DNA of 64,000 bases, taken from positions 3,348,001 through 3,412,000 of the forward strand of contig NZ_CP014209.1 in assembly GCF_001636295.1 (NCBI RefSeq), read 5' to 3'. This stretch comes from Isoptericola dokdonensis DS-3 (GTDB taxonomy: Bacteria; Actinomycetota; Actinomycetes; Actinomycetales; Cellulomonadaceae). Made by a program: the position numbers and the translations under genes. Position 1 is the first letter of the stretch, and each line of letters starts with the position of its first letter. Below the pieces are notes generated by a model. It saw nothing but the letters and a program-made list of their open reading frames with translations, was not told the origin of the DNA and searched no databases. Of the stretch, positions 1-64,000 are shown one piece after another.

Positions 1-197
1 CCCAGCAGGCGCCGGAACTGGTCGGCGTCGTGCGGGGTGGTGATGACCAGGACGTCCCGGATCCCCGCCAGCATCAGCGTGGACAGCGGGTAGTAGATCA
101 TCGGCTTGTCGTACACCGGCACGAGCTGCTTGCTCACGCCGAGGGTGATCGGGTGCAGCCGGGTGCCGGAGCCGCCGGCCAGGATGATTCCTCGCAT
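1..197 (-). CDS. rmlA: Glucose-1-phosphate thymidylyltransferase, N-terminal part (cut by window edge)
   Basis: This is the first ~65 residues of a sugar nucleotidyltransferase; the rest lies beyond the left edge. It starts [18 protein letters not shown], which contains the signature G-G-x-G-T-R-L nucleotide-binding loop, followed by the [16 protein letters not shown] substrate-binding segment typical of RmlA/RfbA. The family makes dTDP-glucose from glucose-1-phosphate and dTTP, the first step of dTDP-rhamnose synthesis in the cytoplasm. It is divergent from the DUF2142 gene and beside glycosyltransferase genes, which fits cell-surface glycan synthesis. Family confidence is high; the 3' part cannot be judged. 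Confidence 0.9.
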
Positions 198-301
198 GGC
201 GGCATGATCCCACGGTCGGCGGTGGCGCCGAGGTGCGGGTCCGCACCGGGACGGCGGCCGTTCGGGCGGGGTTCACCCGCCGGACGGCATCGTTTGCGAC
301 A

Positions 302-1945
302 ATGAGCCCTGTGACGCGTGACACGCCGCCGTGCGAGCGTGCCTATCGCCGCACCCTCGCCCTGCTGACCCTCGCCGTGGCCCTGTGGGCCACCGCGTGG
401 GCGGTGCTGACGCCCGGGTTCCGGTCGCCCGACGAGCAGAACCACCTCAACTCGGTGGTGCGGCTGGCGTACGGCGGCGGCTGGCCCGCGCCGGGGGAGG
501 CGCACTTCGCGCCCGTGACGGTGCAGGCCGTCGCCGAGGCGGCCTACCCCGCGGACCTGCCGGGTCGCTGGCAGCACCGCCCGCAGGAGACCCAGTTCGT
601 CGAGGTCACCCCGGTGCCCGACGACGAGCGGGTGCGGATCTCCGCGCAGAACGCCCTGCCCGCCGCCGGGACGAGCGCCGACGTCGACCAGATGACCCAG
701 CACCCGCCCGCCTGGTACGCGCTCGGCGCGCTCACCCTGCACGCCACGGGCACGGCGGACGCCCGCTGGGACGAGGCGCTGCTGGTGCTGCGCCTGCTCG
801 ACGTCGTGCTCTTCGCCGCGACGGTCCCGCTGGCCGCGGCCACCACCCGGCGGCTCACCGGCTCCCGGTCCGCGGCGCTGCTCGTGGCGCCCCTGCCCAT
901 GCTGGTCCCGCAGGTGGGGCACATCCTCGGCGCCGCGAACAACGACGCGCTCGTCGTGCTCACGGGCGCCGGCGTCACCTACCTGGCGGCACGCGTCGTC
1001 ACCGGCGACCTGCGGTGGCGCACCGCCGTCGGGATCGGCCTGGTGCTCGGCGTCGGGCTGCTCACCAAGGTGATGCTCGCGTTCGCGATCCCGACGGTGG
1101 TGGCGGCCTACCTCCTCGCACCCGGACCGCGCAGCGCCCCACGGGCCGGTCCCCGGCTCGCGGCCCGAACCCTGCGCGGGTTCGTCGCCCTCGCGGTCGG
1201 GTTCGTCGTCGGCGGCTGGTGGTGGGCGCGCAACTGGCTGGTCGACGGCGCCGTGCAGCCCGTCGGCCTGCCCCGCGACTACACCGGCATGACCCGCGTC
1301 CCCGCCGACGAGGTCGTGTCCGACGCGATCGGCCGCACCGCGCAGGCGTTCTTCGGCAACCTGGCCTGGCTCGAGGTGCGGCTGCCCGGCACGTTCGTCG
1401 TCGTCGGCTCGACGCTGCTGGTCCTCGCCGGCCTCATCGCCCTCGCCCTGCCCGGCGCCCGCCGCGGCGCCCTCGCCGTCGCGCTGCTCCCCGCCGGGCT
1501 GTTCGCCGGCGTCGTGGTCAACGCCCTGCGGCACTGGTCGGAGACCGGGGTGCTCGTCGCGCTCCAGGGCCGGTACGTCTTCGGTGGCCTGACCGCGCTG
1601 GCCGCGCTCGTCGGGATCGCCGTCTGGCACGCGCTCGGCCACCGGGAGCGCCGCCTCGCCCGCGCCGTGCCGGTCGCCGCCGCGGTCTGCGCCGTCGCCG
1701 CGGTCGCCGGGCTGGTCTGGGCGTTCGGCGCGATGTACCAGGGACCCGGGGACACCGTCGTGGACGCCTGGCAGCGCTGGGTCGCGTGGAGCCCGCTGGG
1801 CGGCGGGACGCTCGCCGCCGTGCTGGTGGTGGTCGGCGCCGGGCTCGTGGCCGCGGTCCTGGCCGCCGCCCGGTGGCACCACGCCGCGACGACCACCGAG
1901 CGGCGGGCCGAGCCCGTCGGTGACCTGGCACGGAGCGGCGCCTGA
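302..1945 (+). CDS. DUF2142-family polytopic membrane protein
   Basis: A 547-residue integral membrane protein with about 10-12 hydrophobic segments. After the first segment comes SPDEQNHLNSV, matching the (P/S)PDE-x-x-H loop that marks DUF2142 proteins, and near the C-terminus LQGRYVFG resembles their Q-G-R-Y motif. DUF2142 proteins are glycosyltransferase-C-like membrane proteins of unproven reaction, usually found in surface-polysaccharide loci as here. The ATG at 302 has no ribosome binding site. A GACAAT box at 298-303 lies 7 nt before an in-frame GTG at 311, so translation may instead start at 311 on a leaderless mRNA. Followed by GT2/GT4 genes on the same strand. Confidence 0.75.
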   Translation: MSPVTRDTPPCERAYRRTLALLTLAVALWATAWAVLTPGFRSPDEQNHLNSVVRLAYGGGWPAPGEAHFAPVTVQAVAEAAYPADLPGRWQHRPQETQFVEVTPVPDDERVRISAQNALPAAGTSADVDQMTQHPPAWYALGALTLHATGTADARWDEALLVLRLLDVVLFAATVPLAAATTRRLTGSRSAALLVAPLPMLVPQVGHILGAANNDALVVLTGAGVTYLAARVVTGDLRWRTAVGIGLVLGVGLLTKVMLAFAIPTVVAAYLLAPGPRSAPRAGPRLAARTLRGFVALAVGFVVGGWWWARNWLVDGAVQPVGLPRDYTGMTRVPADEVVSDAIGRTAQAFFGNLAWLEVRLPGTFVVVGSTLLVLAGLIALALPGARRGALAVALLPAGLFAGVVVNALRHWSETGVLVALQGRYVFGGLTALAALVGIAVWHALGHRERRLARAVPVAAAVCAVAAVAGLVWAFGAMYQGPGDTVVDAWQRWVAWSPLGGGTLAAVLVVVGAGLVAAVLAAARWHHAATTTERRAEPVGDLARSGA

Positions 1946-2007
1946 CAGCGCGCGCCCGACCGCCGCACCGCGCCCGGGACGTCCGCCCCCCACCACCACC
2001 CCGTGGC

Positions 2008-2013
2008 TAGACT
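2008..2013 (+). promoter_or_regulatory. Candidate -10 box for the glycosyltransferase operon
   Basis: TAGACT fits the actinobacterial TANNNT -10 pattern and lies about 57 nt before the GT2 start, in the gap after the DUF2142 gene. No convincing -35 box was seen. It suggests that GT2, GT4, the fusion protein and the methyltransferase form one transcription unit. Confidence 0.35.
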
Positions 2014-2069
2014 CGCCGCCGTCGGCGCCCCCGCGCCGACGAGCGTGCCGCCGAACCGGAGAGGGCTCG

Positions 2070-3017
2070 ATGAAGCTCGTCGTCCAGATCCCGTGCCTCG
2101 ACGAGGCCACGACCCTGCCGCTCGTCCTCGCGACGATCCCGCGGGAGGTCCCCGGCTTCGACACGGTCGAGATCCTCGTGATCGACGACGGCTCCACCGA
2201 CGGCACCGCGGACGTCGCCCGCAACCTCGGCGTCCACCACGTGGTGCGGCACACCCGGACGATGGGGCTCGCGCGCTCGTTCCGCGACGGCGTGGACCTC
2301 GCGCTCGCGCACGGCGCCGACGTCGTGGTGAACACCGACGGCGACAACCAGTACCCGTCGGCGATGATCCCGGACCTCGTCGCGCCGATCGTCGCGGGCG
2401 AGGCCGACATCGTCGTGGGGGACCGGCAGACCGCCACCATCGAGCACTTCAGCCCGTTCAAGAAGGCGATGCAGCGGTTCGGCAGCCGCGTCGTGTCCGC
2501 CGCGGCGCACGCCGACCTGCCCGACGCCGCCAGCGGGTTCCGCGCCTACTCGCGCGCCTCGCTGCTGCGGCTCAACGTCGTCACGCAGTTCAGCTACACG
2601 ATGGAGACGATCATCCAGGCGGGCAACAAGCACCTGCGGATCGCCTCGGTGCCCATCACGACCAACCCGAAGACCCGCGAGTCGCGGCTGTTCCGCAACA
2701 TCTGGCAGCACATGGGGCGCTCCGGGCGGGCCATCGTGCGGAGCTTCATCATGTTCCGCCCGCACCTGGTGTTCCTCACCCTCGCAGGCGTGTTCCTCCT
2801 GACGGCGCTCGTCCCGGCCGTGCGGTTCCTCGTCTTCTTCCTCCAGGGGGAGGGCGACGGGCACGTCCAGTCGCTGGTGTTCGCCGCCGCGATGCTCGTC
2901 GGGGCGCTGCTGTGCCTCGCGCTGCTCGTCATCGCCGACCTGCAGCGCACCAACCGCACCCTCATCGAGGACTCCCTCGAACGGCTCAAGCGGATCGAGT
3001 ACGGGCGGGACGCGTGA
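2070..3017 (+). CDS. Family 2 glycosyltransferase with two C-terminal membrane segments
   Basis: A 315-residue GT-A fold enzyme. The N-terminus KLVVQIPCLDEATTLP is the GT2 start; VEILVIDDGSTDGT (residues ~35-48) and NTDGDNQYP (~89-97) supply the nucleotide-sugar and metal-binding acidic residues of the dolichol-phosphate-mannose synthase-like subgroup. Two hydrophobic helices at about 235-260 and 270-292 anchor the C-terminus. Such enzymes move a sugar from UDP- or GDP-sugar to polyprenyl phosphate or a growing glycan at the inner membrane face. The ATG is preceded by GGAGAGGG. The stop overlaps the next gene (GTGA). The exact acceptor is unknown. Confidence 0.88.
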   Translation: MKLVVQIPCLDEATTLPLVLATIPREVPGFDTVEILVIDDGSTDGTADVARNLGVHHVVRHTRTMGLARSFRDGVDLALAHGADVVVNTDGDNQYPSAMIPDLVAPIVAGEADIVVGDRQTATIEHFSPFKKAMQRFGSRVVSAAAHADLPDAASGFRAYSRASLLRLNVVTQFSYTMETIIQAGNKHLRIASVPITTNPKTRESRLFRNIWQHMGRSGRAIVRSFIMFRPHLVFLTLAGVFLLTALVPAVRFLVFFLQGEGDGHVQSLVFAAAMLVGALLCLALLVIADLQRTNRTLIEDSLERLKRIEYGRDA

Positions 3018-4240
3018 TCCTTGCCCTCGGCACCTACGACGCCGCCCGCCACCCGCGCGCCGGCATCCTCGTCGCCGGGCTGCGCGCCCGCGGGTACGCG
3101 GTCGCCGAGGTGAACCACCCGCTCGGGTTCAGCACCGCCGAGCGCGTCCGGATGCTCCGCCAGCCGTGGCGGCTGCCCCTGCTCGTCCTGCGGCTCCTCG
3201 CCTGCTGGGCGCTGCTCGTGCGCGGCGACGTCGCCCACCGGCGCGCGCACGGCGCCCCGGACGCGGTGCTCGTCGGGTACCTCGGCCACTTCGACGTCGT
3301 CCTCGCGCGGCTGCTCCACCCCCGCACCCCGGTGCTGCTCGACCACCTCGTCTTCGCCGGCGACACCGCCCTCGACCGCGGTGCCCGGGGCCTGCGCGTC
3401 CGGCTGCTGCACGGCCTCGACCGGCTCACGCTGGCCTGCGCCGACGTCGTCGTCGTCGACACCGCCGAGCACGCGGAGCTCGCGGCCCGGGTCGCCCCGC
3501 GAGCGTCTCTGAAAGTCAGGATTCAGCCCCCTGATCCGGACTTTCAGAGACGCTCGCGCGCTCGGGAGGTGGTCGTCGTCCCCGTCGGCGCGCCCGAGAG
3601 CTGGTTCGTCGCGTCGGACGGCGTTGCGGCCCCGGCGTCGTCCGGCTCGCCACTGCCCGACGACGGCACCCGGGCCGGCACGGCGCTGCAGGTCATGTTC
3701 TTCGGGCTGTTCACGCCCCTCCAGGGCGCGGAGGTCGTCGCCCGGGCGCTCGCGGACGCGCTGCCCCGCGCCGTCGCCGCGGGCCGGCCGATCACCGCCA
3801 CGCTGATCGGCACCGGGCAGGACCACGCCGCCGCCCGGGCGGCGCTCGCGGGCACCGACGGCGTCCGCTGGGTGGACTGGGTCGAGCCCGACGAGCTCCC
3901 CGCGATCGTCGCGGCCGCCGACGTCTGCCTCGGCATCTTCTCCGACACCCCCAAGGGCCTGCGCGTGGTGCCCAACAAGGTGTTCCAGGGGCTCGCCGCG
4001 GGATGCGTCGTCGTCACGTCCGACACCCCGCCGCAGCGACGACTGCTCGCCGGGCACGTCGAGCTCGTGCCGCCGGCCGACCCGGCCGCGCTCGCCGACC
4101 GGCTGCTCGCCCTCACCGACCCGGCGACCCTCGCCGCCGCCCACGACCGCACGCGCGACGCGCGGCACCTCGTCACCCCGGACGCCGTCGTCGGCCCGTT
4201 GGCCGACGCCCTCGCAGCCCGCGGGGTGGTGCCCCGGTGA
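3014..4240 (+). CDS. Group 1 (GT4-like) glycosyltransferase carrying an in-frame palindrome insertion
   Basis: A 408-residue GT-B fold glycosyltransferase starting at a GTG that overlaps the GT2 stop. The N-terminal acceptor half holds HLVFAGDTALDRG and CADVVVVDTAEH; the C-terminal half holds LQVMFFGLFTPLQGAEVV, ATLIGTGQD and GIFSDTPKGLRVVPNKVFQGLAAG, the usual phosphate/nucleotide-binding region of GT4. Between the halves (residues ~162-182) about 20 residues are encoded by a 59-bp inverted repeat and look foreign (RASLKVR..DFQRRS), directly before the conserved VVVVPVG strand. The frame stays open, so the enzyme may still work with an extended linker. Part of the surface-glycan operon. Confidence 0.85.
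   Translation: MILALGTYDAARHPRAGILVAGLRARGYAVAEVNHPLGFSTAERVRMLRQPWRLPLLVLRLLACWALLVRGDVAHRRAHGAPDAVLVGYLGHFDVVLARLLHPRTPVLLDHLVFAGDTALDRGARGLRVRLLHGLDRLTLACADVVVVDTAEHAELAARVAPRASLKVRIQPPDPDFQRRSRAREVVVVPVGAPESWFVASDGVAAPASSGSPLPDDGTRAGTALQVMFFGLFTPLQGAEVVARALADALPRAVAAGRPITATLIGTGQDHAAARAALAGTDGVRWVDWVEPDELPAIVAAADVCLGIFSDTPKGLRVVPNKVFQGLAAGCVVVTSDTPPQRRLLAGHVELVPPADPAALADRLLALTDPATLAAAHDRTRDARHLVTPDAVVGPLADALAARGVVPR
3499..3557. repeat. Inverted repeat A inside the GT4 gene
   Basis: The arms 3499-3516 and 3540-3557 are perfect 18-bp complements (core GAGCGTCTCTGAAAGT). The inner sequence is also imperfectly complementary, so most of the 59 bp could form one hairpin. The 16-bp core is identical to an arm of the intergenic repeat at 42608-42668. 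It lies within a coding region without breaking the frame. Confidence 0.9.
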
Positions 4241-5961
4241 TCACCCGTCTGCTCGCGGTCCTGCGGTCCCCCTGGTTGCGGTGGTCGTTCCTCGTCCTGG
4301 CCGTCGCCCTCGCCTGCTACGCCGTCTGGGCGGTGCGCGACGACCTCGCCACCGCGCTCGCCACCCTGCCCGCGACCCGCCTCGCCGGGGCGTTCGGGCT
4401 CTCCCTGGTCTTCGTGGGCAGCACGCTGCTCTCCTGGCGTGCCGTGCTGGCCGACCTCGGGTCGCCCGTCGGCGGTCGTGCGGCCGTCTCGATCTTCGGG
4501 ATCAGCCAGCTCGGCAAGTTCGTGCCGGGCGGGGTGTGGAACGTCGTGGCGGCCGCCGAGGTGGGTGCCGACCACGGGGTGCCGCGGGCCCGCACCATGA
4601 CGGCCACGGCGGTCGCGACCGGGATCGGCGTCGTGTCGGGGGCCGTGACCGGCGTGCTCGCCCTGCCGTTCCTCGCCGCCGACGCCCTCGGGTCGTGGGC
4701 CTGGGCGCTGTGGCTGCTCCCGTGCGTCGCCGTGCTGCTCCTGCCTCCGGTGCTCAACCGGCTCCTGGCGGCGGCGTTCCGGCTCGCCCGGCGCTCGCCG
4801 CTGACCGCGCTGTCGTGGCGGGGGCTCGGTGCCGCCGCCGGCTGGGCGGTCGCCGGCTGGGTGTGCGCGGGCGGCCAGGTGTGGCTGCTCGCCACCGGGC
4901 TCGGCATGCCCGCCGACGTGTCGAACCTCGCGCTCACCGTCGGCGGGTACGCGCTGGCGTGGACCGTCGGGTTCCTCGTCGTCGTGGTCCCCGCCGGGGC
5001 CGGCGCGCGCGAGATCGTGCTGCTCGCCGTCCTCGCCGGGCTGCTCCCCGACGCCGAGGTGCTCCTCGTGGTGCTGGTCAGCCGGGTCCTCGTGACCCTC
5101 GCCGACCTGGCCTACGCCGGCGTCGGCGCGCTGCTGCGGCACGGCGGGCGGCACTTCGCCCCGCTCCCGCCGCACGCGTGGCTGCGCTGGGACGTGGTGC
5201 GCCGCGCCCTGCCGCGCCGCCGTTCGTCCGTGCTGGAGATCGGCTGCGGCCAGGGCGCCGTCGGCATGCGCATCGCCGCCCGCCACGACTACACGGCCGT
5301 CGAGCTCGACGAGACGTCGTGGCGGACGGCGGCGGCACGCGTCACCGGTGTCGATCCTGCCGCCCGGGTCCTGCACGGGGGCGACGCCGTGCTCGGCCCC
5401 GACGAGCGGTTCGACGTCGTGTGCGCGTTCGAGGTGGTCGAGCACGTGGACGACGACGCCGCCGCGCTGGCCGACTGGTCCGCGCGCCTGCGTCCCGGCG
5501 GGATGCTGCTGCTGTCCACCCCGGCGTGGCCGGACCGGTTCGGGCCGTGGGACGTGCTGGCCGGGCACTACCGCCGCTACGACCCCGCCGACCTCGCCGC
5601 CCGGCTCCGGGACGCCGGGCTCGTGGACGTCGACGTGCGCTGCTACGACGCGCCGCTCGGCTACCTGCTGGAGGCGGTCCGCAACCCGCTGGCCCGGCGT
5701 CGGGAGCGGGCCGCGGCTGCCGCCCGGCCGGGCGCGGCGGACCCGGCGGACGCCGCGGCCCTCGCCGCCCAGACCGCGAGCAGCGGACGCCGGTTCCAGC
5801 CGTCGTCGCGTGCCGTCGGGGCGCTGGTGGCCGTCGGCGTCGCGCCGTTCCGGCTGTGGCAGCGCGCGCTGCCGCGCCACGGCACCGGCCTGGTCGCCGT
5901 CGCGCACGCCCCCGCCGACCGTTCCACCGTTCACCCCGCCGACCCCGCTGGAGGCACCTGA
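4237..5961 (+). CDS. Fusion: UPF0104/LPG-synthase-TM-like membrane domain plus SAM methyltransferase
   Basis: A 574-residue protein starting at a GTG that overlaps the previous stop (GTGA). Residues 1 to ~305 form about eight membrane segments with the pattern of the lysylphosphatidylglycerol-synthase TM/AglD-like family (GISQLGKFVPGGVWN, VVPAGAGAREIVLLAVL), which in glycan loci is often proposed as a flippase or regulator. Residues ~318-574 are a class I methyltransferase: VLEIGCGQGAVG is motif I, AFEVVEHVDDDAAALADW motif II, LRPGGMLLLSTP motif III. No stop separates the two parts. The methyltransferase half is strongly similar to the separate protein encoded next, indicating tandem duplication. 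Substrate unknown. Confidence 0.8.
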   Translation: MITRLLAVLRSPWLRWSFLVLAVALACYAVWAVRDDLATALATLPATRLAGAFGLSLVFVGSTLLSWRAVLADLGSPVGGRAAVSIFGISQLGKFVPGGVWNVVAAAEVGADHGVPRARTMTATAVATGIGVVSGAVTGVLALPFLAADALGSWAWALWLLPCVAVLLLPPVLNRLLAAAFRLARRSPLTALSWRGLGAAAGWAVAGWVCAGGQVWLLATGLGMPADVSNLALTVGGYALAWTVGFLVVVVPAGAGAREIVLLAVLAGLLPDAEVLLVVLVSRVLVTLADLAYAGVGALLRHGGRHFAPLPPHAWLRWDVVRRALPRRRSSVLEIGCGQGAVGMRIAARHDYTAVELDETSWRTAAARVTGVDPAARVLHGGDAVLGPDERFDVVCAFEVVEHVDDDAAALADWSARLRPGGMLLLSTPAWPDRFGPWDVLAGHYRRYDPADLAARLRDAGLVDVDVRCYDAPLGYLLEAVRNPLARRRERAAAAARPGAADPADAAALAAQTASSGRRFQPSSRAVGALVAVGVAPFRLWQRALPRHGTGLVAVAHAPADRSTVHPADPAGGT

Positions 5962-6698
5962 TGGCGACGCTCCCACCCCTGACCCCGTTCGGTGCGCTGC
6001 GCTGGGACGTGACGCGGCGGCTGTTCCCGCCCGCGTCCCGCGTCCTGGAGGTCGGCTGCGGGCAGGGCTCCGTCGGGGTGCGGCTCGCCGCCGCGGGGCA
6101 CGACTACACGGGCGTCGAGCTCGACGGGGACAGTGCCGCCGTGGCGACCGCCCGGCTCACCGCGGCGGGGCTGCCCGGCACCGTGGTGCACGGGTCGGTC
6201 GAGACGGCCGACCTGCCGGGCGGTTACGACGTGCTCTGCGCGTTCGAGGTGCTGGAGCACGTCGACGACGACGCCGGCGCGCTCGCGTCCTGGCTCGGGC
6301 AGCTCCGCCCCGGCGGGCTCGTCCTCGTGTCCACGCCCGCGTGGCAGGCGAGGTTCGGGCCCATGGACACCGCCGTCGGGCACTTCCGTCGCTACGACCC
6401 GCCGCAGATGCGTGCGCTCCTCGCCGACGCCGGGCTGACCGACGTCGGCGGCCGCCTCTACGGCGCGCCCCTCGGGTTCGTGCTCGAGTCGGTCCGCAAC
6501 CGGGTGGCACGCCGTCGGCTGGCGGCCGACGGCACCACCACCCAGGAGCGCACCGCCCGCTCCGGGCGCCTGTTCCAGCCGTCGTCGGCCGTGCAGGGAG
6601 CCGTCGTCGCCGCCGGGACGTGGCCGTTCCGCGTCGCGCAGCGCGCCCTGCCGCGCACCGGTCCGGCGCTCGTCGCGTGGGGCACGCTGCCCGCCTGA
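5961..6698 (+). CDS. Class I SAM-dependent methyltransferase
   Basis: A 245-residue soluble methyltransferase whose ATG overlaps the preceding TGA (TGATG). VLEVGCGQGSVGVRL is the AdoMet-binding motif I, GVELD motif post-I, CAFEVLEHVDDD motif II and LRPGGLVLVSTP motif III. It aligns through its length with the C-terminal domain of the preceding fusion protein, including the unusual tail SGRLFQPSS and LPR(T/H)G, so the two arose by duplication. Probably methylates a lipid-linked sugar or lipid made by this operon (inference from context). Last gene of the surface-glycan operon. Confidence 0.85.
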   Translation: MATLPPLTPFGALRWDVTRRLFPPASRVLEVGCGQGSVGVRLAAAGHDYTGVELDGDSAAVATARLTAAGLPGTVVHGSVETADLPGGYDVLCAFEVLEHVDDDAGALASWLGQLRPGGLVLVSTPAWQARFGPMDTAVGHFRRYDPPQMRALLADAGLTDVGGRLYGAPLGFVLESVRNRVARRRLAADGTTTQERTARSGRLFQPSSAVQGAVVAAGTWPFRVAQRALPRTGPALVAWGTLPA

Positions 6699-6754
6699 GG
6701 GCACCTTCCGGACGGCGGGAACAGATCCGGGGCCTCCGTTGTTGCCCCGGGCAG

Positions 6755-8044
6755 ATGAGTGCGACCTTCTCCTCCCTCAAGTACCCGAACTACCGGATGT
6801 GGTTCGGTGCTGCGCTGGTCGCCAACGTCGGCACCTGGATGCAACGCATCGCGCAGGACTGGCTGGTCCTCACCGAGCTCACCGACGAGTCGGGCGTCGC
6901 CGTCGGCATCACCACCGCGCTGCAGTTCCTGCCGTTCCTGCTGATCGGTCCGTGGGCGGGCCTCCTCGCGGACCGGCTGCCGCGCCGCCGCCTGCTGATG
7001 TGCACGCAGGGCGCCATGGGCTTCCTCGCGCTCGCCCTGGGCGCGCTCGTGCTCTCCGGCGAGGTGCAGCTCTGGCACGTGTACGGGTTCGCGCTCGCCC
7101 TGGGCGTCGCCACGGCGTTCGACAACCCCGTCCGGCAGACGTTCGTCGCCGAGCTGGTGCCGCCCGAGCGGCTCGCCAACGCGGTGGGCCTGAACAGCGC
7201 GTCGTTCAACGCCGCGCGGCTGGTCGGTCCCGGTGCGGCCGGGCTGCTCATCGCCGCGGTCGGGTCCGGCTGGGTGTTCGTCATCAACGGCGTGACGTTC
7301 GCGGCCACCATCGCGGCGGTCGGGCTGATGAAGCCGGCGCTGATGTGGGCCAGGCCGCGCGCACCGCGCGCCAAGGGGCAGATCCGCGAGGGCGTGCGCT
7401 ACGTCCGCAGCCGGTCCGACATCGTCGTCATCATGGTCGTCATGGCGGTCGTGTCGACGTTCGGCCTCAACTTCCAGCTGACGTCCGCGATGATGGCCCG
7501 CGTCGAGTTCGACCGCGGCGCCGGCGAGTTCGGCCTGCTCGGCTCGGTCCTGGCGATCGGGTCGCTCGCCGGCGCGTTGCTCGCCGCGCGCCGCGACCGG
7601 CCGCGGGTGCGGCTGGTCATCGGCTCGGCCTTCGCGTTCGCGGTCGCCACGGCGGTCAACGCGCTCATGCCGACCTACCTGGGCTACGTGCTCACCTGCA
7701 TCCCGGTGGGGCTGGCGTCCCTGACGATGATGACGGCCGCGAACTCCACGATCCAGACGTCCGTCGACCCGGTCATGCGGGGGCGCGTGATGGCGCTCTA
7801 CATGATGGTGTTCCTCGGCGCGACGCCGATCGGGTCGCCGATCGTCGGCTGGGTGGGCGAGGCGTTCGGCCCGCGCTGGGCGATCCTGCTGGGCTCGGCG
7901 GCGACGTTCGCCGTGGCCGTCGGCGCGACGATCTGGGCGATGCGGAGCTGGCGGGTCACGCTGCGCTACCGCGTGCGCCGTCGCCCGCACCTCGAGATCG
8001 TCTACCTGGACGCTCCCGCCGTCGAGGTGGCGAAGGCCGCCTGA
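6755..8044 (+). CDS. MFS transporter (probable drug/metabolite exporter)
   Basis: A 429-residue major facilitator of the MFS_3/enterobactin-exporter-like group with 10-12 membrane segments. It opens FSSLKYPNYRMWFGAALVANVGTWMQRIAQDWLV, typical of this group, and has the loop-2 motif GLLADRLPRRRLL and the FDNPVRQTFVAELVP segment. It acts as a proton-driven exporter in the cytoplasmic membrane; the substrate cannot be told. The start is the only ATG near the conserved N-terminus; the upstream ribosome binding site is weak. It is convergent with serC. Confidence 0.85.
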   Translation: MSATFSSLKYPNYRMWFGAALVANVGTWMQRIAQDWLVLTELTDESGVAVGITTALQFLPFLLIGPWAGLLADRLPRRRLLMCTQGAMGFLALALGALVLSGEVQLWHVYGFALALGVATAFDNPVRQTFVAELVPPERLANAVGLNSASFNAARLVGPGAAGLLIAAVGSGWVFVINGVTFAATIAAVGLMKPALMWARPRAPRAKGQIREGVRYVRSRSDIVVIMVVMAVVSTFGLNFQLTSAMMARVEFDRGAGEFGLLGSVLAIGSLAGALLAARRDRPRVRLVIGSAFAFAVATAVNALMPTYLGYVLTCIPVGLASLTMMTAANSTIQTSVDPVMRGRVMALYMMVFLGATPIGSPIVGWVGEAFGPRWAILLGSAATFAVAVGATIWAMRSWRVTLRYRVRRRPHLEIVYLDAPAVEVAKAA

Positions 8045-8075
8045 CCCGACGGCGGGAGCCCGCCCGGGCGGGTGC

Positions 8076-9203
8076 TCAGCCGAGGTGCTCGACGACGTGG
8101 TCGACGCACGCGGTGAGCGCGGCGACGTCGTCCGGCTCCACGGACGGGAACATCCCCACGCGCAGCTGGTTGCGGCCGAGCTTGCGGTACGGGAAGGCGT
8201 CGAGCACGCCGGCGTCGCGCAGGCGCCGCACGACCGCGTCGGCGTCCAGGGCGTCGTCGAGGTCGATCGTCCCGACGACGGTGGACCGCTCGGCGGGGTC
8301 GGTGACGAAGGGCGTCGCCCACTCGCGGGCCTCGGCCCACCCGTACAGCAGCTCGGCCGACCGCCGGCTCCGGGCGACGGACCAGTCGAGCCCGCCCTGG
8401 CCGAGCAGCCACTCGACCTGGTCGGCCAGCATGACGAGGGTCGCCACGGCGGGCGTGTTGAGGGTCTGGTACTGGCGGGAGTTGGCCGCGGCCGTGGTCA
8501 GGGACAGGAACTCCGGCACCCAGCGGTGGCCGCCGGACGCCTCGACCTCGGCGGCGCGCTCCAGCGCGGCGGGGGAGCACAGCGCGAGCCACAGACCGCC
8601 GTCGGCGCCGAAGACCTTCTGCGGGGCGAAGTAGTAGACGTCGGTCTCCCGCAGGTCCACGGGCAGCGCGCCCGCGCCCGAGGTGGCGTCGGTGAGGACG
8701 AGGGCGTCGCCCTGCGCCGGCCGGACCACGGGCGCCATCGCGCCGGTGGACGTCTCGTTGTGGGGCGTGGCGTAGACGTCGACGTCGTCGGACGGCGTCA
8801 GCCGGGCGACCCCGCCGGGGGCGACCTCGACGACCTCGGGGTCCAGCAGGAAGGGGGCGCGCCGGGTGGCGGCGGCGAACTTGCCGCCGAACTCGCCGAA
8901 GACGGCGTGCTGCGCGCGGCGGCGCACGAGGGACGCGGTGGCGACCTCCCAGAACGCCGTCGACCCGCCGTTGCCGAGCACCACCTCGTAGCCGTCGGGC
9001 AGGTCGAAGAGCTCGGCGAGGCCCGTGCGCACGCGCCGCACGACGTCCTTGACCGGTGCCTGCCGGTGCGACGTGCCGAGCACCGGGCGGGCCGGGTCGC
9101 CCGCGGCGACGAGCGCGTCGACCTGACCGACCCGGACCTTGGACGGGCCGGAGCCGAACCGGCCGTCCGAGGGCAGCAGCGACGCGGGGATGTGCAGGGT
9201 CAT
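8076..9203 (-). CDS. serC: Phosphoserine aminotransferase (actinobacterial type)
   Basis: A 375-residue fold-type I PLP enzyme, the usual length for the mycobacterial-type SerC. It has the N-terminal FGSGPSKVRVGQ, SHRQAPVK, the nucleotide-like GNGGSTAFWEVA loop and the lysine region DVYYFAPQKVFGADGG, with K as Schiff-base lysine. It converts 3-phosphohydroxypyruvate and glutamate to phosphoserine in serine biosynthesis. The start MTLHIPASLLPSDGRFGSGP was chosen because family members begin there; longer in-frame starts would run into the ideR promoter region. Divergent from ideR with a 106-nt gap. Confidence 0.95.
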   Translation of the reverse strand: MTLHIPASLLPSDGRFGSGPSKVRVGQVDALVAAGDPARPVLGTSHRQAPVKDVVRRVRTGLAELFDLPDGYEVVLGNGGSTAFWEVATASLVRRRAQHAVFGEFGGKFAAATRRAPFLLDPEVVEVAPGGVARLTPSDDVDVYATPHNETSTGAMAPVVRPAQGDALVLTDATSGAGALPVDLRETDVYYFAPQKVFGADGGLWLALCSPAALERAAEVEASGGHRWVPEFLSLTTAAANSRQYQTLNTPAVATLVMLADQVEWLLGQGGLDWSVARSRRSAELLYGWAEAREWATPFVTDPAERSTVVGTIDLDDALDADAVVRRLRDAGVLDAFPYRKLGRNQLRVGMFPSVEPDDVAALTACVDHVVEHLG

Positions 9204-9309
9204 GTCGGCTCCGGGGCTCGCGGTGTGTGGCCAGCGCCGCCCGCTGCCGGGCACGGCGAGCAGGGCGGGTGCGAATAGACTAGGCCCGGGCCTCAAGACG
9301 GGAGTGGAC

Positions 9310-10008
9310 GTGACCGACCTGATCGACACCACCGAGATGTATCTCAAGACGATCTACGAGCTCGGCGAGGAGGGCATCCCGCCGCTGCGCGCCCGGATCG
9401 CGGAGCGTCTCGGGCACTCGGGCCCGACCGTCTCCCAGACGGTCGCGCGCATGGAGCGCGACGGCCTCGTGATCGTCACGGGCGACCGCCACCTCGAGCT
9501 CACCGACGCGGGCCAGGCGAAGGCCACCCGCGTCATGCGCAAGCACCGTCTCGCGGAGCGGCTGCTGACGGACGTCATCAAGCTCGACTGGGAGCACGTC
9601 CACAACGAGGCGTGCCGCTGGGAGCACGTCATGAGCGACCTCGTGGAGCGTCGCCTCGTCACGCTCCTGGACCACCCGCACCACGACCCGTACGGCAACC
9701 CGATCCCCGGGCTGTCCGAGCTGGGGGAGCAGTACGAGGAGGTGCCGTTCCTGGACGGCGTCCAGTCGCTGCCGTCGTACCTGGCGAACCGGCCCGACGG
9801 CGGCACCATCGTGCTGCAGCGCATCGCCGAGCCCGTCCAGGTCGACGACGAGTTCCTCGCCCGGCTGGCGGGCGTCGGGCTGCTGCCCGGCGTGCGGATC
9901 ACCGCGCAGCGCTCCGGCGACGACTACGTGGTGCAGGCCGTGGAGGGCGACGAGGCCCTCGAGCTGCCCGACGACCTGGCGAAGCACCTCTTCGTCGCCC
10001 GGGCCTGA
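9310..10008 (+). CDS. ideR: Iron-dependent repressor of the DtxR/IdeR family
   Basis: A 232-residue metal-dependent repressor: winged helix (residues 1-70, HSGPTVSQTVARMERDGL is the recognition region), dimer/metal domain (71-140) and a C-terminal SH3-like FeoA domain (~150-232). With the GTG at 9310 as start, the metal ligands fall at the classical DtxR positions: M10, C102, E105, H106 (site 2) and H79, E83, H98 (site 1). This numbering match and the GGGAG at 9299-9303 decide the start over an in-frame GTG at 9304. It represses iron uptake genes when Fe(II) is bound. A TAGACT -10-like box lies at about 9276. Confidence 0.95.
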   Translation: MTDLIDTTEMYLKTIYELGEEGIPPLRARIAERLGHSGPTVSQTVARMERDGLVIVTGDRHLELTDAGQAKATRVMRKHRLAERLLTDVIKLDWEHVHNEACRWEHVMSDLVERRLVTLLDHPHHDPYGNPIPGLSELGEQYEEVPFLDGVQSLPSYLANRPDGGTIVLQRIAEPVQVDDEFLARLAGVGLLPGVRITAQRSGDDYVVQAVEGDEALELPDDLAKHLFVARA

Positions 10009-10124
10009 ACGCCCCGGTCGGCCGGGGACGGACCCGGTCGAACCGGGCGTGACCGGAACGTGACATCGCTGGCCGGTTCCGGTACGGTCGGACTCGCTCG
10101 CCCGGGGTGTCCTGGGCGGGTGCC

Positions 10125-10303
10125 GGGTCGGACGCCGAGTCCTGCCACCGTCCCGGTTCCCACGGACGACCGTATGGCAGGAGCGGGGGACCCATTCCGG
10201 GCATCGGAGACGGTGTCCTCGGGGTGAAGCCGGTCAGGGCGCGAGTCCTGGACGGCCGGGTGATTTCTCCCACCCGAACCCGACAGCTGACCTCGTAGGC
10301 GAC
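10125..10303 (+). promoter_or_regulatory. Cyclic di-AMP (ydaO/yuaA) riboswitch 1
   Basis: The leader of the first NlpC/P60 gene carries the ydaO hallmarks in order: GACGCCGAGTCCTGCC (10131-10146) pairing with GGCAGGAGCGGGGGACCCA (from 10177), GGGGTGAAGCCGGTCAGGGC (10221-10240), and the 3' block CCCGAACCCGACAGCT then GACCTCGTAGGCGACC (10272-10303). This class binds c-di-AMP and usually switches off cell-wall hydrolase and osmolyte genes in actinobacteria. It ends 15 nt before the start codon. Confidence 0.92.
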
Positions 10304-10317
10304 CGGAGAGGTAGACC

Positions 10318-11100
10318 ATGACTGCTCGCACCACGAGTGGCAAGCATCGTGCCGCACGCCGTCCGCTGATGGCCGCGCCGACCGCCGCTGCCGCCGGCCG
10401 CCGTGCCGCCGTCGTGGCCACCGCCGGTGGCCTCCTGATCTCGACCATCGGTGGCGCCACCGCTGCGCACGCCGCGCCGGTCGACGCGGACGCCGCGAAG
10501 AAGCTCAGCACCGTCGACCTGGGTGCGCTGACCGACCAGGCCCGCCAGGCCCTGGAGTCCGCGCCGGTCGTGACGGTCGCCGCCGAGGCGAAGATCGACG
10601 TCGAGAAGGTCACGCCGAAGGTCGTCAAGAAGGTCGAGATCAAGGCCGCTCCGGAGCCGGAGCCCGTCGTCGAGCGCACCGTGGCGCCGTCGCGGTCCTC
10701 CGAGCGCACCGACCTCTCGGCGTCCACCGAGGCGCCGGCGGAGACCTCCTCGGCCCCGGCGTCCGCCGTCGGGTCGTCCGTCATCTCCGTCGCGTCGCGC
10801 TACGTGGGCGTCCCGTACGTGTCGGGCGGCTCCACCCCGTCGGGCTTCGACTGCTCCGGCTTCACGCAGTACGTCTTCGCGCAGGTCGGCGTCTCGCTCC
10901 CGCGGTCGTCCTCGGACCAGCGCTACGCCGGCACGGTCGTGTCCCGCGCCGACGCCCAGCCGGGCGACCTCATCTGGACGCCGGGCCACATCGCGATCTA
11001 CGCGGGCGGCAACACGCAGATCGACGCCCCCCGCCCGGGCAAGACGATCCAGTTCCGCAGCATCTGGCAGTCCAACCCGACGTTCATCCGCGTCGGCTGA
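10318..11100 (+). CDS. Secreted NlpC/P60 peptidoglycan endopeptidase (copy 1)
   Basis: A 260-residue exported protein. Residues 1-52 are a long basic signal peptide ending AHAA. Residues ~53-150 are a Ser/Pro/Glu-rich linker. Residues ~155-260 are the NlpC/P60 domain with catalytic Cys179 in SGFDCSGF, the histidine in TPGHIAIYAGG and PGDLIW. It cleaves D-gamma-glutamyl-diaminopimelate bonds in peptidoglycan (family knowledge). It sits directly behind a c-di-AMP riboswitch. A GGAGAGG precedes the ATG. It is the first of a tandem pair; residues ~35-130 are almost identical to the neighbour while the catalytic domains have diverged. Confidence 0.93.
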   Translation: MTARTTSGKHRAARRPLMAAPTAAAAGRRAAVVATAGGLLISTIGGATAAHAAPVDADAAKKLSTVDLGALTDQARQALESAPVVTVAAEAKIDVEKVTPKVVKKVEIKAAPEPEPVVERTVAPSRSSERTDLSASTEAPAETSSAPASAVGSSVISVASRYVGVPYVSGGSTPSGFDCSGFTQYVFAQVGVSLPRSSSDQRYAGTVVSRADAQPGDLIWTPGHIAIYAGGNTQIDAPRPGKTIQFRSIWQSNPTFIRVG

Positions 11101-11120
11101 GTCGGCCAGCTCCGCTCGCC

Positions 11121-11158
11121 GAAGGGCCCGGTCCGCACCCGTGCGGACCGGGCCCTTC
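11121..11158 (+). terminator. Intrinsic-type terminator after NlpC/P60 copy 1
   Basis: Perfect 18-bp arms (11121-11138 and 11141-11158, beginning GAAGGGCCCGGTCCGCAC) with a CC loop, 20 nt after the stop. No T-tract follows, as is common in GC-rich actinobacteria. It separates copy 1 from riboswitch 2. Confidence 0.8.
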
Positions 11159-11349
11159 ACCGTCCCTCCGGGCGCGGCGTGGACGCCGCTCCGGGCGCGC
11201 CGCGACGCCTCGTCGGCCGTGCCGCAGAGGCCGCGCACCGGCCGGATCCAGGGCCCGGGAGATCGTCGGTCACGAAGCCGTGATCGAAACGTGACATCGG
11301 GTCGCCGATCGGATACCGTTCATCCGTCGGTGGAGCACTCCTCCGACTC

Positions 11350-11524
11350 TCGACCGGACGCCGAGTCCTGCCACCGGTCGGGGAGACGGAACCCATGGCA
11401 GGAGCGGGGGACCCAATTCTGGGCATCGGAGACGGTGTCCTCGGGGTGAAGCCGGTCAGGGCGCGAGCCCTGGACGGCCGGGTGATTTCTCCCACCCGAA
11501 CCCGACAGCTGACCTCGTAGGCGA
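11350..11524 (+). promoter_or_regulatory. Cyclic di-AMP (ydaO/yuaA) riboswitch 2
   Basis: A second ydaO riboswitch. GGACGCCGAGTCCTGCCACC (11356-11375), ATGGCAGGAGCGGGGGACCC (from 11395), GGGGTGAAGCCGGTCAGGGC (11443-11462) and CCCGAACCCGACAGCT...CCTCGTAGGCG match riboswitch 1. The long stretch from the central block to the 3' end is nearly identical to riboswitch 1, whereas the outer stem-loop differs. So the leader was duplicated with the gene. Confidence 0.92.
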
Positions 11525-11540
11525 CGGGAGAGGAAAACTG

Positions 11541-12353
11541 TTGAACGCACGCACCACCACGCGCGGACGGCACCGCGCCGCACGCCGGCCCCTCATGGCT
11601 GCTCCTGCCGGTGCCGCCGGTCGACGGGTCGCCGTCGCCGCCGCTGCCGGTGGCCTCCTGGTCTCGACCATCGGTGGCGCCACCGCTGCGCACGCCGCCC
11701 CGGTCGACGCGGACGCCGCGAAGAAGCTCAGCACCGTCGACCTGGGTGCGCTGACCGACCAGGCCCGCCAGGCCCTGGAGTCCGCGCCGGTCGTGACGGT
11801 CGCCGCCGAGGCGAAGATCGACGTCGAGAAGGTCACGCCGAAGGCCGTCAAGAAGGTTGAGATCAAGGCCGCCCCGGAGCCGGAGCCCGTCATCGAGCGC
11901 ACCGTGGCCCCGTCGCGGTCGTCCGAGCGCACCGACATCTCCTCGTCCTCGTCCACCGCGACCGAGACCGAGTCCGAGACCTCGACGCCCGTCGCCTCCA
12001 ACGGCTCGCGGGGCTCGCAGGCCGTCTCCATCGCCGCGCGGTATATCGGCGTCCCGTACGTCGTCGGCGGCTCCTCGCCGTCCGGCTTCGACTGCTCGGG
12101 TCTGGTCACCTACGTGTACGCCCAGCTCGGCGTCTCGCTGCCGCACTCGTCCAGCGCGATCCGCAGCGCGAGCAACGTGTCCGTGGTCTCGCAGTCCGAG
12201 GCCCAGCCGGGCGACCTCATCTGGTCCCCGGGCCACATCTCGATCTACGCCGGCGGCGGCCAGCAGGTCGAGGCCACCCGCCCCGGTGGTTGGACCGTCC
12301 GCCAGTCCAGCCTCTGGCAGTCCAGCCCGGTCTTCCTCCGCGTCGTCGGCTGA
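11541..12353 (+). CDS. Secreted NlpC/P60 peptidoglycan endopeptidase (copy 2)
   Basis: A 270-residue paralogue of the preceding gene, starting at TTG (MNARTTTRGRHRAARRPLM aligns with copy 1; GGGAGAGG lies upstream). It has a signal peptide to about residue 52, a Ser/Thr/Glu-rich linker, and an NlpC/P60 domain with the catalytic Cys in SGFDCSGL (~187) and His in SPGHISIYAGG. The region from GGLL(V)STIGGATAAHAAPVDADAAKK to the linker is nearly residue-for-residue the same as copy 1. The catalytic domains differ at many positions, so substrate preference may differ. Under the second c-di-AMP riboswitch. Confidence 0.93.
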   Translation: MNARTTTRGRHRAARRPLMAAPAGAAGRRVAVAAAAGGLLVSTIGGATAAHAAPVDADAAKKLSTVDLGALTDQARQALESAPVVTVAAEAKIDVEKVTPKAVKKVEIKAAPEPEPVIERTVAPSRSSERTDISSSSSTATETESETSTPVASNGSRGSQAVSIAARYIGVPYVVGGSSPSGFDCSGLVTYVYAQLGVSLPHSSSAIRSASNVSVVSQSEAQPGDLIWSPGHISIYAGGGQQVEATRPGGWTVRQSSLWQSSPVFLRVVG

Positions 12354-12370
12354 CACCCCCGCGCACCGTC

Positions 12371-12406
12371 CGACGCCTCGGCACCTCGACAGGTGCCGAG
12401 GCGTCG
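12371..12406 (+). terminator. Intrinsic-type terminator after NlpC/P60 copy 2
   Basis: 16-bp arms (CGACGCCTCGGCACCT and its complement) around a 4-nt loop, 17 nt after the stop codon; followed by GTCGTGTC rather than a T-run. Confidence 0.8.
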
Positions 12407-12514
12407 TCGTGTCACACGCCCTCGGATGCTTTGCTACGCCTTTCGCCCTGCTTTCGCTACTCTTGAACCAGGCTGTATCGGACGTCGAGGTCCGGACACG
12501 ACGGGAGGCGCGAG

Positions 12515-13456
12515 ATGACACGTCCTGAGGTGGTTCTGGTCGGGGTGGACGGATCCCCGGCGAGCCTGCACGCCCTCGACTGGGCCGCGGCCTACGCGGA
12601 ACGCGTGGGCTGGGGCATCCACGTCGTGTGCAGCTACTCGCTCCCGTCCTTCACCGCCGCGTCCCTGGACGGCGGGTACGCCGCCCTCGACGACACGGCG
12701 ATCGCCGAGGGCGCCAAGGCCGTCCTCGCGGAGGCCGAGGCGCGGCTCGCGGGCCGCGGGCTGAACGTCCAGGGCAGCGTGGCGACCGGTGACGCCGCCG
12801 GCGTGCTGGTCGAGCTGTCCGCCGAGCACTGCCTGGCCGTCGTGGGCACGCGCGGCCGCGGCGGGTTCACCGAACGGCTGCTCGGCACCGTGTCCTCGGC
12901 GCTGCCGGCGCACGCCCACTGCCCGACCGTCGTCGTGCCCTACCGCGGCGGCGCCGACGACCCGGAGCGTCGCGACGGCGACGCCGTCCACGACGTGCAC
13001 CGCATCGTCGTGGGGGTGGACGGGTCGCCGTCCGCCGAGGTGGCGCTGCGCCACGCCGTCCAGCAGGCCGAGACGTGGGGCGCGGAGCTCGTCGCCGTCG
13101 CCGGGGTGCCGCTCGGCACGGGTGCCGGGATGCTGGCGTGGCTGCCGTCGCAGATCGACCACGAACAGGTGCTCGACGACGTCAAGGCCGGTCTGGACGT
13201 CATCGTCGACCGGGTCGAGTCCGAGCACCCCGGCCTCGTGATCAAGCGGCACGTCCTCGACGGTTCCGGGGCGGAGCTGCTCACCGAGTTCTCCACGGCG
13301 GCCGACCTGGTCGTCGTCGGCTCCCGCGGCCGGGGCGGATTCCGCGGGCTGCTGCTGGGCTCGACCAGCCAGGCCGTGCTGCACCACTCCAAGTGCCCGG
13401 TGCTCGTCGTGACCCGGCGGTGCGACAAGGAGCTCCAGGCCGAGTCCGCCGCCTGA
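12515..13456 (+). CDS. Universal stress protein with two UspA domains
   Basis: A 313-residue cytoplasmic protein made of two UspA repeats (residues ~4-146 and ~166-302). Each starts VVLVGVDGSPAS/IVVGVDGSPSA and ends with the ATP-binding G-2x-G-9x-G(S/T) signature: VVGTRGRGGFTERLLGTVSSAL and VVGSRGRGGFRGLLLGSTSQAV. Both keep the glycines and serines, so both probably bind ATP. Two-domain USPs are common in actinobacteria under starvation or hypoxia control. The ATG is preceded by GGGAGG. Stand-alone gene closed by a bidirectional terminator. Confidence 0.93.
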   Translation: MTRPEVVLVGVDGSPASLHALDWAAAYAERVGWGIHVVCSYSLPSFTAASLDGGYAALDDTAIAEGAKAVLAEAEARLAGRGLNVQGSVATGDAAGVLVELSAEHCLAVVGTRGRGGFTERLLGTVSSALPAHAHCPTVVVPYRGGADDPERRDGDAVHDVHRIVVGVDGSPSAEVALRHAVQQAETWGAELVAVAGVPLGTGAGMLAWLPSQIDHEQVLDDVKAGLDVIVDRVESEHPGLVIKRHVLDGSGAELLTEFSTAADLVVVGSRGRGGFRGLLLGSTSQAVLHHSKCPVLVVTRRCDKELQAESAA

Positions 13457-13464
13457 CCCGGTAT

Positions 13465-13506
13465 GACGCGACGGCCCCGGCGAGAGCTCGCCGGGGCCGT
13501 CGCGTC
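13465..13506. terminator. Bidirectional terminator between uspA-type gene and ABC exporter
   Basis: Perfect 20-bp arms (start GACGCGACGGCCCCGGCGAG) around an AG loop, between two convergent genes with stops at 13456 and 13520. It can serve both strands. Confidence 0.8.
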
Positions 13507-13519
13507 GTCGCGGGTGCGG

Positions 13520-14344
13520 TCAGTGCTTGGTGCGGTACAGGTGCATGGTGATCGGCGCGAAGACCGCGGTCATCACCACGGCGGAGACCAGCACGGTGAC
13601 GACCTCGCCGGTGTCGGGGACGCCCGCCATGAGGCCACGGACCGCGGTGACGACGTGGGTGACCGGGTTGAGCTCGACGAACCGCTGCAGGCCGGACGGC
13701 ATGGTGGCCGGGTCCACGAAGATGTTCGACGCGAACGTGAGCGGCATGAGCACCATCATCGACACGCCCATGACGGCGTTCGGGGTCCGGAGCAGCAGCC
13801 CGAGGATCGTGAAGATCCAGCTCAGCGCGAAGGCGAAGACCAGCAGCAGCGCGACCCCGGCGACGACGCCGACGAACCCGCCCTCGGGCCGGAACCCGAG
13901 GATCAGCCCGAGCCCGATGCACATGATCGACGCGATCGTGTACCGCACGGTGTCCCCGAGCAGCGCCCCGACGATCGGTGCCGGCCGCCAGATCGGCAGG
14001 GAGCGGAACCGGTCGAACACGCCCTTGGTGATGTCCGTGTTGAGCGTGTAGCCGGTGTACACGGTGACGATGACGATGGTCTGCACCAGGATGCCGGGCA
14101 GCAGGAACTGGATGTACGTCTGCGTGGACCCGGCCAGCGCCCCGCCGAACAGGTAGGTGAACATCAGCGTGAAGATGACGGGCGAGACGAGCACGTCGAA
14201 GAGCTGCTCGGGCACGTGCTTGATCTTCAGCAGGGCGCGCCACGCGAACGTCAGCGAGCAGGACACGGCGCTGGGCCGCGTCGGGTGGGACTCCAGGGCG
14301 ACGGCCTCGCGCAGCGTGGTCGTGCTGATGTCGACGGCGGTCAT
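13520..14344 (-). CDS. ABC-2 type permease (DrrB-like)
   Basis: A 274-residue permease with six membrane helices of the ABC2_membrane family. It has [22 protein letters not shown] and the conserved [14 protein letters not shown] loop, typical of daunorubicin-resistance DrrB proteins. It pairs with the ATPase encoded upstream, whose stop overlaps its ATG (ATGA at 14341-14344). Together they probably export a hydrophobic compound or lipid; the substrate is unknown. Confidence 0.87.
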
Positions 14345-15366
14345 CGGGACACCTCCTCGGCGACGGCGGGCTCGGCGTCCGGCTCGTCGGTGGGCAGGGG
14401 CTTGCCGGTCAGGGTGAGGAACACCTCGTCGAGGCTCGGCTGTCCGAGGGAGAACTCGGGCACGGCGATCCCTGCGTCGCCGAGGGCGGGCAGGACCTGG
14501 GCGACGAGGTGCGCGCCGTCGTCGGGCACGCGGGCGCTCAGCGCGTAGGGGTCGGTGGGGATCGCCGGCTCGGTGCCGAGGGTGCGGCGGACGATCTCGG
14601 CGGCCTCGGCGCGGCGTGCGGAGTCGGCGAGCCGCAGGTCGACCGAGCCCTCCCCGACGGAGCGCTTGAGCTCGCTCGGCGTGCCCTGGGCGATGAGCCG
14701 TCCGGAGTCGATGACGCCGATGCGGTCGGCGAGCTGGTCGGCCTCCTCCAGGTACTGCGTGGTGAGCAGCACGGTGGCGCCGTCGTCGACGAGCACCCGC
14801 ACGATGTCCCAGACCTGGTTGCGGGAGCGGGGGTCGAGGCCGGTGGTGGGTTCGTCGAGGAACAGCACCCGCGGCGACAGCACGAGGGACGCCGCGAGGT
14901 CGATGCGGCGCCGCATGCCGCCGGAGTACGTCTTGACCTGACGGCCCCCCGCATCGGTGAGGCTGAACGCCTCGAGCAGGTCGGCCACGCGGGACTTCGC
15001 GGCGGGACCGCGGAAGCCGTAGAGCCGGGCCAGCATCAGCAGGTTCTCCGTGCCGGTGAGGTCCTCGTCCACCGACGCGTACTGCCCGGTGAGGCCGACG
15101 GCCCCACGGACGGCGTCGGCCTCCGCGACGACGTCGTGGCCCAGCACGCGCGCGGATCCGGCGTCGGCGCGCAGCAGGGTCGCGAGGATCCGCACGACCG
15201 TGGTCTTGCCGGCGCCGTTGGGCCCGAGCAGGCCGAAGACGCTGCCGGCGGGGACGGCCAGGTCGACGCCGTCGACGGCCTTGGTGGTCTTCTTGCCGGA
15301 GGTGAAGTGCTTGACGAGGCCCGTGGCCTCGACGGCGAGGGGCGGTGCGTCCGAAGCGTCGCTCAT
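14341..15366 (-). CDS. ABC exporter ATP-binding protein (DrrA-like)
   Basis: A 341-residue ATPase. Walker [10 protein letters not shown] (residues ~41-49), signature [12 protein letters not shown], Walker [13 protein letters not shown] and the H-loop region TTQYLEEAD are all intact. The C-terminal ~100 residues ([12 protein letters not shown]...[20 protein letters not shown]) are the DrrA-type extension needed for pairing with DrrB permeases. It powers export by the downstream permease. The first gene of the two-gene operon. Confidence 0.92.
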
Positions 15367-15427
15367 GGGGTTCTCCTCGGTGGTGTCCTTCCAAACTAGA
15401 ACCTAGGACGAACCACCGACAGGGTTT

Positions 15428-15817
15428 TCATCGGTCCCGCAGCACCGCACGCACGAGGTCGAGGATCGCCGCGTCGTCCAGGCCGTCGCCGCGGGCCTGC
15501 TCGACGAACGACCGGGCGGACCGCACCAGCCCGCCGCTGCCAGCTCCCGTGCCGCCCTGACCTGCGCGGAGAGCGGCGTCGGCGGCGACGACGGTCCCGG
15601 TGCGGCGACGCGAGACGACGACCCCCGACTGCTCCAGCTCGCGGTAGGCGCGCTGCACGGTGCCGACGGCGATCCCCAGGTCGTGCGCGAGGGTGCGTGA
15701 CGCCGGGAGGCGGTCCCCGGGGGCCAGGTCACCGACGGAGACGAGCCCGGCGACCTGGCTGCGGATCTGCTCGTACGCGGGGGTGGGGGAGGCCAGGTCG
15801 ACCCGGATCCCGGTCAT
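15428..15817 (-). CDS. GntR-family (YtrA-type) transcriptional regulator
   Basis: A short 129-residue GntR protein with only a winged helix (residues ~5-75: TPAYEQIRSQVAGLVSVGDL, LPASRTLAHDLGIAVGTVQRAYRELEQ) and a small helical tail, as in the YtrA subfamily that controls ABC transporter or membrane-protein genes. It overlaps the upstream membrane-protein gene by 4 nt (ATGA) so the two are co-transcribed. Two palindromes before the operon (16776-16803) are likely its operator. It is adjacent to the DrrAB-like exporter, whose start is 62 nt beyond its stop on the same strand. Confidence 0.88.
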   Translation of the reverse strand: MTGIRVDLASPTPAYEQIRSQVAGLVSVGDLAPGDRLPASRTLAHDLGIAVGTVQRAYRELEQSGVVVSRRRTGTVVAADAALRAGQGGTGAGSGGLVRSARSFVEQARGDGLDDAAILDLVRAVLRDR

Positions 15818-16761
15818 CGGGCCGCCTGGGCCGGGGAGGTCAGTGTCGTGCGTCGCGTCGCGCCGATCGCGCTCGCGGCGACCGAGCCGACTCCCACGAC
15901 GAGCGCCAGGACGAGGGCGGCCGTACCGAGCCCGGTGAGCACCGGGTCGGTCACCGCCTGGGACAGGTCGCCCTCGGTGACGATCGTGGTGCTCGCGTTC
16001 CGGGCGGCCTGCCCGGCGACGGCCAGCACGAGGGCGGTGGCGCCGCCGACGCAGAGCTGGACGACGCCGAGGAGGCGGGTCGCCGACGTGCGGCGGAGGG
16101 CGTCGTCCTGCTCGTGGCCGAGCCCGTCGAGGGGGGCGCGGCGGGCGACGACGCGGAGCGCGACGACCAGGCACACCAGCGCGACGGCGAGGCCCGCGAG
16201 CATCGGCACCCCGTACGGCCACCCGGGGTAGGGGCCGGCGGCGCCCGACACGGTGCCGACGCCCGGTACGGGACGCTCGGGGGAGGCGACGGTGGTGCCG
16301 TCGCCCGCGGCGGTGACGCCGGTGACCACGAGGACGACGGCGAGCAGCGCCGACGTGGCCAGGAGGATGTCGATCCGCCGGCCGCAGAGACCACGGGTGG
16401 TCCGGCGGGTCAGGGTCGCCGTGCGGACCACCCCCTGCGGCCGGGGCCAGGTGAGCTCGCCCGCGACGCGGACGAGGCAGGCGACGGCGGCGACGGCGAA
16501 CGGCCCGGCGGCCATCAGCACGCCCGCCGCGGTGGGGGTCGGCAGGAACGACGAGGTCCAGGTGACCGGCAGGGCGAGCACGCCGACGGCGGTGAGGAGC
16601 GCGGCGAGCACGGTGGACAGGGTGATGAGGGTGTCGTGGCGGCGCGCGGCCCGGACGGCGGTGACGTCGTGACGCCCCGCCACCGCCAGGACGACCCCGG
16701 CGAGCAGCGCGGGGACGACGACGACCAGCCCGAGCAGCACGACGACGGCGAACAGGGCCAC
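15814..16761 (-). CDS. Polytopic membrane protein of unknown function, paired with GntR
   Basis: A 315-residue protein with about eight membrane segments starting MALFAVVVLLGLVVVV. It contains arginine-rich cytoplasmic loops (RAARRHDTL, TLTRRTTRGLCGRR) but no motif I recognise. It resembles the DUF1648-like or plain hydrophobic membrane partners often co-encoded with YtrA-type GntR regulators, but I cannot assign a family. First gene of the operon; the GntR gene overlaps its end. A palindromic operator region lies just upstream. Confidence 0.75.
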   Translation of the reverse strand: MALFAVVVLLGLVVVVPALLAGVVLAVAGRHDVTAVRAARRHDTLITLSTVLAALLTAVGVLALPVTWTSSFLPTPTAAGVLMAAGPFAVAAVACLVRVAGELTWPRPQGVVRTATLTRRTTRGLCGRRIDILLATSALLAVVLVVTGVTAAGDGTTVASPERPVPGVGTVSGAAGPYPGWPYGVPMLAGLAVALVCLVVALRVVARRAPLDGLGHEQDDALRRTSATRLLGVVQLCVGGATALVLAVAGQAARNASTTIVTEGDLSQAVTDPVLTGLGTAALVLALVVGVGSVAASAIGATRRTTLTSPAQAAR

Positions 16762-16775
16762 GGTTCCTCCGGTTC

Positions 16776-16803
16776 ATTGAGTCAATGAGTTGATGCAATC
16801 AAC
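16776..16803 (-). promoter_or_regulatory. Candidate GntR operator (two adjacent palindromes)
   Basis: ATTGAGTCAAT (16776-16786) and GTTGATGCAATCAAC (16789-16803) are both perfect palindromes around 1-nt and 3-nt centres, 15-42 nt upstream of the membrane protein start. They are AT-rich islands in GC-rich DNA. Position before an operon encoding a GntR protein suggests autoregulation. Confidence 0.6.
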
Positions 16804-16854
16804 CATAGCGGAGGGCGGGGACGCGCGACGACGGGACCGGGCTATCGTGACGCC

Positions 16855-18324
16855 ATGACCCTCACCGGCGCCGTCGAGCGCACCCCCGCCGCGACGCCGG
16901 AACGCCTCAACGCGACGTACCTCGCGCAGTGGGTCGCCACCCAGGCCGCCCGGTACCGGGTGCCGGGCGTGCAGTTCGCGGTCGCCGTCGACGACGAGGT
17001 CGTGCTCGACGGCGCGTGGGGCGTCACCGACCTCACGTCCGGCACGCCGCTGCGCCCCGACCACCTGTTCCGCGTCGCGTCGCACTCCAAGACGTTCACC
17101 GCCACCGCGGTCGCGCGGCTCGTCGACGCGGGCTCGCTGCGCTGGGACGACCCGATCGGCACCTACGTGCCCGAGCTCGACCGCACCGGCGTCGGGGAGG
17201 TCACGGTCCGCGAGGCCCTCGGCCACACCGGCGGGCTGCTGCGGGACGGTCGTGACGCCGACTTCTGGCAGCTCGGCCTGCCGTTCCCCGACCGCGCCGC
17301 CCTGCTCGACGCCGTCCTCACCGGCGGGGAGGTCCTCGGCCGCGGCGAGGCGTTCAAGTACTCCAACCTCGCCTACGGCCTGCTCGGGCTCGTCGTGGAG
17401 GCCGTCACGGGGGAGCGGTTCGCCGACCACGTGCACCGCGAGCTCCTCGCGCCCCTCGGCCTGGACGACACCTTCGGCGAGCTCGACGACGAGATCGTGC
17501 GCCGCGCCGTCGTCGGGCACAGCGCCCCCGCCCCCGCCGCGCCCGGCCTGCCCGTCGTGTTCGCCGACGGTCGCCTGCCGGTGGCCGCGACGACCACCGG
17601 TGCGCTCGCCGCCGCCACGGGCTTCTGCTCCACGGCCCGGGACCTGGTGCGCTGGGCCATGGCGCACTGCGACGGCTCGACCCTGCTGCGACCCGAGACG
17701 CGTCGGCTGCTCCAGCGCGAGGAGTCCGCGTTCGAGCGGCCGCACGCGCCGCGCCGCGCGTACGGCCTCGGCTTCGAGCTGCGCGACCTCGACGGGCGTC
17801 GGCTCGTCGGTCACTCGGGCGGCTTCCCCGGGCAGATCACCCGGACCTGGTTCGACCCGACCGCCCGCGTCGCGGTGTCCGTCCTGACGAACGCGATCGA
17901 CGGTCCGGCCGACGCGATCGCGACGGGCCTGTTCGCGCTGGTCGCGGCGGCGCTCGGTGCCGACGCGGCGTCCGGCACCGACACCGGGGCCGACGGCACG
18001 GGCGACGACGCACGGCTCGCCGACCTCGACCGGTGGACCGGACGGTTCGCCAACCTGTGGGGCAGCACCGACGTCGTGCGTCTCGGCCACGACCTCTGGC
18101 TGATCGACCCGCGCCGCGCGGACCCGTTCGACGGCGCGGAGCGGCTGCGGGTCGACGGGGACGTCCTGCGACCCGAGACCCACGCCGGGTTCGGGCCCGT
18201 CGGGGAGCCGGTGCACGTCCTGCGCGATGGCGACGGCACGCCGAGCGGGGTCGTCGTGGGTGGCGTGACCTCCTGGCCGGCGGACGAGTTCGAGCGGCAG
18301 CGGCAGGCCAGCACCCGCCGCTGA
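16855..18324 (+). CDS. Serine beta-lactamase-like hydrolase (class C/DD-peptidase fold)
   Basis: A 489-residue protein of the beta-lactamase/transpeptidase-like family. Catalytic motifs: SHSK (S-x-x-K, residues ~77-80), YSN (Y-x-N, ~169-171) and GHSGG (~325). No signal peptide is seen, so it is probably a cytoplasmic esterase or peptidase rather than a resistance enzyme. A C-terminal ~90-residue part (WTGRFANLWGSTDVVRLG) resembles the lipocalin-like tail of some family members. The start ATG follows a TATCGT box by 7 nt, which suggests leaderless translation. Stand-alone gene divergent from the GntR operon. Confidence 0.85.
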   Translation: MTLTGAVERTPAATPERLNATYLAQWVATQAARYRVPGVQFAVAVDDEVVLDGAWGVTDLTSGTPLRPDHLFRVASHSKTFTATAVARLVDAGSLRWDDPIGTYVPELDRTGVGEVTVREALGHTGGLLRDGRDADFWQLGLPFPDRAALLDAVLTGGEVLGRGEAFKYSNLAYGLLGLVVEAVTGERFADHVHRELLAPLGLDDTFGELDDEIVRRAVVGHSAPAPAAPGLPVVFADGRLPVAATTTGALAAATGFCSTARDLVRWAMAHCDGSTLLRPETRRLLQREESAFERPHAPRRAYGLGFELRDLDGRRLVGHSGGFPGQITRTWFDPTARVAVSVLTNAIDGPADAIATGLFALVAAALGADAASGTDTGADGTGDDARLADLDRWTGRFANLWGSTDVVRLGHDLWLIDPRRADPFDGAERLRVDGDVLRPETHAGFGPVGEPVHVLRDGDGTPSGVVVGGVTSWPADEFERQRQASTRR

Positions 18325-18408
18325 CCGACCGCACGACCGCACGACCGCGTGGCCGCGGGAACGCCCCACGGGCGCGGCCGACCACGTCGACCGCGCCCGC
18401 GGGCCCCC

Positions 18409-18436
18409 GGTGCCGTGACCGGACGGTCACGGCACC
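18409..18436. terminator. Terminator between convergent genes
   Basis: 12-bp arms GGTGCCGTGACC and complement with a GGAC loop, between the serine hydrolase stop (18324) and the pectate lyase stop (18446). It can serve either strand. Confidence 0.75.
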
Positions 18437-18445
18437 CGGGTCGGC

Positions 18446-20479
18446 TCAGCCCCGCCAGGGGCGCCAGCGGTCGGCGCCGGACAGGTACGCCTCGCGCGTG
18501 TGCTCGCGGGCCTCGGCGCGGGAGAGCTGCGGGCGGCCGTCGCCGGTCCCGGCGCCGGGCCCGTCGTTGCGGTGCTCGCGCAGGAAGTCGTCCTCCCACG
18601 CCCAGCCGCTCATGTCCGACCAGGCCGGGGTGCCGACGTGCGCACCCAGCCACGAGTCCCGCACCACCATCGACGGCTCCACCAGCGGGTTGCTGCTGGG
18701 GTGCCACGGACGGCCGAGGAACACCGACCCGGCGGCCGCGTCCGAGGTGAACCGGGAGTCCACGAAGAGGAACCCCCGGCCGCCGGGCACGGTCGCCGGA
18801 GCCGCGACGTAGCCGTTGACCTCCTGGCCGCGGTCGAGCGAGTGGATCCGCGAGTCCTCCACGACGAGCGTGCCGCCGCCGTAGACGAAGTCGACGTCGC
18901 CCTCGACGTAGGAGTCGGTCATCCACACGCGCGACGGCGTCGGCTTCGAGCCCGGGTCCGCCAGGTAGGTGTCCTGGTTGCCGAGCAGGCGGACGCCGTC
19001 CAGCACGATGCGGTCGCCGGACGTGCGCAGCGCGAGCGCCTGGCTGCCGCCGTTCGCGGCCTCGTCGTAGGCGTTCTCGATCGTGACGTCCCGCAGGGTG
19101 ACGTCGTCGGCGAGCACCGACACGGTGGGGGACCCGGTGTGCCCCCAGGTGCCGCCGTAGAACTTGGTCTGCCCCGCCGCGAGGTCGTAGCTGATCACCA
19201 CGTCCTGCGCGTCACGGGTCGCACCACGGATCGTCAGGTCGTCGGTGCCGGGCCAGATGCGCACCACCTCGCGGTACACGCCCGGGGCCACCACGACCTC
19301 GACGGGGTGGGCGGCGCGGGACGCGGCGCCGACGGCCGCGCCGATGCTCGCGTAGTCGCCCGTGCCGTCCAGGGCAACGGTGACGCGACGCTTCACCGTC
19401 TCGTCCCGGCCGAGCGGGCCCGCGTGCGCGCCGACGAGAGCGGCGACCGTGCCCACGGGGTCGGCGTCGTACGGGTAGAAGGTCGACGGGTCGAAGGTCG
19501 GGCCGGTGTCGTCCTTGCGGCCGCGGATGTTCGTGAACCGGTTGTCGCGCGAGTCGACGCGGGAGGCGGGGTCTTTCGCGACGATCGCGTCCTCGCCGTG
19601 CTCGTACACGCTCGACTCGACGACGAGCTGCGACGCGCCGCGCGACATCGTGCCGTAGTGGGTCTGGCCGGAGAACCAGTTGTTGTACAGGTGCCCGGCC
19701 GCGACGTTGTCGATGCTGGCGTTGCGCTGGAACGTGTTCGAGAACTCGTTGTGGTGCATCGTGATCGTCGTGACGACGTTGTCGGTCCAGCCGACGCCGA
19801 CCGTCTTGTTGTGGTCGCGGAACTGGTTCCAGGACAGCGTCACGGCGGTGGAGTCCTTGCGGACGTCGACCTGGCCGTCGCCGAGCCGGGTGAACTCGTT
19901 GTGGTCGATCCACACGTGGGAGGACGTGTCGAGGCGGATGCCGTCGTTGTCGTTGTCGGGGTCCTTGCCGTCCCAGTCACCGGCGACGTACGAGTCGCGG
20001 AACGTCAGGTTGCGGACGATGACGTTGGAGACCTCGTCGAGGAAGAGCCCGCCGTCGACGATCTCGGGGTCGCGCCCGATCCCGGCGATGGTCTTGTCCG
20101 AGGCGACCTCGATCATGTCGCCGTCGCCGACCACGATCTCGCCCCGGACGAGGATGGTCAGCGGCCCGGCCGACGCGGCCTGCTCGGCGAGCTGGTCGGC
20201 GTCGCGCACGACGACGGTGCGTCCGCCCGCGCCGCCGGTCGTGCCGTGCGGGAGGTCGTCCGTCGCGGTGGAGGCGAAGCCGGTCGCGACGGGCGACCAG
20301 ACGGGGCCGTCGACGGTGGTGGTGCCGGGCGCGCCGATGCGGTCCAGCAGCGCGCTGCCGGCCGCGGCCGGGTCGGGGGAGTCGGCCTCCGCGGCCTGCG
20401 CGCCAGGGGCGAGCAGGGTGAGTGCGAGCAGCGGTGCGCCGGCGGCGGCCACCAGGCGGGCGGTGTGACGGTGTCTCAT
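18446..20479 (-). CDS. Secreted pectate lyase (PL1)-pectin methylesterase (CE8) fusion
   Basis: A 677-residue exported two-enzyme protein. The signal peptide is residues 1-29 (ends AQAA). The PL1 parallel beta-helix (~60-345) has VWIDHNEF, GDGQVDVRKDSTAVTLSWNQF and MHHNEFSNTFQRNASI, where the Arg is the likely base. The CE8 domain (~365-640) has GNQDTYL, the catalytic Asp region GDVDFVYGGG, and FLGRPWH with the catalytic Arg. It demethylates pectin and cuts the exposed polygalacturonate outside the cell. Its ATG overlaps the stop of the upstream paralogue (ATGA), so both are in one operon. Confidence 0.92.
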   Translation of the reverse strand: MRHRHTARLVAAAGAPLLALTLLAPGAQAAEADSPDPAAAGSALLDRIGAPGTTTVDGPVWSPVATGFASTATDDLPHGTTGGAGGRTVVVRDADQLAEQAASAGPLTILVRGEIVVGDGDMIEVASDKTIAGIGRDPEIVDGGLFLDEVSNVIVRNLTFRDSYVAGDWDGKDPDNDNDGIRLDTSSHVWIDHNEFTRLGDGQVDVRKDSTAVTLSWNQFRDHNKTVGVGWTDNVVTTITMHHNEFSNTFQRNASIDNVAAGHLYNNWFSGQTHYGTMSRGASQLVVESSVYEHGEDAIVAKDPASRVDSRDNRFTNIRGRKDDTGPTFDPSTFYPYDADPVGTVAALVGAHAGPLGRDETVKRRVTVALDGTGDYASIGAAVGAASRAAHPVEVVVAPGVYREVVRIWPGTDDLTIRGATRDAQDVVISYDLAAGQTKFYGGTWGHTGSPTVSVLADDVTLRDVTIENAYDEAANGGSQALALRTSGDRIVLDGVRLLGNQDTYLADPGSKPTPSRVWMTDSYVEGDVDFVYGGGTLVVEDSRIHSLDRGQEVNGYVAAPATVPGGRGFLFVDSRFTSDAAAGSVFLGRPWHPSSNPLVEPSMVVRDSWLGAHVGTPAWSDMSGWAWEDDFLREHRNDGPGAGTGDGRPQLSRAEAREHTREAYLSGADRWRPWRG

Positions 20480-22056
20480 CGGGGGTCTCCTTCGGTCGTG
20501 TCGCCGAGGACGACGACGTCGCGCAGGACGGTGCGCTCACCGGCGTCGCGCAGGGCGTAGGCGGGGCTCGGACCGGCCGCGCCGTCGTAGGTGTTGGCGA
20601 GGGTCAGGTCGCGCAGGGTGACGCGGTCCGCGAGGACGGTCAGGGTGGGGGTGTTCGCCCAGTCGCTGTCGGGCTTGTCGTAGGTGACGACGACGTCGGA
20701 CGGGTCGCCGGTCGCGCCCCGGACCGTCAGCCGGTCGGCACCCGGCCAGAGGGTCACCACCTCGCGGTAGGTGCCGGGGCGGACGACGATCTCGACGGGG
20801 TGCGGGGTGCGGGCGGCCGCACCCACCGCCGCGTGGATCGACAGGAAGTCGCCGGCGCCGTCCTGGGCGACGACGACCCGCCGCGCCGCCCGCTCCGCCG
20901 TGCCGACGACCGGACCCGCGTGGCGGCTCAGCAGCCGCGGGACCGCACGGACGTCGTCGAGCCGGTAGGAGTAGTGGTCCGAGGCCTCGAACGTGGGCCC
21001 GGTCTCGGCGGGCGCCTCGCCCCACACGTCGCGGAACACGTTGCCGCGCTGGTGCACGTGGCCGCCGTCGTCCGCGATGAGCGGCTTGCGGGCGTGCTCG
21101 AACACGCTGGCCTCGACGAGCACCTGGGCCCCGCCGCGGGCGTTCATCCCGTACGAGCTGACGCCCGAGAGCCAGTTGTTGTACACGTGCCCGGCCGCGA
21201 CGTTGTCCAGGCTGGCGTTGCGCTGGTGCACGTTGGTGAACCGGTTGTGGTGCAGCGTGATCGTCGTGACGACGTCGTCGGTCCAGCCGACGCCGACGGT
21301 CTTGTTGTGGTCGCGGAAGTGGTTCCAGGACAGGGTGACGGCGGTGGAGTCCTTGCGGACGTCGACCTGGCCGTCGCCGAGCCGGGTGAACTCGTTGTGG
21401 TCGATCCACACGTGGGACGAGGTGTCGATGCGGATGCCGTCGTTGTCGTTGTCCGACGCCTTGCCGTCCCAGTCGCCGGCGACGTACGAGTCGCGGAACG
21501 TCAGGTTGCGGACGACCACGTTGGAGACCCGGTCGAGGAAGAGCCCGCCGTCGACGAGCTCGCCGCCCGACGCGGCACCGGCGATGGTCTTGTCGGAGGC
21601 GACCTCGATCATGTCGCCGTCGCCGATCTCGATCGTGCCGTCGACGAGGATCGTCCGGGGTCCCTCGGCGGCGGCCTGCTCGGCGAGCGCGGCCGCGTCC
21701 CGCACGACGACGGTGCGTCCGCCCGCGCCGCCGGTCGTGCCGTGCGGCAGGTCGTCCGTCGCGGTGGAGGCGAAGCCGGTGGCGACGGGCGACCAGACGG
21801 GGCCGTCGGCGGTCGTCGTCCGGGGGGCGTGGAGCCGGCGCAGCAGCTCGTGACCGGCGGTCTCGTGACCGGCGGTCACGTGGGCGCTGCGCGGGGCCTC
21901 GGTCGCCGCGGGGGCCGCCTGCGCGGCCGGGGCGAGGAGGGTCAGCGCGAGGGTCGGCACGCCGAGGGCGGCGGTCCACCGCCGGGCGCGACGGGCACGG
22001 CCGGGGGGCCGGCGGGGTGGCCCGGAGCGGGGGTGTCGGACGGGGACGAAGGGCAT
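20476..22056 (-). CDS. Secreted pectate lyase (PL1) with truncated, probably inactive CE8 domain
   Basis: A 526-residue paralogue of the downstream gene. A twin-Arg-rich signal peptide region (RRPPGRARRARRW, then ALTLLAPAAQAA, ~1-48) is followed by a complete PL1 domain (~75-375) with VWIDHNEF, DGQVDVRKDSTAVTLSW and HHNRFTNVHQRNASL. A CE8 start (RRVVVAQDGAGDFLSIHAAV) follows, but the protein stops after VVVLGDTTEGDPR. At that point the neighbour has GNQDTYL, so the CE8 catalytic Gln, Asp and Arg are missing. First gene of the operon, behind a good promoter and an AACCGGTT operator. Confidence 0.9.
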   Translation of the reverse strand: MPFVPVRHPRSGPPRRPPGRARRARRWTAALGVPTLALTLLAPAAQAAPAATEAPRSAHVTAGHETAGHELLRRLHAPRTTTADGPVWSPVATGFASTATDDLPHGTTGGAGGRTVVVRDAAALAEQAAAEGPRTILVDGTIEIGDGDMIEVASDKTIAGAASGGELVDGGLFLDRVSNVVVRNLTFRDSYVAGDWDGKASDNDNDGIRIDTSSHVWIDHNEFTRLGDGQVDVRKDSTAVTLSWNHFRDHNKTVGVGWTDDVVTTITLHHNRFTNVHQRNASLDNVAAGHVYNNWLSGVSSYGMNARGGAQVLVEASVFEHARKPLIADDGGHVHQRGNVFRDVWGEAPAETGPTFEASDHYSYRLDDVRAVPRLLSRHAGPVVGTAERAARRVVVAQDGAGDFLSIHAAVGAAARTPHPVEIVVRPGTYREVVTLWPGADRLTVRGATGDPSDVVVTYDKPDSDWANTPTLTVLADRVTLRDLTLANTYDGAAGPSPAYALRDAGERTVLRDVVVLGDTTEGDPR

Positions 22057-22180
22057 CGTCGCGCCTCTCGTGAGACTTGGGCGTGGCCCTCAGGTCCGGG
22101 TCGGGCAGCGGTGCACGGAGGTCCTCGACATCGGCGTCGGGACCCTCAGACCTGTCGCGCGGTGCGTCCGGCTCGCCTCT

Positions 22181-22224
22181 GAAACCGGTTCCCGAAACGT
22201 AGCCGAGGAGGGTGCCTTCGTCAA
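22181..22224 (-). promoter_or_regulatory. Promoter and LacI-type operator of the pectate lyase operon
   Basis: On the minus strand TTGACG (22219-22224) and TACGTT (22196-22201) are separated by 17 nt, a near-consensus sigma-70-type promoter. The predicted transcription start falls in the palindromic GAAACCGGTTCC (22181-22192), which matches sites before three other local operons. A repressor bound there would block initiation. The 125-nt leader to the start codon holds nothing else I recognise. Confidence 0.7.
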
Positions 22225-22336
22225 TAGTTCAGCGGGCGTGTCCAATGCTCAGGTCATCGCGAGCTGCACGTCGCCGCAGGTCAGGAGGGCTCGTCGCGGC
22301 GGCTCCGGGCGGCGGCGGCGTGCCAGAACACCAGGA

Positions 22337-22374
22337 ACCGCGTCCCCGGCCGACGCTGCGGCCGGGGACGCGGT
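22337..22374 (-). terminator. Terminator after the LacI-DUF6807 gene
   Basis: 16-bp perfect arms (ACCGCGTCCCCGGCCG and complement) around a 6-nt loop, 15 nt past the stop of the minus-strand regulator gene. Confidence 0.8.
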
Positions 22375-22388
22375 GCGGTCACGGCGGC

Positions 22389-24371
22389 TCAGACCGCCGC
22401 GCGCGCCGCCTCGAGCCGGGCGGTGGCGAGCTCCGCGACGTCGGCGGCGTCCGTGGCCCCGAGCCGCCGGTCGACCACGACCGCGACGACGCCGACGTCG
22501 AGCGACGTCCCGGCCGCGACCCGGCGGACCTCGTCCCACGCGAGCGCGGGCCCGACGCCGACGTAGTCGCCGACCCGGGCGAACCACGGGTCCGGCTTCT
22601 CGGCGGTCTGGACGAGGAGCAGCGTCGTCCAGGCCTCGCCGTCGCGGCGACGGACCGCGACCCACGGCGCCGTCGACCCGTGGACGGCCTCGCCGATGTT
22701 CCCCTCGGGGTCGATCGCGTCGGCGTCGGCGCCCGACGGCAGCCGCCAGAACAGGCCGCCGTACCCGGCGCCCGGTCGGCCGTTCGTCGCGGGGCTGCCG
22801 ATGGTGACGTCCCGGCCACGGGCGTGCAGGACGCCGTCCCAGCGCAGCGCCCACGCGTCGACCTCGGGCATCGCGACGGCCGTGAGCAGGCGCTTCTCGG
22901 TGAGCTGCTGCTCGCCGTGCTCGTCGAGCCAGTGCACGTCCTGGCGCAGGGTCGCGCCGGCGTCCTGGACGGACGCCCCGGCGACCTGCTGGCGACCGTG
23001 GTTGGCGAGCAGCGTCGACCCCTGGTCGCGCACGAACGTGCGGCCGCCCCAGTGCGTCGTGCCGTCGACGTCCGCCACGGCCGTCGAGACGCCGTAGTGG
23101 TGCCGGTGGTCGACCGGGCTGACGACCGTCATGGGGACGCCCTGGAGGGAGTGCACGGGGTGCAGGTACGGCCGAGGGCTGTGCACGCCCGGCAGGTCGG
23201 TCCCGCGCGAGCACCGGGCCAGCACGCTGCCGTCGCCGGCGTCCAGCACCCAGCCGTCGTCCGCCGCGCTCCACAGCGGGCGGACCGCGGCGGGGGACGT
23301 GATGGCCCGTCCCGCGCGGTTGGTCGACGACACGGCCAGCCGGCGGTTCGGCGGCACCTGCCCCGTGCTGCCGCGCAGCGTGATCGCGGGCGTCACGACG
23401 TCCCCGTCGGCGTCCACGCCGAGCGGCGGCGCACCGGCTCCCCGGGTCATCCGGTCGTGCAGGAGCTGCCAGGCGCGGCGGCCCAGCTCGGCCTGCGGGA
23501 CGGCCGCCGTCGTCAGCGGGGGTGCGGCGTACCGGGAGAGCTCGACGTCGTCGAAGCCCGTCACGGAGATGTCGCCCGGCACGGCGACGCCGGTCTCCCC
23601 GAGCCGGGCGAGGAGCCCGAGCGCGACGAGGTCGTTGTACGCGACGACGCCCGTCGCGCCGGTCGCCAGGACGGCGTCGGCGCAGCGGTAGCCCTCGTCG
23701 ACGGTGGAGCCGACCGGCACGGTGGACACGCGCAGCCCGGGGAACCGTTCCCGGGCCTCGGCGAGCGTCGCGCGCCGCTCGGCGTCCGACGCGCTCGACG
23801 GCGGGCCGGCCGCGTACACGAGGTCACGGTGGCCGAGCGCGACGAGGTGGTCGACCATGCCGCGCACGCCGCTGGCGTGGTCGACGCGCACCGTCGGGAC
23901 GCCCGCGCCCGGCAGGTGCCGGTTGATGAGCACGACGGGCTCGACCTGGGGGAGCAGCTCGCGCAACGCCTTCTCCGTCCCGCGGGGGGCCGCGAGGATC
24001 AGGGCGTCGCAGCGCTGCCGCGCCTCCAGGGCGACGGCCGACTCGTCGAGCGCGGCCTCCACGGTCTCCGCGACGAGCACGCGGTAGTCGTACCCGGCCG
24101 CGGCCGACATCGCCCCGCGCAGGATCTTCTGGAACAGCGGGTTGCCGAGGTCGGGGACGACGAGGGCGACCGTGTTCGTGCGACCCAGCGACAGGCTGCG
24201 GGCGAGCCTGCTGGGCCGGTACTCCAGGCGTTCGGCGGCCTCGCGGACCCGGCGCACGACGTCGGGGGACACCGTGTCGTGCCCGTTCATCACGCGGGAG
24301 ACCGAGGCGCGGGACACCCCGGCGGCGGCGGCGACCTCGTCGATGGTCGGTCCGCCGGTGGCCCGTGGCAT
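22389..24371 (-). CDS. LacI-family regulator fused to a DUF6807 (PmoA-like) domain
   Basis: A 660-residue protein, about twice the usual LacI length. The N-terminal helix-turn-helix (residues 6-30, TIDEVAAAAGVSRASVSRVMNG) and hinge EYRPSRLARSL are standard. Residues ~60-335 are the periplasmic-binding-like effector domain (VALVVPDLGNPLFQKILRG, GDISVTGFDDVELSRYAAPPLTT). Residues ~350-655 match DUF6807/PmoA-like proteins: PYLHPVHSLQG, SPVDHRHHYGVSTAV, THWGGRTF, and the conserved His residues. Its ATG overlaps the GH43 stop (ATGA). It is the only LacI protein here and the best candidate to bind the AACCGGTT sites (inference). The role of the extra domain is unknown. Confidence 0.88.
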   Translation of the reverse strand: MPRATGGPTIDEVAAAAGVSRASVSRVMNGHDTVSPDVVRRVREAAERLEYRPSRLARSLSLGRTNTVALVVPDLGNPLFQKILRGAMSAAAGYDYRVLVAETVEAALDESAVALEARQRCDALILAAPRGTEKALRELLPQVEPVVLINRHLPGAGVPTVRVDHASGVRGMVDHLVALGHRDLVYAAGPPSSASDAERRATLAEARERFPGLRVSTVPVGSTVDEGYRCADAVLATGATGVVAYNDLVALGLLARLGETGVAVPGDISVTGFDDVELSRYAAPPLTTAAVPQAELGRRAWQLLHDRMTRGAGAPPLGVDADGDVVTPAITLRGSTGQVPPNRRLAVSSTNRAGRAITSPAAVRPLWSAADDGWVLDAGDGSVLARCSRGTDLPGVHSPRPYLHPVHSLQGVPMTVVSPVDHRHHYGVSTAVADVDGTTHWGGRTFVRDQGSTLLANHGRQQVAGASVQDAGATLRQDVHWLDEHGEQQLTEKRLLTAVAMPEVDAWALRWDGVLHARGRDVTIGSPATNGRPGAGYGGLFWRLPSGADADAIDPEGNIGEAVHGSTAPWVAVRRRDGEAWTTLLLVQTAEKPDPWFARVGDYVGVGPALAWDEVRRVAAGTSLDVGVVAVVVDRRLGATDAADVAELATARLEAARAAV

Positions 24372-25942
24372 CAGGCGTCCTTCCCGGCCACCGTGACGCG
24401 CACGGGGCCGAAGTCCGCGCCGTCTGCGCCGGTCGCGGGCGTGCCGGCCGGCGCGCAGGCGAACAGGCCGACCTCGGCGCCGATCCAGTGGCCGACGACG
24501 GCCTGCCAACCGGGGGCGAGGGCCGTGGGTTCGGCGTCCTTCCCGGAGCCTGCCGGGTCGGCCCGCCAGGACCACGTGACGACGCCGTCGGCGTCGACGT
24601 CGGCCCGCAGCTCGACGGTGTCCGTCGCGACCTCGTGCCGCGCGACCGTCGTCTCGCCGTCGTCGGGGGTCCAGGTGCGCTGCACGACGGCGGTGCCGGC
24701 GGGCGTGCGCTCCAGGCCGAGCCAGGCGTACTCCCGGCCGAGCACGACGACGCCCGCGCGGGTGCCCTCGGTGTCGCCGGTCAGCGTGACGGTGGTCGTC
24801 CAGGTGCTGGGCCGCCCCGGGATCTGCTGGCAGAGCACCGCACCCTGCTCACGCAGGTTGCCGAGCGGCGACGGCTGCGCGGTCAGGCGGAGCGTGCCGT
24901 CGCCGGGGGCGTCGTGCCAGCCCGGCTGCGGGTTGGCCTGCCAGTGCCAGCGCGGTGCCAGCCCCGGGGTCGCGAAGTCGTCGGAACGCGACGGCTCGGC
25001 GTGCTCGCCGGCGCCGGTGGGCGTCGGGTGGGTCAGGACGGGCTGCCCGCGGCCGACGCGCGGGGCGCCGGTCGTGTCCCGGGGCTCGCCGTCGAGGTCG
25101 GCGCCGAGGCGCGGCCAGCCGTCGTCGTCCCAGCGCATCGGCTGGAGGTGCACGACCCGGCCGAACCGGCCCCGGTCCTGGAAGTGCAGGAACCAGTCGG
25201 TGCCGTCCGGGGTGTCGACCCAGGCACCCTGGTGCGGGCCGTTGACGTCCGTGGAGCCCTGCTCGAGCACGACGCGGTGCTCGTAGGGACCCCACACGCT
25301 GCGGGAGCGGAACGCGGTCTGCCAGCCGGTCGCCACCCCGCCGGCCGGCGCGAAGATCCAGTACCAGCCGTCACGCTGGTAGAGCTTGGGGCCCTCCAGC
25401 GTGCCGAAACCGGGCAGCGCGTCCCCGTCGACGACGGTGCGGGCGGGGCCGACGACGGTGCGCAGGTCGGCGTCGACCTCGACGACCGTCAGCCGGTTCT
25501 TCACCCCTGCGCGGCTCTTCGCCCAGCCGTGCACGAGGTAGGTGCGGCCGTCCTCGTCCCACAGCGGGCAGGGGTCGATGAGACCGCGGCCCGGCAGCAG
25601 GCACCACGGCTCGGACCAGGGACCGCGCGGGTCCTCCGCGGTGAGGACGAAGATGCCGTGGTCGGGGTCGGGGTAGACGATGACGAACCGGCCGTCGTGG
25701 TGGCGCAGGCTCGGGGCCCACACGCCGGAGCCGTGACGGGGGAGCGCGTAGTGCGCGGCCGGCGGGACGTGGGGCAGGGCGTTGGCCACGTGCTCCCAGG
25801 CCACGAGGTCGCGCGAGTGCAGCACCGGGAGCCCGGGCGCGCGGTTGAAGCTCGACGCGATCATCCAGTAGTCGTCGCCCACGCGGATCGCGTCGGGGTC
25901 CGGCCAGTCGGCGTCGAGGATCGGGTTGGGGTACGTGGTCAT
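24371..25942 (-). CDS. Glycoside hydrolase family 43 (xylosidase/arabinofuranosidase-like)
   Basis: A 523-residue, apparently cytoplasmic enzyme. The five-bladed propeller (residues 1 to ~300) carries NPILDADWPDPDAIRVGDDYW with the catalytic-base Asp, LIDPCPLWDEDGR with the pKa-modulating Asp, and TLEGPKLY with the acid Glu. Residues ~330-523 form a concanavalin-like beta-sandwich as in long GH43 beta-xylosidases. It likely trims xylo- or arabino-oligosaccharides after uptake. The ATG at 25942 was preferred to one 39 nt upstream because GGAAGG precedes it by 5 nt and the family motif begins there. Co-transcribed with the LacI-DUF6807 gene. Confidence 0.9.
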   Translation of the reverse strand: MTTYPNPILDADWPDPDAIRVGDDYWMIASSFNRAPGLPVLHSRDLVAWEHVANALPHVPPAAHYALPRHGSGVWAPSLRHHDGRFVIVYPDPDHGIFVLTAEDPRGPWSEPWCLLPGRGLIDPCPLWDEDGRTYLVHGWAKSRAGVKNRLTVVEVDADLRTVVGPARTVVDGDALPGFGTLEGPKLYQRDGWYWIFAPAGGVATGWQTAFRSRSVWGPYEHRVVLEQGSTDVNGPHQGAWVDTPDGTDWFLHFQDRGRFGRVVHLQPMRWDDDGWPRLGADLDGEPRDTTGAPRVGRGQPVLTHPTPTGAGEHAEPSRSDDFATPGLAPRWHWQANPQPGWHDAPGDGTLRLTAQPSPLGNLREQGAVLCQQIPGRPSTWTTTVTLTGDTEGTRAGVVVLGREYAWLGLERTPAGTAVVQRTWTPDDGETTVARHEVATDTVELRADVDADGVVTWSWRADPAGSGKDAEPTALAPGWQAVVGHWIGAEVGLFACAPAGTPATGADGADFGPVRVTVAGKDA

Positions 25943-25988
25943 GAGGCCTTCCGTCACGTCGTCGGGACTTCCGACGGGCAACAGATGA

Positions 25989-26020
25989 GAAACCGGTTAC
26001 GCCGTCGTGCCCGAATCGTA
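25989..26020 (-). promoter_or_regulatory. Operator and -10 box of the GH43-LacI operon
   Basis: GAAACCGGTTAC (25989-26000) is identical in 12 bases to the site at 36484-36495. A minus-strand TACGAT (26015-26020) could be the -10 box placing the operator near +10; no good -35 box was seen. Confidence 0.65.
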
Positions 26021-26084
26021 GCAAGGACGGCATCACACGAGTTTCACGCCCGCCGCACGACGGGCGCGCCCCGGCTGGGAGGCC

Positions 26085-26834
26085 TCAGAGGTCGAGCGGG
26101 TCCAGCCGCGGCGCGGGCAGCGGCAACGGCTCCTCGAGCGTCTCGACGTCCGCCGCCTCCGGCGCGAGCAGCCGCGTCACCGCCGCGTCGAGGTTCGCCC
26201 GGATCGCCGCCTCCAGGCCGTCGGCGTCCCGCGCCTCCAGGCGCTCCACGATGCCCGCGTGGGACTCGGCCGAGTCCCGGCGGACCGCGTACTCCTCGGC
26301 CACGGTGAAGCTCGCGATGCGGACCTCGACGATGAGGGTCGTCATCCAGCGCAGCAGCCACGGGTTGGCGCTCGCCGCCACCAGCGCCCAGTGCACGTTG
26401 AGGTCGGCGTCACCGATCCGCAGGGCGTCGCGGGTGGTGTCGGCGGCGACGAGGGCGTCGTGGGCGGCGCGGACCTCGGCGACCTGGGCGTCGGTGGCGT
26501 GGGCGACGGCGAGCCGCCCCGCGGTCACCTCGACCGTCGTGCGGGCGGCGTACAGCGGGCGCACGCGGTCGGCGCCGATCGTGCGGACCGACAGCCCGCG
26601 GCCCGGGGTGGCGACGACGAGCCCCTCGGCCACCAGGCGCTGGGCCGCCTCGCGGAAGGGCCCGCGGCTGACGCCCAGCTGGCCTGCCATCTCGACCTCG
26701 CGGATCGGGCTGCCGACGCGCAGCGCCCCCGAGAAGATCGCGTTGCGCAGCTCGCGGGTGATGAGGTCGACGGTCGACGGGCGGGTCACCGGCGACAGTG
26801 CCGGTGCGCCGCCGAGCGGGGGCGTCGTGGGCAT
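26085..26834 (-). CDS. GntR-family (FadR/FCD) transcriptional regulator
   Basis: A 249-residue regulator. The winged helix is at ~18-85 (LITRELRNAIFSGALRVGSPIREVEMAGQLGVSRGPFREAAQRL) and the all-helical FCD effector domain at ~95-220 with candidate metal ligands in DADLNVHWAL and ESHAGIVERL. It is divergent from the ehu-type amino-acid ABC operon, and a perfect 14-bp palindrome (26951-26964) lies between, so it probably represses that operon and itself. GGAAGGAG precedes the ATG. Its ligand may be the transported compound (inference). Confidence 0.9.
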   Translation of the reverse strand: MPTTPPLGGAPALSPVTRPSTVDLITRELRNAIFSGALRVGSPIREVEMAGQLGVSRGPFREAAQRLVAEGLVVATPGRGLSVRTIGADRVRPLYAARTTVEVTAGRLAVAHATDAQVAEVRAAHDALVAADTTRDALRIGDADLNVHWALVAASANPWLLRWMTTLIVEVRIASFTVAEEYAVRRDSAESHAGIVERLEARDADGLEAAIRANLDAAVTRLLAPEAADVETLEEPLPLPAPRLDPLDL

Positions 26835-26950
26835 GGAGCTCCTTCCAGGTCACGACCTGACAACGATCGTGGGGTGCGGCGGTGGCGCGCGGACCGACCC
26901 GCACCCCTGCATTCTCGCGTGTCAGGCGGGTGTCTCACGCCGTCCGAGAC

Positions 26951-26964
26951 GATTGTAGACAATC
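26951..26964. promoter_or_regulatory. Candidate FadR-type GntR operator
   Basis: GATTGTAGACAATC is a perfect palindrome with a 2-nt centre and fits the TTGTNNACAA pattern of FadR-type regulators. It sits in the 238-nt gap between the divergent GntR gene and the ehu operon. A related half site GGATTGTCGG follows at 26981-26990. Confidence 0.65.
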
Positions 26965-27072
26965 AAACATGCGGACACACGGATTGTCGGATCGTCAGAA
27001 TCTCGTTACCGTGGCGGACCGTCCGCACACCCAGCCCGCCGGACGCCCGGCGGGCCACGGAAGGAGACCCCC

Positions 27073-28008
27073 GTGCCGTCCACCCGGACCACGAACCGCC
27101 GCCGCGTGCTCACCGCGACCGGCTCCGTCCTCGCCCTCGCCGCGCTCACCGCCTGCACGTCCGTCGACGAGAACGGCGCCCCCGAGGGTGGCGAGTCCAC
27201 GCTCGCCCAGCTCCAGGACGCCGGCGAGATCAACGTCGGCTTCTTCGGCGAGGTCCCCTACTCCTACGAGGAGGGTGGCGAGCTCACCGGCGCGACCATC
27301 GAGCTCGGCCGCGCCATCTACGGCGAGCTCGGCATCGACACCGTCTCCGGCACCCAGGTCGAGTGGAACGCACTCATCCCCGGCGTCCAGGCCGACCGGT
27401 TCGACGCCGTCAGCGCCGGGATGTCGATCCTCCCGGAGCGCTGCGAGCAGGCCGCGTTCGCCGAGCCCACGATCATGTACACCACGGCGTTCCTCGTCCC
27501 CGAGGGCAACCCGCAGGGCCTCACCGACTGGCAGTCGGTCGAGGGTGGCGACGTCACGCTCGCCGTCACCCAGGGCGCCATCGAGGCCGGCTACGCCGAG
27601 GAGACCGACGTCGACGCCATGGAGGTCCCCGACCGCCAGGCGGGCCTCGACGCCGTCGTCTCCGGCCGCGCCGACGCCTACGCCCTCACCGGCATCTCCC
27701 TGCGCTCCCTCGCCGAGGGTACCGACGCCCCGGTCGAGGCCACCGACGCCTTCATCGCCACCATCAACGGCGAGCCGCAGATCGGTGCCGGCGCCGAGGT
27801 GTTCCGTTCGGGCGACACCGAGCTCCTCGAGGCCTACAACGAGCAGCTCGCCCCGATCGTCGCCGACGAGGCCGCCTGGCTCGAGATCATGGAGCCCTTC
27901 GGCTTCAGCGCGGCCGAGATGCCGCCGGAGGGCCTGACCTCCGAGGCGCTCTGCGACCCCGACCAGGACCTCTCGGACCTCGCCGACGAGCTGGGGATGG
28001 ACTACTGA
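27073..28008 (+). CDS. ehuB: Ectoine/hydroxyectoine-type ABC transporter substrate-binding lipoprotein
   Basis: A 311-residue lipoprotein with signal RRRVLTATGSVLALAALTAC and lipidated Cys28. The mature part is an SBP_bac_3 domain: EINVGFFGEVPYSYEEGGELTGATIELGRAIYGELG, NALIPGVQADRFDAVSAGMSILPERCEQAAF, which closely follows the EhuB pattern (LIPGL-x-AGRFD, AAGM, P-x-RC). It captures the osmolyte or nutrient outside the membrane. GTG start after GGAAGGAG. Followed 5 nt later by ehuC. An amino-acid specificity other than ectoine cannot be ruled out. Confidence 0.8.
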   Translation: MPSTRTTNRRRVLTATGSVLALAALTACTSVDENGAPEGGESTLAQLQDAGEINVGFFGEVPYSYEEGGELTGATIELGRAIYGELGIDTVSGTQVEWNALIPGVQADRFDAVSAGMSILPERCEQAAFAEPTIMYTTAFLVPEGNPQGLTDWQSVEGGDVTLAVTQGAIEAGYAEETDVDAMEVPDRQAGLDAVVSGRADAYALTGISLRSLAEGTDAPVEATDAFIATINGEPQIGAGAEVFRSGDTELLEAYNEQLAPIVADEAAWLEIMEPFGFSAAEMPPEGLTSEALCDPDQDLSDLADELGMDY

Positions 28009-28012
28009 CGGC

Positions 28013-28780
28013 ATGTCCGACGACATCCAGGAGCTGATCGAGAGGCTGCCCGATCTCGGCAGCAGCATTCTCGTCACACTGCAGATGACGGTCGGCGGGG
28101 CGCTCCTCGCGATGCTCGTCGCCGTCGTCCTCGGATTCGGCTCCCGCACCCGGTCGCTCTGGGTGCGCGGGCCGTCCCGCATCGTCGTGGAGTTCTTCCG
28201 CGGCACCTCGCTGGTGGTCCAGATCTTCTGGATCTTCTACGTGCTGCCGGTCTTCGGCTTCAAGATGGAGGCGCTCGCCGTCGCCGTCGTCGCGCTCGGC
28301 CTCAACTACGGCGCCTACGCGTCGGAGGTCGTGCGAGGGTCGATCGCGTCCGTGCCGCAGGGGCAGTGGGAGGCCTGCACCGCGCTGAACATGGGCTGGT
28401 TCCACAAGATCCGGCGCGTGATCTTCCCGCAGGCCTGGGCGCTGATGATCCCGCTGCTGGCCAACCTGCTCATCCAGCTCGTCAAGGGGTCTGCGCTGGC
28501 GTACTACATCACTCTCCACGACGTGAACTTCTGGACGGTCGAGCTGCGCAAGGCCACGAGCGACACGCTCTTCAGTTACGGCGCGGGCCTCGTCGTCTAC
28601 TTCGTCATCGCGTACCTGCTGACCTGGGGCATGAACCTGCTCGAGGAGCGGGCGAAGCGCCGCCTCGGTCGGGGCACCCGCCCGTCGTTGCGTGAGACGT
28701 TCGGGCTCCGGCCCGCGTCGAGCCCGCGGCTGGCCAACCTCCCGACGGCACCGAACGGCGGGGGAGGGGGTGCGGCATGA
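28013..28780 (+). CDS. ehuC: Ectoine-type ABC transporter permease
   Basis: A 255-residue polar-amino-acid-type permease with five membrane segments. It has the EAA-loop region ALNMGWFHKIRRVIFPQAWALMIPLLANLL and the family segment VEFFRGTSLVVQIFWIFYVLP. Its C-terminal ~35 residues are a Pro/Gly-rich cytoplasmic tail. Pairs with EhuD as a heterodimeric channel. ATG 4 nt after the ehuB stop; its end overlaps ehuD (ATGA). Confidence 0.8.
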   Translation: MSDDIQELIERLPDLGSSILVTLQMTVGGALLAMLVAVVLGFGSRTRSLWVRGPSRIVVEFFRGTSLVVQIFWIFYVLPVFGFKMEALAVAVVALGLNYGAYASEVVRGSIASVPQGQWEACTALNMGWFHKIRRVIFPQAWALMIPLLANLLIQLVKGSALAYYITLHDVNFWTVELRKATSDTLFSYGAGLVVYFVIAYLLTWGMNLLEERAKRRLGRGTRPSLRETFGLRPASSPRLANLPTAPNGGGGGAA

Positions 28781-29424
28781 ACGACTCCATCTGGGACTGG
28801 GAACGCGCCTGGGAGGTGCTGCCCGACCTGCTCGACGGACTGGTCATCACCATCCTGGCCACCGTCGTCGGCATGGTGATCGCCTCGATCCTGGGTCTGT
28901 TCATCGCCCTGGCGATGCGCACGTCGACCCGGTGGATCCGAGGCCCTCTGCGACTCGTCGTCGACTTCATCCGGATGACGCCGCTGCTCGTCCAGCTCGT
29001 GTTCGTCTACCTGCTGTCGCCGCCGGAGGTCCCCGCGCTCGTCATCGGGTGCGGCGTGCTCGGGGTGCACTACGCGACCTACATGTCCGAGGTCTACCGG
29101 GCCGGCATCGAAGCGGTGCCCCCGGGGCAGTGGGAGGCGGCCACCGCGCTGAACATGGCGCGCGGCCGCACCTGGCGGGCCGTGATCCTGCCGCAGGCGG
29201 TCCGCAACACGCTGCCCGGCCTGGGCAACTACGCCATCTCCATGTTCAAGGAGACACCGTTCCTCTTCGCCATCGGCATCGTCGAGATGTACACGCAGGC
29301 GCAGAGCTTCGGGGCCAACACGTTCTCGTACATCGAGCCGCTGACGATGGTGGGGCTGCTCTTCCTCATCATCAGCTACCCGACGTCGCTGCTCGTGCGC
29401 AGGATGGAGATCCGTCTTGCCTGA
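28777..29424 (+). CDS. ehuD: Ectoine-type ABC transporter permease
   Basis: A 215-residue permease matching EhuD in length and in its MARGRTWRAVILPQAVRNTLPGLGNYAISMFKETPFLFAIGIVEM segment, with the EAA loop of the amino-acid permease family. It overlaps ehuC by 4 nt. Forms the membrane channel with EhuC, energised by EhuA. The stop lies 28 nt before the chosen ehuA start. Confidence 0.8.
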   Translation: MNDSIWDWERAWEVLPDLLDGLVITILATVVGMVIASILGLFIALAMRTSTRWIRGPLRLVVDFIRMTPLLVQLVFVYLLSPPEVPALVIGCGVLGVHYATYMSEVYRAGIEAVPPGQWEAATALNMARGRTWRAVILPQAVRNTLPGLGNYAISMFKETPFLFAIGIVEMYTQAQSFGANTFSYIEPLTMVGLLFLIISYPTSLLVRRMEIRLA

Positions 29425-29452
29425 ACCGACCATCTCCCCAGGGAGCCAGACC

Positions 29453-30238
<786 letters not shown>

Positions 30239-30284
30239 GCTCCCGGGCCGGGCCGGGCACGTCGCGGTCCGGACGGTGTCCCGT

Positions 30285-30324
30285 ACGACGAAGGGCGGCC
30301 CCCACGGGGGCCGCCCTTCGTCGT
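30285..30324. terminator. Bidirectional terminator after ehuA
   Basis: Perfect 19-bp arms (30285-30303 / 30306-30324; ACGACGAAGGGCGGCCCCC) with an AC loop between the convergent ehuA (stop 30238) and aminotransferase (stop 30340) genes. Confidence 0.85.
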
Positions 30325-30339
30325 GCCCGGCGCCCGGTG

Positions 30340-31632
30340 TCAGCGGGACGCGGACTGCGCGAGCTCGGCCGCGGCGAGCAGGATGCAGGTCGCGACGCCG
30401 TCCATCGCGGCCTCGACCTCCGCCAGCGGCGGCATCGACGGCGCGAGGCGGATGTTCCGGTCCGCCGGGTCCTGGCCGTAGGGGAACGTCGCACCCGCCG
30501 GGGTCAGCGCGATGCCGGCCTCCTTCGCGAGCTGGACGACGCGCGCCGCCGTGCCCGGCACGACGTCGACCGACACGAAGTAGCCGCCCTGCGGGTCCGT
30601 CCAGGTGGCCACGCCCGCGTCGCCGAGACGCTCGGCGAGGATCCGCGTCACGGCGGAGAACTTCGGCGCGAGGATCTGCCGGTGGGCGTCCATGTGGGCG
30701 CGCACGCCCGCCGCGTCGCCGAAGAACAGCGCGTGGCGGAGCTGGTTGACCTTGTCCGGGCCGATCGACCGGAACGACAGGTGCTCCTTGAACCAGGCGA
30801 TGTTGGCCGGCGACGACGCGAGGAACGAGACGCCCGCCCCCGCGAACGTGATCTTCGACGTGGAGGCGAACATGACGACGCGGTCCGGGTTCCCGGCCTG
30901 GGCGGCGAGCTCGATCGCGTTCGCCGTCTTCGTCGCGTGCTCGGTCAGGTGGTGCACCGCGTACGCGTTGTCCCAGAGGATGCGGAAGTCCGGTGCGGCC
31001 GCCGGCATCGACGCCAGCCGGCGCGCGACCGCCTCGGACACGACCGCGCCGTCCGGGTTCGCGTACGTCGGCACGACCCACAGGCCCTTGACGGACGGGT
31101 CGTGGGCGACCAGTGCCGCCACCGCCTCGGCGTCCGGGCCGTCCGGCGTCATGGGGACGGTCACCATCCGGATGCCCAGCTCCTCGCAGATCGCGAAGTG
31201 CCGGTCGTAGCCCGGCACCGGGCAGACGAACGTGATCGGCCCCTGCTGGGACCAGGGGCCCTCCCCGCCGGGGACGCCGAACAGCAGCGCCTGCACGAGG
31301 GTGTCCCACATGAGACGCAGCGACGCGTTGTCCTGCGCGAGGAGCTGGGCCGTCGGCACGCCGAGGAGCTCGGCGAAGATCTCGCGCAGCTCCGGCAGGC
31401 CGTCCAGCCCGCCGTAGTTGCGCACGTCCGTGCCGCCGGCGGTGTGCACGCCCTCGCCGGGCAGCGCCAGCAGCGGCTCCGACAGGTCGAGCTGTTCGGC
31501 GGACGGCTTGCCCCGCGTCAGGTCCAGACGCAGGTCACGGGCCTGGAGGGCGGTGTAGAGCTCGCGCAGCTCGGGCAGGCGGGCGGCGAGCGCGGGGTCG
31601 ACGGCGGCATCGGTCGCAGGTGAGGTGCTCAC
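30340..31632 (-). CDS. Aspartate aminotransferase, subgroup Ic (MocR-like fold type I)
   Basis: A 430-residue PLP enzyme of the Aminotran_MocR family (AspAT Ic), lacking the DNA-binding domain of MocR itself. It has DLTRGKPSAEQLDLS, VRNYGGLDGLPELREIFAELLG, WVVPTYANPDGAVVS, DNAYAVHHL and the lysine motif MFASTSKITFAGAGVSF. It interconverts aspartate and oxaloacetate with 2-oxoglutarate. The GTG at 31632 begins VSTSPATDAA and was chosen because upstream in-frame residues are Arg-rich and unlike the family. Stand-alone gene. Confidence 0.88.
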   Translation of the reverse strand: MSTSPATDAAVDPALAARLPELRELYTALQARDLRLDLTRGKPSAEQLDLSEPLLALPGEGVHTAGGTDVRNYGGLDGLPELREIFAELLGVPTAQLLAQDNASLRLMWDTLVQALLFGVPGGEGPWSQQGPITFVCPVPGYDRHFAICEELGIRMVTVPMTPDGPDAEAVAALVAHDPSVKGLWVVPTYANPDGAVVSEAVARRLASMPAAAPDFRILWDNAYAVHHLTEHATKTANAIELAAQAGNPDRVVMFASTSKITFAGAGVSFLASSPANIAWFKEHLSFRSIGPDKVNQLRHALFFGDAAGVRAHMDAHRQILAPKFSAVTRILAERLGDAGVATWTDPQGGYFVSVDVVPGTAARVVQLAKEAGIALTPAGATFPYGQDPADRNIRLAPSMPPLAEVEAAMDGVATCILLAAAELAQSASR

Positions 31633-31713
31633 GACCCCGAGACTACGCGCCCCGCCGTGCCGCCGTCGTCGTCGACCACGCACAGGGACACGCGCCCGCG
31701 ACGTGCCGGAACC

Positions 31714-32493
31714 TCAACCCTCGATCGTGTCCGCGCGGTGCTCCACCAGCCAGGGGAAGTGCTCCGGCGGCGGCCCGAACGCCGTCCGTGACTGCCCGAC
31801 CACCCCGTGGCCCAGCGCGCGCCCGCCCGCGAACCCGACGACCGCGCCCACCCCGAACGGGATCATGCGCCCGAGGGCCAGGGTGCCGTACTTCGCCGCG
31901 TACTTGCGCAGGAACTTGTGCGCCAGGACCTTGTTCACCCGCCGGATGCTCGACTGCGGCATGGACGTCAGCAGCACCTTGCCCCACGCGACCTGCGACC
32001 CGGCCGCCGCGCGCTCGACGTCCCGCGCGCCGGAGTCGCCGAGCACGGACGCGAGCAGCAGCGCCCGCCGCCGTCCGACGTCGTCGATCTCGATGCCGTG
32101 GACGTCCGCGACGGCGAGGGAGAACGCCGCCGACGACGCGAAGAACGTCGCGACGTCGCTCGTGGTGAGGACCGCGGCGGCCGTCGTGCCGACCGCGGGA
32201 GCGGCGGCCGCCGCCCCGACGGCACCACCCGTCGTCGACACGAGCGTCAGGTACTCCTTCTCCAGGATCTGGATGATCCGTGCCGGGCCGGCCTCCGGGT
32301 TGCGGCGGCGCAGGGAGTCGACGTGCTTGTGGATCGCCGCCGACGGGATCGTCACGGACTTGTCGAGCAGCGCGTCCAGCAGCGGCGTCGGCCGGTACCG
32401 GGTCCAGGACTCGACCTCCTGGCCCGACGCCTCGGCGGCGTCCGGGCCCTGCTCGGGGGCGCCCGTGCCCCGGGCGTCGCGGGATTGCCTCAT
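31714..32493 (-). CDS. EcsC-like protein of unknown function
   Basis: A 259-residue protein. The middle (residues ~85-170) is small-residue-rich and hydrophobic (VSTTGGAVGAAAAAPAVGTTAAAVLTTSDVATFFASSAAFSLAVADVHGI) and is followed by RRALLLASVLGDSGARD. This layout recalls the EcsC family, membrane-associated proteins of unclear role, but the match is by pattern only. A second glycine-rich amphipathic stretch, RMIPFGVGAVVGFAGGRALGH, lies near the C-terminus. Monocistronic or read with the upstream DUF1801 gene (11-nt gap). Confidence 0.65.
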   Translation of the reverse strand: MRQSRDARGTGAPEQGPDAAEASGQEVESWTRYRPTPLLDALLDKSVTIPSAAIHKHVDSLRRRNPEAGPARIIQILEKEYLTLVSTTGGAVGAAAAAPAVGTTAAAVLTTSDVATFFASSAAFSLAVADVHGIEIDDVGRRRALLLASVLGDSGARDVERAAAGSQVAWGKVLLTSMPQSSIRRVNKVLAHKFLRKYAAKYGTLALGRMIPFGVGAVVGFAGGRALGHGVVGQSRTAFGPPPEHFPWLVEHRADTIEG

Positions 32494-32503
32494 GCCCGCG
32501 ACA

Positions 32504-32869
32504 CTACCCGCCGGCGCCGACGGCCTCCTCGCGTGACGCCTGCGCCAGCCGTCCGACCAGGTCGTCCGGGATCGGTCGGCGCGGCGTGAAGGTGATGCCG
32601 GTCTTCGTCGACCGGAGGCCGGCGGCCGCGATCTCCTCGGCGTGCCCGGCGACGGCGCCCGGGAGCACGTACAGCCCGCACTGCTTGCTGAACGCCGCAT
32701 AGCTCGCGACGACCGTGCCGTCGATGCTGAACCCCGGCATGTCGTACGCCACGATCTCGTCCGCCTCCGGCAGGGCGCGCGACAGCAGGGTGCGCAGCCG
32801 CTCCAGCGAGGGCCGGAAGGCCTCGGGCGCCGCGGCGACGTAGGCGTCGTGGTCGGTCGGCCTCGTCAT
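32504..32869 (-). CDS. DUF1801 (YdhG/frataxin-like) protein
   Basis: A 121-residue soluble protein. RPSLERLRTLLSRALPEADEIVAYDMPGFSIDGTVVASYAAFSKQCGLYVLP carries the DUF1801 pattern (ALPEA-x-E-x-x-x-Y-x-MP-x-F and a Lys-containing strand). The family includes YdhG and Fra, proposed to deliver iron in some Gram-positive bacteria; a role here is inferred only. Seven nt downstream of the SRPBCC gene on the same strand, so likely co-transcribed. Confidence 0.85.
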   Translation of the reverse strand: MTRPTDHDAYVAAAPEAFRPSLERLRTLLSRALPEADEIVAYDMPGFSIDGTVVASYAAFSKQCGLYVLPGAVAGHAEEIAAAGLRSTKTGITFTPRRPIPDDLVGRLAQASREEAVGAGG

Positions 32870-32876
32870 GGGGTGA

Positions 32877-33368
32877 TCACGCTCCGGCGCCGTCGGACAG
32901 GTCGCGGGCGAGGCGGCGCAGCGAGACGTGCAGCAGCAGCCGCAGGACGACGCCGACCGCCAGGGCGTTGAGGCGCCGCGGCCACGGACCCGCCAGGTAC
33001 GCCTCCTCCCACCACACGACCCGGCAACGGCCCGCGTCCACCGGGACGACGTCGAACCCGGCGTCGCCCCGCAGGAAGGGGCCGTCCTTGCGCACCCGCG
33101 TGCGGCCCACGCCGTCCGGGCCTGCCGGCGGCTCCACGGCCGTCACCGTCATCCGGTCCGGGAAGCCGCGGCCGGTACGGCGGGCGAACGGACCCGTCAC
33201 CATCGTGAACGGCTCCCCGACGCGGGGCGCCGCGGCGTGCTCGCTCGCGATCACCGTCATCGGGATCCACCGCGGGTGCGTGCGCGGGTCCGCCACGCAC
33301 GCGAACGCCGTCGCCGCGTCCGTCGCCACGAGCCGGGACGCCTCCACGCGGTACGGGGCCGCCGTCAT
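32877..33368 (-). CDS. SRPBCC (polyketide cyclase/START-like) protein
   Basis: A 163-residue helix-grip protein: VEASRLVATDAATAFACVADPRTHPRWIPMTVIAS begins the SRPBCC domain (residues 5-140), with VEPPAGPDGVGRTRVRKDGPF and a C-terminal amphipathic helix RLNALAVGVVLRLLLHVSLRRLARDL. Such proteins bind hydrophobic ligands; no specific role can be given. Its ATG overlaps the OsmC stop (ATGA at 33365-33368). Confidence 0.82.
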   Translation of the reverse strand: MTAAPYRVEASRLVATDAATAFACVADPRTHPRWIPMTVIASEHAAAPRVGEPFTMVTGPFARRTGRGFPDRMTVTAVEPPAGPDGVGRTRVRKDGPFLRGDAGFDVVPVDAGRCRVVWWEEAYLAGPWPRRLNALAVGVVLRLLLHVSLRRLARDLSDGAGA

Positions 33369-33874
33369 CGGACCGCTCGGTCCTCGGACCCGGCGCCGGA
33401 CGCGTCGTCGGCCGGCTGCTCGAACGTCGCCGGCGGCACCAGCGCGCCCGCCTTGAGCGTGCGCCCCACCGTGCACGCCCGGTCGATCGACCGCTGCGCC
33501 AGCAGCAGCGTCTTGTTGCGGGACTGCTCGTCGAGGCTCGACAGGTCGATCTCGAACTTCTCCGTCAGGACCGGGTAGAGGTCCTGCTCCATGTCCTTCG
33601 GGTCCTCCACACGGATCGTGACCCGGTAGTCGTCGCCGAGCACGCGCGAGAACTTCGTGTCGCTCGACATGCCCGCGCACGCCGCGAGCGCGATCTTCAG
33701 CAGCTCGCCGGGCGTGAACACCGCGCCGGAGGACGCCGGCCCGATCTCGACGCTCGCGCCCCGCGCGGTGTACCCGCGGTACGTGCGCGTGCCGGTGCGC
33801 TCCACCCACAGCGGGTCCGTCGGCGTGGGGGTCACGGCAGGGGCGTCGTCGGCGGTCAGCTTCTCGTCGGTCAT
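33365..33874 (-). CDS. OsmC-family protein (thiol peroxidase-like)
   Basis: A 169-residue OsmC/Ohr-fold protein. YRGYTARGASVEIG leads into FTPGELLKIALAACAGMSSDTKFSRV with the first redox-type Cys, and SIDRACTVGRTLKAG carries the second Cys. Both peroxidatic and resolving Cys positions of the family are therefore present. It probably reduces organic hydroperoxides. First gene of a minus-strand run OsmC-SRPBCC-DUF1801 linked by overlap or short gaps. Confidence 0.9.
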   Translation of the reverse strand: MTDEKLTADDAPAVTPTPTDPLWVERTGTRTYRGYTARGASVEIGPASSGAVFTPGELLKIALAACAGMSSDTKFSRVLGDDYRVTIRVEDPKDMEQDLYPVLTEKFEIDLSSLDEQSRNKTLLLAQRSIDRACTVGRTLKAGALVPPATFEQPADDASGAGSEDRAVR

Positions 33875-33970
33875 GCCCCGATCCTCGCACCGACGTCGGA
33901 CCCGGCGCGACGGCGTCCGTCACACCGCCGCCCCCGCGCGAGCATGCGGTGACGGTGCCACGATCGGGGG

Positions 33971-34258
33971 ATGAGCGCACGCGACCGGTCCGACGTCGGG
34001 AGCGGCAAGATCCTGCCCGAGGAGCTGAGCGCCGCCGGACACCCCGCGGACCCCGAGCCCGAGATCCACCCCGAGCGGCACTGGGTGACCGGACCGGACG
34101 TCGCCGCGGCCGAGCGGCGCACCCAGCCCGCCGGGACCGGCGCCGGGGAGCACGCCCCCGTCGAGAGCGGGGCGCACTTTCGCGGGGCACCCGACGACGC
34201 GGTGGCCGAGCCCGTGGAGATGAGGCGTCCGCCGCGGCACGGCGCGGGGGAGCGCTGA
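33971..34258 (+). CDS. Small hydrophilic protein of unknown function
   Basis: A 95-residue, Pro/Glu/Arg-rich acidic-basic protein (SARDRSDVGSGKILPEELSAAG, EIHPERHWVTGPDVAAAE) with no membrane segment or known domain; likely disordered. Support for it being real: it is divergent from osmC, its ATG follows CACGAT by 6 nt (GGGGG in between), and its amino-acid sequence is not a shadow of another gene. Its last codons run into a 20-bp tandem repeat array. Confidence 0.6.
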   Translation: MSARDRSDVGSGKILPEELSAAGHPADPEPEIHPERHWVTGPDVAAAERRTQPAGTGAGEHAPVESGAHFRGAPDDAVAEPVEMRRPPRHGAGER

Positions 34259-34366
34259 CTCGCGCCGGGCTGTGCTGACTGGCGCCGTCGTGCGCTGACT
34301 GGCGCCGGCGTGCGCTGACTCGCGACGGGCTGTGCTGACTCGCGCCATCGTGTGCTGGCTCGACGG
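34252..34366. repeat. Tandem repeat array 1 (20-bp period)
   Basis: Six units at 34252, 34272, 34292, 34312, 34332 and 34352, each beginning G(C/T)GCTGACT followed by (C/G)GCG(C/A)C and a variable 5-nt end; the last unit is degenerate (GTGCTGGCT). It fills the gap between the 95-residue gene and the next minus-strand gene. Related units occur at 45834-45897 and 47359-47400. Confidence 0.9.
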
Positions 34367-34957
34367 TCAGCGGTCCAGGAGGGCGTGGGTGCGCTCGACC
34401 GCGGCGGCACGGTGCGCGCGGGACGTCCAGGCGCGGGCGTCGGCCGAGGTCGGGACGAGCTGGAGGTGCGCGGCGGCGTCGCGCAGGGACAGCGCGTCGA
34501 GGGTCGTGCGGCCGACGCGCACCGTCCCCGTGGCGACGGGCGCGGGCAGGGTCACCCACCAGCGGGGCGCGTCGTCGCCGCGCACCCACAGCTCGACCCG
34601 GTCGGGCAGGAACGCGTAGACGACGTGCTCGCGGTCCGAGGTGTCCGGCGGCAGGCCGCGCGTCCCGGCGCGCAGCGAGCGCGCCTCCGCGGTGAGCGCC
34701 GCCGTCGGGCGCCCCACCACCAGCGGGACCCCGGGCCGCAGGTGCTCCACCCGCCGCACCTGCCCCCGCACCCGCGCCGCCACCACGCCGGACCAGGTGA
34801 GCACGGCCAGCGCCGCGACCACCAGGAGCACGCCGACGAGGGCGAGCACCCCCGGGTCGCCGAGCCGCCTGCCGATCAGCCCCGCGTACAGCAGCACGAT
34901 CAGGACGCTCACGGTGGCGGCGAGGGCGCCGGTCGTCACGAGGGGGCGGGACCGCAT
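34367..34957 (-). CDS. Membrane protein of unknown function with two N-terminal helices
   Basis: A 196-residue protein: helices at ~8-30 ([24 protein letters not shown]) and ~37-60 ([23 protein letters not shown]), then a ~135-residue cytoplasmic beta-rich domain ([37 protein letters not shown]) that resembles PH-like bacterial membrane proteins only in outline. No family is claimed. Divergent from thyA; its stop is at the edge of the tandem repeat array. Confidence 0.7.
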
Positions 34958-34999
34958 GGCGCCACCGTAGCGTCGGACGCGCCTCGTAGGATCGTCGCC

Positions 35000-36342
<1,343 letters not shown>

Positions 36343-36439
36343 CCTGCGGCGACGCCCTGTCGCGGCGTGGGACGGCCGCCGTCGGCGGGCTGCCCGGGGC
36401 TTCGCCGGGCGCGGATTGTGCCTGGTCGAGGGCCGACTT

Positions 36440-36496
36440 GGCAAGCGTTTGCCCATCGCGCGAATCGTGCTGTACCTTCACCTGAAACCGGTTACC
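36440..36496 (+). promoter_or_regulatory. Control region of the pectin-oligosaccharide ABC operon
   Basis: Two LacI-type palindromes sit in the 243-nt gap after folA: GGCAAGCGTTTGCC (36440-36453) and GAAACCGGTTAC (36484-36495). A possible promoter TTTGCC (36448-36453)-17 nt-TGTACC (36471-36476) would place the first site over the -35 box and the second near +10. This suggests control by two regulators, one being the shared AACCGGTT-binding protein. Confidence 0.65.
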
Positions 36497-36585
36497 GGGC
36501 GCTGGCGCTCGGAACCACGAACGGCTCGAGGACGAGCACGGAAGGGCGCACCGATGGTGGTTGTGACGGACGCAGGAGCCGCGCG

Positions 36586-37575
36586 ATGAGCGCGACGACG
36601 GCATCGAAGGCGGCGGCGGCAGCGGCCACCGGAACCCCGGTGCGCGCGAGCCTCCCCGGAGGCGGCACCCCCAGGAAGCGGACCAGCGCGCTGCTCAAGC
36701 ACCGCACGCTGTACCTCATGGCGGTCCCCGGGATCCTCTACTTCCTGGTGTTCAAGTACGCCCCCATGGGCGGCCTGGTCATCGCCTTCCAGGACTACCT
36801 GCCGTTCCTCGGCATCGCCGACAGCCCCTGGGTGGGTTTCGAGCACTTCGTGCGCTTCTTCACCGAGGACACGTTCTTCCTGCTGCTGCGCAACACCATC
36901 ATCATCTCGCTGCTGATGCTGGTGTTCGCGTTCCCGGTGCCGATCATCCTGGCGCTGCTGCTCAACGAGGTCCGCACCCGGTCCTTCCAGCGCACCATCC
37001 AGTCGGTGATCTACCTGCCGCACTTCCTGTCCTGGGTCATCGTCGTCTCGATCTTCTACGTGATGCTCTCCACCGACGGCGGCAGCATCAACAACCTCAT
37101 CGTCGCGGCCGGCTTCGACCCCGTCCCGTTCCTCACGGACCCCGACTGGCTGCGGCCGATGTACATCATGCAGGAGATCTGGAAGGGCGCCGGCTGGGGC
37201 ACCATCGTCTACCTCGCGGCCATGACCGCGGTCGACACCCAGCTCTACGAGGCCGCTGAGCTCGACGGCGCCAACCGGCTGCGCCAGACCTGGCACATCA
37301 CCCTGCCGGCGATCCGCCCCACCATCATCGTCATGTTCATCCTGGCGATCGGCGACTTCCTCGAGCTCGGGTTCGAGCACATGTACCTCGTGCTGAACTC
37401 CCTCAACCGCGAGGTCGGCGAGATCTTCGACACCTACGTGTACACCGCGGGCATCCAGAACGGCCAGCTCAGCTACGCCTCCGCCGTCGGCCTCTTCAAG
37501 GGCCTCGTCGGTCTCGTGCTCGTGGTCATGGCCAACAAGATGGCCAAGCGCTTCGGCGAGGAGGGCGTCTACTGA
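36586..37575 (+). CDS. Carbohydrate ABC transporter permease 1 (LplB-like)
   Basis: A 329-residue permease with six membrane helices after a ~35-residue basic tail. PMGGLVIAFQDYLPFLGI and the EAA loop YEAAELDGANRLRQTWHITLPAIRPTIIVMFILAIGDFLELGFEHMYLVLN mark the LplB/YtcP-type subgroup used for complex oligosaccharides such as rhamnogalacturonan or oligogalacturonides. GGAG lies about 8 nt before the ATG. First gene of the operon; the partner permease is four genes downstream. Confidence 0.9.
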   Translation: MSATTASKAAAAAATGTPVRASLPGGGTPRKRTSALLKHRTLYLMAVPGILYFLVFKYAPMGGLVIAFQDYLPFLGIADSPWVGFEHFVRFFTEDTFFLLLRNTIIISLLMLVFAFPVPIILALLLNEVRTRSFQRTIQSVIYLPHFLSWVIVVSIFYVMLSTDGGSINNLIVAAGFDPVPFLTDPDWLRPMYIMQEIWKGAGWGTIVYLAAMTAVDTQLYEAAELDGANRLRQTWHITLPAIRPTIIVMFILAIGDFLELGFEHMYLVLNSLNREVGEIFDTYVYTAGIQNGQLSYASAVGLFKGLVGLVLVVMANKMAKRFGEEGVY

Positions 37576-37605
37576 CGCCCCCGGCGTCAGGACGACGGCA
37601 CCACG

Positions 37606-38271
37606 ATGTTCTCCTTCGAAGGATTCGTCCGGATCAACACGGCCGCCACCGCCGTGTACCGCCTCGCGTACCTCAACCTCCTGTGGGTCGCGACGACGGT
37701 GCTCGGCCTCGGGGTGGTCGGGTTCGGGCCCGCGTCGTACGCGCTCGCCGCGTACCTGGACCGCTGGGTGCGGCACGGCGAGACCCCGCCGCCCGCCCGG
37801 ACGTTCTGGCGGTCCGTGCGTGAGCGGACGTGGCACACGATCCTCGTCGGCTGGATCCTGCTCGGCGCCGGCGCGATCGTCGTCACCAACGTCCTGCGCT
37901 CCCCGGACGGTACCGTGCGCGCGCTCAACGTCGTCGCGCTCGTCGTCCTCGTGGTGGTCGCCGCCTACGTGTTCCCCGTGATGGCCGCGACCGACATCAC
38001 GTCGGTCCCGCGCCAGCTCGGTGCCGCGCTGCTGCTCGGCTTCGGCTCCCTGCACTGGACCGTGCTCGGCGGGACCGTCGTCGCGGTCACCACGTGGCTG
38101 CTGTGGAGCTTCGCCACCCCGCTGCTGCTGCTCTTCGGGGCCGGCGTCCCGGCGCTCGTCGTCGCGCTGGTCACCCGCATCGTCTTTCGACCCCTGGTGG
38201 AGAGCCCGGCGCTGCCGGGCCGCACCATGCACCACCCCCTCGACACGCCTGTGACGGAGCAGGCGTCATGA
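37606..38271 (+). CDS. DUF624 membrane protein (YesL-like)
   Basis: A 221-residue protein with five or six membrane helices. MFSFEGFVRINTAATAVYRLAYLNLLWVATTVLGLGVVGFGPASYAL is the DUF624/YesL start, and PPPARTFWRSVRERTWHTILVGW the conserved cytoplasmic loop. YesL-type genes accompany LplABC-like oligosaccharide ABC operons in Firmicutes and actinobacteria; their task is unknown. Placed between permease 1 and the binding protein. Confidence 0.87.
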   Translation: MFSFEGFVRINTAATAVYRLAYLNLLWVATTVLGLGVVGFGPASYALAAYLDRWVRHGETPPPARTFWRSVRERTWHTILVGWILLGAGAIVVTNVLRSPDGTVRALNVVALVVLVVVAAYVFPVMAATDITSVPRQLGAALLLGFGSLHWTVLGGTVVAVTTWLLWSFATPLLLLFGAGVPALVVALVTRIVFRPLVESPALPGRTMHHPLDTPVTEQAS

Positions 38272-38285
38272 AAGGAGCAAGGTCC

Positions 38286-39797
38286 ATGAGGAGAGGCACT
38301 TTCGCCAAGGGCGCCGCGTCGGCCGCGGTCGTCGCGCTGGCGCTCACCGCGTGCAGCGGAGGCACGGATGAGACCGGTGAGGGCGAGGCCTCCACCGAGC
38401 CGATCACCTGGATGGCGATGCTGCACACGCCGACCACCCCCGAGCCGGACGGTGTCATCGAGACCGCCCTCGAGGAGCACACCGGCGAGAAGTTCGAGAT
38501 GCAGTGGGTCCCGGACGCCTCGAAGGAGGAGAAGATGAACGCGGCCCTCGCCTCCGGCGCGCTGGCCGACATCGTCTCCCTCACCCAGGTCGACAGCTCC
38601 ACGACCCGCCAGGCGATGTCGTCGGGCATGTTCTGGGACGTCGAGCCGTACCTCGCCGACTACCCGAACCTGTCGCAGATCGACCCGCAGACGCTCGAGT
38701 CCGCGCGCATCGACGGCAAGCTCTACGGCGTGCCCTTCCAGAAGGTCAAGGCGCGCTACGGCGTCATCGTCCGCCAGGACTGGCTGGACAACCTCGGCCT
38801 GGAGACCCCGCACACGATCGAGGACCTCACCGAGGTCGCGAAGGCGTTCACCACGGACGACCCGGACGGCAACGGCAAGGACGACACGACGGGCTTCATC
38901 GACCGTCTCGAGAGCTTCAAGGTCGGCTTCCGCTCCCTCGCCGGCTACTTCGGCGCCGGGCAGACCTTCCAGGTGGCCGACGACGGCCAGGTCGTGCCGG
39001 CGTTCGCCACCGACGAGTACAAGGAAGCCATGGAGTGGTACCGCTCCGTCTACGAGGCGGGCGCGGTCAACCAGGAGTTCGTGACCGTCCAGAAGCAGAA
39101 CCAGCAGGACGCGATCGCCCAGGGCAAGGGCGGCATCGTCGTCACCGGCCTGTTCGAGGCGAAGAACTACATGGCCCTCGCCGAGAGCGCCGACCCGGAG
39201 ACCCCGATGGCGTGGGCCCTGGTCAACGACATGACCTACGGTGACGTCGAGCGTCGCATCCTCACCGACACCAACGGTGGCATGGGCGGCTGGCTCGCCT
39301 TCCCGAAGTCCGAGGTCGAGTCCGAGGCCGACCTCCAGCGCATGCTCGGGTTCGTCGACAAGCTGATCGACGAGGAGGCGTTCGGCCTCATGACCAACGG
39401 CATCGAGGGCACGCACTACGAGACGGACGCCGACGGCGTCGTCAGCATCACCGACACCACCGCGTGGGAGCAGCAGGTCCAGCCCTACTCGTCCTCGCGC
39501 CCGTCGGAGAAGGTCGTCACCTACAAGTCGTCCGTCCCGTACGTCGACGAGGGCAACGAGCTCATGCTCGAGAACGAGGAGTACGCCGTCGTCAACCCGG
39601 CGCAGTCCCTCACGTCCGAGGCGTACAACCGCCAGTGGTCGACGATCGAGCAGAAGATCAACGACGCCTACAACCAGTACATCACCGGCGCGATCGAGAT
39701 GGCCGACTACGAGGCCGCCATCGAGGAGGTCCGTGGCCAGGGTCTCGACGACATCATCGCCGAGTACACCGCCGCGTACGCCGAGGTGAACGGCTGA
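38286..39797 (+). CDS. Extracellular oligosaccharide-binding lipoprotein (LplA-like)
   Basis: A 503-residue family 1 solute-binding lipoprotein. Signal MRRGTFAKGAASAAVVALALTAC, lipidated Cys23. The mature part has MNAALASGALADIVSLTQVD, GKLYGVPFQKVKARYGVIVRQDWLDNLGL, DDPDGNGKDDTTGF (a calcium-binding-like Asp loop) and the acidic C-terminus. A start 18 nt upstream (MKGARS) is possible, but AAAGGAG at 38271-38277 is correctly spaced for 38286. It delivers pectin fragments to the two permeases; no ATPase is encoded in the operon, so a shared MsiK-type ATPase is expected (inference). Confidence 0.9.
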   Translation: MRRGTFAKGAASAAVVALALTACSGGTDETGEGEASTEPITWMAMLHTPTTPEPDGVIETALEEHTGEKFEMQWVPDASKEEKMNAALASGALADIVSLTQVDSSTTRQAMSSGMFWDVEPYLADYPNLSQIDPQTLESARIDGKLYGVPFQKVKARYGVIVRQDWLDNLGLETPHTIEDLTEVAKAFTTDDPDGNGKDDTTGFIDRLESFKVGFRSLAGYFGAGQTFQVADDGQVVPAFATDEYKEAMEWYRSVYEAGAVNQEFVTVQKQNQQDAIAQGKGGIVVTGLFEAKNYMALAESADPETPMAWALVNDMTYGDVERRILTDTNGGMGGWLAFPKSEVESEADLQRMLGFVDKLIDEEAFGLMTNGIEGTHYETDADGVVSITDTTAWEQQVQPYSSSRPSEKVVTYKSSVPYVDEGNELMLENEEYAVVNPAQSLTSEAYNRQWSTIEQKINDAYNQYITGAIEMADYEAAIEEVRGQGLDDIIAEYTAAYAEVNG

Positions 39798-39818
39798 CGG
39801 TGACCCGTCGCTGACACG

Positions 39819-39852
39819 GCGGGGGGTGCGTCCCCACGGGCGCACCCCCCGC
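39819..39852 (+). terminator. Hairpin between binding protein and GH28 gene
   Basis: 12-bp arms GCGGGGGGTGCG and complement with a 10-nt loop, 22 nt after the lipoprotein stop. As genes continue on the same strand it may be a partial terminator that keeps the binding protein at higher dose than the downstream genes. Confidence 0.7.
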
Positions 39853-39907
39853 ACCCGGCGGCCCGGCCGCCGCGAACCCCCTGACCCCGCAGGACCTGGA
39901 GACACCC

Positions 39908-41200
39908 GTGCAGAACGCCACCGTCGAGATCGCCCCCGGCGACGCCGTCGAGGTCGGGACGGCCCGCTGGCAGTCCGCGATCGACGCCGCAGCCCGCGCC
40001 GGCGGCGGGACCGTCGTCGTCCCCGCCGGGACGCACCACACGGGCTCCCTGCGCCTGCGCTCGAACGTCGAGCTCCACCTCGAGGCCGGCGCCGTCCTGC
40101 GGTTCGTGCCCGACCCCGCGCTCTACCCGCCCGTCGAGGCGCGGTGGGAGGGCGCGCCGGAGACCATCCACCAGCCGTGCCTGTACGCCCGTGGCGAGAC
40201 CAACGTGTCCATCACGGGCCTCGGCACCATCGACGGTCAGGGCGCCCCCTGGTGGGACACGTTCCGGAACCGTCGTGACGAGCTCGCGCACCCGCGCCCC
40301 ACCCTCGTCGGCCTGCACGAGTGCGAGCGGGTCACGATCCGCGACGTCACCCTGCGCAACTCGCCGAGCTGGACGGTGCACCCGCTGCTCTGCGAGAACG
40401 TCACCATCACCAACCTCGTCATCGTCAACCCCGCCGACTCGCCCAACACCGACGGCATCGACCCCGAGTCGTGCCGCAACGTGCGGATCAGCGACTGCCA
40501 CATCGACGTCGGCGACGACTGCATCGCCATCAAGGCCGGCACCGAGCGCTCCCCGGAGCGCGTGCCCTGCGAGAACATCACCATCACCAACTGCACGATG
40601 GTGCACGGGCACGGCGGCGTCGTCATGGGCAGCGAGATGTCCGGCGGGGTGCGCAACGTCGTCATCAGCAACTGCGTGTTCGAGGGCACCGACCGCGGCA
40701 TCCGGTTCAAGGCCCGGCGTGGTCGCGGCGGCGTCGTCGAGGACGTCCGCGTCACCAACGTGATCATGCGCGGCGTCATGTGCCCGTTCGTGGTCAACCC
40801 CTTCTACTTCTGCGGCCCGGACGGCAAGCTGCCGCACGTCGGAGACCGCAACCCGCACCCCGTGGGCGACGACACCCCGGTGTTCCGCCGCATCCACCTC
40901 GCGCACATCACCGCGCGCGACGTGCACGCGTCCGCCGGCCACCTGTTCGGCCTGCCCGAGGCGCCGCTGACCGACCTCACCCTCGACGACGTCACCGTCT
41001 CGTTCGCCGCGGACCCCGTGCCCGGGCAGCCCGCCATGGCCGCCTGGGTCGACGACGTCACCCGGCAGGGCTTCCGCCTCGGGCACGTCGCGGACTCGTC
41101 GATCGTGCGGGTGCGCGTCGAGGGTCACGACGGTGCGGCCTTCCAGGTCGAGGACAGCCCCACGCTGCGGATCACCGACTCGACGGGCTCCGAGGCGTGA
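39908..41200 (+). CDS. Polygalacturonase-like glycoside hydrolase family 28 (cytoplasmic)
   Basis: A 430-residue right-handed beta-helix enzyme with no signal peptide (starts at GTG, MQNATVEIAPGDAVEVG). It has SPNTDGIDPESCRNVRISDC and VGDDCIAIKAG, giving the catalytic NTDG and DD residues, GHGGVVMGSEMSGGVRN and the substrate-binding RIRFKARRGRGG-type segment (GIRFKARRGRGG). The GHGG/RIK features place it with exo-acting or rhamnogalacturonan-type GH28. It probably degrades imported galacturonides inside the cell. It overlaps the next gene (GTGA). Confidence 0.92.
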   Translation: MQNATVEIAPGDAVEVGTARWQSAIDAAARAGGGTVVVPAGTHHTGSLRLRSNVELHLEAGAVLRFVPDPALYPPVEARWEGAPETIHQPCLYARGETNVSITGLGTIDGQGAPWWDTFRNRRDELAHPRPTLVGLHECERVTIRDVTLRNSPSWTVHPLLCENVTITNLVIVNPADSPNTDGIDPESCRNVRISDCHIDVGDDCIAIKAGTERSPERVPCENITITNCTMVHGHGGVVMGSEMSGGVRNVVISNCVFEGTDRGIRFKARRGRGGVVEDVRVTNVIMRGVMCPFVVNPFYFCGPDGKLPHVGDRNPHPVGDDTPVFRRIHLAHITARDVHASAGHLFGLPEAPLTDLTLDDVTVSFAADPVPGQPAMAAWVDDVTRQGFRLGHVADSSIVRVRVEGHDGAAFQVEDSPTLRITDSTGSEA

Positions 41201-41679
41201 GCACGGCCGTGCGTCCCCGCCCCGCTGCGACCGCCGACGAGGCGGCGCGCCCCGTGCGCCGCACCGTCGAGGTGTGGTCCGCGGCCGTAGGCATGGCGCT
41301 CACCACCGTGCTGGCCGGCGGGTTCGCCCTCGTCGTCAACCGGACGGACGAGCAGACGTTCGCCGACGCCCTGCTGCCCGCGATGCGCGGGGCCGGGCTG
41401 GTCGCGGACACGGTCGCCCTGGAGGACGCCTTCACCGGGGCGCGCACGCTGGCCGCCTGGTTCGGCTTCACCGTCGTCGCCGTGCTGCTGCTCGGCACGA
41501 TCGGCATCTTCCTCGCCCGCCGTCGCCCGCGACGCCGCAGCACCGGCTGGTGGTTCCTCGCGGCCGGGCTGGTCTGCCTGGTCGGCAGCCAGCTCGTCCT
41601 CTACCCCGTCGCCTTCCTGTTCTTCGTCAGCGCGGGGCTGTTCGCCCTGCGCAAGCCAGACCTCGGGAGTACCCCATGA
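41197..41679 (+). CDS. Four-helix membrane protein of unknown function in the ABC operon
   Basis: A 160-residue protein beginning at a GTG that overlaps the GH28 stop. Helices: ~25-48, ~87-109, ~121-140 and ~141-155, with an extracytoplasmic loop between the first two (VNRTDEQTFADALLPAMRGAGLVADTVALEDAFTG). Arg-rich cytoplasmic stretch ARRRPRRRST. I recognise no family. Its ATGA overlap with permease 2 means it is translated in step with it, suggesting a role with the transporter. Confidence 0.75.
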   Translation: MSTAVRPRPAATADEAARPVRRTVEVWSAAVGMALTTVLAGGFALVVNRTDEQTFADALLPAMRGAGLVADTVALEDAFTGARTLAAWFGFTVVAVLLLGTIGIFLARRRPRRRSTGWWFLAAGLVCLVGSQLVLYPVAFLFFVSAGLFALRKPDLGSTP

Positions 41680-42599
41680 GCAAGTCCACCGCCGCGCCGA
41701 CGTCGTCCCGGCAGGCCAAGCAGGCCGGAGCACGCCGCCAGACCACGGGCATGCGGGTGTTCCAGGTCGTCAACGGGATCGTGCTGGTCACGTTCGCACT
41801 GATCTGCGTGCTGCCGTTCCTCAACGTGCTCGGCAGCTCCTTCGCCACCCCCGGCGAGCTCGCGACGCGGTCGTTCATCATCGTCCCGTACGAGTTCACG
41901 CTCGACGCCTACAAGTACATCCTGTCGACGTCGACGATCTTCCGGGCGATGGGCGTCTCGCTGTTCGTCACCATCGTCGGCACGTTCGTCAGCCTGCTGC
42001 TCACCGCGCTCATGGCGTACGCGCTGTCCAAGCGCTACCTGCGCGGTCGCCGCGTCATCAACTTCCTCGTGGTGTTCACGATGCTGTTCAGCGGCGGCAT
42101 GATCCCCACGTTCATCGTGGTGCAGAGCCTCGGCCTCATCGACTCGCTGTGGGCGCTGATCCTGCCCGTGGCGATCAACGCGTTCAACTTCGTCATCATG
42201 CGCAGCTTCTTCCAGGCGATCCCGGACTCCCTGGAGGAGGCGGCCCGCATCGACGGCTGCTCCGACCTGGGCACGTTCTTCCGGATCGTCCTGCCGCTGT
42301 CGCTCGCGTCGATCGCCACGATCGGCCTGTTCTACGCCGTCGGCTACTGGAACACGTACCAGAACGCCATCCTGTACATCAACGACTCCACGAAGTGGCC
42401 GATCCAGGTGCTGCTGCGCCAGATCGTCATCGTCGCGTCCGGCATGAACGCCGACGCCTCCGCGGTGGACGTGGTGCCGCCCGCGCAGTCCGTGAAGATG
42501 GCCGTCATCGTCGTCGCGACCCTGCCGATGCTGCTGGTCTACCCGTTCATCCAGCGCTACTTCGTCAAGGGTGCGCTCATCGGCTCCGTCAAGGGCTGA
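41676..42599 (+). CDS. Carbohydrate ABC transporter permease 2 (LplC-like)
   Basis: A 307-residue six-helix permease of the LplC/YtcP group: LPFLNVLGSSFATPGELATRSFIIVPYEFTLDAYKYIL, FTMLFSGGMIPTFIVVQSLGLIDSLWALILPVAINAFNFVIMRSFFQAIP and the EAA loop LEEAARIDGCSDLGTFFRIVLPLSLASIATIGLFYAVGYWN. It forms the channel with permease 1. ATG overlaps the previous stop by 4 nt. Last gene of the operon, followed 9 nt later by a long inverted repeat. Confidence 0.92.
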   Translation: MSKSTAAPTSSRQAKQAGARRQTTGMRVFQVVNGIVLVTFALICVLPFLNVLGSSFATPGELATRSFIIVPYEFTLDAYKYILSTSTIFRAMGVSLFVTIVGTFVSLLLTALMAYALSKRYLRGRRVINFLVVFTMLFSGGMIPTFIVVQSLGLIDSLWALILPVAINAFNFVIMRSFFQAIPDSLEEAARIDGCSDLGTFFRIVLPLSLASIATIGLFYAVGYWNTYQNAILYINDSTKWPIQVLLRQIVIVASGMNADASAVDVVPPAQSVKMAVIVVATLPMLLVYPFIQRYFVKGALIGSVKG

Positions 42600-42607
42600 C
42601 CCCTCCC

Positions 42608-42668
42608 GCCGAGCGTCTCTGAAAGTGGTCCATGGAAGCCCCACGGACCACTTTCGGAGACGCTCGGC
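42608..42668. repeat. Inverted repeat B after the ABC operon
   Basis: 24-bp arms (42608-42631 and 42645-42668) with one mismatch and a 13-nt loop, between convergent genes. Its left arm contains GAGCGTCTCTGAAAGT, identical to the core of the repeat inside the GT4 gene at 3501-3516. It could act as a bidirectional terminator, but its sequence identity with a repeat inside a coding region suggests a dispersed element. Confidence 0.9.
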
Positions 42669-42682
42669 GCGGTGCTGGGGGA

Positions 42683-44035
42683 CTACGCCGGGACGTACGT
42701 CGCGTCGACCTGCCAGCCGGCGGGGAGGCCCTCGCCGAAGCCCTGCGAGGCCACGGTGAGCAGGCCGTCGTCCGTCAGGACGAGGCGCAGCCGGACCGAC
42801 GCGAGCTCGTCGCCGAGCACGGCGCAGCGCAGGTCCAGCGTCCCGGGGCCCGACCAGCCCGCGGTGACGACCGCCCGCGCGCCCTCGATGGTGGCCTGCG
42901 TCGGGGCCGTCACGTCGAACGTGAGCACCCAGCCGCCGGCGGCCGACACGGTGCCGCCGGTCGGGCCGACGTCGAGCACGACGTCCGCCGGGGCGTCCGG
43001 GACGTCGGTGGTCCAGCGGCCGACGACGGCACGCGCGTGCGCGGGGTCGTGCCGCGGGGCCGGCCAGGCCAGGTCGGACGGCGACCCGGTGCGGACGGTC
43101 TGACGCGACGACCACCACCGCGGCACCACGTCCTGCAGGAGTGCGTCGATCAGCCGCTGGTCGCCCGCCGGGCACGGCTGGGTGTCCGCCGTGACCACCA
43201 CCAGCAGCCCGCGCCCCGGGTCACCCCACGCGAGCTGCCCGCCGAGCCCGAACATCAGCCAGCCGCCCTGTGCGGGAAGCCACGTCTGGAACCCGTACGC
43301 CTGCCGCAGCTCCGACCCCCACGACTGCTGACGGGTGTCCGCCTGCGAGGCGGTCATGGCCTCGACGAAGGCGGCCGGGACCAGGGAGCGGCCGTCGTGC
43401 GTGCCGCCGTCGAGCACCACCTGGGCGATGCGGCGCAGGTCGCGGGCGCTGCACACGAGCCCGGAGCCGCCCTGGCTCCAGCCGTCCGGGCCGGGCAGCA
43501 CCCGCACCTCCCCGACCCCGAGGGGATCGAGCAGCCGCGGCCGCAGGAAGTCCACGAGCGAGCCACCCGTGACCCGCTCGACCAGCGCGGCGAGCACGTA
43601 CGACCCGCTCGTGTCGTACGTGAAGACCGTCCCCGGGCGGTGCGTCGGCGGCACGCGGAACCACGACTCCAGCCAGGGGCCGTCGTAGCGCTTGTACGTC
43701 GTGGCGCGGTGCGGGCCGCGCATGGCGAGCAGGTCGTGGACGGTCGTCGCCGCCAGCCACGGGTGGACGGGATGCTCGCCGACCTGGTCGGGGAAGAACC
43801 GCACGACCGGGTCGTCGAGGCGGAGCAGGCCGTCGTCGGCGAGCAGACCCACGGCCAGCGCCGTCAGCGACTTCGACACCGAGTACAGGCGGTGCGGGGT
43901 GTCCAGGGTCAGGGGTGCGCACGCGGCGGACTCCACGACCTCGCCGTCCACCAGCACCTCGACGGTGTGCAGCGCGACGTCCAGGGCGCGGGCCCGCTCG
44001 GCGAGCAGGTCGGTCAGCGACGGGGGAGTCGTCAT
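42683..44035 (-). CDS. Beta-lactamase-fold serine hydrolase/esterase
   Basis: A 450-residue protein. SVSK (S-x-x-K, residues ~51-54) is the nucleophile motif and YDTSGSY (~147-153) holds the Y-x-(N/S) position. The third motif appears as FGLGGQ rather than H-S-G. Residues ~350-450 form a beta-rich C-terminal domain. No signal peptide. Being translationally coupled (ATGA) behind a CE8-CE12 double esterase, it may be a pectin-oligosaccharide deacylase rather than a penicillin-interactive enzyme (inference). Confidence 0.82.
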   Translation of the reverse strand: MTTPPSLTDLLAERARALDVALHTVEVLVDGEVVESAACAPLTLDTPHRLYSVSKSLTALAVGLLADDGLLRLDDPVVRFFPDQVGEHPVHPWLAATTVHDLLAMRGPHRATTYKRYDGPWLESWFRVPPTHRPGTVFTYDTSGSYVLAALVERVTGGSLVDFLRPRLLDPLGVGEVRVLPGPDGWSQGGSGLVCSARDLRRIAQVVLDGGTHDGRSLVPAAFVEAMTASQADTRQQSWGSELRQAYGFQTWLPAQGGWLMFGLGGQLAWGDPGRGLLVVVTADTQPCPAGDQRLIDALLQDVVPRWWSSRQTVRTGSPSDLAWPAPRHDPAHARAVVGRWTTDVPDAPADVVLDVGPTGGTVSAAGGWVLTFDVTAPTQATIEGARAVVTAGWSGPGTLDLRCAVLGDELASVRLRLVLTDDGLLTVASQGFGEGLPAGWQVDATYVPA

Positions 44036-45660
44036 CGGGCGGTCACCGCCGCGTCGGCGCGGACCGCGTCGTCGGACGGCGGGGCGGCCGGGTCGAGCAC
44101 GCCCAGGTCGCGCAGCGCCGCCACGACGATCCCGGCGACGGCACGGGCGCCGTCCGCGGACAGGTGCGTGTCGTCCCGCTCGCCGTCCGGGTAGCCGGGC
44201 CACCGCCCGGGCTCCAGCCACAGGAACGACGCCTTGCTGCCCTCGACGCCCTGCGACTGCCACAGCGCGCGGGTGGCGCGGGTCAGGTCGACGAGCGGCA
44301 CCCCCTCGGTCTCGGCCAGACGGCGCACCACCTGCGGGTACGCGCCGTGCGTCGAGACCGCGCGGTCGCCGTCGAACCGGCGGCGCTCCACCGACGTCAC
44401 CAGCACGGGGTGCGCGCCCCGGGCGCGGGCGCCGGCGAGCACCCGCCGCAGGTGCGCCGGGTAGGCGCGGTGGGGGTCGGCGTGGCGCTCGTCGTCCTTC
44501 GCGTCGTTGTGGCCGAACCCGACCAGGACGACGTCGCCCGGTCGCACCTGCTCCAGCGCGGCGGTGAGGTGGCCGCTCGCGATCAGGCTGGTGGTGCTCA
44601 TCCCGGACACCGCGTGGTTGGCGACCTCCCGGCCGCTCAGCTCCGCGAGGACCTGCGCCCAGCCGGTCCGCGGGGCGCGGTCCGGGGTGTAGTCGCTCGC
44701 GGTGGAGTCGGAGAGCACGTGCAGGCGGCCCCGCGGCGGGGGAGCGGGCGACCAGCCGGTCAGGTGCTCGTCGGGGTCGACGCCGGCGGGCAGCGGCAGG
44801 TCGTGCTCGGCCGACGCCGCCGCACCGCCCGGTGCGAGCACCGTGCCGGACTCGCCGAACCGCGCGTCCGTGCGCCACGAGTAGCCGCCCATGTCCGCCC
44901 AGCGGTCCGCCGCGACGTGCGGCCCCACCGTGCAGTCCACGAACAGCGCCTGCCCGGCCGCCTCCGGGCGCCCGCCCGGGTGCCACGGTCGTGCCAGCCG
45001 CACCGAGCCCGGCTCGACGTCGTCGTCCGCCGTGAACCGCACGCCGCGGAACAGGAACCCGCGCGGGTTCTCCAGCACGGTGCTCGGGGCCGCGACGTAC
45101 CCGGCACCGCACGAGCGGACCTCGCCGCCCTCGATCAGCGCCGTCGCCCGGCCGTACACGAAGTCGACGTCGCCCACGACCAGGCAGTCGCGCACCAGGA
45201 CGTGGCTGACATGCGCGAACGACCGCGAGTCCAGCAGCAGCGTGTCCTGGCGGCCCAGCAGCCGGCAGCCCTCCACCACGATCCGCGTGCCGCGCGTGCG
45301 CAGCGCGAGGGCCTGCTGGTCCGGCACGTCGGTGCCGCGCCGCTTGTCGTACGTGTTGCGGATGGTCAGGTGGCGCAGCGTGACGTCGTCGGCGTCCACG
45401 GTGAACGTGGCGCACTCCTGGACCACCGGCATGCCCGTGGCGCCGAGGTCGCCCTGGCGCAGGTCGCTCGTCACGACCACGTCGGCGGGGTCGCCGGTGA
45501 GGGACCGGATCAGCAGGGGTGCGCGTCGCGGCGCGACGACGACCTGCTCCGGGTAGACGCCGGGATGGACGACGATCTCGGTGACGTCGGGGTCGGCCAG
45601 CGCCAGACCGAGGGTGGGGACGAGGTCGGCGTCGTCGCCGACGTGCACGGTGCGGGACAT
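44032..45660 (-). CDS. CE8 pectin methylesterase-CE12 rhamnogalacturonan acetylesterase fusion
   Basis: A 542-residue two-domain enzyme without a signal peptide. Residues ~1-290 are a CE8 beta-helix with intact catalytic features: GRQDTLLLD, VGDVDFVYG and ARPWHPG. Residues ~310-520 are a CE12 SGNH esterase: LSDSTASDY (nucleophile Ser block), GFGHND (block III) and DDTHLS (Asp-x-x-His). It would remove methyl and acetyl groups from pectin fragments, apparently inside the cell, like the cytoplasmic GH28 nearby. An operator-like site GAAACCGCTTAC lies just upstream (45673-45684). Confidence 0.9.
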   Translation of the reverse strand: MSRTVHVGDDADLVPTLGLALADPDVTEIVVHPGVYPEQVVVAPRRAPLLIRSLTGDPADVVVTSDLRQGDLGATGMPVVQECATFTVDADDVTLRHLTIRNTYDKRRGTDVPDQQALALRTRGTRIVVEGCRLLGRQDTLLLDSRSFAHVSHVLVRDCLVVGDVDFVYGRATALIEGGEVRSCGAGYVAAPSTVLENPRGFLFRGVRFTADDDVEPGSVRLARPWHPGGRPEAAGQALFVDCTVGPHVAADRWADMGGYSWRTDARFGESGTVLAPGGAAASAEHDLPLPAGVDPDEHLTGWSPAPPPRGRLHVLSDSTASDYTPDRAPRTGWAQVLAELSGREVANHAVSGMSTTSLIASGHLTAALEQVRPGDVVLVGFGHNDAKDDERHADPHRAYPAHLRRVLAGARARGAHPVLVTSVERRRFDGDRAVSTHGAYPQVVRRLAETEGVPLVDLTRATRALWQSQGVEGSKASFLWLEPGRWPGYPDGERDDTHLSADGARAVAGIVVAALRDLGVLDPAAPPSDDAVRADAAVTAR

Positions 45661-45672
45661 GGGTCGAGGCTA

Positions 45673-45684
45673 GTAAGCGGTTTC
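45673..45684 (-). promoter_or_regulatory. AACCGGTT-type operator before the double-esterase operon
   Basis: Minus-strand GAAACCGCTTAC differs by one base from GAAACCGGTTAC found before the ABC and GH43 operons. It is 12 nt upstream of the CE8-CE12 start, a blocking position. Confidence 0.6.
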
Positions 45685-45723
45685 CGGTGGCGTCCAACCG
45701 GTCGGCACGTGCTGCGGTCCGGT

Positions 45724-45814
45724 CGGTGGTGGGTGGCCGCGCGTCGTCGCGTTCACGGGCCCCAGGGGGCCCTCCACTTCGGGACGGACGACGACGCGCG
45801 GCCACCCACCACCG
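45724..45814. repeat. Inverted repeat C
   Basis: Perfect 26-bp arms (45724-45749 and 45789-45814, beginning CGGTGGTGGGTGGCCGCGCG) with a 39-nt loop that itself contains the palindrome GGGCCCCAGGGGGCCC. It lies between the double-esterase promoter and the end of the GH6 gene. Confidence 0.9.
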
Positions 45815-45833
45815 TCCTTGCGGTGGCATCGCC

Positions 45834-45897
45834 GAGTCAGCGCACGGTGGCGCGAGTCAGCGTGGAACTCGACCAGTCAGCGCACGGTGACCCGTGA
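45834..45897. repeat. Tandem repeat array 2 (20-bp period)
   Basis: Three units at 45834, 45854 and 45874, (G/C)AGTCAGCG(C/T) plus variable end, i.e. the complement of the GCGCTGACT units of array 1 with the same 20-bp spacing. It ends at the GH6 stop codon. Confidence 0.85.
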
Positions 45898-47262
45898 CTA
45901 CCAGGCGGCGTTGCGGGCCATCTCCAGCGCGATCTCCTGCCACCACTGGCCGGCGGGCGGCCCGCCGTTGCAGGACCCGTCGGACTCGCCGGGCAGCTTC
46001 ACCCACAGCAGGGCGTCCAGACCGTCCGCACCGCCGACGACGCCCGGCCGTTCGCCGAGGGCCCGCCCGCGCGGGTTGCACCACTCGCCGTTGGAACCGT
46101 TGCCGTTGCGGGAGGTGTCGACGACGAACCGGGCGCCTCCCGTGAGCGCGGAGATCTGCTGGCCGTACGCCCGTTCGCCCGCGGTGGGACGGTAGTTCGA
46201 CGTGTTGAGGGCGAAGCCGACGGCATGCTCGAACCCGACCTGGTTGAGGCGGTTCGCGGCCTCGGACGCGCTGAGCCAGCCGGAGTGCCCGGCGTCGATG
46301 TACACGCGGCCACCGGCCTCGGTGAGGACCCGTGCGGCGTACCTGAGATAGCCGACGCGGTCACCCTGCCCGCTGCAGTCGCCGAGCTGGGCGAGGGCGT
46401 CGGGCTCGAGGACGATGGACGGGCTGCCCTGGATCCCGTCGGCGACGGTGTCGATCCAGCGGGCGTACTCGCTCTCGGCGACCCCGCCCCCGGAGTGGCT
46501 GCCGCAGTCGCGGCCGGGGATGGCGTAGACCGCGAGGACCGGGGTCGCGCCCGCGGCGACGGCTCGGCCCGTGTAGTCGGCCACGGCGGCGCGCTCCTCC
46601 TCGGCGCTGTTCCAGTTGCCCACCCAGTACGCCTGCGGCGTCAGGGCGATCTTCTCCAGCAGGGCCTTGTCGGTGCCGCTCGCCTGCTCCCAGGCGGCGT
46701 AGCCCTGCGTGCCCGGGTCGACGTAGAACGGGCCGTCCGGTGCCGGCGTCGGGCTGGGCTCGGGGCTCGGCTCCTCGCTCGGGTCGGGGTCGGGGTCGGG
46801 GTCGGGCGTGGGCGTGGGGGACGGCGTCGGCCCCGACACGTCCCCGGTGCAGTCCACGCCGTCGAGCGCGAAGTCCGTCGGCACCGGGTTGCTGCCGCCC
46901 CAGGTGCCGATGAAACCGAAGCTCGTCGCGGCGTCGGCCCCGAGCTGCGCGTTCCATGCGACCCCCGAGGCGCGCACCGTGCTGCCGCTCTGCGTCACCG
47001 TGGCGTTCCACGCCTGGGTGACCTGCTGCCCGGACGTCGTCGTCCAGGTGAGCTCCCACGTGGGCAGGGCGTCGCCCAGGTTGGTGACCGTGACGTCACC
47101 CTGGAAGCCGCCCTGCCACTGCGACGTCACCCGGTAGTCGACGCTGCATCCCGCGGCAGCTGCCGCACTGGTCGCGGCGACCACACCGGCCGCCCCGGTG
47201 GTGCCGAGCGCGAGGGTGGCGGCGAGGGCCGTCCAGCGGGTTCGTCGTCGTACCTGCTGCAT
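45898..47262 (-). CDS. Secreted cellulase: CBM2-linker-GH6
   Basis: A 454-residue exported enzyme. Signal peptide ~1-38; CBM2 (~39-140: CSVDYRVTSQWQGGFQGDVTVTNLG with Trp surface residues); a Pro/Thr/Asp/Glu linker of ~35 residues; GH6 catalytic domain (~178-454) with VLAVYAIPGRDCGSHSGGG (catalytic Asp), IVLEPDALAQ, VGFALNTSNY, FVVDTSRNGNG and WVKLPGESDG. Length and order match CenA-like endoglucanases with the domains in the order CBM2-GH6. It hydrolyses cellulose beta-1,4 bonds outside the cell. The ATG at 47262 follows GGAG by 7 nt. Single-gene unit. Confidence 0.94.
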   Translation of the reverse strand: MQQVRRRTRWTALAATLALGTTGAAGVVAATSAAAAAGCSVDYRVTSQWQGGFQGDVTVTNLGDALPTWELTWTTTSGQQVTQAWNATVTQSGSTVRASGVAWNAQLGADAATSFGFIGTWGGSNPVPTDFALDGVDCTGDVSGPTPSPTPTPDPDPDPDPSEEPSPEPSPTPAPDGPFYVDPGTQGYAAWEQASGTDKALLEKIALTPQAYWVGNWNSAEEERAAVADYTGRAVAAGATPVLAVYAIPGRDCGSHSGGGVAESEYARWIDTVADGIQGSPSIVLEPDALAQLGDCSGQGDRVGYLRYAARVLTEAGGRVYIDAGHSGWLSASEAANRLNQVGFEHAVGFALNTSNYRPTAGERAYGQQISALTGGARFVVDTSRNGNGSNGEWCNPRGRALGERPGVVGGADGLDALLWVKLPGESDGSCNGGPPAGQWWQEIALEMARNAAW

Positions 47263-47358
47263 GTCGTGCTCCGATCCGAAGGGGACAGACGGAGCCACGC
47301 TAGGAGAGGGCTCGGCAGCGCCCAAGGACCTAAACGATTCGGTCGGGCCGCCGCCGCT

Positions 47359-47400
47359 GCGCTGGCTCGCGCGGCTGTGCGCTGACTCAGGCCCCGGTCG
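47359..47400. repeat. Tandem repeat array 3 (two 20-bp units)
   Basis: GCGCTGGCTCGCGC at 47359 and GCGCTGACTCAGGC at 47379, exactly 20 bp apart and in the same orientation as array 1. They lie upstream of the GH6 gene and before the xylB terminator. Confidence 0.7.
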
Positions 47401-47414
47401 TGCCCCGGAGACGA

Positions 47415-47448
47415 CGACGCGGCCGGCCCAGGTGGGCCGGCCGCGTCG
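47415..47448 (-). terminator. Terminator after xylB
   Basis: 16-bp arms CGACGCGGCCGGCCCA and complement around GG, 38 nt past the xylB stop on the minus strand. Confidence 0.75.
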
Positions 47449-47486
47449 CGGAGGCGAGGAACAGCCCGCGGACGGGCCGCCGCGGC

Positions 47487-48971
47487 TCAGACGAGGTCGC
47501 GCACCGCCGCGTACTGCTCGCGCACGACGGGCCGCGGGTCGGCGTCGAGCGTCGAGTCGACGGCGGTCGCCCAGTCCGGCGCGTCCGCCGCCGGGTCCCC
47601 GGCCGCGGCGAGCACCCACGCGGCCTGGCGCGCGGCGCCGTCGGCGACGTACTCCCCGGGCTCGGGCACGGTGATGGGCACGCCGAACACCTGCGTGGCC
47701 ACCTCCTGCACGGCGGCCGACCGGGCGGCGCCCCCGATGAGCATGACCCGCTCCACCGGCACGCCCTGGGCGCGCAGCGCGTCCAGCCCGTCCGCGAGAC
47801 CGCACAGCATCCCCTCGACATAGGCGCGGGCGAGGTGCTCGCGCGTGGAGTTCGCCAGCCGGATGCCGTGCAGGGTTCCGGTCGCGTCGGGGCGGTTGGG
47901 GGTCCGCTCGCCCTCCAGGTAGGGGACGAGCACCAGGCCGTCGGCGCCGGGCGGGGCAGCCTGCGCGAGACGTGCCAGCTCGACGACGTCGACGTCGAGC
48001 AGGGTGCGGGCGGCGTCGAGCACACGGGCCGCGTTGAGGGTGACGGCGAGCATGAGGGCGTTGCCGGTCGCGTCCGCGAAGCCGTTGATCGCGCCCGAGC
48101 CGTCTGCCGTCCGCGTCGGCGCGACGGCCGACACGACGCCCGACGTCCCCAGGGAGATCGCGATGTCGCCCGGCTCCATGCCGAGACCCAGCGCAGCCCC
48201 CGCGTTGTCGCCGGCACCCGGCCCGATCAGCGCGCCGCCGTCGACCTCGGCGCCCGCCACCGACGGGTGCGCCGTCCCGCCGGACTCCGCGGGACCGAGC
48301 ACGCGCGGCAGCACGACGTCGTCGCGACCCAGCGCCAGACGCAGCAGGTCGCGGCGGTACTCGCCCGCGCCGTCGGCGCCCTGCGCGTCGTAGTAGCCGG
48401 TGCCCGACGCGTCCGAACGGTCCGTGACCAGCGCGTCGAGGTCAGGCCCGAGCGGCGAGGAGTCCGCCGGGCCGTAGCCGGCGATCCGCCACGTCAGCCA
48501 GTCGTGGGGGAGCGCCACCGCCGCGACCCGGGTCGCGTTCTCCGGCTCGGCGTCACGCAGCCAACGCAGCTTCGTGACCGTCAGCGACGCCACCAGCACC
48601 GAACCCGTCGCGTCGGCCCACGCCTGCGCGCCCGCCGTGCGGTCGCCGTCGCCGAGCTCGCGGATCAGGTCCTCGGCTGCCGGGGCGGACCGGGTGTCGT
48701 TCCACAGCAGGGCGTCACGGATCACGCGGCCCTCGGCGTCGAGCGCCACCAGGCCGTGCTGCTGGCCGCCGACGGCGATCGCGGCGACGTCGTCCAGGCC
48801 GCCCGCCGCGCGCGCGGCCTCGCCGAACGCCGTCCACCAGTGGTCCGGGTGGATCTCCGTGCCGTCCGGGTGCTTGGCCGCACCCGAGCGCACCAGCGCG
48901 CCCGTCGCGGCGTCACGGACGACGATCTTGCAGGACTGCGTGGACGTGTCCACGCCTGCCACGAGGGGCAT
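47487..48971 (-). CDS. xylB: Xylulokinase
   Basis: A 494-residue FGGY-family kinase. [17 protein letters not shown] is the phosphate-1 motif, [12 protein letters not shown] and [15 protein letters not shown] bind the sugar, [13 protein letters not shown] carries the catalytic Asp, and [16 protein letters not shown] is the adenosine motif. It phosphorylates D-xylulose from XylA. The ATG at 48971 was preferred to an upstream in-frame ATG because the latter would translate a 35-bp-arm inverted repeat. It lies 259 nt downstream of xylA on the same strand. Confidence 0.95.
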
Positions 48972-49002
48972 CTTCGCTCCAGGAGTAGTCAGAGGGTGAT
49001 GC

Positions 49003-49075
49003 GCCGAGATCGACCCGTGCGGACCGAGATCGACCTTCAGAAGGTCGATCTCGGTCCGCACGGGTCGATCTCGGC
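49003..49075. repeat. Inverted repeat D in the xylA-xylB gap
   Basis: Perfect 35-bp arms (49003-49037 and 49041-49075) separated by CAG only. Each arm contains the word CCGAGATCGACC twice. It sits 32 nt upstream of the xylB start. As RNA it would form a very stable hairpin between the two genes; as DNA it is a near-perfect cruciform. Confidence 0.92.
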
Positions 49076-49230
49076 AGGGGGACGCCTCAGCCTGTTCTCA
49101 TGATCGGCCGAGGCTGCGGTTCCGCGGCTGGCGAGTGCTCGTTGCCGGAGGTCGGGATCGTCCTGCGCTCGCAAGCTCGCTCCGGACGCTCCCTCGGCCC
49201 TCAGCCCTCACCAGCCGCTGCACCTCCGCC

Positions 49231-50391
49231 TCAGCCGATGAGGTGGCGGAGCGCGAGCTGGTGCAGGCGCACCAGGCCGTAGTCGCGCTCGGCGACGGCG
49301 TCGGCGTCGATGTCCACCGTCGGGTCGGCGAGGAAGGCGTCGAAGGACTCGTCGGCGCCGAGGGTCGGCTCGGCGAGCTCGACGATGCCGGCGTGCTCGA
49401 ACGCGGCCTGGACCTCGGCGTCCTCGCGGTACGCCTTGGCCTTCGCGGCGAGCATGTCGTAGGTCTCCATGTTCGCCTTGGCGGACTCCCACACGCCGTC
49501 GAGGTACTCGGTGCGCGACGGCTTGTAGTCGAAGTGGCGCGGGCCCTCGTAGCGGGGGCCGCCGTTCGGGAAGCCGTTCTCCAGCAGGTCGACGGTGAAG
49601 AACGCGCTGAGCAGGTCGCCGTGGCCGAACACGAGGTCCTGGTCGTAGCGCGGGCCGTGCTGACCGTTGAGGTCGATGTGGAACAGCTTGCCGCAGTACA
49701 GCGCGAGCGCGAGGCCGTGCGTGTAGTTGAGGCCCGCCATCTGCTCGTGGCCCGTCTCCGGGTTGAGGCCCACGATGTCGCCGTTGTCGAGGGTGTTGAT
49801 CAGGGCGATGGCGTGGCCGATGGTCGGCAGGAAGATGTCGCCGCGGGGCTCGTTCGGCTTCGGCTCGAGGCCGATGCGCAGGTCGTAGCCCTTGTCCTTG
49901 ATGTAGGCGGCGACGGTGTCGATGCCCTCGGCGTAGCGGGCGTGCGCGGCGTGCAGGTCCTTCGAGTTGTCGTACTCGGTGCCCTCGCGGCCGCCCCACA
50001 TGACGAACGTGGAGGCGCCCATCTCGGCGGCGTTGTCGACGCTGCGCAGGACCTTCTTCAGGCCGAAGCGGCGCACGTCGCGGTTGTTCGACGTGAACGC
50101 GCCGTCCTTGAAGATCGGGTGCGAGAACGTGTTGGTGGTGACCATCTCGCAGACGAGGCCGGACTCCTGGGAGGCCTTCTTGACCGCGTCGATGCCGGCC
50201 TGGCGCTCGGCCTCGGTGGCGCCGAACTCGAACACGTCGTTGTCGTGGTACGTGAAGCCCCACGCGCCGAGCTCGGCGAGCTTGTGGATGGACTCGGCGG
50301 GGTCGAGCGCCGGGCGGGTGGCGGTGCCGAACGGGTCGTTGGCGGGCCAGCCGACGGTCCACAGGCCGAACGAGTACTTGATGTCGCTCAC
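49231..50391 (-). CDS. xylA: Xylose isomerase
   Basis: A 386-residue, short-type (actinobacterial) xylose isomerase. It has [17 protein letters not shown], the catalytic His in [34 protein letters not shown] with metal-binding Glu, [13 protein letters not shown] and [22 protein letters not shown]. It converts D-xylose to D-xylulose. GTG start after GGAGA (VSDIKYSFG). Divergent from xylR with overlapping promoters. Confidence 0.97.
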
Positions 50392-50454
50392 GGGGTCTCC
50401 TCGTCGAGTCGGTGCCGGGGCGGCAGCGGCCACGGCGTTTGTTGTACGGCTGAA

Positions 50455-50482
50455 CTATTACCCGTCGCTCGGCTAGAGTCAA
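50455..50482. promoter_or_regulatory. Overlapping divergent xylA and xylR promoters
   Basis: Minus strand: TTGACT (50477-50482) and TAATAG (50455-50460) with a 16-nt spacer form the xylA promoter. Plus strand: TAGAGT (50474-50479) is the xylR -10 box, 6 nt before its GTG, and overlaps the xylA -35. An XylR molecule bound here could control both directions. Confidence 0.65.
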
Positions 50483-50485
50483 GGC

Positions 50486-51718
50486 GTGACCGCCGAGCCG
50501 ACGACGACGCCCAGCACCTCGCCCGCGCCCGCGGACACGAGCGGTGCGGCGTCGCGCCAGCACACGCTGCGCGAACGCAACCTGCGCCTCGTGGCTCGCG
50601 CCGTCTACGACGCCGCCGCCTCCGGAGCGGCCACCACCCCACCGTCGCGCGCCGACGTCGCCGCCGCCACCGGACTCACCCGCGCCACCGTCTCGACCCT
50701 CGTCGACCGGCTCGTCGCCGCCCGCCTCGTCGCCGAGCTCGCCCCCGCCCCCGCCCAGCGCGCCGGCCGCCCCGCCGTGCCCCTCGTGCCCGCGCCGCGC
50801 ACCGTCGTCGGCCTGGGCCTCGAGGTGAACGTCGACTACCTCGGCGTGCGCGTCCTCGACCTCGCGGGGGACGTCGTGGCGGAGCGCGTCGAACGGGGTG
50901 CGTTCCACGACGCCGACCCGGGGCGCACCCTCGGGAGCCTCGGGGCGCTCGCCGCCGACGCCGTCGCGCGCGTCGAGGCCGAGGGGATGCGCGTCGCCGG
51001 AGCACGGCTCGCGCTGCCCGGCCTCGTCGACGCCCGCACCGGCGAGCTCGAGGTCGCCCCCAACCTCGGCTGGTCGTCGCTGGACCCCGTGCCGCACCTC
51101 GGCCTCGACCTGCCCGTCCGCGTCGCGAACGAGGCCAAGCTCGCCGCGCTCGCCGAGCTCGCCGGCGACGTCCCCGACTCCTTCCTCTACGTCTCCGGCG
51201 ACGTCGGCATCGGTGCGGCGATCGTCGTCGACCGGGCGCTGTTCCTCGCCGAGCGTGGCTGGAACGGCGAGGTCGGGCACGTCGTCGTCGACCCCGCCGG
51301 GCCCCGCTGCACGTGCGGCGCCCACGGCTGCCTCGAGCAATACGCGGGCAAGGAGGCGGTGCTGCGCGCGGCGGGCCTCGCGTCCGACGCCGCGGTCGGT
51401 GACCTGGTGACCCGCCTGCAGGGCGACGACGACGTCGCGCGCGCCGCCGTCGTCCGCGCCGGGCAGGCGCTCGGGTCCGCGCTCGCCGACTTCGTCAACC
51501 TCACCGGGGTGTCCACCGTGGTCCTCGGCGGCGTCTACACCGAACTGCTGCCGTGGCTCGCCGCCGAGGTGGACGCCGGTCTCACCGAGCGGGTGCTCGC
51601 CGCTCCGTTCGCCGCGCCGGACGTCCGCGCCGCGGGCGCCGGGAAGTTCGCCGCCCTCACCGGCGGGGCCCGTGAGGTGCTGCGGGACGTCGTCGCCGAC
51701 CCGGCGTCGTGGGTCTGA
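50486..51718 (+). CDS. xylR: ROK-family xylose repressor
   Basis: A 410-residue ROK regulator: a winged helix (~25-90, RADVAAATGLTRATVSTLVDRLVAARLV) followed by a sugar-kinase-like ROK domain with GPRCTCGAHGCLEQYAG (the Cys zinc site C-x-C-x(4)-C), GIGAAIVVDRALF and EVGHVVVD. It represses xylAB until xylose binds (family knowledge). The GTG start follows TAGAGT by 6 nt, suggesting leaderless translation. Divergent from xylA. The start is preceded by AAGG as a weak ribosome site. Confidence 0.9.
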   Translation: MTAEPTTTPSTSPAPADTSGAASRQHTLRERNLRLVARAVYDAAASGAATTPPSRADVAAATGLTRATVSTLVDRLVAARLVAELAPAPAQRAGRPAVPLVPAPRTVVGLGLEVNVDYLGVRVLDLAGDVVAERVERGAFHDADPGRTLGSLGALAADAVARVEAEGMRVAGARLALPGLVDARTGELEVAPNLGWSSLDPVPHLGLDLPVRVANEAKLAALAELAGDVPDSFLYVSGDVGIGAAIVVDRALFLAERGWNGEVGHVVVDPAGPRCTCGAHGCLEQYAGKEAVLRAAGLASDAAVGDLVTRLQGDDDVARAAVVRAGQALGSALADFVNLTGVSTVVLGGVYTELLPWLAAEVDAGLTERVLAAPFAAPDVRAAGAGKFAALTGGAREVLRDVVADPASWV

Positions 51719-51823
51719 CCGGGGGCCGGGGTCGAGCGCGCGTCGCGGTACCGGGTACCCTGGCACCGTCCGTCGGGCGCCCCGCCCGCCGGACCGGTCG
51801 GCGGCAGCACAGCGCCGGTCCCA

Positions 51824-51896
51824 GCGCCTGTAGCTCAGGGGATAGAGCACCGCTCTCCTAAAGCGGGTGTCGAAGGTTCGAATCCTTTCAGGCGCA
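51824..51896 (+). tRNA. tRNA-Arg (anticodon CCU)
   Basis: The acceptor stem GCGCCTG/CAGGCGC, D-arm GCTCAGGGGATAGAGC, anticodon stem-loop CCGCT-CTCCTAA-AGCGG with CCT, and T-arm GAAGGTTCGAATCCTTT all fold correctly. The discriminator is A and CCA is not encoded. It reads AGG, a rare codon in such genomes. Followed by the acquired-looking Fic region. Confidence 0.97.
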
Positions 51897-52148
51897 CAGC
51901 GTTGTGAGATGCGCGCCCGGCACGCCGCCAGGTCACGTGGGTCACCCATGCCCGTGCGCGGCGGGTCCGACCAGCCCGAGCTCGGGTGGCGCGACGAACC
52001 CTTGACGATCCAGGCGGCGCCTGCCTCGCGGCCGAGCGGGCCTGTCCACGGGGGAGCACTGTCGGTCGTCGGCGACCAAGGGTTTGTCGTGTTGCGTTTC
52101 TCCTTCGCCAGGTGCGACAAACCCTAGTTGGTCGTGTCACTATGAGAT
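51897..52148. other. Non-coding stretch between tRNA-Arg and Fic gene
   Basis: No gene is supported in these 252 nt. The 3' half becomes less GC-rich and holds an inverted repeat (52079-52125). No second copy of the tRNA 3' end was found nearby, so an attachment-site pair is not shown. The preceding gap 51719-51823 is likewise empty apart from the tRNA promoter region. Confidence 0.6.
52079..52125. repeat. Inverted repeat upstream of the Fic gene
   Basis: Perfect 11-bp arms AGGGTTTGTCG (52079-52089) and CGACAAACCCT (52115-52125). The left arm continues as TTGTCGTGTTGCG (52084-52096), which recurs exactly at 53198-53210 after the Fic gene. It could be an operator, a terminator or the edge of an inserted unit. 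Confidence 0.75.
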
Positions 52149-53189
52149 GTGGCTGAGCGCGACAAGTCTGAGGATCTCCCGAGCGGGCGACGCGGCGGGC
52201 CCGGACGCAAGACGCGCGAAGCGATCTACGCCCAGCTCGACGACACGCTCGCCGACGTGAACCGGCGACTCGGCGGACTGCCCGCGCCCGCTGAGGCGCG
52301 AGCCATCTGGGACGAGCTGTGGGTGCACGACACGCACAACAGCACGGCGATCGAGGGCAACACCTTGGTGCTCAAGGAGGTTGAGCAACTGCTGCACGAC
52401 GGCCTGGCCGTCGGTAACAAGGAGCTCAAGGACTACATGGAGGTCCGCGGCTATGCCGACGCTGCCACGTGGGTCTACGGCCATGCGTTGGACCCTGTGC
52501 ACGAGGTCGGCACCGAGCTGCTCACCCTCACCGAGGTCCGGCGCCTGCACCAGATGGCGATGACCCCTGTCTGGGATGTCGCGCCGCACCCCGATGCAGG
52601 CCCGAACGAAGGGCCGGGCAGCTTCCGTGAGCACGACATCCACCCGTTCCCGGGCGGCATGCAGCCGCCGTCGTGGGCGCTGGTCGAACCCAGGCTGCGC
52701 GACTGGCTCGACAGGGTGAACGCCATCCGCGAGTCCGACGTGCACGCGATGGAGGCCGCCGCCGCGATCCACGTCGGGTTCGAGCAGGTGCACCCGTTCA
52801 TCGACGGCAACGGGCGCACGGGTCGACTGCTGCTGAACCTCGTGCTGTGCCGCCTCGGCTACGCCCCAGCCATCATCCAGAACCGTGAGCGGCCCAAGTA
52901 TCTGCGCGCGTTGCGTCAGGCCGACGGCGGCAACTTCGGGCCGCTGGGCGAGCAGATCGCGCGGGCCGTGCTGGACAACGTGCTGCGCTTCGTGGTCCCC
53001 GCCCTGGCTGGTCCGGCGCGCCTGGTGCCGCTGGCGTCGCTGGCCTCCCAGGGCCTGACCGTGGTGGCTCTGCGCGCGGCAGTGCAGCGTGGACGACTCA
53101 AGGCCCAGCGGACCGAGAGCGGTCAGTGGCTCTCGAGCAGGGCGTGGGTCGACGAGTACCTCGCCTCGAAGCACAAGCGCGGCGTCTGA
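52149..53189 (+). CDS. Fic-domain protein (probable AMP-transferase, class II autoinhibited)
   Basis: A 346-residue protein. NSTAIEGNTL (residues ~58-67) is the inhibitory (S/T)xxxE(G/N) helix placed N-terminal, so class II. HPFIDGNGRTGRLLLN (~217-232) is the complete Fic core HxFx(D/E)GNGRxxR with catalytic His. Residues ~280-346 form a winged-helix-like tail (LASQGLTVVALRAAVQRGRLKAQR). Such proteins transfer AMP to target proteins. GTG start. Codon use is more AT-tolerant than neighbouring genes (ttg, aag, tct appear). No antitoxin gene is adjacent. Flanked by repeated TTGTCGTGTTGCG, suggesting acquisition. Confidence 0.9.
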   Translation: MAERDKSEDLPSGRRGGPGRKTREAIYAQLDDTLADVNRRLGGLPAPAEARAIWDELWVHDTHNSTAIEGNTLVLKEVEQLLHDGLAVGNKELKDYMEVRGYADAATWVYGHALDPVHEVGTELLTLTEVRRLHQMAMTPVWDVAPHPDAGPNEGPGSFREHDIHPFPGGMQPPSWALVEPRLRDWLDRVNAIRESDVHAMEAAAAIHVGFEQVHPFIDGNGRTGRLLLNLVLCRLGYAPAIIQNRERPKYLRALRQADGGNFGPLGEQIARAVLDNVLRFVVPALAGPARLVPLASLASQGLTVVALRAAVQRGRLKAQRTESGQWLSSRAWVDEYLASKHKRGV

Positions 53190-53197
53190 CGCTCGTC

Positions 53198-53234
53198 TTG
53201 TCGTGTTGCGATCTGCCGAGAGCCAGTACGACAA
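53198..53234. repeat. Repeat downstream of the Fic gene
   Basis: TTGTCGTGTTGCG (53198-53210) repeats the upstream copy at 52084-52096 in direct orientation, and a short complementary CGACAA (53229-53234) follows, as in the upstream repeat. Confidence 0.7.
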
Positions 53235-53369
53235 AGCTGCGTCGACCGAACCGTCCTGACGGTGGCGAGCGAACGACACCGTGACAGCGCCACCGTGCCA
53301 CCTGGCACCACCTTGTGTTGCGGGAGTACGCTCGGCAAAAGTTCGGACGTGCGAAAATAGAGGTTCGGG

Positions 53370-54308
53370 GTGCGACACACATCCGGTGCGCGACGGCGCG
53401 CGACAGGTCTGCTCGGCACGGCCGCCGCGGGGGCGCTGCTCCTGGCGGCCTGCGCCGGCCCGGAGGCGCCGGGCGGCGACGACGACCGCCCCGTCGTCCT
53501 GACCACGTTCACCGTGCTGGCGGACGTCGCCGAGAACGTCGCCGGCGAGCACCTGCGCGTCGAGTCGATCACCAAGGCGGGCGCGGAGATCCACGGCTAC
53601 GAACCCACGCCGCGCGACATCGCCAAGGCGACGGACGCCGACCTCATCCTCGACAACGGGCTGGGGCTGGAGGCGTGGTTCGCGCAGTTCGTCGAGTCGG
53701 TCGACGTGCCGCACGTCGTCGTCTCCGAGGGGGTGGAGGTCGTCGACATCACCGAGGACGCCTACGCCGGCAAGCCGAACCCGCACGCCTGGATGAGCCC
53801 GCTGAACGTCCAGGTGTACGTCGACACGATGGTCGACGCGTTCAGCGAGCTCGACCCTGCGCACGCCGCGGACTTCGCCGCCAACGGCGAGGCGTACCGC
53901 GCCGAGCTCCAGGACGTCCACGACGACCTCGTCGCGGCGGTCGAGACCCTCCCGGACAACGAGCGCGCCCTGGTGACGTGCGAGGGCGCGTTCTCCTACC
54001 TGGCCCGCGACGTCGGGCTCACCGAGCACTACCTGTGGGCGGTCAACGCCGAGCAGCAGGCGACGCCGCAGCAGATCGCCGCCGTCATCGAGGCGGTCGA
54101 GGCGGACGAGGTCCCGGCCGTGTTCTGCGAGTCGACGGTCTCCGACAGCGCCATGCAGCAGGTGGTGGAGGCCACGGGGGCGCGGTTCGGTGGCACGCTC
54201 TACGTCGACTCGCTGTCCGCGGCCGACGGTCCCGTGCCCACCTACCTCGACCTCGTGCGGTACGACGCCGCGACGATCGTCGCGGGCCTGACCGGGGCGG
54301 ACGCATGA
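53370..54308 (+). CDS. Metal-binding lipoprotein of an ABC importer (manganese-type)
   Basis: A 312-residue cluster A-I solute-binding lipoprotein: signal RRRATGLLGTAAAGALLLAAC, lipidated Cys28. Metal ligands fit the PsaA/SitA/TroA pattern: His in IHGYEPTP, His in NPHAWMSP, Glu in CEGAFSYLARD, and Asp in YVDSLS. Two His plus two acids is the manganese/iron arrangement, unlike the His-rich ZnuA type, and no His-rich loop is seen. GTG start; upstream TTCGGACGTGCGAA (53341-53354 region) may be a regulator site. Overlaps the ATPase gene by 4 nt. Confidence 0.88.
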   Translation: MRHTSGARRRATGLLGTAAAGALLLAACAGPEAPGGDDDRPVVLTTFTVLADVAENVAGEHLRVESITKAGAEIHGYEPTPRDIAKATDADLILDNGLGLEAWFAQFVESVDVPHVVVSEGVEVVDITEDAYAGKPNPHAWMSPLNVQVYVDTMVDAFSELDPAHAADFAANGEAYRAELQDVHDDLVAAVETLPDNERALVTCEGAFSYLARDVGLTEHYLWAVNAEQQATPQQIAAVIEAVEADEVPAVFCESTVSDSAMQQVVEATGARFGGTLYVDSLSAADGPVPTYLDLVRYDAATIVAGLTGADA

Positions 54309-55060
54309 GCGCCGGCATCGAGGTGACGGACGTCGCGGTCCGCTACCGCGACGTCGTGGCCCTCGACGGCGTGACGCTCACGGTCCCCGCGGGGCGGGTG
54401 ACCGGGCTCGTCGGCATGAACGGTTCCGGCAAGTCGACGCTGTTCAAGGCGATCACCGGCGTCGTGCGTCCCGAGCGGGGGACGGTGCGGGTCGACGGCG
54501 TCGACCCGGCGACCGCCCGGCGGCGCGGCGTCGTCGGCTACGTGCCGCAGAGCGAGGACGTCGACTGGTCGTTCCCGCTGTCGGTGCACGACGTCGTCAT
54601 GACGGGCCGGTACGGGCACCAGGGGTTCACGCGGCGTGCCCGCCCGGCCGACCGTGCCGCCGTCGACGAGGCCCTCGACCGGGTGGGCCTCGGCGCGTAC
54701 GCCGGGCGGCAGATCGGGCAGCTGTCCGGGGGGCAGAAGAAGCGGGCGTTCGTCGCCCGCGGGATCGCGCAGGACGCGCGCGTGCTGCTGCTCGACGAGC
54801 CCTTCGCCGGCGTCGACAAGCGGTCCGAGGCGACGATCGTCGGCCTGCTGCGCGAGCTCGCCGCCGACGGGCGCACCGTGCTCGTGTCCACCCACGACCT
54901 GCACGCCCTGCCGGACCTCGCCGACGAGGCGGTGCTGCTGCTGCACCGGGTGCTGTTCCACGGGCCGGTCGCCGACGCGCTCGTGCCGCACCGCCTCGCG
55001 GCGGCGTTCGGCCTCGACCTCGGTCCGGTCGGTGGCCCGACGACGGGGGCGGCGTCGTGA
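54305..55060 (+). CDS. Metal ABC importer ATP-binding protein
   Basis: A 251-residue ATPase. Walker A GMNGSGKST, the metal-importer Q-loop region VGYVPQSEDVDWSFPLSVHDVVMTGRYG (typical of SitB/MntB), signature LSGGQKKRAFVARGIAQ, Walker B VLLLDEPFAGVD and the switch His STHDLHAL are all intact. It powers uptake with the lipoprotein and permease. ATGA overlap upstream, GTGA overlap downstream, so the three genes are one operon. Confidence 0.92.
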   Translation: MSAGIEVTDVAVRYRDVVALDGVTLTVPAGRVTGLVGMNGSGKSTLFKAITGVVRPERGTVRVDGVDPATARRRGVVGYVPQSEDVDWSFPLSVHDVVMTGRYGHQGFTRRARPADRAAVDEALDRVGLGAYAGRQIGQLSGGQKKRAFVARGIAQDARVLLLDEPFAGVDKRSEATIVGLLRELAADGRTVLVSTHDLHALPDLADEAVLLLHRVLFHGPVADALVPHRLAAAFGLDLGPVGGPTTGAAS

Positions 55061-55935
55061 GCCCCCTCGACCTGCTGCTCGAACCGCTGCAGTACGACTT
55101 CATGGTGCGGGCGCTGGTGACCACCGTCGTCGCGGCGGTGGTGTGCGCGCTGCTGTCGTGCTGGCTGGTGCTGATCGGCTGGTCGCTCATGGGGGACGCC
55201 GTGTCGCACGCGGTGCTGCCGGGCGTGGTGCTCGCGTACGTCGTCGGCGCGCCGTTCGCGCTGGGGGCGCTGCTGTTCGGGTTCCTGGCCGTCGCGCTCA
55301 TCGGTGCCATCCGGGACACGAGCCGGGTCAAGGAGGACGCCGCGATCGGCATCGTGTTCACCACGCTGTTCGCGGCGGGGCTGGTGCTGGTGTCGGTGAC
55401 GCCCAGCCAGACGGACCTGGGCCACATCATCTTCGGCAACGTGCTGGGGGTCTCGACGCAGGACCTGGTGCAGGTGTCGGTGCTGGCCGCGGTGGCGCTG
55501 GCCGTGCTCGTCCTCAAACGGCGCGACCTCACCCTCTACGCCTTCGACCCGCTGCACGCGTTCGCGATCGGTCTGTCCCCGCGGTTCCTCGGCGCGCTGC
55601 TGCTCGGCCTGCTGGCGCTGACGTCGGTGGTGGCGCTGCAGGTCGTGGGCGTCGTCCTCGTCGTGGCAATGCTCATCATCCCCGGCGCGACGGCGTACCT
55701 GCTGACGGACCGGTTCGGGCGGATGCTGGTCGTCGCGCCCGTCGTGTCGGCGGCGTGCTCGGTGGTGGGGATCTACCTGTCGTACTGGCTGGACGCCGCG
55801 ACCGGCGGTCTGGTGGTCGTGGTGCAGGGCGTCGTCTTCGGCCTCGTGTATCTGCTCGCGCCCCGGCACGGGCTCGTCGGACGGCTGCGCCGGCCCCCTC
55901 GACCGACGCCGGTCGAGGCCGAGCCGGCGCGGTGA
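55057..55935 (+). CDS. Metal ABC importer permease (SitC/TroC family)
   Basis: A 292-residue ABC-3 permease with about eight helices. GWSLMGDAVSHAVLPGVVLAYVVG carries the conserved Gly-Asp-x-x-x-His-x-x-x-Pro-Gly signature; VKEDAAIGIVFTTLFAAGLVLVS and MLIIPGATAYLLTDRFGRML are family segments. It forms the channel for Mn/Fe uptake. Starts at GTG overlapping the ATPase stop. Probably under metal-dependent control, with the ideR gene in the same window as one possible regulator (inference). Confidence 0.92.
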   Translation: MSPLDLLLEPLQYDFMVRALVTTVVAAVVCALLSCWLVLIGWSLMGDAVSHAVLPGVVLAYVVGAPFALGALLFGFLAVALIGAIRDTSRVKEDAAIGIVFTTLFAAGLVLVSVTPSQTDLGHIIFGNVLGVSTQDLVQVSVLAAVALAVLVLKRRDLTLYAFDPLHAFAIGLSPRFLGALLLGLLALTSVVALQVVGVVLVVAMLIIPGATAYLLTDRFGRMLVVAPVVSAACSVVGIYLSYWLDAATGGLVVVVQGVVFGLVYLLAPRHGLVGRLRRPPRPTPVEAEPAR

Positions 55936-55939
55936 CGGG

Positions 55940-57184
55940 TCAGTCGGCCTCGGCGTGCGCGATGTGGTCGAGCTGGCGCCACACCAGCGCGAGGGTGAGG
56001 CCGGCCCCCGCGAACGCGAACCAGAACGGCGCCGTGACGCCCCAGAGCTCGGCGAGGAGGCCGCCGAGGGCGTTGCCCACGACGATCCCGCCGAACACGC
56101 CCACCATGTAGACGGACCCGACGCGTCCCTGCAGCTCGGTCGGCACGGCCCGCTGCCGCACCGTCTTCGACACGGTGCCCCACACGAACCCGTACAGGCC
56201 GAACACGAACATCAGTGCCATCGCCACCCAGCCGGTCGTGGTCAGCGCGAGGCCCAGGTGGAACAGGACCTCCAGCGTCAGGGACACCTTCATGAGGAGG
56301 GCCAGCGAGTACCGGCGTTCGAGCCGACCGTAGAGGACCGTCGCGACGAGCCCGCCGACGCCGGCCGCCGTCGTGAGCAGGCCGTAGCCCACCGGCCCCA
56401 TGCCGAGGTGGTCGGTGGAGTACAGGACGAGCACGGCCCACGGCGCGGCCCACGTCAGGTTGAACGTGAAGATGACCAGGGCGAGGGTGCGCACGGGCGG
56501 GTTCCGCCAGAGCCAGCGCAGGCCGTCGGCGATGTCCCGTCGCACGTGCGTGGGCAGCTCGTCCCGCTCGACGGGAGGCAGCTGCAGGCGGCTGATCTGG
56601 ACGACGGCGAGCACGCCGCACACGAGCTGCACGGCGAACGGCCAGGCCGACCCGACGGCGAACAGGGCCGCGCCGATCGGCGGGCCCGCGAGCTGGTTGG
56701 CGGTGAGGAACCCGGCCTGGAGGCGGGCGTTGCCCAGCCCGAGGTCGCGCCGGGCGACGAGCATCGGCAGGAGCGTCTGCGCGGCCGAGTCCGCGAAGAC
56801 CTCCGCGACCCCCATCAGCAGCAGCGCCACCAGCACCACCGTGATGTCGACCCACCCGGTGGTGATCGCCGCGACCAGCACCGCGACGACGACGGCGCGC
56901 AGCGCGTTCGACCACATGACGAGCCGACGACGGTCCCACCGGTCGGCCATCGCCCCTGCCCAGAGACCGAAGACGAGCCACGGCAGCCGGGGGAGCAGGG
57001 CCGCGAGCGCGACCAGTGCGGCGGAGTCCGTCAGCGAGGCGACGAGGAGCGGACCCGCCGCCAGCGCGATGCCGTCCCCGACGTTGCTCGTCCAGCTCGA
57101 CGCGAGCAGGTGGCGGAAGTCGCGCCCGAGGCGTGCCGGGGCGATCTTCTCCAGGAGGGTGCGCACCGGGAGAGGGTAGGTCAT
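55940..57184 (-). CDS. MFS transporter (MFS_3, EntS-like exporter)
   Basis: A 414-residue transporter with 10-12 helices: LGRDFRHLLASSWTSNVGDGIALAAGPLLVASLTDS, LVFGLWAGAMADRWDRRRLVMWSNALRA, FADSAAQTLLPMLVARRDLGLGNARLQAGFLTANQLAGPPIG. Similar in type to the exporter at 6755-8044 but clearly a different member. Substrate unknown. It is convergent with the metal importer (4-nt gap), with no terminator hairpin between them. Confidence 0.86.
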   Translation of the reverse strand: MTYPLPVRTLLEKIAPARLGRDFRHLLASSWTSNVGDGIALAAGPLLVASLTDSAALVALAALLPRLPWLVFGLWAGAMADRWDRRRLVMWSNALRAVVVAVLVAAITTGWVDITVVLVALLLMGVAEVFADSAAQTLLPMLVARRDLGLGNARLQAGFLTANQLAGPPIGAALFAVGSAWPFAVQLVCGVLAVVQISRLQLPPVERDELPTHVRRDIADGLRWLWRNPPVRTLALVIFTFNLTWAAPWAVLVLYSTDHLGMGPVGYGLLTTAAGVGGLVATVLYGRLERRYSLALLMKVSLTLEVLFHLGLALTTTGWVAMALMFVFGLYGFVWGTVSKTVRQRAVPTELQGRVGSVYMVGVFGGIVVGNALGGLLAELWGVTAPFWFAFAGAGLTLALVWRQLDHIAHAEAD

Positions 57185-57255
57185 CGCCCGGAGCATCGAA
57201 GCGGATATGTGCGGGGACCTGCGACGATGCGCTCGAAGCACATCGCCGCGAACTG

Positions 57256-57284
57256 TTGACGTGGTCCACGGCACCCGGCAGACT
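57256..57284 (+). promoter_or_regulatory. Candidate promoter of the large helicase-like gene
   Basis: TTGACG (57256-57261), 17-nt spacer, CAGACT (57279-57284). An in-frame ATG at 57290 would make a leaderless mRNA encoding 50 extra residues. A second box TACCGT (57428-57433) lies 6 nt before the preferred GTG at 57440. Confidence 0.45.
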
Positions 57285-57439
57285 TCCGCATGGCAGCGCG
57301 CATCGCCCGCCCCCTGCGCGATGCGCGCTGTCCCCACTCCCCGGTTGTCGCGAGCGCCGCCGCCCGCGACTGCCCCAGGATCGTCCGGCATCGGCGTGCC
57401 CCGCCCGGACCGGCCCCGCCCGCGGTCTACCGTGCCAAC

Positions 57440-60400
57440 GTGAGAGTGCTGCGCCGATCCTCCGCCGCTGCCGCCGTCCCCGAGACGCCGGCCGAACCAC
57501 CGGCCGTCCCCGACGGCCCCGAGCAGGCCGCCCCGGACGGCCAGGCTCGCGACGCCGCGCACCCCGCACCTGAGCGCCCCGCCGAGCCCGCGCCTGCTCC
57601 CACCCCGCTCGCCGACGCGATCCGCACGTGGCGCTCCGGGCTCGTCGACATGGTCGGCGGCTCCAGCCTCGCCGACGTCGGGCTCCTCGGGGAGGCCGTC
57701 GTCGACCTCTCCACCGCCCACCCGTCCGGCGTCGCCGGGCTGTTCGCCGGGCGCGCCACCCGCCTGTCCAACCTCGTGCGCGAGCCGGCCGTCTTCCCGA
57801 CCGCCCGCCGTCGCGCCCGCACCGTCGTCGTCCGGGCCGCCGAGCACGCCGCCCGCTACGGCATCTCGCCCACCTACCTCGCCATCGGCGTCGCCACCTG
57901 GACCGAGCACCTCGACGCGGCCGGCGAACCCGCCACCGACCGCCGCCACGACCTCACCGCGCTCGCCGAGGTCGCCTCCTCCGCGACCACCGCCAGCGCC
58001 GCCTCCGCGGCCTCCGCCCCGGCGGCCAGCGCGACGTCGGCCACCGCCCACAGCGCCGCCTCCCCGGCGGACCCGGTCGGCACCGGGCAGCCCGAGAGCG
58101 ACGCCCCCGCGGTCACGACGTCCATCCCGATCGTCAGCGTCGCCCGCCAGGAGACCCGCGCGCGCCGCACCGCACCGCCCACCGACGACGAGGTCGTCGG
58201 CACCCGCACCATCCACGCCCCGATCCTGCTGCGCCCCGTCACCCTCACGCCGCGCGGCGAGGGGGAGACCGACTACGAGCTCACCCTGGAGCCCACCGCC
58301 GAGCTCAACCCGCTGCTCGTGCGGGCCCTGCGCGCCCGCGGCGCCGACCTCGACGCGACGGCGCTCGCGGACGCCACCTTCACGGCGGCCGGCTTCGACC
58401 CGGACGACGTGCTGCACCGGGTCGCGCAGATCGCCCGCCAGCACCTCGACGACCTCCGCACCGACCAGCGGGTGCTCGTCGGGACGTTCGTGCACCCCGG
58501 GCAGGCCCTCGTCGACGACCTCGACGAGCTGACGCCGTCACTGGGACGGCACGAGCTGGTCGCCGCGCTCGCGGGCGTGGACGCCTCGCTGGCGAAGGTG
58601 GCCGCCGCCGAGCTGCCCGCGCCGCGGCGGGGGGACGCCGACCCGGCGCGCGAGCGCGGCGTCGGCGACCTCGACCCGGACCAGCGGCACGTCGTCGACG
58701 TCCTCGCGGGCGGCCAGCACGTGTTCGTCGACGCCCCCGTCGGGGCGGACGTCGCGGGGACGGTCGCTGCGGTGGTCGCGGAGGCCGCGGCGGCGGGCCG
58801 GTCGGTCCTGTACGTGACGGGTCACCGGCGCGCGGCGGACAAGCTGGCGCAGCGGCTGGACGAGCTCGGCCTGGAGGGGCTGTCGCTCGACGTGACGCCC
58901 CGGCCGACCTGGCGCGAGGACATGACGGGCCGGCTCCTCGGCGCGATGGCGACGGAGCCGGAGACGCTGGACGTCGCGGGACCGGCCGCGGTGCGCGACG
59001 CCCTCATCGGGGCGCGCGCCCAGCTCGCCGGCTACATCGACGCCCTGCACCTGCGGCGGGCCCCGTGGGGCGTGTCCGCCTACGACGCGCTCCAGGAGCT
59101 GGCGCGGCTCACGTCGGAGCGGCCGGCGCCGGCGACGACGGTCCGGCTGACGTCCGAGGTGACGCTCGCCCTGGACGGCGACCGGCGCCGGACGCTCGCC
59201 GCCGACCTGGAGCGCGCCGCCACGCTGGGCGCCTTCACGCTGCGGCCGAGCGCGACCCCCTGGTTCGGCGCGCACCTGCTGACGATGGACGAGGCGCGCG
59301 ACGCCCTCGCCCGCGTCCGGCGCCTCAAGGAGGCGACGCTCCCGCAGCTGCGCCGGCAGATCGCGTACACCGGCGAGGTGACGGGCCTCGAGGCGCCGAC
59401 GACGATGCGCCGGTGGGGCGAGCAGCTCACCATGCTCGCCGGGATGCGCAGCACGCTCGACGTGTTCCACCCGATGGTGTTCGAGCGGACGGCGACCGAC
59501 CTCGTCCAGGCGACGGCGTCGCGCGCCTGGCGCCGGGAGCACGACGTCGAGATGGGCTGGTTCACGCGACGTCGGCTGCGCAAGCGGGCGAAGGACATGG
59601 TGCGTCCCGGGGTGCGCGTGCCCGACCTCCACGCGGCGCTCACCGACGTGTCCGCGCAGCGCGACGTGTGGGCCGAGCACTCCTCGCGCGGCGGCTGGCC
59701 GACCCTGCCCGAGGGGCTGGCGACCATCGAGGACACCTTCGAGGCGGTCCGCCACGACCTCGACGGCCTGGAGCCCGTGCTCGCCCCGACCACGCACGGC
59801 GCCCGGCTGCTCGACCTCGACCTCGACGCGCTGTCCGAGCGGCTGCACCAGCTCGCGGGCGACCCGGAGTCGCTGGAGACCCTGCCCGAGCGGACGGCGC
59901 TGCTGCGTCGCGCCCGGGACGCGGGCGTCGGCGCCCTCGTCGACGACCTCACCACGCGACGGGTCGCCGCCGAGCTGGTCGCCGCCGAGCTGGACCTCGC
60001 CTGGTGGTCGAGCGTGTTCGAGCAGATCCTCGCCGAGCAGCCGGTGCTCGCCGAGCAGGACGGCGCGGGCCTCGACGCCCTCGCCCGACGGTTCCGCGCC
60101 CTGGACGCCCGGCACCTGGAGTCCCTGTCCGCGCCGGTCCGCGTCGCGGCGCGCGCCCACCTGGGCACCGCGATGCGGGAGGACCGCGAGGGCGCCGAGG
60201 CGATGTTCGCCGAGCTCATCGAGGGCCGCATGACGTCGCTGCGCGACCTCCTCGAGTCCTACGGGGACGTCGCCCGGCGGCTGCGGCCCGTCGTCCTGGC
60301 CACCCCGACCCTGGTGCCGCACCTGCTGCCTGCGCACCGCACCGTCGACCTCGTCGTCCTCGACGCCGTGCAGCACGTGCCCACCGAGGTCGTGCTCCCC

Positions 60401-61639
60401 GCCATCGCGCGCGGCCGCCAGGTCGTCGTCGTCGGCGACCCGCGAGCAGCGTCCGGGAGCAGCGTCGTCGAGCTCGCCGACGTCCTCCCGCGCGTCGCGC
60501 TCCAGCCGCGGGAGAACAACCGCGACCCCGAGCTGACCCGGCTGCTGGCCCGGCACGGCTACGACGGCCTGCTGCGCCCCGCGCCCGTGCCGCGCTCCGA
60601 GGTGCTCGTGCAGCTCGACGTCGTCGACGGCAGCGGCATGCCCGACCCGGTGTCCGGCGCCGTGGAGAGCACCCGCGCCGAGGTGGAGCGCGTCATCGAG
60701 GTGTCGATCGAGCACGCCCTGACCCGCCCCGAGGAGACCCTCGGCATCGTCACCGTCACCGCCGCGCACGCAGACCGCATCCGCGAGGCGCTGCTCGCCG
60801 AGGTGCGCGCCAACCCGGCCCTCGCGCCTTTCTTCTCCGGACGCCGCGCCGAACCGGTCGTCGTCGCCGACATCACCGGCGTGGCCGGGCTCCAGCGCGA
60901 CACGATCCTGCTGTCCGTCGGGTTCGGTCGCACGCCCCACGGACGCGTGCTGCACCGCTTCGGCGTGCTCGGCTCCGACGGCGGCGAGGCCATGCTGCTC
61001 GGCGCCGTCGGCGCCACCCGGCGCCGCCTGCACGTCGTGTCCTGCTTCGACGCGCAGGCCCTCGACGTCGACCGCCTGCGCGGCGGCGGCCCCCGCCTGC
61101 TGCGCGAGCTCCTCGAGCTCGCCGAGCAGCGGTCCGGCCGTGCCGACCAGGTCGAGCTCGGCAACGGCGTCGACGTCGGCCGGGTGCCCGACCGGCTCGT
61201 CACCGACCTCGGCGAACGCCTGTGGAAGCTCGGCTACCTCGTCGAGACCGACTACGGCACCGGCGACGGGGACCACGTGCCCCTCGTCGTCGGGCACCCC
61301 GACCTGCCCGGCGAGATGCTCGTGGCGGTGCTCACCGACGACGCCGCCTACGTCGCCGAACCATCGGTGCGGGTCCGCGACCGCCAGCTCGCCCAACGGC
61401 TCGAACGCCTCGGCTGGACCGTCACCCAGGTGTGGTCCGCCGCCGTGTTCCTCGACCCCGACGGCGAGGCCGACCGTGTGCGCCGCCTCGTCCAGCAGGT
61501 CCGCGACGAGCGCGTCGGCACCACCGGCGGCGTCCCCGTCCCGCCGGAGGTCGTCGTGCCCGTCCTGCCCGACGAGGGCGAGCTGGACCCCATGCCCGAC
61601 GCGTCGGCCGGGACGCCCCCCGACCCCGCCGCCGACTGA
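57440..61639 (+). CDS. DUF4011-helicase-nuclease homologue with degenerate catalytic motifs
   Basis: A 1399-residue protein. Residues ~55-290 follow the DUF4011 outline (YGISPTYLAIGVATW; ILLRPVTLTPRGEGETDYELTLEPTAELNPLL) with an Ala/Ser-rich insertion. Residues ~410-1215 follow the SF1 (Dna2/Upf1-like) helicase outline. There the Walker A is DAPVGADVAGT (~431-441, no GKT), the Walker B is VVLDAVQ (975-976, DA for DE), motif III is VVVGDPRAAS (no Gln), and motif VI is GAVGATRRRLHV (for VALTRARRRLHV). Residues ~1252-1370 recall the Vsr/MTES_1575-like nuclease end, but the usual IDLAV and (E)xDG acids read VPLVV and VLTDD. It is likely a pseudoenzyme. The start could be 57290. Confidence 0.75.
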   Translation: MRVLRRSSAAAAVPETPAEPPAVPDGPEQAAPDGQARDAAHPAPERPAEPAPAPTPLADAIRTWRSGLVDMVGGSSLADVGLLGEAVVDLSTAHPSGVAGLFAGRATRLSNLVREPAVFPTARRRARTVVVRAAEHAARYGISPTYLAIGVATWTEHLDAAGEPATDRRHDLTALAEVASSATTASAASAASAPAASATSATAHSAASPADPVGTGQPESDAPAVTTSIPIVSVARQETRARRTAPPTDDEVVGTRTIHAPILLRPVTLTPRGEGETDYELTLEPTAELNPLLVRALRARGADLDATALADATFTAAGFDPDDVLHRVAQIARQHLDDLRTDQRVLVGTFVHPGQALVDDLDELTPSLGRHELVAALAGVDASLAKVAAAELPAPRRGDADPARERGVGDLDPDQRHVVDVLAGGQHVFVDAPVGADVAGTVAAVVAEAAAAGRSVLYVTGHRRAADKLAQRLDELGLEGLSLDVTPRPTWREDMTGRLLGAMATEPETLDVAGPAAVRDALIGARAQLAGYIDALHLRRAPWGVSAYDALQELARLTSERPAPATTVRLTSEVTLALDGDRRRTLAADLERAATLGAFTLRPSATPWFGAHLLTMDEARDALARVRRLKEATLPQLRRQIAYTGEVTGLEAPTTMRRWGEQLTMLAGMRSTLDVFHPMVFERTATDLVQATASRAWRREHDVEMGWFTRRRLRKRAKDMVRPGVRVPDLHAALTDVSAQRDVWAEHSSRGGWPTLPEGLATIEDTFEAVRHDLDGLEPVLAPTTHGARLLDLDLDALSERLHQLAGDPESLETLPERTALLRRARDAGVGALVDDLTTRRVAAELVAAELDLAWWSSVFEQILAEQPVLAEQDGAGLDALARRFRALDARHLESLSAPVRVAARAHLGTAMREDREGAEAMFAELIEGRMTSLRDLLESYGDVARRLRPVVLATPTLVPHLLPAHRTVDLVVLDAVQHVPTEVVLPAIARGRQVVVVGDPRAASGSSVVELADVLPRVALQPRENNRDPELTRLLARHGYDGLLRPAPVPRSEVLVQLDVVDGSGMPDPVSGAVESTRAEVERVIEVSIEHALTRPEETLGIVTVTAAHADRIREALLAEVRANPALAPFFSGRRAEPVVVADITGVAGLQRDTILLSVGFGRTPHGRVLHRFGVLGSDGGEAMLLGAVGATRRRLHVVSCFDAQALDVDRLRGGGPRLLRELLELAEQRSGRADQVELGNGVDVGRVPDRLVTDLGERLWKLGYLVETDYGTGDGDHVPLVVGHPDLPGEMLVAVLTDDAAYVAEPSVRVRDRQLAQRLERLGWTVTQVWSAAVFLDPDGEADRVRRLVQQVRDERVGTTGGVPVPPEVVVPVLPDEGELDPMPDASAGTPPDPAAD

Positions 61640-61653
61640 CCCTCGTCCCGCCG

Positions 61654-61722
61654 CGAGGTAGTACCGCAGGTCGTGAGGTCGTACCCCCGGGGTACGACCT
61701 CACGACCTGCGGTACTACCTCG
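61654..61722. repeat. Inverted repeat E after the helicase-like gene
   Basis: Perfect 34-bp arms (61654-61687 and 61689-61722) around a single C, starting CGAGGTAGTACCGCAGGTCG, 15 nt after the stop. Almost a perfect 69-bp palindrome. Confidence 0.93.
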
Positions 61723-61762
61723 GCATCGTCGGCCGGTGCGGGGGGTGAGGGACAATGGGGCG

Positions 61763-61969
61763 GTGAGCGAGCAGCAGGACCGGGAGCCCGTGCAGACGCC
61801 TGCCGGCACCGAGCCGGAGAACACGGCGGCGCGGCGCAGGCGTGGCTCGCGGCGTGTCGTGCGGCGGGGGACCGAGGCGCAGACCGTCTGGGGCGTCACG
61901 CCCGACGAGGCCGGCGGGCACGGGTCCAACGACGACCGACTGCAGCAGGACGTGCCGCCGCACTGGTGA
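61763..61969 (+). CDS. Small conserved-looking protein ending DRLQQDVPPHW
   Basis: A 68-residue hydrophilic protein: an acidic N-terminus (SEQQDREPVQTPAGTEPEN), a basic core RRRRGSRRVVRRG, and the tail VWGVTPDEAGGHGSNDDRLQQDVPPHW. Tails of the form DDRL..D.PPHW are familiar from small actinobacterial proteins of unknown role. The GTG is 6 nt after GACAAT, a leaderless pattern. It lies between two long inverted repeats, downstream of the helicase-like gene. Confidence 0.72.
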   Translation: MSEQQDREPVQTPAGTEPENTAARRRRGSRRVVRRGTEAQTVWGVTPDEAGGHGSNDDRLQQDVPPHW

Positions 61970-61996
61970 GGTCCGGCTGGTGGTTCGGCGTGTGGT

Positions 61997-62098
61997 GGTT
62001 CGGCGCGTGGAGGTCCGGCGCGCGGTCGCGCTCACGGTCGCTGCGCGACCTGCGCTTCCCGTTCGACGACCGCGCGCCGGACCTCCACGCGCCGAACC
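61997..62098. repeat. Inverted repeat F before mscL 3' end
   Basis: Perfect 32-bp arms (61997-62028 and 62067-62098, beginning GGTTCGGCGCGTGGAGGTCC) with a 38-nt loop. A partial direct copy of the arm start (GGTTCGGCGTGTGG) precedes it at 61982-61995. It fills most of the gap between the 68-residue gene and mscL. Confidence 0.92.
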
Positions 62099-62138
62099 GT
62101 GTCACGTGACGTCGCGCGACGAGTCGTGGTGACGAGGG

Positions 62139-62546
62139 TCAGGCGCGGCGGTTCTGCTCGGCGAGCAGGTCGCGGATCTCGGCGAGCAGCACGACGTTCG
62201 GCTCGGGCACCGGGGCGGGCTCCGGCTCCTTGCCGCGGGCGCGACGCTCGGCGAGCTTGTTCATCGGGAACACGATGCAGAAGTACAGGGCCGCCGCCAC
62301 GAGGAGGAAGTTCAGGACGGCGTCCAGGAACAGGCCGATGCTGAAATCAGCCCCGTTGATCTTGAAAGCCCAGACCTTCGTGAGGTCCGGCTCGCCGAAG
62401 ATGGCGGCGATCAGTGGGAAGAGAATCCCCTCGGTCAGGGCGCTCACCACCGTAGCGAAGGCCGCGCCGATGACGACGGCGACGGCGAGGTCGATGACGT
62501 TGCCGCGCATGATGAACGTCTTGAACCCGTCGAGCATGTTTCTCAC
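62139..62546 (-). CDS. mscL: Large-conductance mechanosensitive channel
   Basis: A 135-residue MscL. FKTFIMRGNVIDLAVAVVIGAAFATVVSAL is the first helix with the gate, FSIGLFLDAVLNFLLVAAALYFCIVFPMNKLAERR the second helix and linker, and VVLLAEIRDLLAEQNRR the C-terminal bundle. It releases osmolytes on hypo-osmotic shock. The GTG at 62546 gives VRNMLDGF; it was chosen over the ATG three codons later because GGAGGAG lies 7 nt before the GTG. Confidence 0.95.
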   Translation of the reverse strand: MRNMLDGFKTFIMRGNVIDLAVAVVIGAAFATVVSALTEGILFPLIAAIFGEPDLTKVWAFKINGADFSIGLFLDAVLNFLLVAAALYFCIVFPMNKLAERRARGKEPEPAPVPEPNVVLLAEIRDLLAEQNRRA

Positions 62547-62643
62547 GGTGGTGCTCCTCCTCCCGGGCCGGGCGGCCCTGCCGGGGCTGTCCCGGCGGCA
62601 CCGATTCTTCGGGGCGTGCGCAGGGGATGCAACAGCGTCCCGG

Positions 62644-63282
62644 TCAGGGGACGAGCACGGCGACGACGGCTCCCCAGCCGGACGCGCCCGAGACGGCGGC
62701 CGCCTCGTCCGGGTCGACGGCGACCAGCGTGACGTGCTCGCCGCCGTCGGCCGCGACGCCGCCCAGCAGCCCGCCGGCGGCCTCCGCACCGGCCACGGGT
62801 CCGGGGAGCACGAGGGCGCGCCGGGCGAGGGTGCGGCCGCGGTCGTCCGCGGCGAGGAGGTCGACGCGGTCGCCGGGGGCGAGCCACGAGGACTCCACGA
62901 GGCCCACGGCGACGACGACGGTGCCACGGGGCGCCTGGCCGCCGAGCCCGCCGCCGGTGACGAGGTCGGGGTGCAGCGGCGTCCCGGCGGGCAGCCGCAC
63001 GGGGGAGGACCGTCCGACGACGTCGGCGGTGTCGGTCGTCAGGGTGTGCGCGAGCCGGGCGTCGACGACGACGGTGGTCAGGTCCGCGGCGCGCAGCTCG
63101 GTCCCGGCGGGGACGGCACGGCGGGTGACGACGACGTCGGCGGTCGGCGGGGGCGGCGGCCGCAACGCCTGCACGGCGGTGGTGGCGGCGAGGCCGCAGC
63201 ACAGCGCGGCGACGACGAAGCGGCCGCGCCAGGCCAGCAGGTGCAGGCGGCGGAGCAGGCGCTCGCGGGTGGGTCGGGACAT
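62644..63282 (-). CDS. SAF-domain protein (CpaB/RcpC-like)
   Basis: A 212-residue protein with one N-terminal membrane helix (~21-40, FVVAALCCGLAATTAVQAL), a Pro-rich spacer, and an SAF domain (~48-110: VVVTRRAVPAGTELRAADLTTVVVDARLAHTL, SSPVRLPAGTPLHPDLV). The remainder (GTVVVAVGLVESSWLAPGDRVDLLA) is the RcpC/CpaB continuation. CpaB helps assemble Flp/tad pili, but no tad genes are in view, so the role is open. Confidence 0.85.
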   Translation of the reverse strand: MSRPTRERLLRRLHLLAWRGRFVVAALCCGLAATTAVQALRPPPPPTADVVVTRRAVPAGTELRAADLTTVVVDARLAHTLTTDTADVVGRSSPVRLPAGTPLHPDLVTGGGLGGQAPRGTVVVAVGLVESSWLAPGDRVDLLAADDRGRTLARRALVLPGPVAGAEAAGGLLGGVAADGGEHVTLVAVDPDEAAAVSGASGWGAVVAVLVP

Positions 63283-63341
63283 GCGGGCACGTTAGGACGG
63301 CGCGCGGGCACGCCCGGTGCGCTCGAGCGCCACCGGGGGAC

Positions 63342-63369
63342 GGCGTCGGGCTGTGGACGGCCCGACGCC
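63342..63369 (-). terminator. Terminator after the FmdB-type gene
   Basis: 9-bp arms GGCGTCGGG and complement with a 10-nt loop, 6 nt past the stop of the minus-strand zinc-ribbon gene. Confidence 0.6.
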
Positions 63370-63375
63370 CCGGAA

Positions 63376-63693
63376 TCAGGACGCGGCGGCCTTCGAGGAA
63401 CCCGACGAGCCGGAGGAACCGCCGGTCGACGACCCCCCGGACGTGGAACCGCCGGATGACGAGGCGTCCGACGACCCGGACTTCGAGCCCGACGACCCGA
63501 CCGTCGACGACGACCCGGAACGGGAGTCGGTGCGGTAGAAGCCGGAACCCTTGAACGTCACGCCGACCGAGCCGAACTGCTTGCGCAGGCGGCCCGCGCA
63601 CTCCGGGCAGACGGTGAGCGCGTCGTCGGTGAACGCCTGATGGATGTCGAAGGCGTGGCCGCAGTCGGCGCACCGGTAGGCGTAGGTGGGCAC
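63376..63693 (-). CDS. FmdB-type zinc-ribbon protein with Ser/Gly-rich tail
   Basis: A 105-residue protein. Residues 1-52 are the FmdB/CxxC_CxxC_SSSS regulatory-type zinc ribbon: PTYAYRCADCGHAFDIHQAF with the first CxxC and LTVCPECAGRLRKQFGSVGVTFKGSGFYRTD with the second. Residues ~55-105 are a low-complexity Ser/Gly/Thr tail, as in other actinobacterial members. The GTG follows AGGAGAG. Function unknown; a regulatory role is presumed for the family. Confidence 0.93.
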   Translation of the reverse strand: MPTYAYRCADCGHAFDIHQAFTDDALTVCPECAGRLRKQFGSVGVTFKGSGFYRTDSRSGSSSTVGSSGSKSGSSDASSSGGSTSGGSSTGGSSGSSGSSKAAAS

Positions 63694-63767
63694 GGGAATC
63701 TCTCCTCGAAGGGCTGGCACTCAGATCATGCGACTGCTAATCATACGCGGGCGGTAGTCTCGCCTGC

Positions 63768-64000
63768 GTGTCAGCGACCCCCGCAGCGAACGAGCCCGAC
63801 GAGACGCCCGACGTCGACGACACCGTGGAGGACGACGGTGCGCCCGCGCCGCGCTCCCGGTTGCGCCGCGCCGTCGCCGGTCTGGCCGTCCTCGTCGCGC
63901 TCGCGCTGGTCGCGACCGTGACGTTCGGGGTCGTCACCGTGCGCAAGCCGCTGCCCGACCACGCGGAGACGCAGCAGCTCGCGGGGCTGAGCGCCGAGGT
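63768..64000 (+). CDS. Probable penicillin-acylase-family protein, N-terminal part (cut by window edge)
   Basis: The first ~77 residues of a plus-strand gene. An acidic cytoplasmic N-terminus (SATPAANEPDETPDVDDTVEDDG), a basic RSRLRRAV, one membrane helix (AGLAVLVALALVATVTFGVV) and then TVRKPLPDHAETQQLAGLSAEV. The last part recalls the start of actinobacterial penicillin amidase family proteins (TVR-x-x-x-P-x-x-x-G...VPGL-x-A-x-V), but too little is visible to be sure. GTG start 7 nt after TAGTCT, a leaderless pattern. Confidence 0.6.
   Translation, partial: MSATPAANEPDETPDVDDTVEDDGAPAPRSRLRRAVAGLAVLVALALVATVTFGVVTVRKPLPDHAETQQLAGLSAE

Follow-up and report, generated by a model that had tools for sequence, protein, structure and literature searches.

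Probable repeated in-place loss of catalytic residues in a core helicase-nuclease homologue of Isoptericola dokdonensis and its order: a possible non-catalytic scaffold

Introduction

Proteins of the MTES_1575 type carry an SF1 helicase and a Vsr-type restriction endonuclease (REase) on one chain and have also been described with HEPN, transglutaminase and two wHTH domains, the entry 'active' in the corresponding table being apparently meant for the HEPN domain (PMC3710099). The protein described here shares the SF1 helicase and the Vsr-type nuclease with them, and the accessible part of that paper makes no mention of forms with a dead core (PMC3710099). In Pseudomonas aeruginosa, as far as the accessible text of the study goes, a large core DUF4011 gene flanks cDHS1 and serves as a flank marker; it resembles the present gene in being core and in occupying a fixed locus, but belongs to a different phylum, and its catalytic state is not addressed in that text (PMC10250203). 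Among anti-phage proteins, ProA (NF058533) and the candidate system PDC-S37 (PADLOC) are homologous to the present protein across helicase and nuclease but differ in their length of about 2000 residues, their intact helicase motifs and their accessory nature, while Hhe (NF042953), a DUF4011 anti-phage protein, is a distant homologue.

In general, pseudoenzymes are usually known as single cases next to an active paralogue. In RecC and AddB, which belong to the SF1A family and are paired with an active subunit in a heterodimer, DNA is read on behalf of that subunit by an SF1 helicase and/or nuclease fold that is itself dead. By analogy, they may constitute the nearest precedent for the design considered here, although the relatives of the present protein are UPF1/DNA2/SMUBP-2-like and the genome revealed no paralogous partner for it. 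Here, we describe a gene in a stretch of 64,000 nucleotides from Isoptericola dokdonensis DS-3 (NZ_CP014209.1, positions 3,348,001 to 3,412,000), hereafter termed the window. The open-access literature, to which the search was mostly confined at the expense of subscription papers, yielded no paper that appears to treat such an order-wide dead helicase-nuclease.

The locus and its distribution

The features of the locus are compiled in Table 1. The reading frame of the large gene is open to position 61639 from either ATG 57290 (1449 aa) or GTG 57440 (1399 aa), and protein P0001 of Isoptericola jiangsuensis, to which the product is 92% identical, starts at the position matching the GTG. Two of the downstream neighbours are putatively SAF/CpaB-like and FmdB-like.

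Table 1. Features of the large gene and its surroundings, in window coordinates
Feature	Residues	Position	Strand	Remarks
Pseudo-helicase/pseudo-nuclease gene		57440..61639	+	GTG start, 1399 aa
Conserved N-terminal block	57-156	57608..57907	+	
DUF4011-like segment	255-392	58202..58615	+	Sub-threshold in Pfam for the window protein
Dead P-loop DAPVGADVAGT	431-441	58730..58762	+	Without lysine
Dead Walker B LDAVQ	974-978	60359..60373	+	
Helicase 2A-like region	1061-1225	60620..61114	+	
MTES_1575/Vsr-like pseudo-nuclease	1251-1346	61190..61477	+	Asp replaced by Pro1281; D1300 and W1326 kept
Small downstream gene		61763..61969	+	68 aa from the chosen GTG start; C-terminal end SNDDRLQQDVPPHW
mscL		62139..62540	-	Start approximate; conserved convergent neighbour
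SAF/CpaB-like gene (presumed)		62644..63282	-	Conserved neighbour
FmdB-like gene (presumed)		63376..63720	-	Conserved neighbour

A clear orthologue (E<=1e-120) occurs in 140 of 149 sampled genomes of the source organism's order, which includes Isoptericola and Bifidobacterium, and the count rises to 146 of 149 at E<=1e-60. The 140 genomes with an extracted orthologue, some of them represented by fragments, form the census used below; of the nine genomes outside it, three gave no match and six gave weak ones. Actinomyces, Cellulomonas and others are further sources of named orthologues, open frames, for the most part of 1200-1700 residues, are present in almost all genomes sampled, and the gene is retained even in one order genome of 0.8 Mb. 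Moreover, of the 147 loci whose downstream sequence extends over 2.5 kb or more, 143 have mscL, SAF or fmdB within 6 kb, intact and dead copies alike, the loci of this count and of the tail count below being partly redundant, as some entries represent the same strain twice. Because five loci of family f38 outside the order adjoin the same neighbours, the locus would appear to predate the order. As judged from sequence, orthology, synteny and near-universal presence in the sampled order are established, and the gene belongs to the core of this order and is not a peculiarity of one genome.

This distribution bears on the idea of an anti-phage decoy or sensor, which would sense or titrate phage nucleic acid or anti-defence factors without catalysis. 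The best curated relatives of the window protein are in fact ProA (359.2 bits), PDC-S37 (344 bits) and Hhe (167.5 bits), but the cut-offs of 1500 bits for ProA and 2000 bits for Hhe lie far above these scores and the protein is a member of neither family. A fixed locus in nearly all genomes of the order, including that of 0.8 Mb, also differs from the behaviour of accessory defence genes: ProA-type proteins exceed the family cut-off in 9 of 149 order genomes, and 8 further genomes contain long matches of 980-1496 bits below it. An anti-phage role of this kind is hence considered rather improbable.

Homology of the dead protein to helicase-nucleases

MTES_1575 (PF18741) is the sole Pfam family above cut-off in the window protein (48.1 bits against 38.2, residues 1258-1348), while DUF4011 (PF13195) stays below its cut-off (13.3 against 22.2 bits) and is matched at E<=0.01 in 6 of 12 orthologues. 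The profile of the dead helicase region aligns with that of the intact orthologues with an hhalign probability of 100 (E 3e-151, 39% identity, 825 columns), which bears out the homology to the intact DUF4011/SF1-helicase/Vsr family, as proposed in a preliminary description of the DNA. The intact-orthologue profile in turn matches SMUBP-2, DNA2, UPF1 and SEN1 in the PDB; by itself, the dead profile reaches UPF1 only at E 0.19, and against the ProA-type profile it attains E 5.9e-43. SF1 and Vsr folds as well as a binding surface would be expected from sequence in the dead protein.

Intact orthologues, such as those of Angustibacter (L052) and Pedococcus (L046, 93% identical to P0169), have the same neighbours and domain order as the window gene and are 37-39% identical to its product over the length. 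Named 'AAA domain-containing protein', they match DUF4011, AAA_11, AAA_12 and MTES_1575 of Pfam in most cases listed and, unlike the window protein, feature GPPGTGK[ST], the Walker B DE, the first Arg of motif VI and the nuclease Asp. Alignment with these proteins confirmed that the P-loop and Walker B of the window protein are dead and that motif III lacks Gln, as had been noticed previously: V438 of the site D431-A-P-V-G-A-D-V-A-G-T441 occupies the column of the Lys, L-D975-A976 stands in place of D-E, and Ala replaces the Gln of motif III. The reported loss of the motif VI core holds for the first Arg, now Ala, but not for the second, which is kept, and the 2A-like region combines this half-lost motif with the widely kept GxGRTPHGRVLHRFG. 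Neither [AG]xxxxGK[ST] nor GxxxxGK[ST] nor GK[ST] matches anywhere in the whole chain, a result that speaks against intact ATP-binding residues elsewhere in it. Likewise, the claim that the nuclease acids are absent stood for two of three positions, the presumed catalytic Asp being Pro1281 and the presumed Glu being Leu, and not for the second Asp, D1300, which is retained; both columns are presumed catalytic on the basis of the Vsr/PD-(D/E)xK nuclease motif. Since the Glu column is also Leu or Met in 7 of 7 ProA-type proteins, its replacement is neither diagnostic of the window lineage nor proof of loss.

Repeated change of the P-loop lysine

Throughout the census, the P-loop Lys is missing in 131 of 140 orthologues and retained in 8; the Walker B DE is found in 8 and the nuclease D with D or E in 26, and all three are jointly kept in the 8 lysine-bearing copies alone. 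These 8 are nearly uniform otherwise, with the motif III Gln in 7 (Leu in L050), the second motif VI Arg in 7 (Lys in L260) and the nuclease Glu in 7 (Asp in L050). Copies of Bifidobacterium are often named 'helicase', yet the P-loop pattern occurs in 0 of the 120 listed.

For 61 proteins placed on a tree with masked motif columns, parsimony requires at least seven changes of the lysine state, a number that counts changes without direction, treats the largest lysine-less clade as one event and rests on a quick tree search, rooted with intact ProA-type proteins, in which four intermediates were included for their missing motif. Earlier trees with fewer intact rows gave a minimum of four. The catalytic residues are absent and the lysine has changed several separate times in the aligned sequences; given the intact outgroup and the nesting, these changes were presumably losses. 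In the intermediates P0134 and P0136, replacement of the lysine by Thr is the only difference from intact relatives over 20 motif columns, one nuclease column being set aside as variable in the intact copies, whereas in P0175 (Lys to Arg) and P0207 (Lys to Ala) the first Gly of the loop has also become Ala. All four retain DE, the motif III Gln, both motif VI Arg and the nuclease D-E-D. Since they lack the lysine while Walker B and the nuclease acids are intact, they fit a protein employed in one fixed conformation and not as a motor.

The remainder of the P-loop (PGTGxT or near) is kept in most copies of families f6, f7, f8, f14, f15, f19 and f38, making nucleotide binding there possible. The protein could be an unorthodox nucleotide binder that binds ATP, and perhaps hydrolyses it slowly, via the remaining loop and other residues, and the Arg that takes the place of Lys in 15 of 15 f38 genomes as well as the second motif VI Arg, retained in 109 of 131 lysine-less copies, would be in line with such a function. 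In the window's clade, by contrast, the loop is rewritten to DAPxGxD and the Walker B Glu, the motif III Gln and the first motif VI Arg are gone, and the window protein is devoid of GK[ST]. Nucleotide binding as the general explanation is therefore judged unlikely. Seven lysine-less orthologues contain [AG]xxxxGK[ST] elsewhere in the chain, five of them at one site 16 residues further on; this site directly precedes motif Ia and was rejected as a substitute P-loop. The nuclease D with D or E persists in 18 of 131 lysine-less copies (the 26 minus the 8 intact ones), and some of these may still cut.

Conservation and selection

All 21 close pairs tested, intact and dead, are under purifying selection, with NG86 dN/dS values of 0.106-0.268 in 19 lysine-less pairs and of 0.278 and 0.244 in two intact pairs, dS exceeding 1 in three pairs. 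In the window's clade (121 proteins), the five fixed letters of the replacement motif D-A-P-x-G-x-D are 93-100% conserved, so the degenerate motif is itself conserved across orthologues, and conservation is highest in the pseudo-nuclease (mean 0.84, compared with 0.71 over residues 56-1346). Regional dN/dS is not always lowest in the dead nuclease, as the 2A region is lower in Q-L038 and both the N block and the P-loop region are lower in the pair L092-L094.

Seventy-eight columns are constant across 9 intact orthologues and 7 ProA proteins. Of the lysine-less copies, 2% keep the Walker B Glu and 4% the Lys of motif Ia; by contrast, 25 of the 78 columns are kept in at least 91%, and D970, D1300, G150, G1217 and W1326 are present in every lysine-less copy with a letter at the column. 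Some of the columns without a known catalytic role have been lost as well (V442 column 7% kept, G1188 column 10%). In the N-terminal block, at least 96% of the lysine-less orthologues have retained W64, G141, G150 and W154 each. At the level of sequence, fold-critical residues are retained under purifying selection.

The many changes in lysine state might be read as slow decay of a gene already useless. Open frames of mostly 1200-1700 residues, dN/dS of 0.11-0.28, a dead nuclease that is the most conserved region and retention in a reduced genome of 0.8 Mb all argue to the contrary, and we regard decay as hardly credible. The earlier view of a conserved pseudoenzyme that is not simply decaying is instead upheld by the lysine loss in 131 of 140 orthologues, selection in 21 of 21 pairs and the conserved DAPxGxD.

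Candidate partners

Profile searches with NF058533, PF18741 and the orthologue profile revealed no second gene of the same type in the 3.83-Mb genome, aside from one weak match of 37 residues. Two weak MTES_1575 matches are also present in the genome. A structural partnership with an active paralogue in the same cell, as suggested in the preliminary description and as exemplified elsewhere by dead/active pairs like RecC with RecB, thus finds no support here; ProA-type proteins, with the counts given above, are sparse throughout the order as well, and this arrangement is deemed very unlikely. An active partner from another family is conceivable.

The product of the small downstream gene ends in DDRLxxDVPPHW, and in 180 of 231 loci a tail of this type is either encoded downstream of the large gene or fused to the large protein, the fusion being situated at the C-terminus of the latter in other lineages. 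This adjacency or fusion makes the small PPHW-tail protein a candidate partner or docking peptide. Chance alone can fuse neighbouring genes. The strict tail pattern is found in 0 of 10 loci of f4 (Bifidobacterium), where 7 of 10 genomes are matched weakly by the tail profile, the matches in G003, G020 and G068 adjoining the large gene. Neither a Pfam match above cut-off nor an NCBIfam match was obtained for the tail peptide, and no convincing Pfam domain for the C-terminal motif of the large protein. The tail gene was also considered as exclusive to the large gene, which was rejected upon its detection in genomes of the class that lack the latter.

Discussion

Since the catalytic residues were lost several times, yet the protein is intact and conserved, the large protein probably has a role that does not need enzyme activity. 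The explanation towards which the evidence leans, by a modest degree, is that an inherited helicase-nuclease has repeatedly been converted in place into a non-catalytic scaffold, whose job we infer. A DUF4011/SF1(UPF1-like)/Vsr helicase-nuclease would have been passed down vertically beside mscL-SAF-fmdB and would have lost the residues for ATP turnover repeatedly and in place, as well as the nuclease Asp in many lineages. The surviving protein may act as a large scaffold without ATP turnover, which would bind nucleic acid, or a partner located on it, via the retained 1A/2A surface and the R, D and W positions that persist in the dead nuclease, with the PPHW-tail small protein as its putative partner or docking peptide.

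A more specific version is put forward only tentatively: an order-wide housekeeping helicase-nuclease might have switched at least seven times and might still be switching, lysine first, the useful state being a non-hydrolysing clamp onto which the DDRLxxDVPPHW peptide of an actinobacterial small protein would dock.

The core status of the gene throughout the order, the intact copies at the same locus in a few lineages and the conserved small downstream gene could not be seen in the preliminary description. In this case, conversion would have taken place in the gene itself, in place and several times, with intermediates in living species and the gene near-universal in the sampled order. The family may hence constitute a natural experiment on the role of a helicase-nuclease once it is no longer an enzyme.

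Locus and distribution

The positions of the features discussed here are compiled in the table. The source genome consists of one contig of 3.83 Mb. Among the matches listed for the large protein, that of Isoptericola jiangsuensis is the closest (92% identity). The MTES_1575 nuclease is the sole Pfam domain above cut-off, and the protein is also distantly akin to ProA, Hhe and PDC-S37 of NCBIfam and PADLOC. Elsewhere in the window, a Fic/DOC-domain protein is encoded.

Features of the window
Feature	Position	Strand	Remarks
Large gene	GTG 57440 (or ATG 57290) to 61639	+	open reading frame; 1399 aa from GTG
Small gene with C-terminal tail DDRLQQDVPPHW	61763-61969	+	directly downstream of the large gene; actinobacterial
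Inverted repeat	61654-61722		intergenic (large gene/small gene)
Fic/DOC-domain protein	52149-53189	+	ZnuA-domain and ABC-3-domain genes nearby

The large gene is a core gene across the order: a profile built from 12 orthologues (A1) matched 146 of the 149 sampled genomes at E<=1e-60 and 140, counted from the listing, at E<=1e-120, and the three genomes devoid of a match are all drafts of 170-580 contigs. The gene is still present in a 0.8-Mb genome (G053) of family f4, which also comprises Bifidobacterium pseudolongum (G110), with a copy named 'helicase'. In a separate, class-wide draw of 197 genomes, 41 showed a match at 1e-20, 16 of them from the order; full-length copies were extracted from 17 of the 25 others (15 in f38, one each in f25 and f45), the remaining eight holding partial or ProA-like matches. 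Long ProA-like open frames of ~1800-2700 aa (L024, L025, L026 and others) are dispersed in the order.

The large gene usually occupies one conserved locus. Downstream sequence of at least 2.5 kb was available at 147 of the 155 loci examined, and relatives of mscL, SAF or fmdB occur within 6 kb downstream in 143 of these 147, at least two of them in 113; the four exceptions belong to f11 (two), f14 and f20. The same neighbours stand next to dead copies and next to those that keep the P-loop lysine (L046, L047, L048, L050, L052 and L053), and they recur at five f38 loci from outside the order; they are missing at one f45 locus (an intact copy) and one f25 locus. Intact and dead copies are best linked by orthology, not paralogy.

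Loss of catalytic residues

Replacements in the window protein affect the Lys of the P-loop, the Glu of Walker B, the Gln of motif III, the first Arg of motif VI, and the presumed Asp and Glu of the nuclease. The second Arg of motif VI and the second Asp of the nuclease are retained, and the whole chain contains no further GK[ST]; these column calls rest on automatic alignments, with later rows joined onto an earlier alignment. Since the nuclease Glu column is Leu/Met in 7/7 ProA-type anti-phage proteins too, only the Asp change clearly marks loss. The second nuclease-domain aspartate, D1300, is kept in 161/161 aligned sequences and in 126/126 lysine-less order copies with a letter in this column, despite frequent loss of its presumed catalytic partners.

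In 121 proteins, made up of the window protein and the 120 that were listed out of 527 homologues, the sequence at the former P-loop is D-A-P-x-G-x-D; the majority letters at its five fixed positions have shares of 1.00, 0.93, 1.00, 0.99 and 1.00. For the intact Angustibacter protein, 120 relatives were listed (the protein itself counted), and 115 of these carry the pattern GxPG[TSA]GK[ST]; it is present in 0/120 listed for the window protein and in 0/120 listed for the Bifidobacterium protein.

Among 140 order genomes, the lysine is kept in 8 and lost in 131, one fragment having no letter there. Walker B DE occurs in 8 and the nuclease pair, D with D/E, in 26. Eight genomes combine all three features, namely 6/9 of f17 (with Pedococcus) and 2/3 of f5 (with Angustibacter). 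The substitute for the lysine differs by family, being Gly in 9/9 of f19, Ala in 9/9 each of f8 and f14, Gln in 8/10 of f6 and Arg in 15/15 of f38, and variable in f11, f13, f3 and f9.

Repeated change of the lysine

For tree building, the motif columns were taken out, and ProA-type proteins, whose P-loops are all intact, served as the root; lysine changes were counted by parsimony without a gain-and-loss model, some trees coming from a quick search. The minimum was four changes with 70 rows, 75 rows (C20 model, quick) and 55 rows (careful search), and seven in a quickly searched tree of 61 rows (36 with lysine), to which 26 of the 120 Angustibacter-protein relatives had been added, four of them picked for missing lysine. 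A 33-row clade with the window's family and Bifidobacterium is entirely lysine-less (support 100/99, 55-row tree), and other rows without the lysine fall beyond this clade, in f38, f25, f17 and f5. In two listed relatives, P0134 and P0136, replacement of the lysine by Thr is the sole difference from intact relatives among the scored columns; P0175 (Arg) and P0207 (Ala) additionally have a changed first loop Gly. P0126, a fifth protein without the pattern, is shorter with no P-loop stretch visible, and was excluded.

Constraint on the remaining protein

Judged from its sequence, the large gene is not decaying. NG86 estimates of dN/dS range from 0.106 to 0.268 in 19 lysine-less pairs; two pairs of intact copies gave 0.278 and 0.244. 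In four pairs analyzed by region, the pseudo-nuclease gave 0.108 (window protein-L038), 0.047 (window protein-L040), 0 (L132-L143) and 0.048 (L092-L094); lower values were found for 2A in the first pair (0.099) and for the N block (0.026) and P-loop region (0.046) in the last. Mean conservation in the 121 proteins is highest in the pseudo-nuclease (0.84), followed by the N block (0.80) and 2A (0.78), residues 56-1346 averaging 0.71.

The reference set was the 78 columns that do not vary among nine intact orthologues and seven ProA proteins. In the 131 lysine-less copies, 25 of the 78 are retained at 0.91 or more, while retention is 2% for the Walker B Glu, 4% for the motif Ia Lys, and 5% and 6% for the His and Ser of WHYRS (0% for the lysine follows from how this set was selected). 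A few reference columns without a known catalytic role are lost as well. On the whole, loss appears to hit catalysis and to spare the fold.

The small downstream gene

The product of the small gene, for which no family over cut-off was found in Pfam or NCBIfam, ends in the pattern [DE][DE]R-L-x-x-[DE]-[VRK]-P-P-H-W. Among 231 loci, 150 have the tail in a separate gene within 1.5 kb, 30 have it fused to the C-terminal end of the large protein, and 51 show neither arrangement; the latter include loci at contig ends or with short flanks, two with the tail gene on the opposite strand and, under the strict pattern, 10/10 f4 loci. Looser limits in a second script yielded the gene in 185 loci. A degenerate pattern occurs once in the window genome (control 0). 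The tail profile matched 136/149 order genomes (f4 7/10, weak) and 143/197 class genomes (many weakly), nearly always once; because it reaches class genomes beyond the range of the large gene, the tail gene is the wider of the two. Among class genomes that lack the large gene, two (L339, L326) still have the tail gene near mscL or fmdB, and two others (L337, L340) showed no such neighbour in the short stretch available. Fusion and adjacency suggest that both genes may act together.

The inverted repeat between them is perfect over 34 bases, its halves being separated by a 1-base spacer; related palindromes occur at 8 genome places, this one included. Large proteins of several families (L042, L045, L052, L092, L111) carry another C-terminal motif, W(I/L)xSDxxxR...LGxxRRGxRIDAA, which was not found in the window protein; Pfam gave nothing convincing for it in L052.

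Proposed mode of action

At the level of sequence, the predicted catalytic residues for ATP turnover are gone, those of the fold are kept, and the gene is constrained and nearly universally present. Intermediates lacking the lysine and keeping all else suggest that a fixed, non-cycling conformation is the useful one. RecC/AddB we take to be the closest in mode of working, no family assignment being meant. The large protein would act as a non-catalytic scaffold, probably on nucleic acid.
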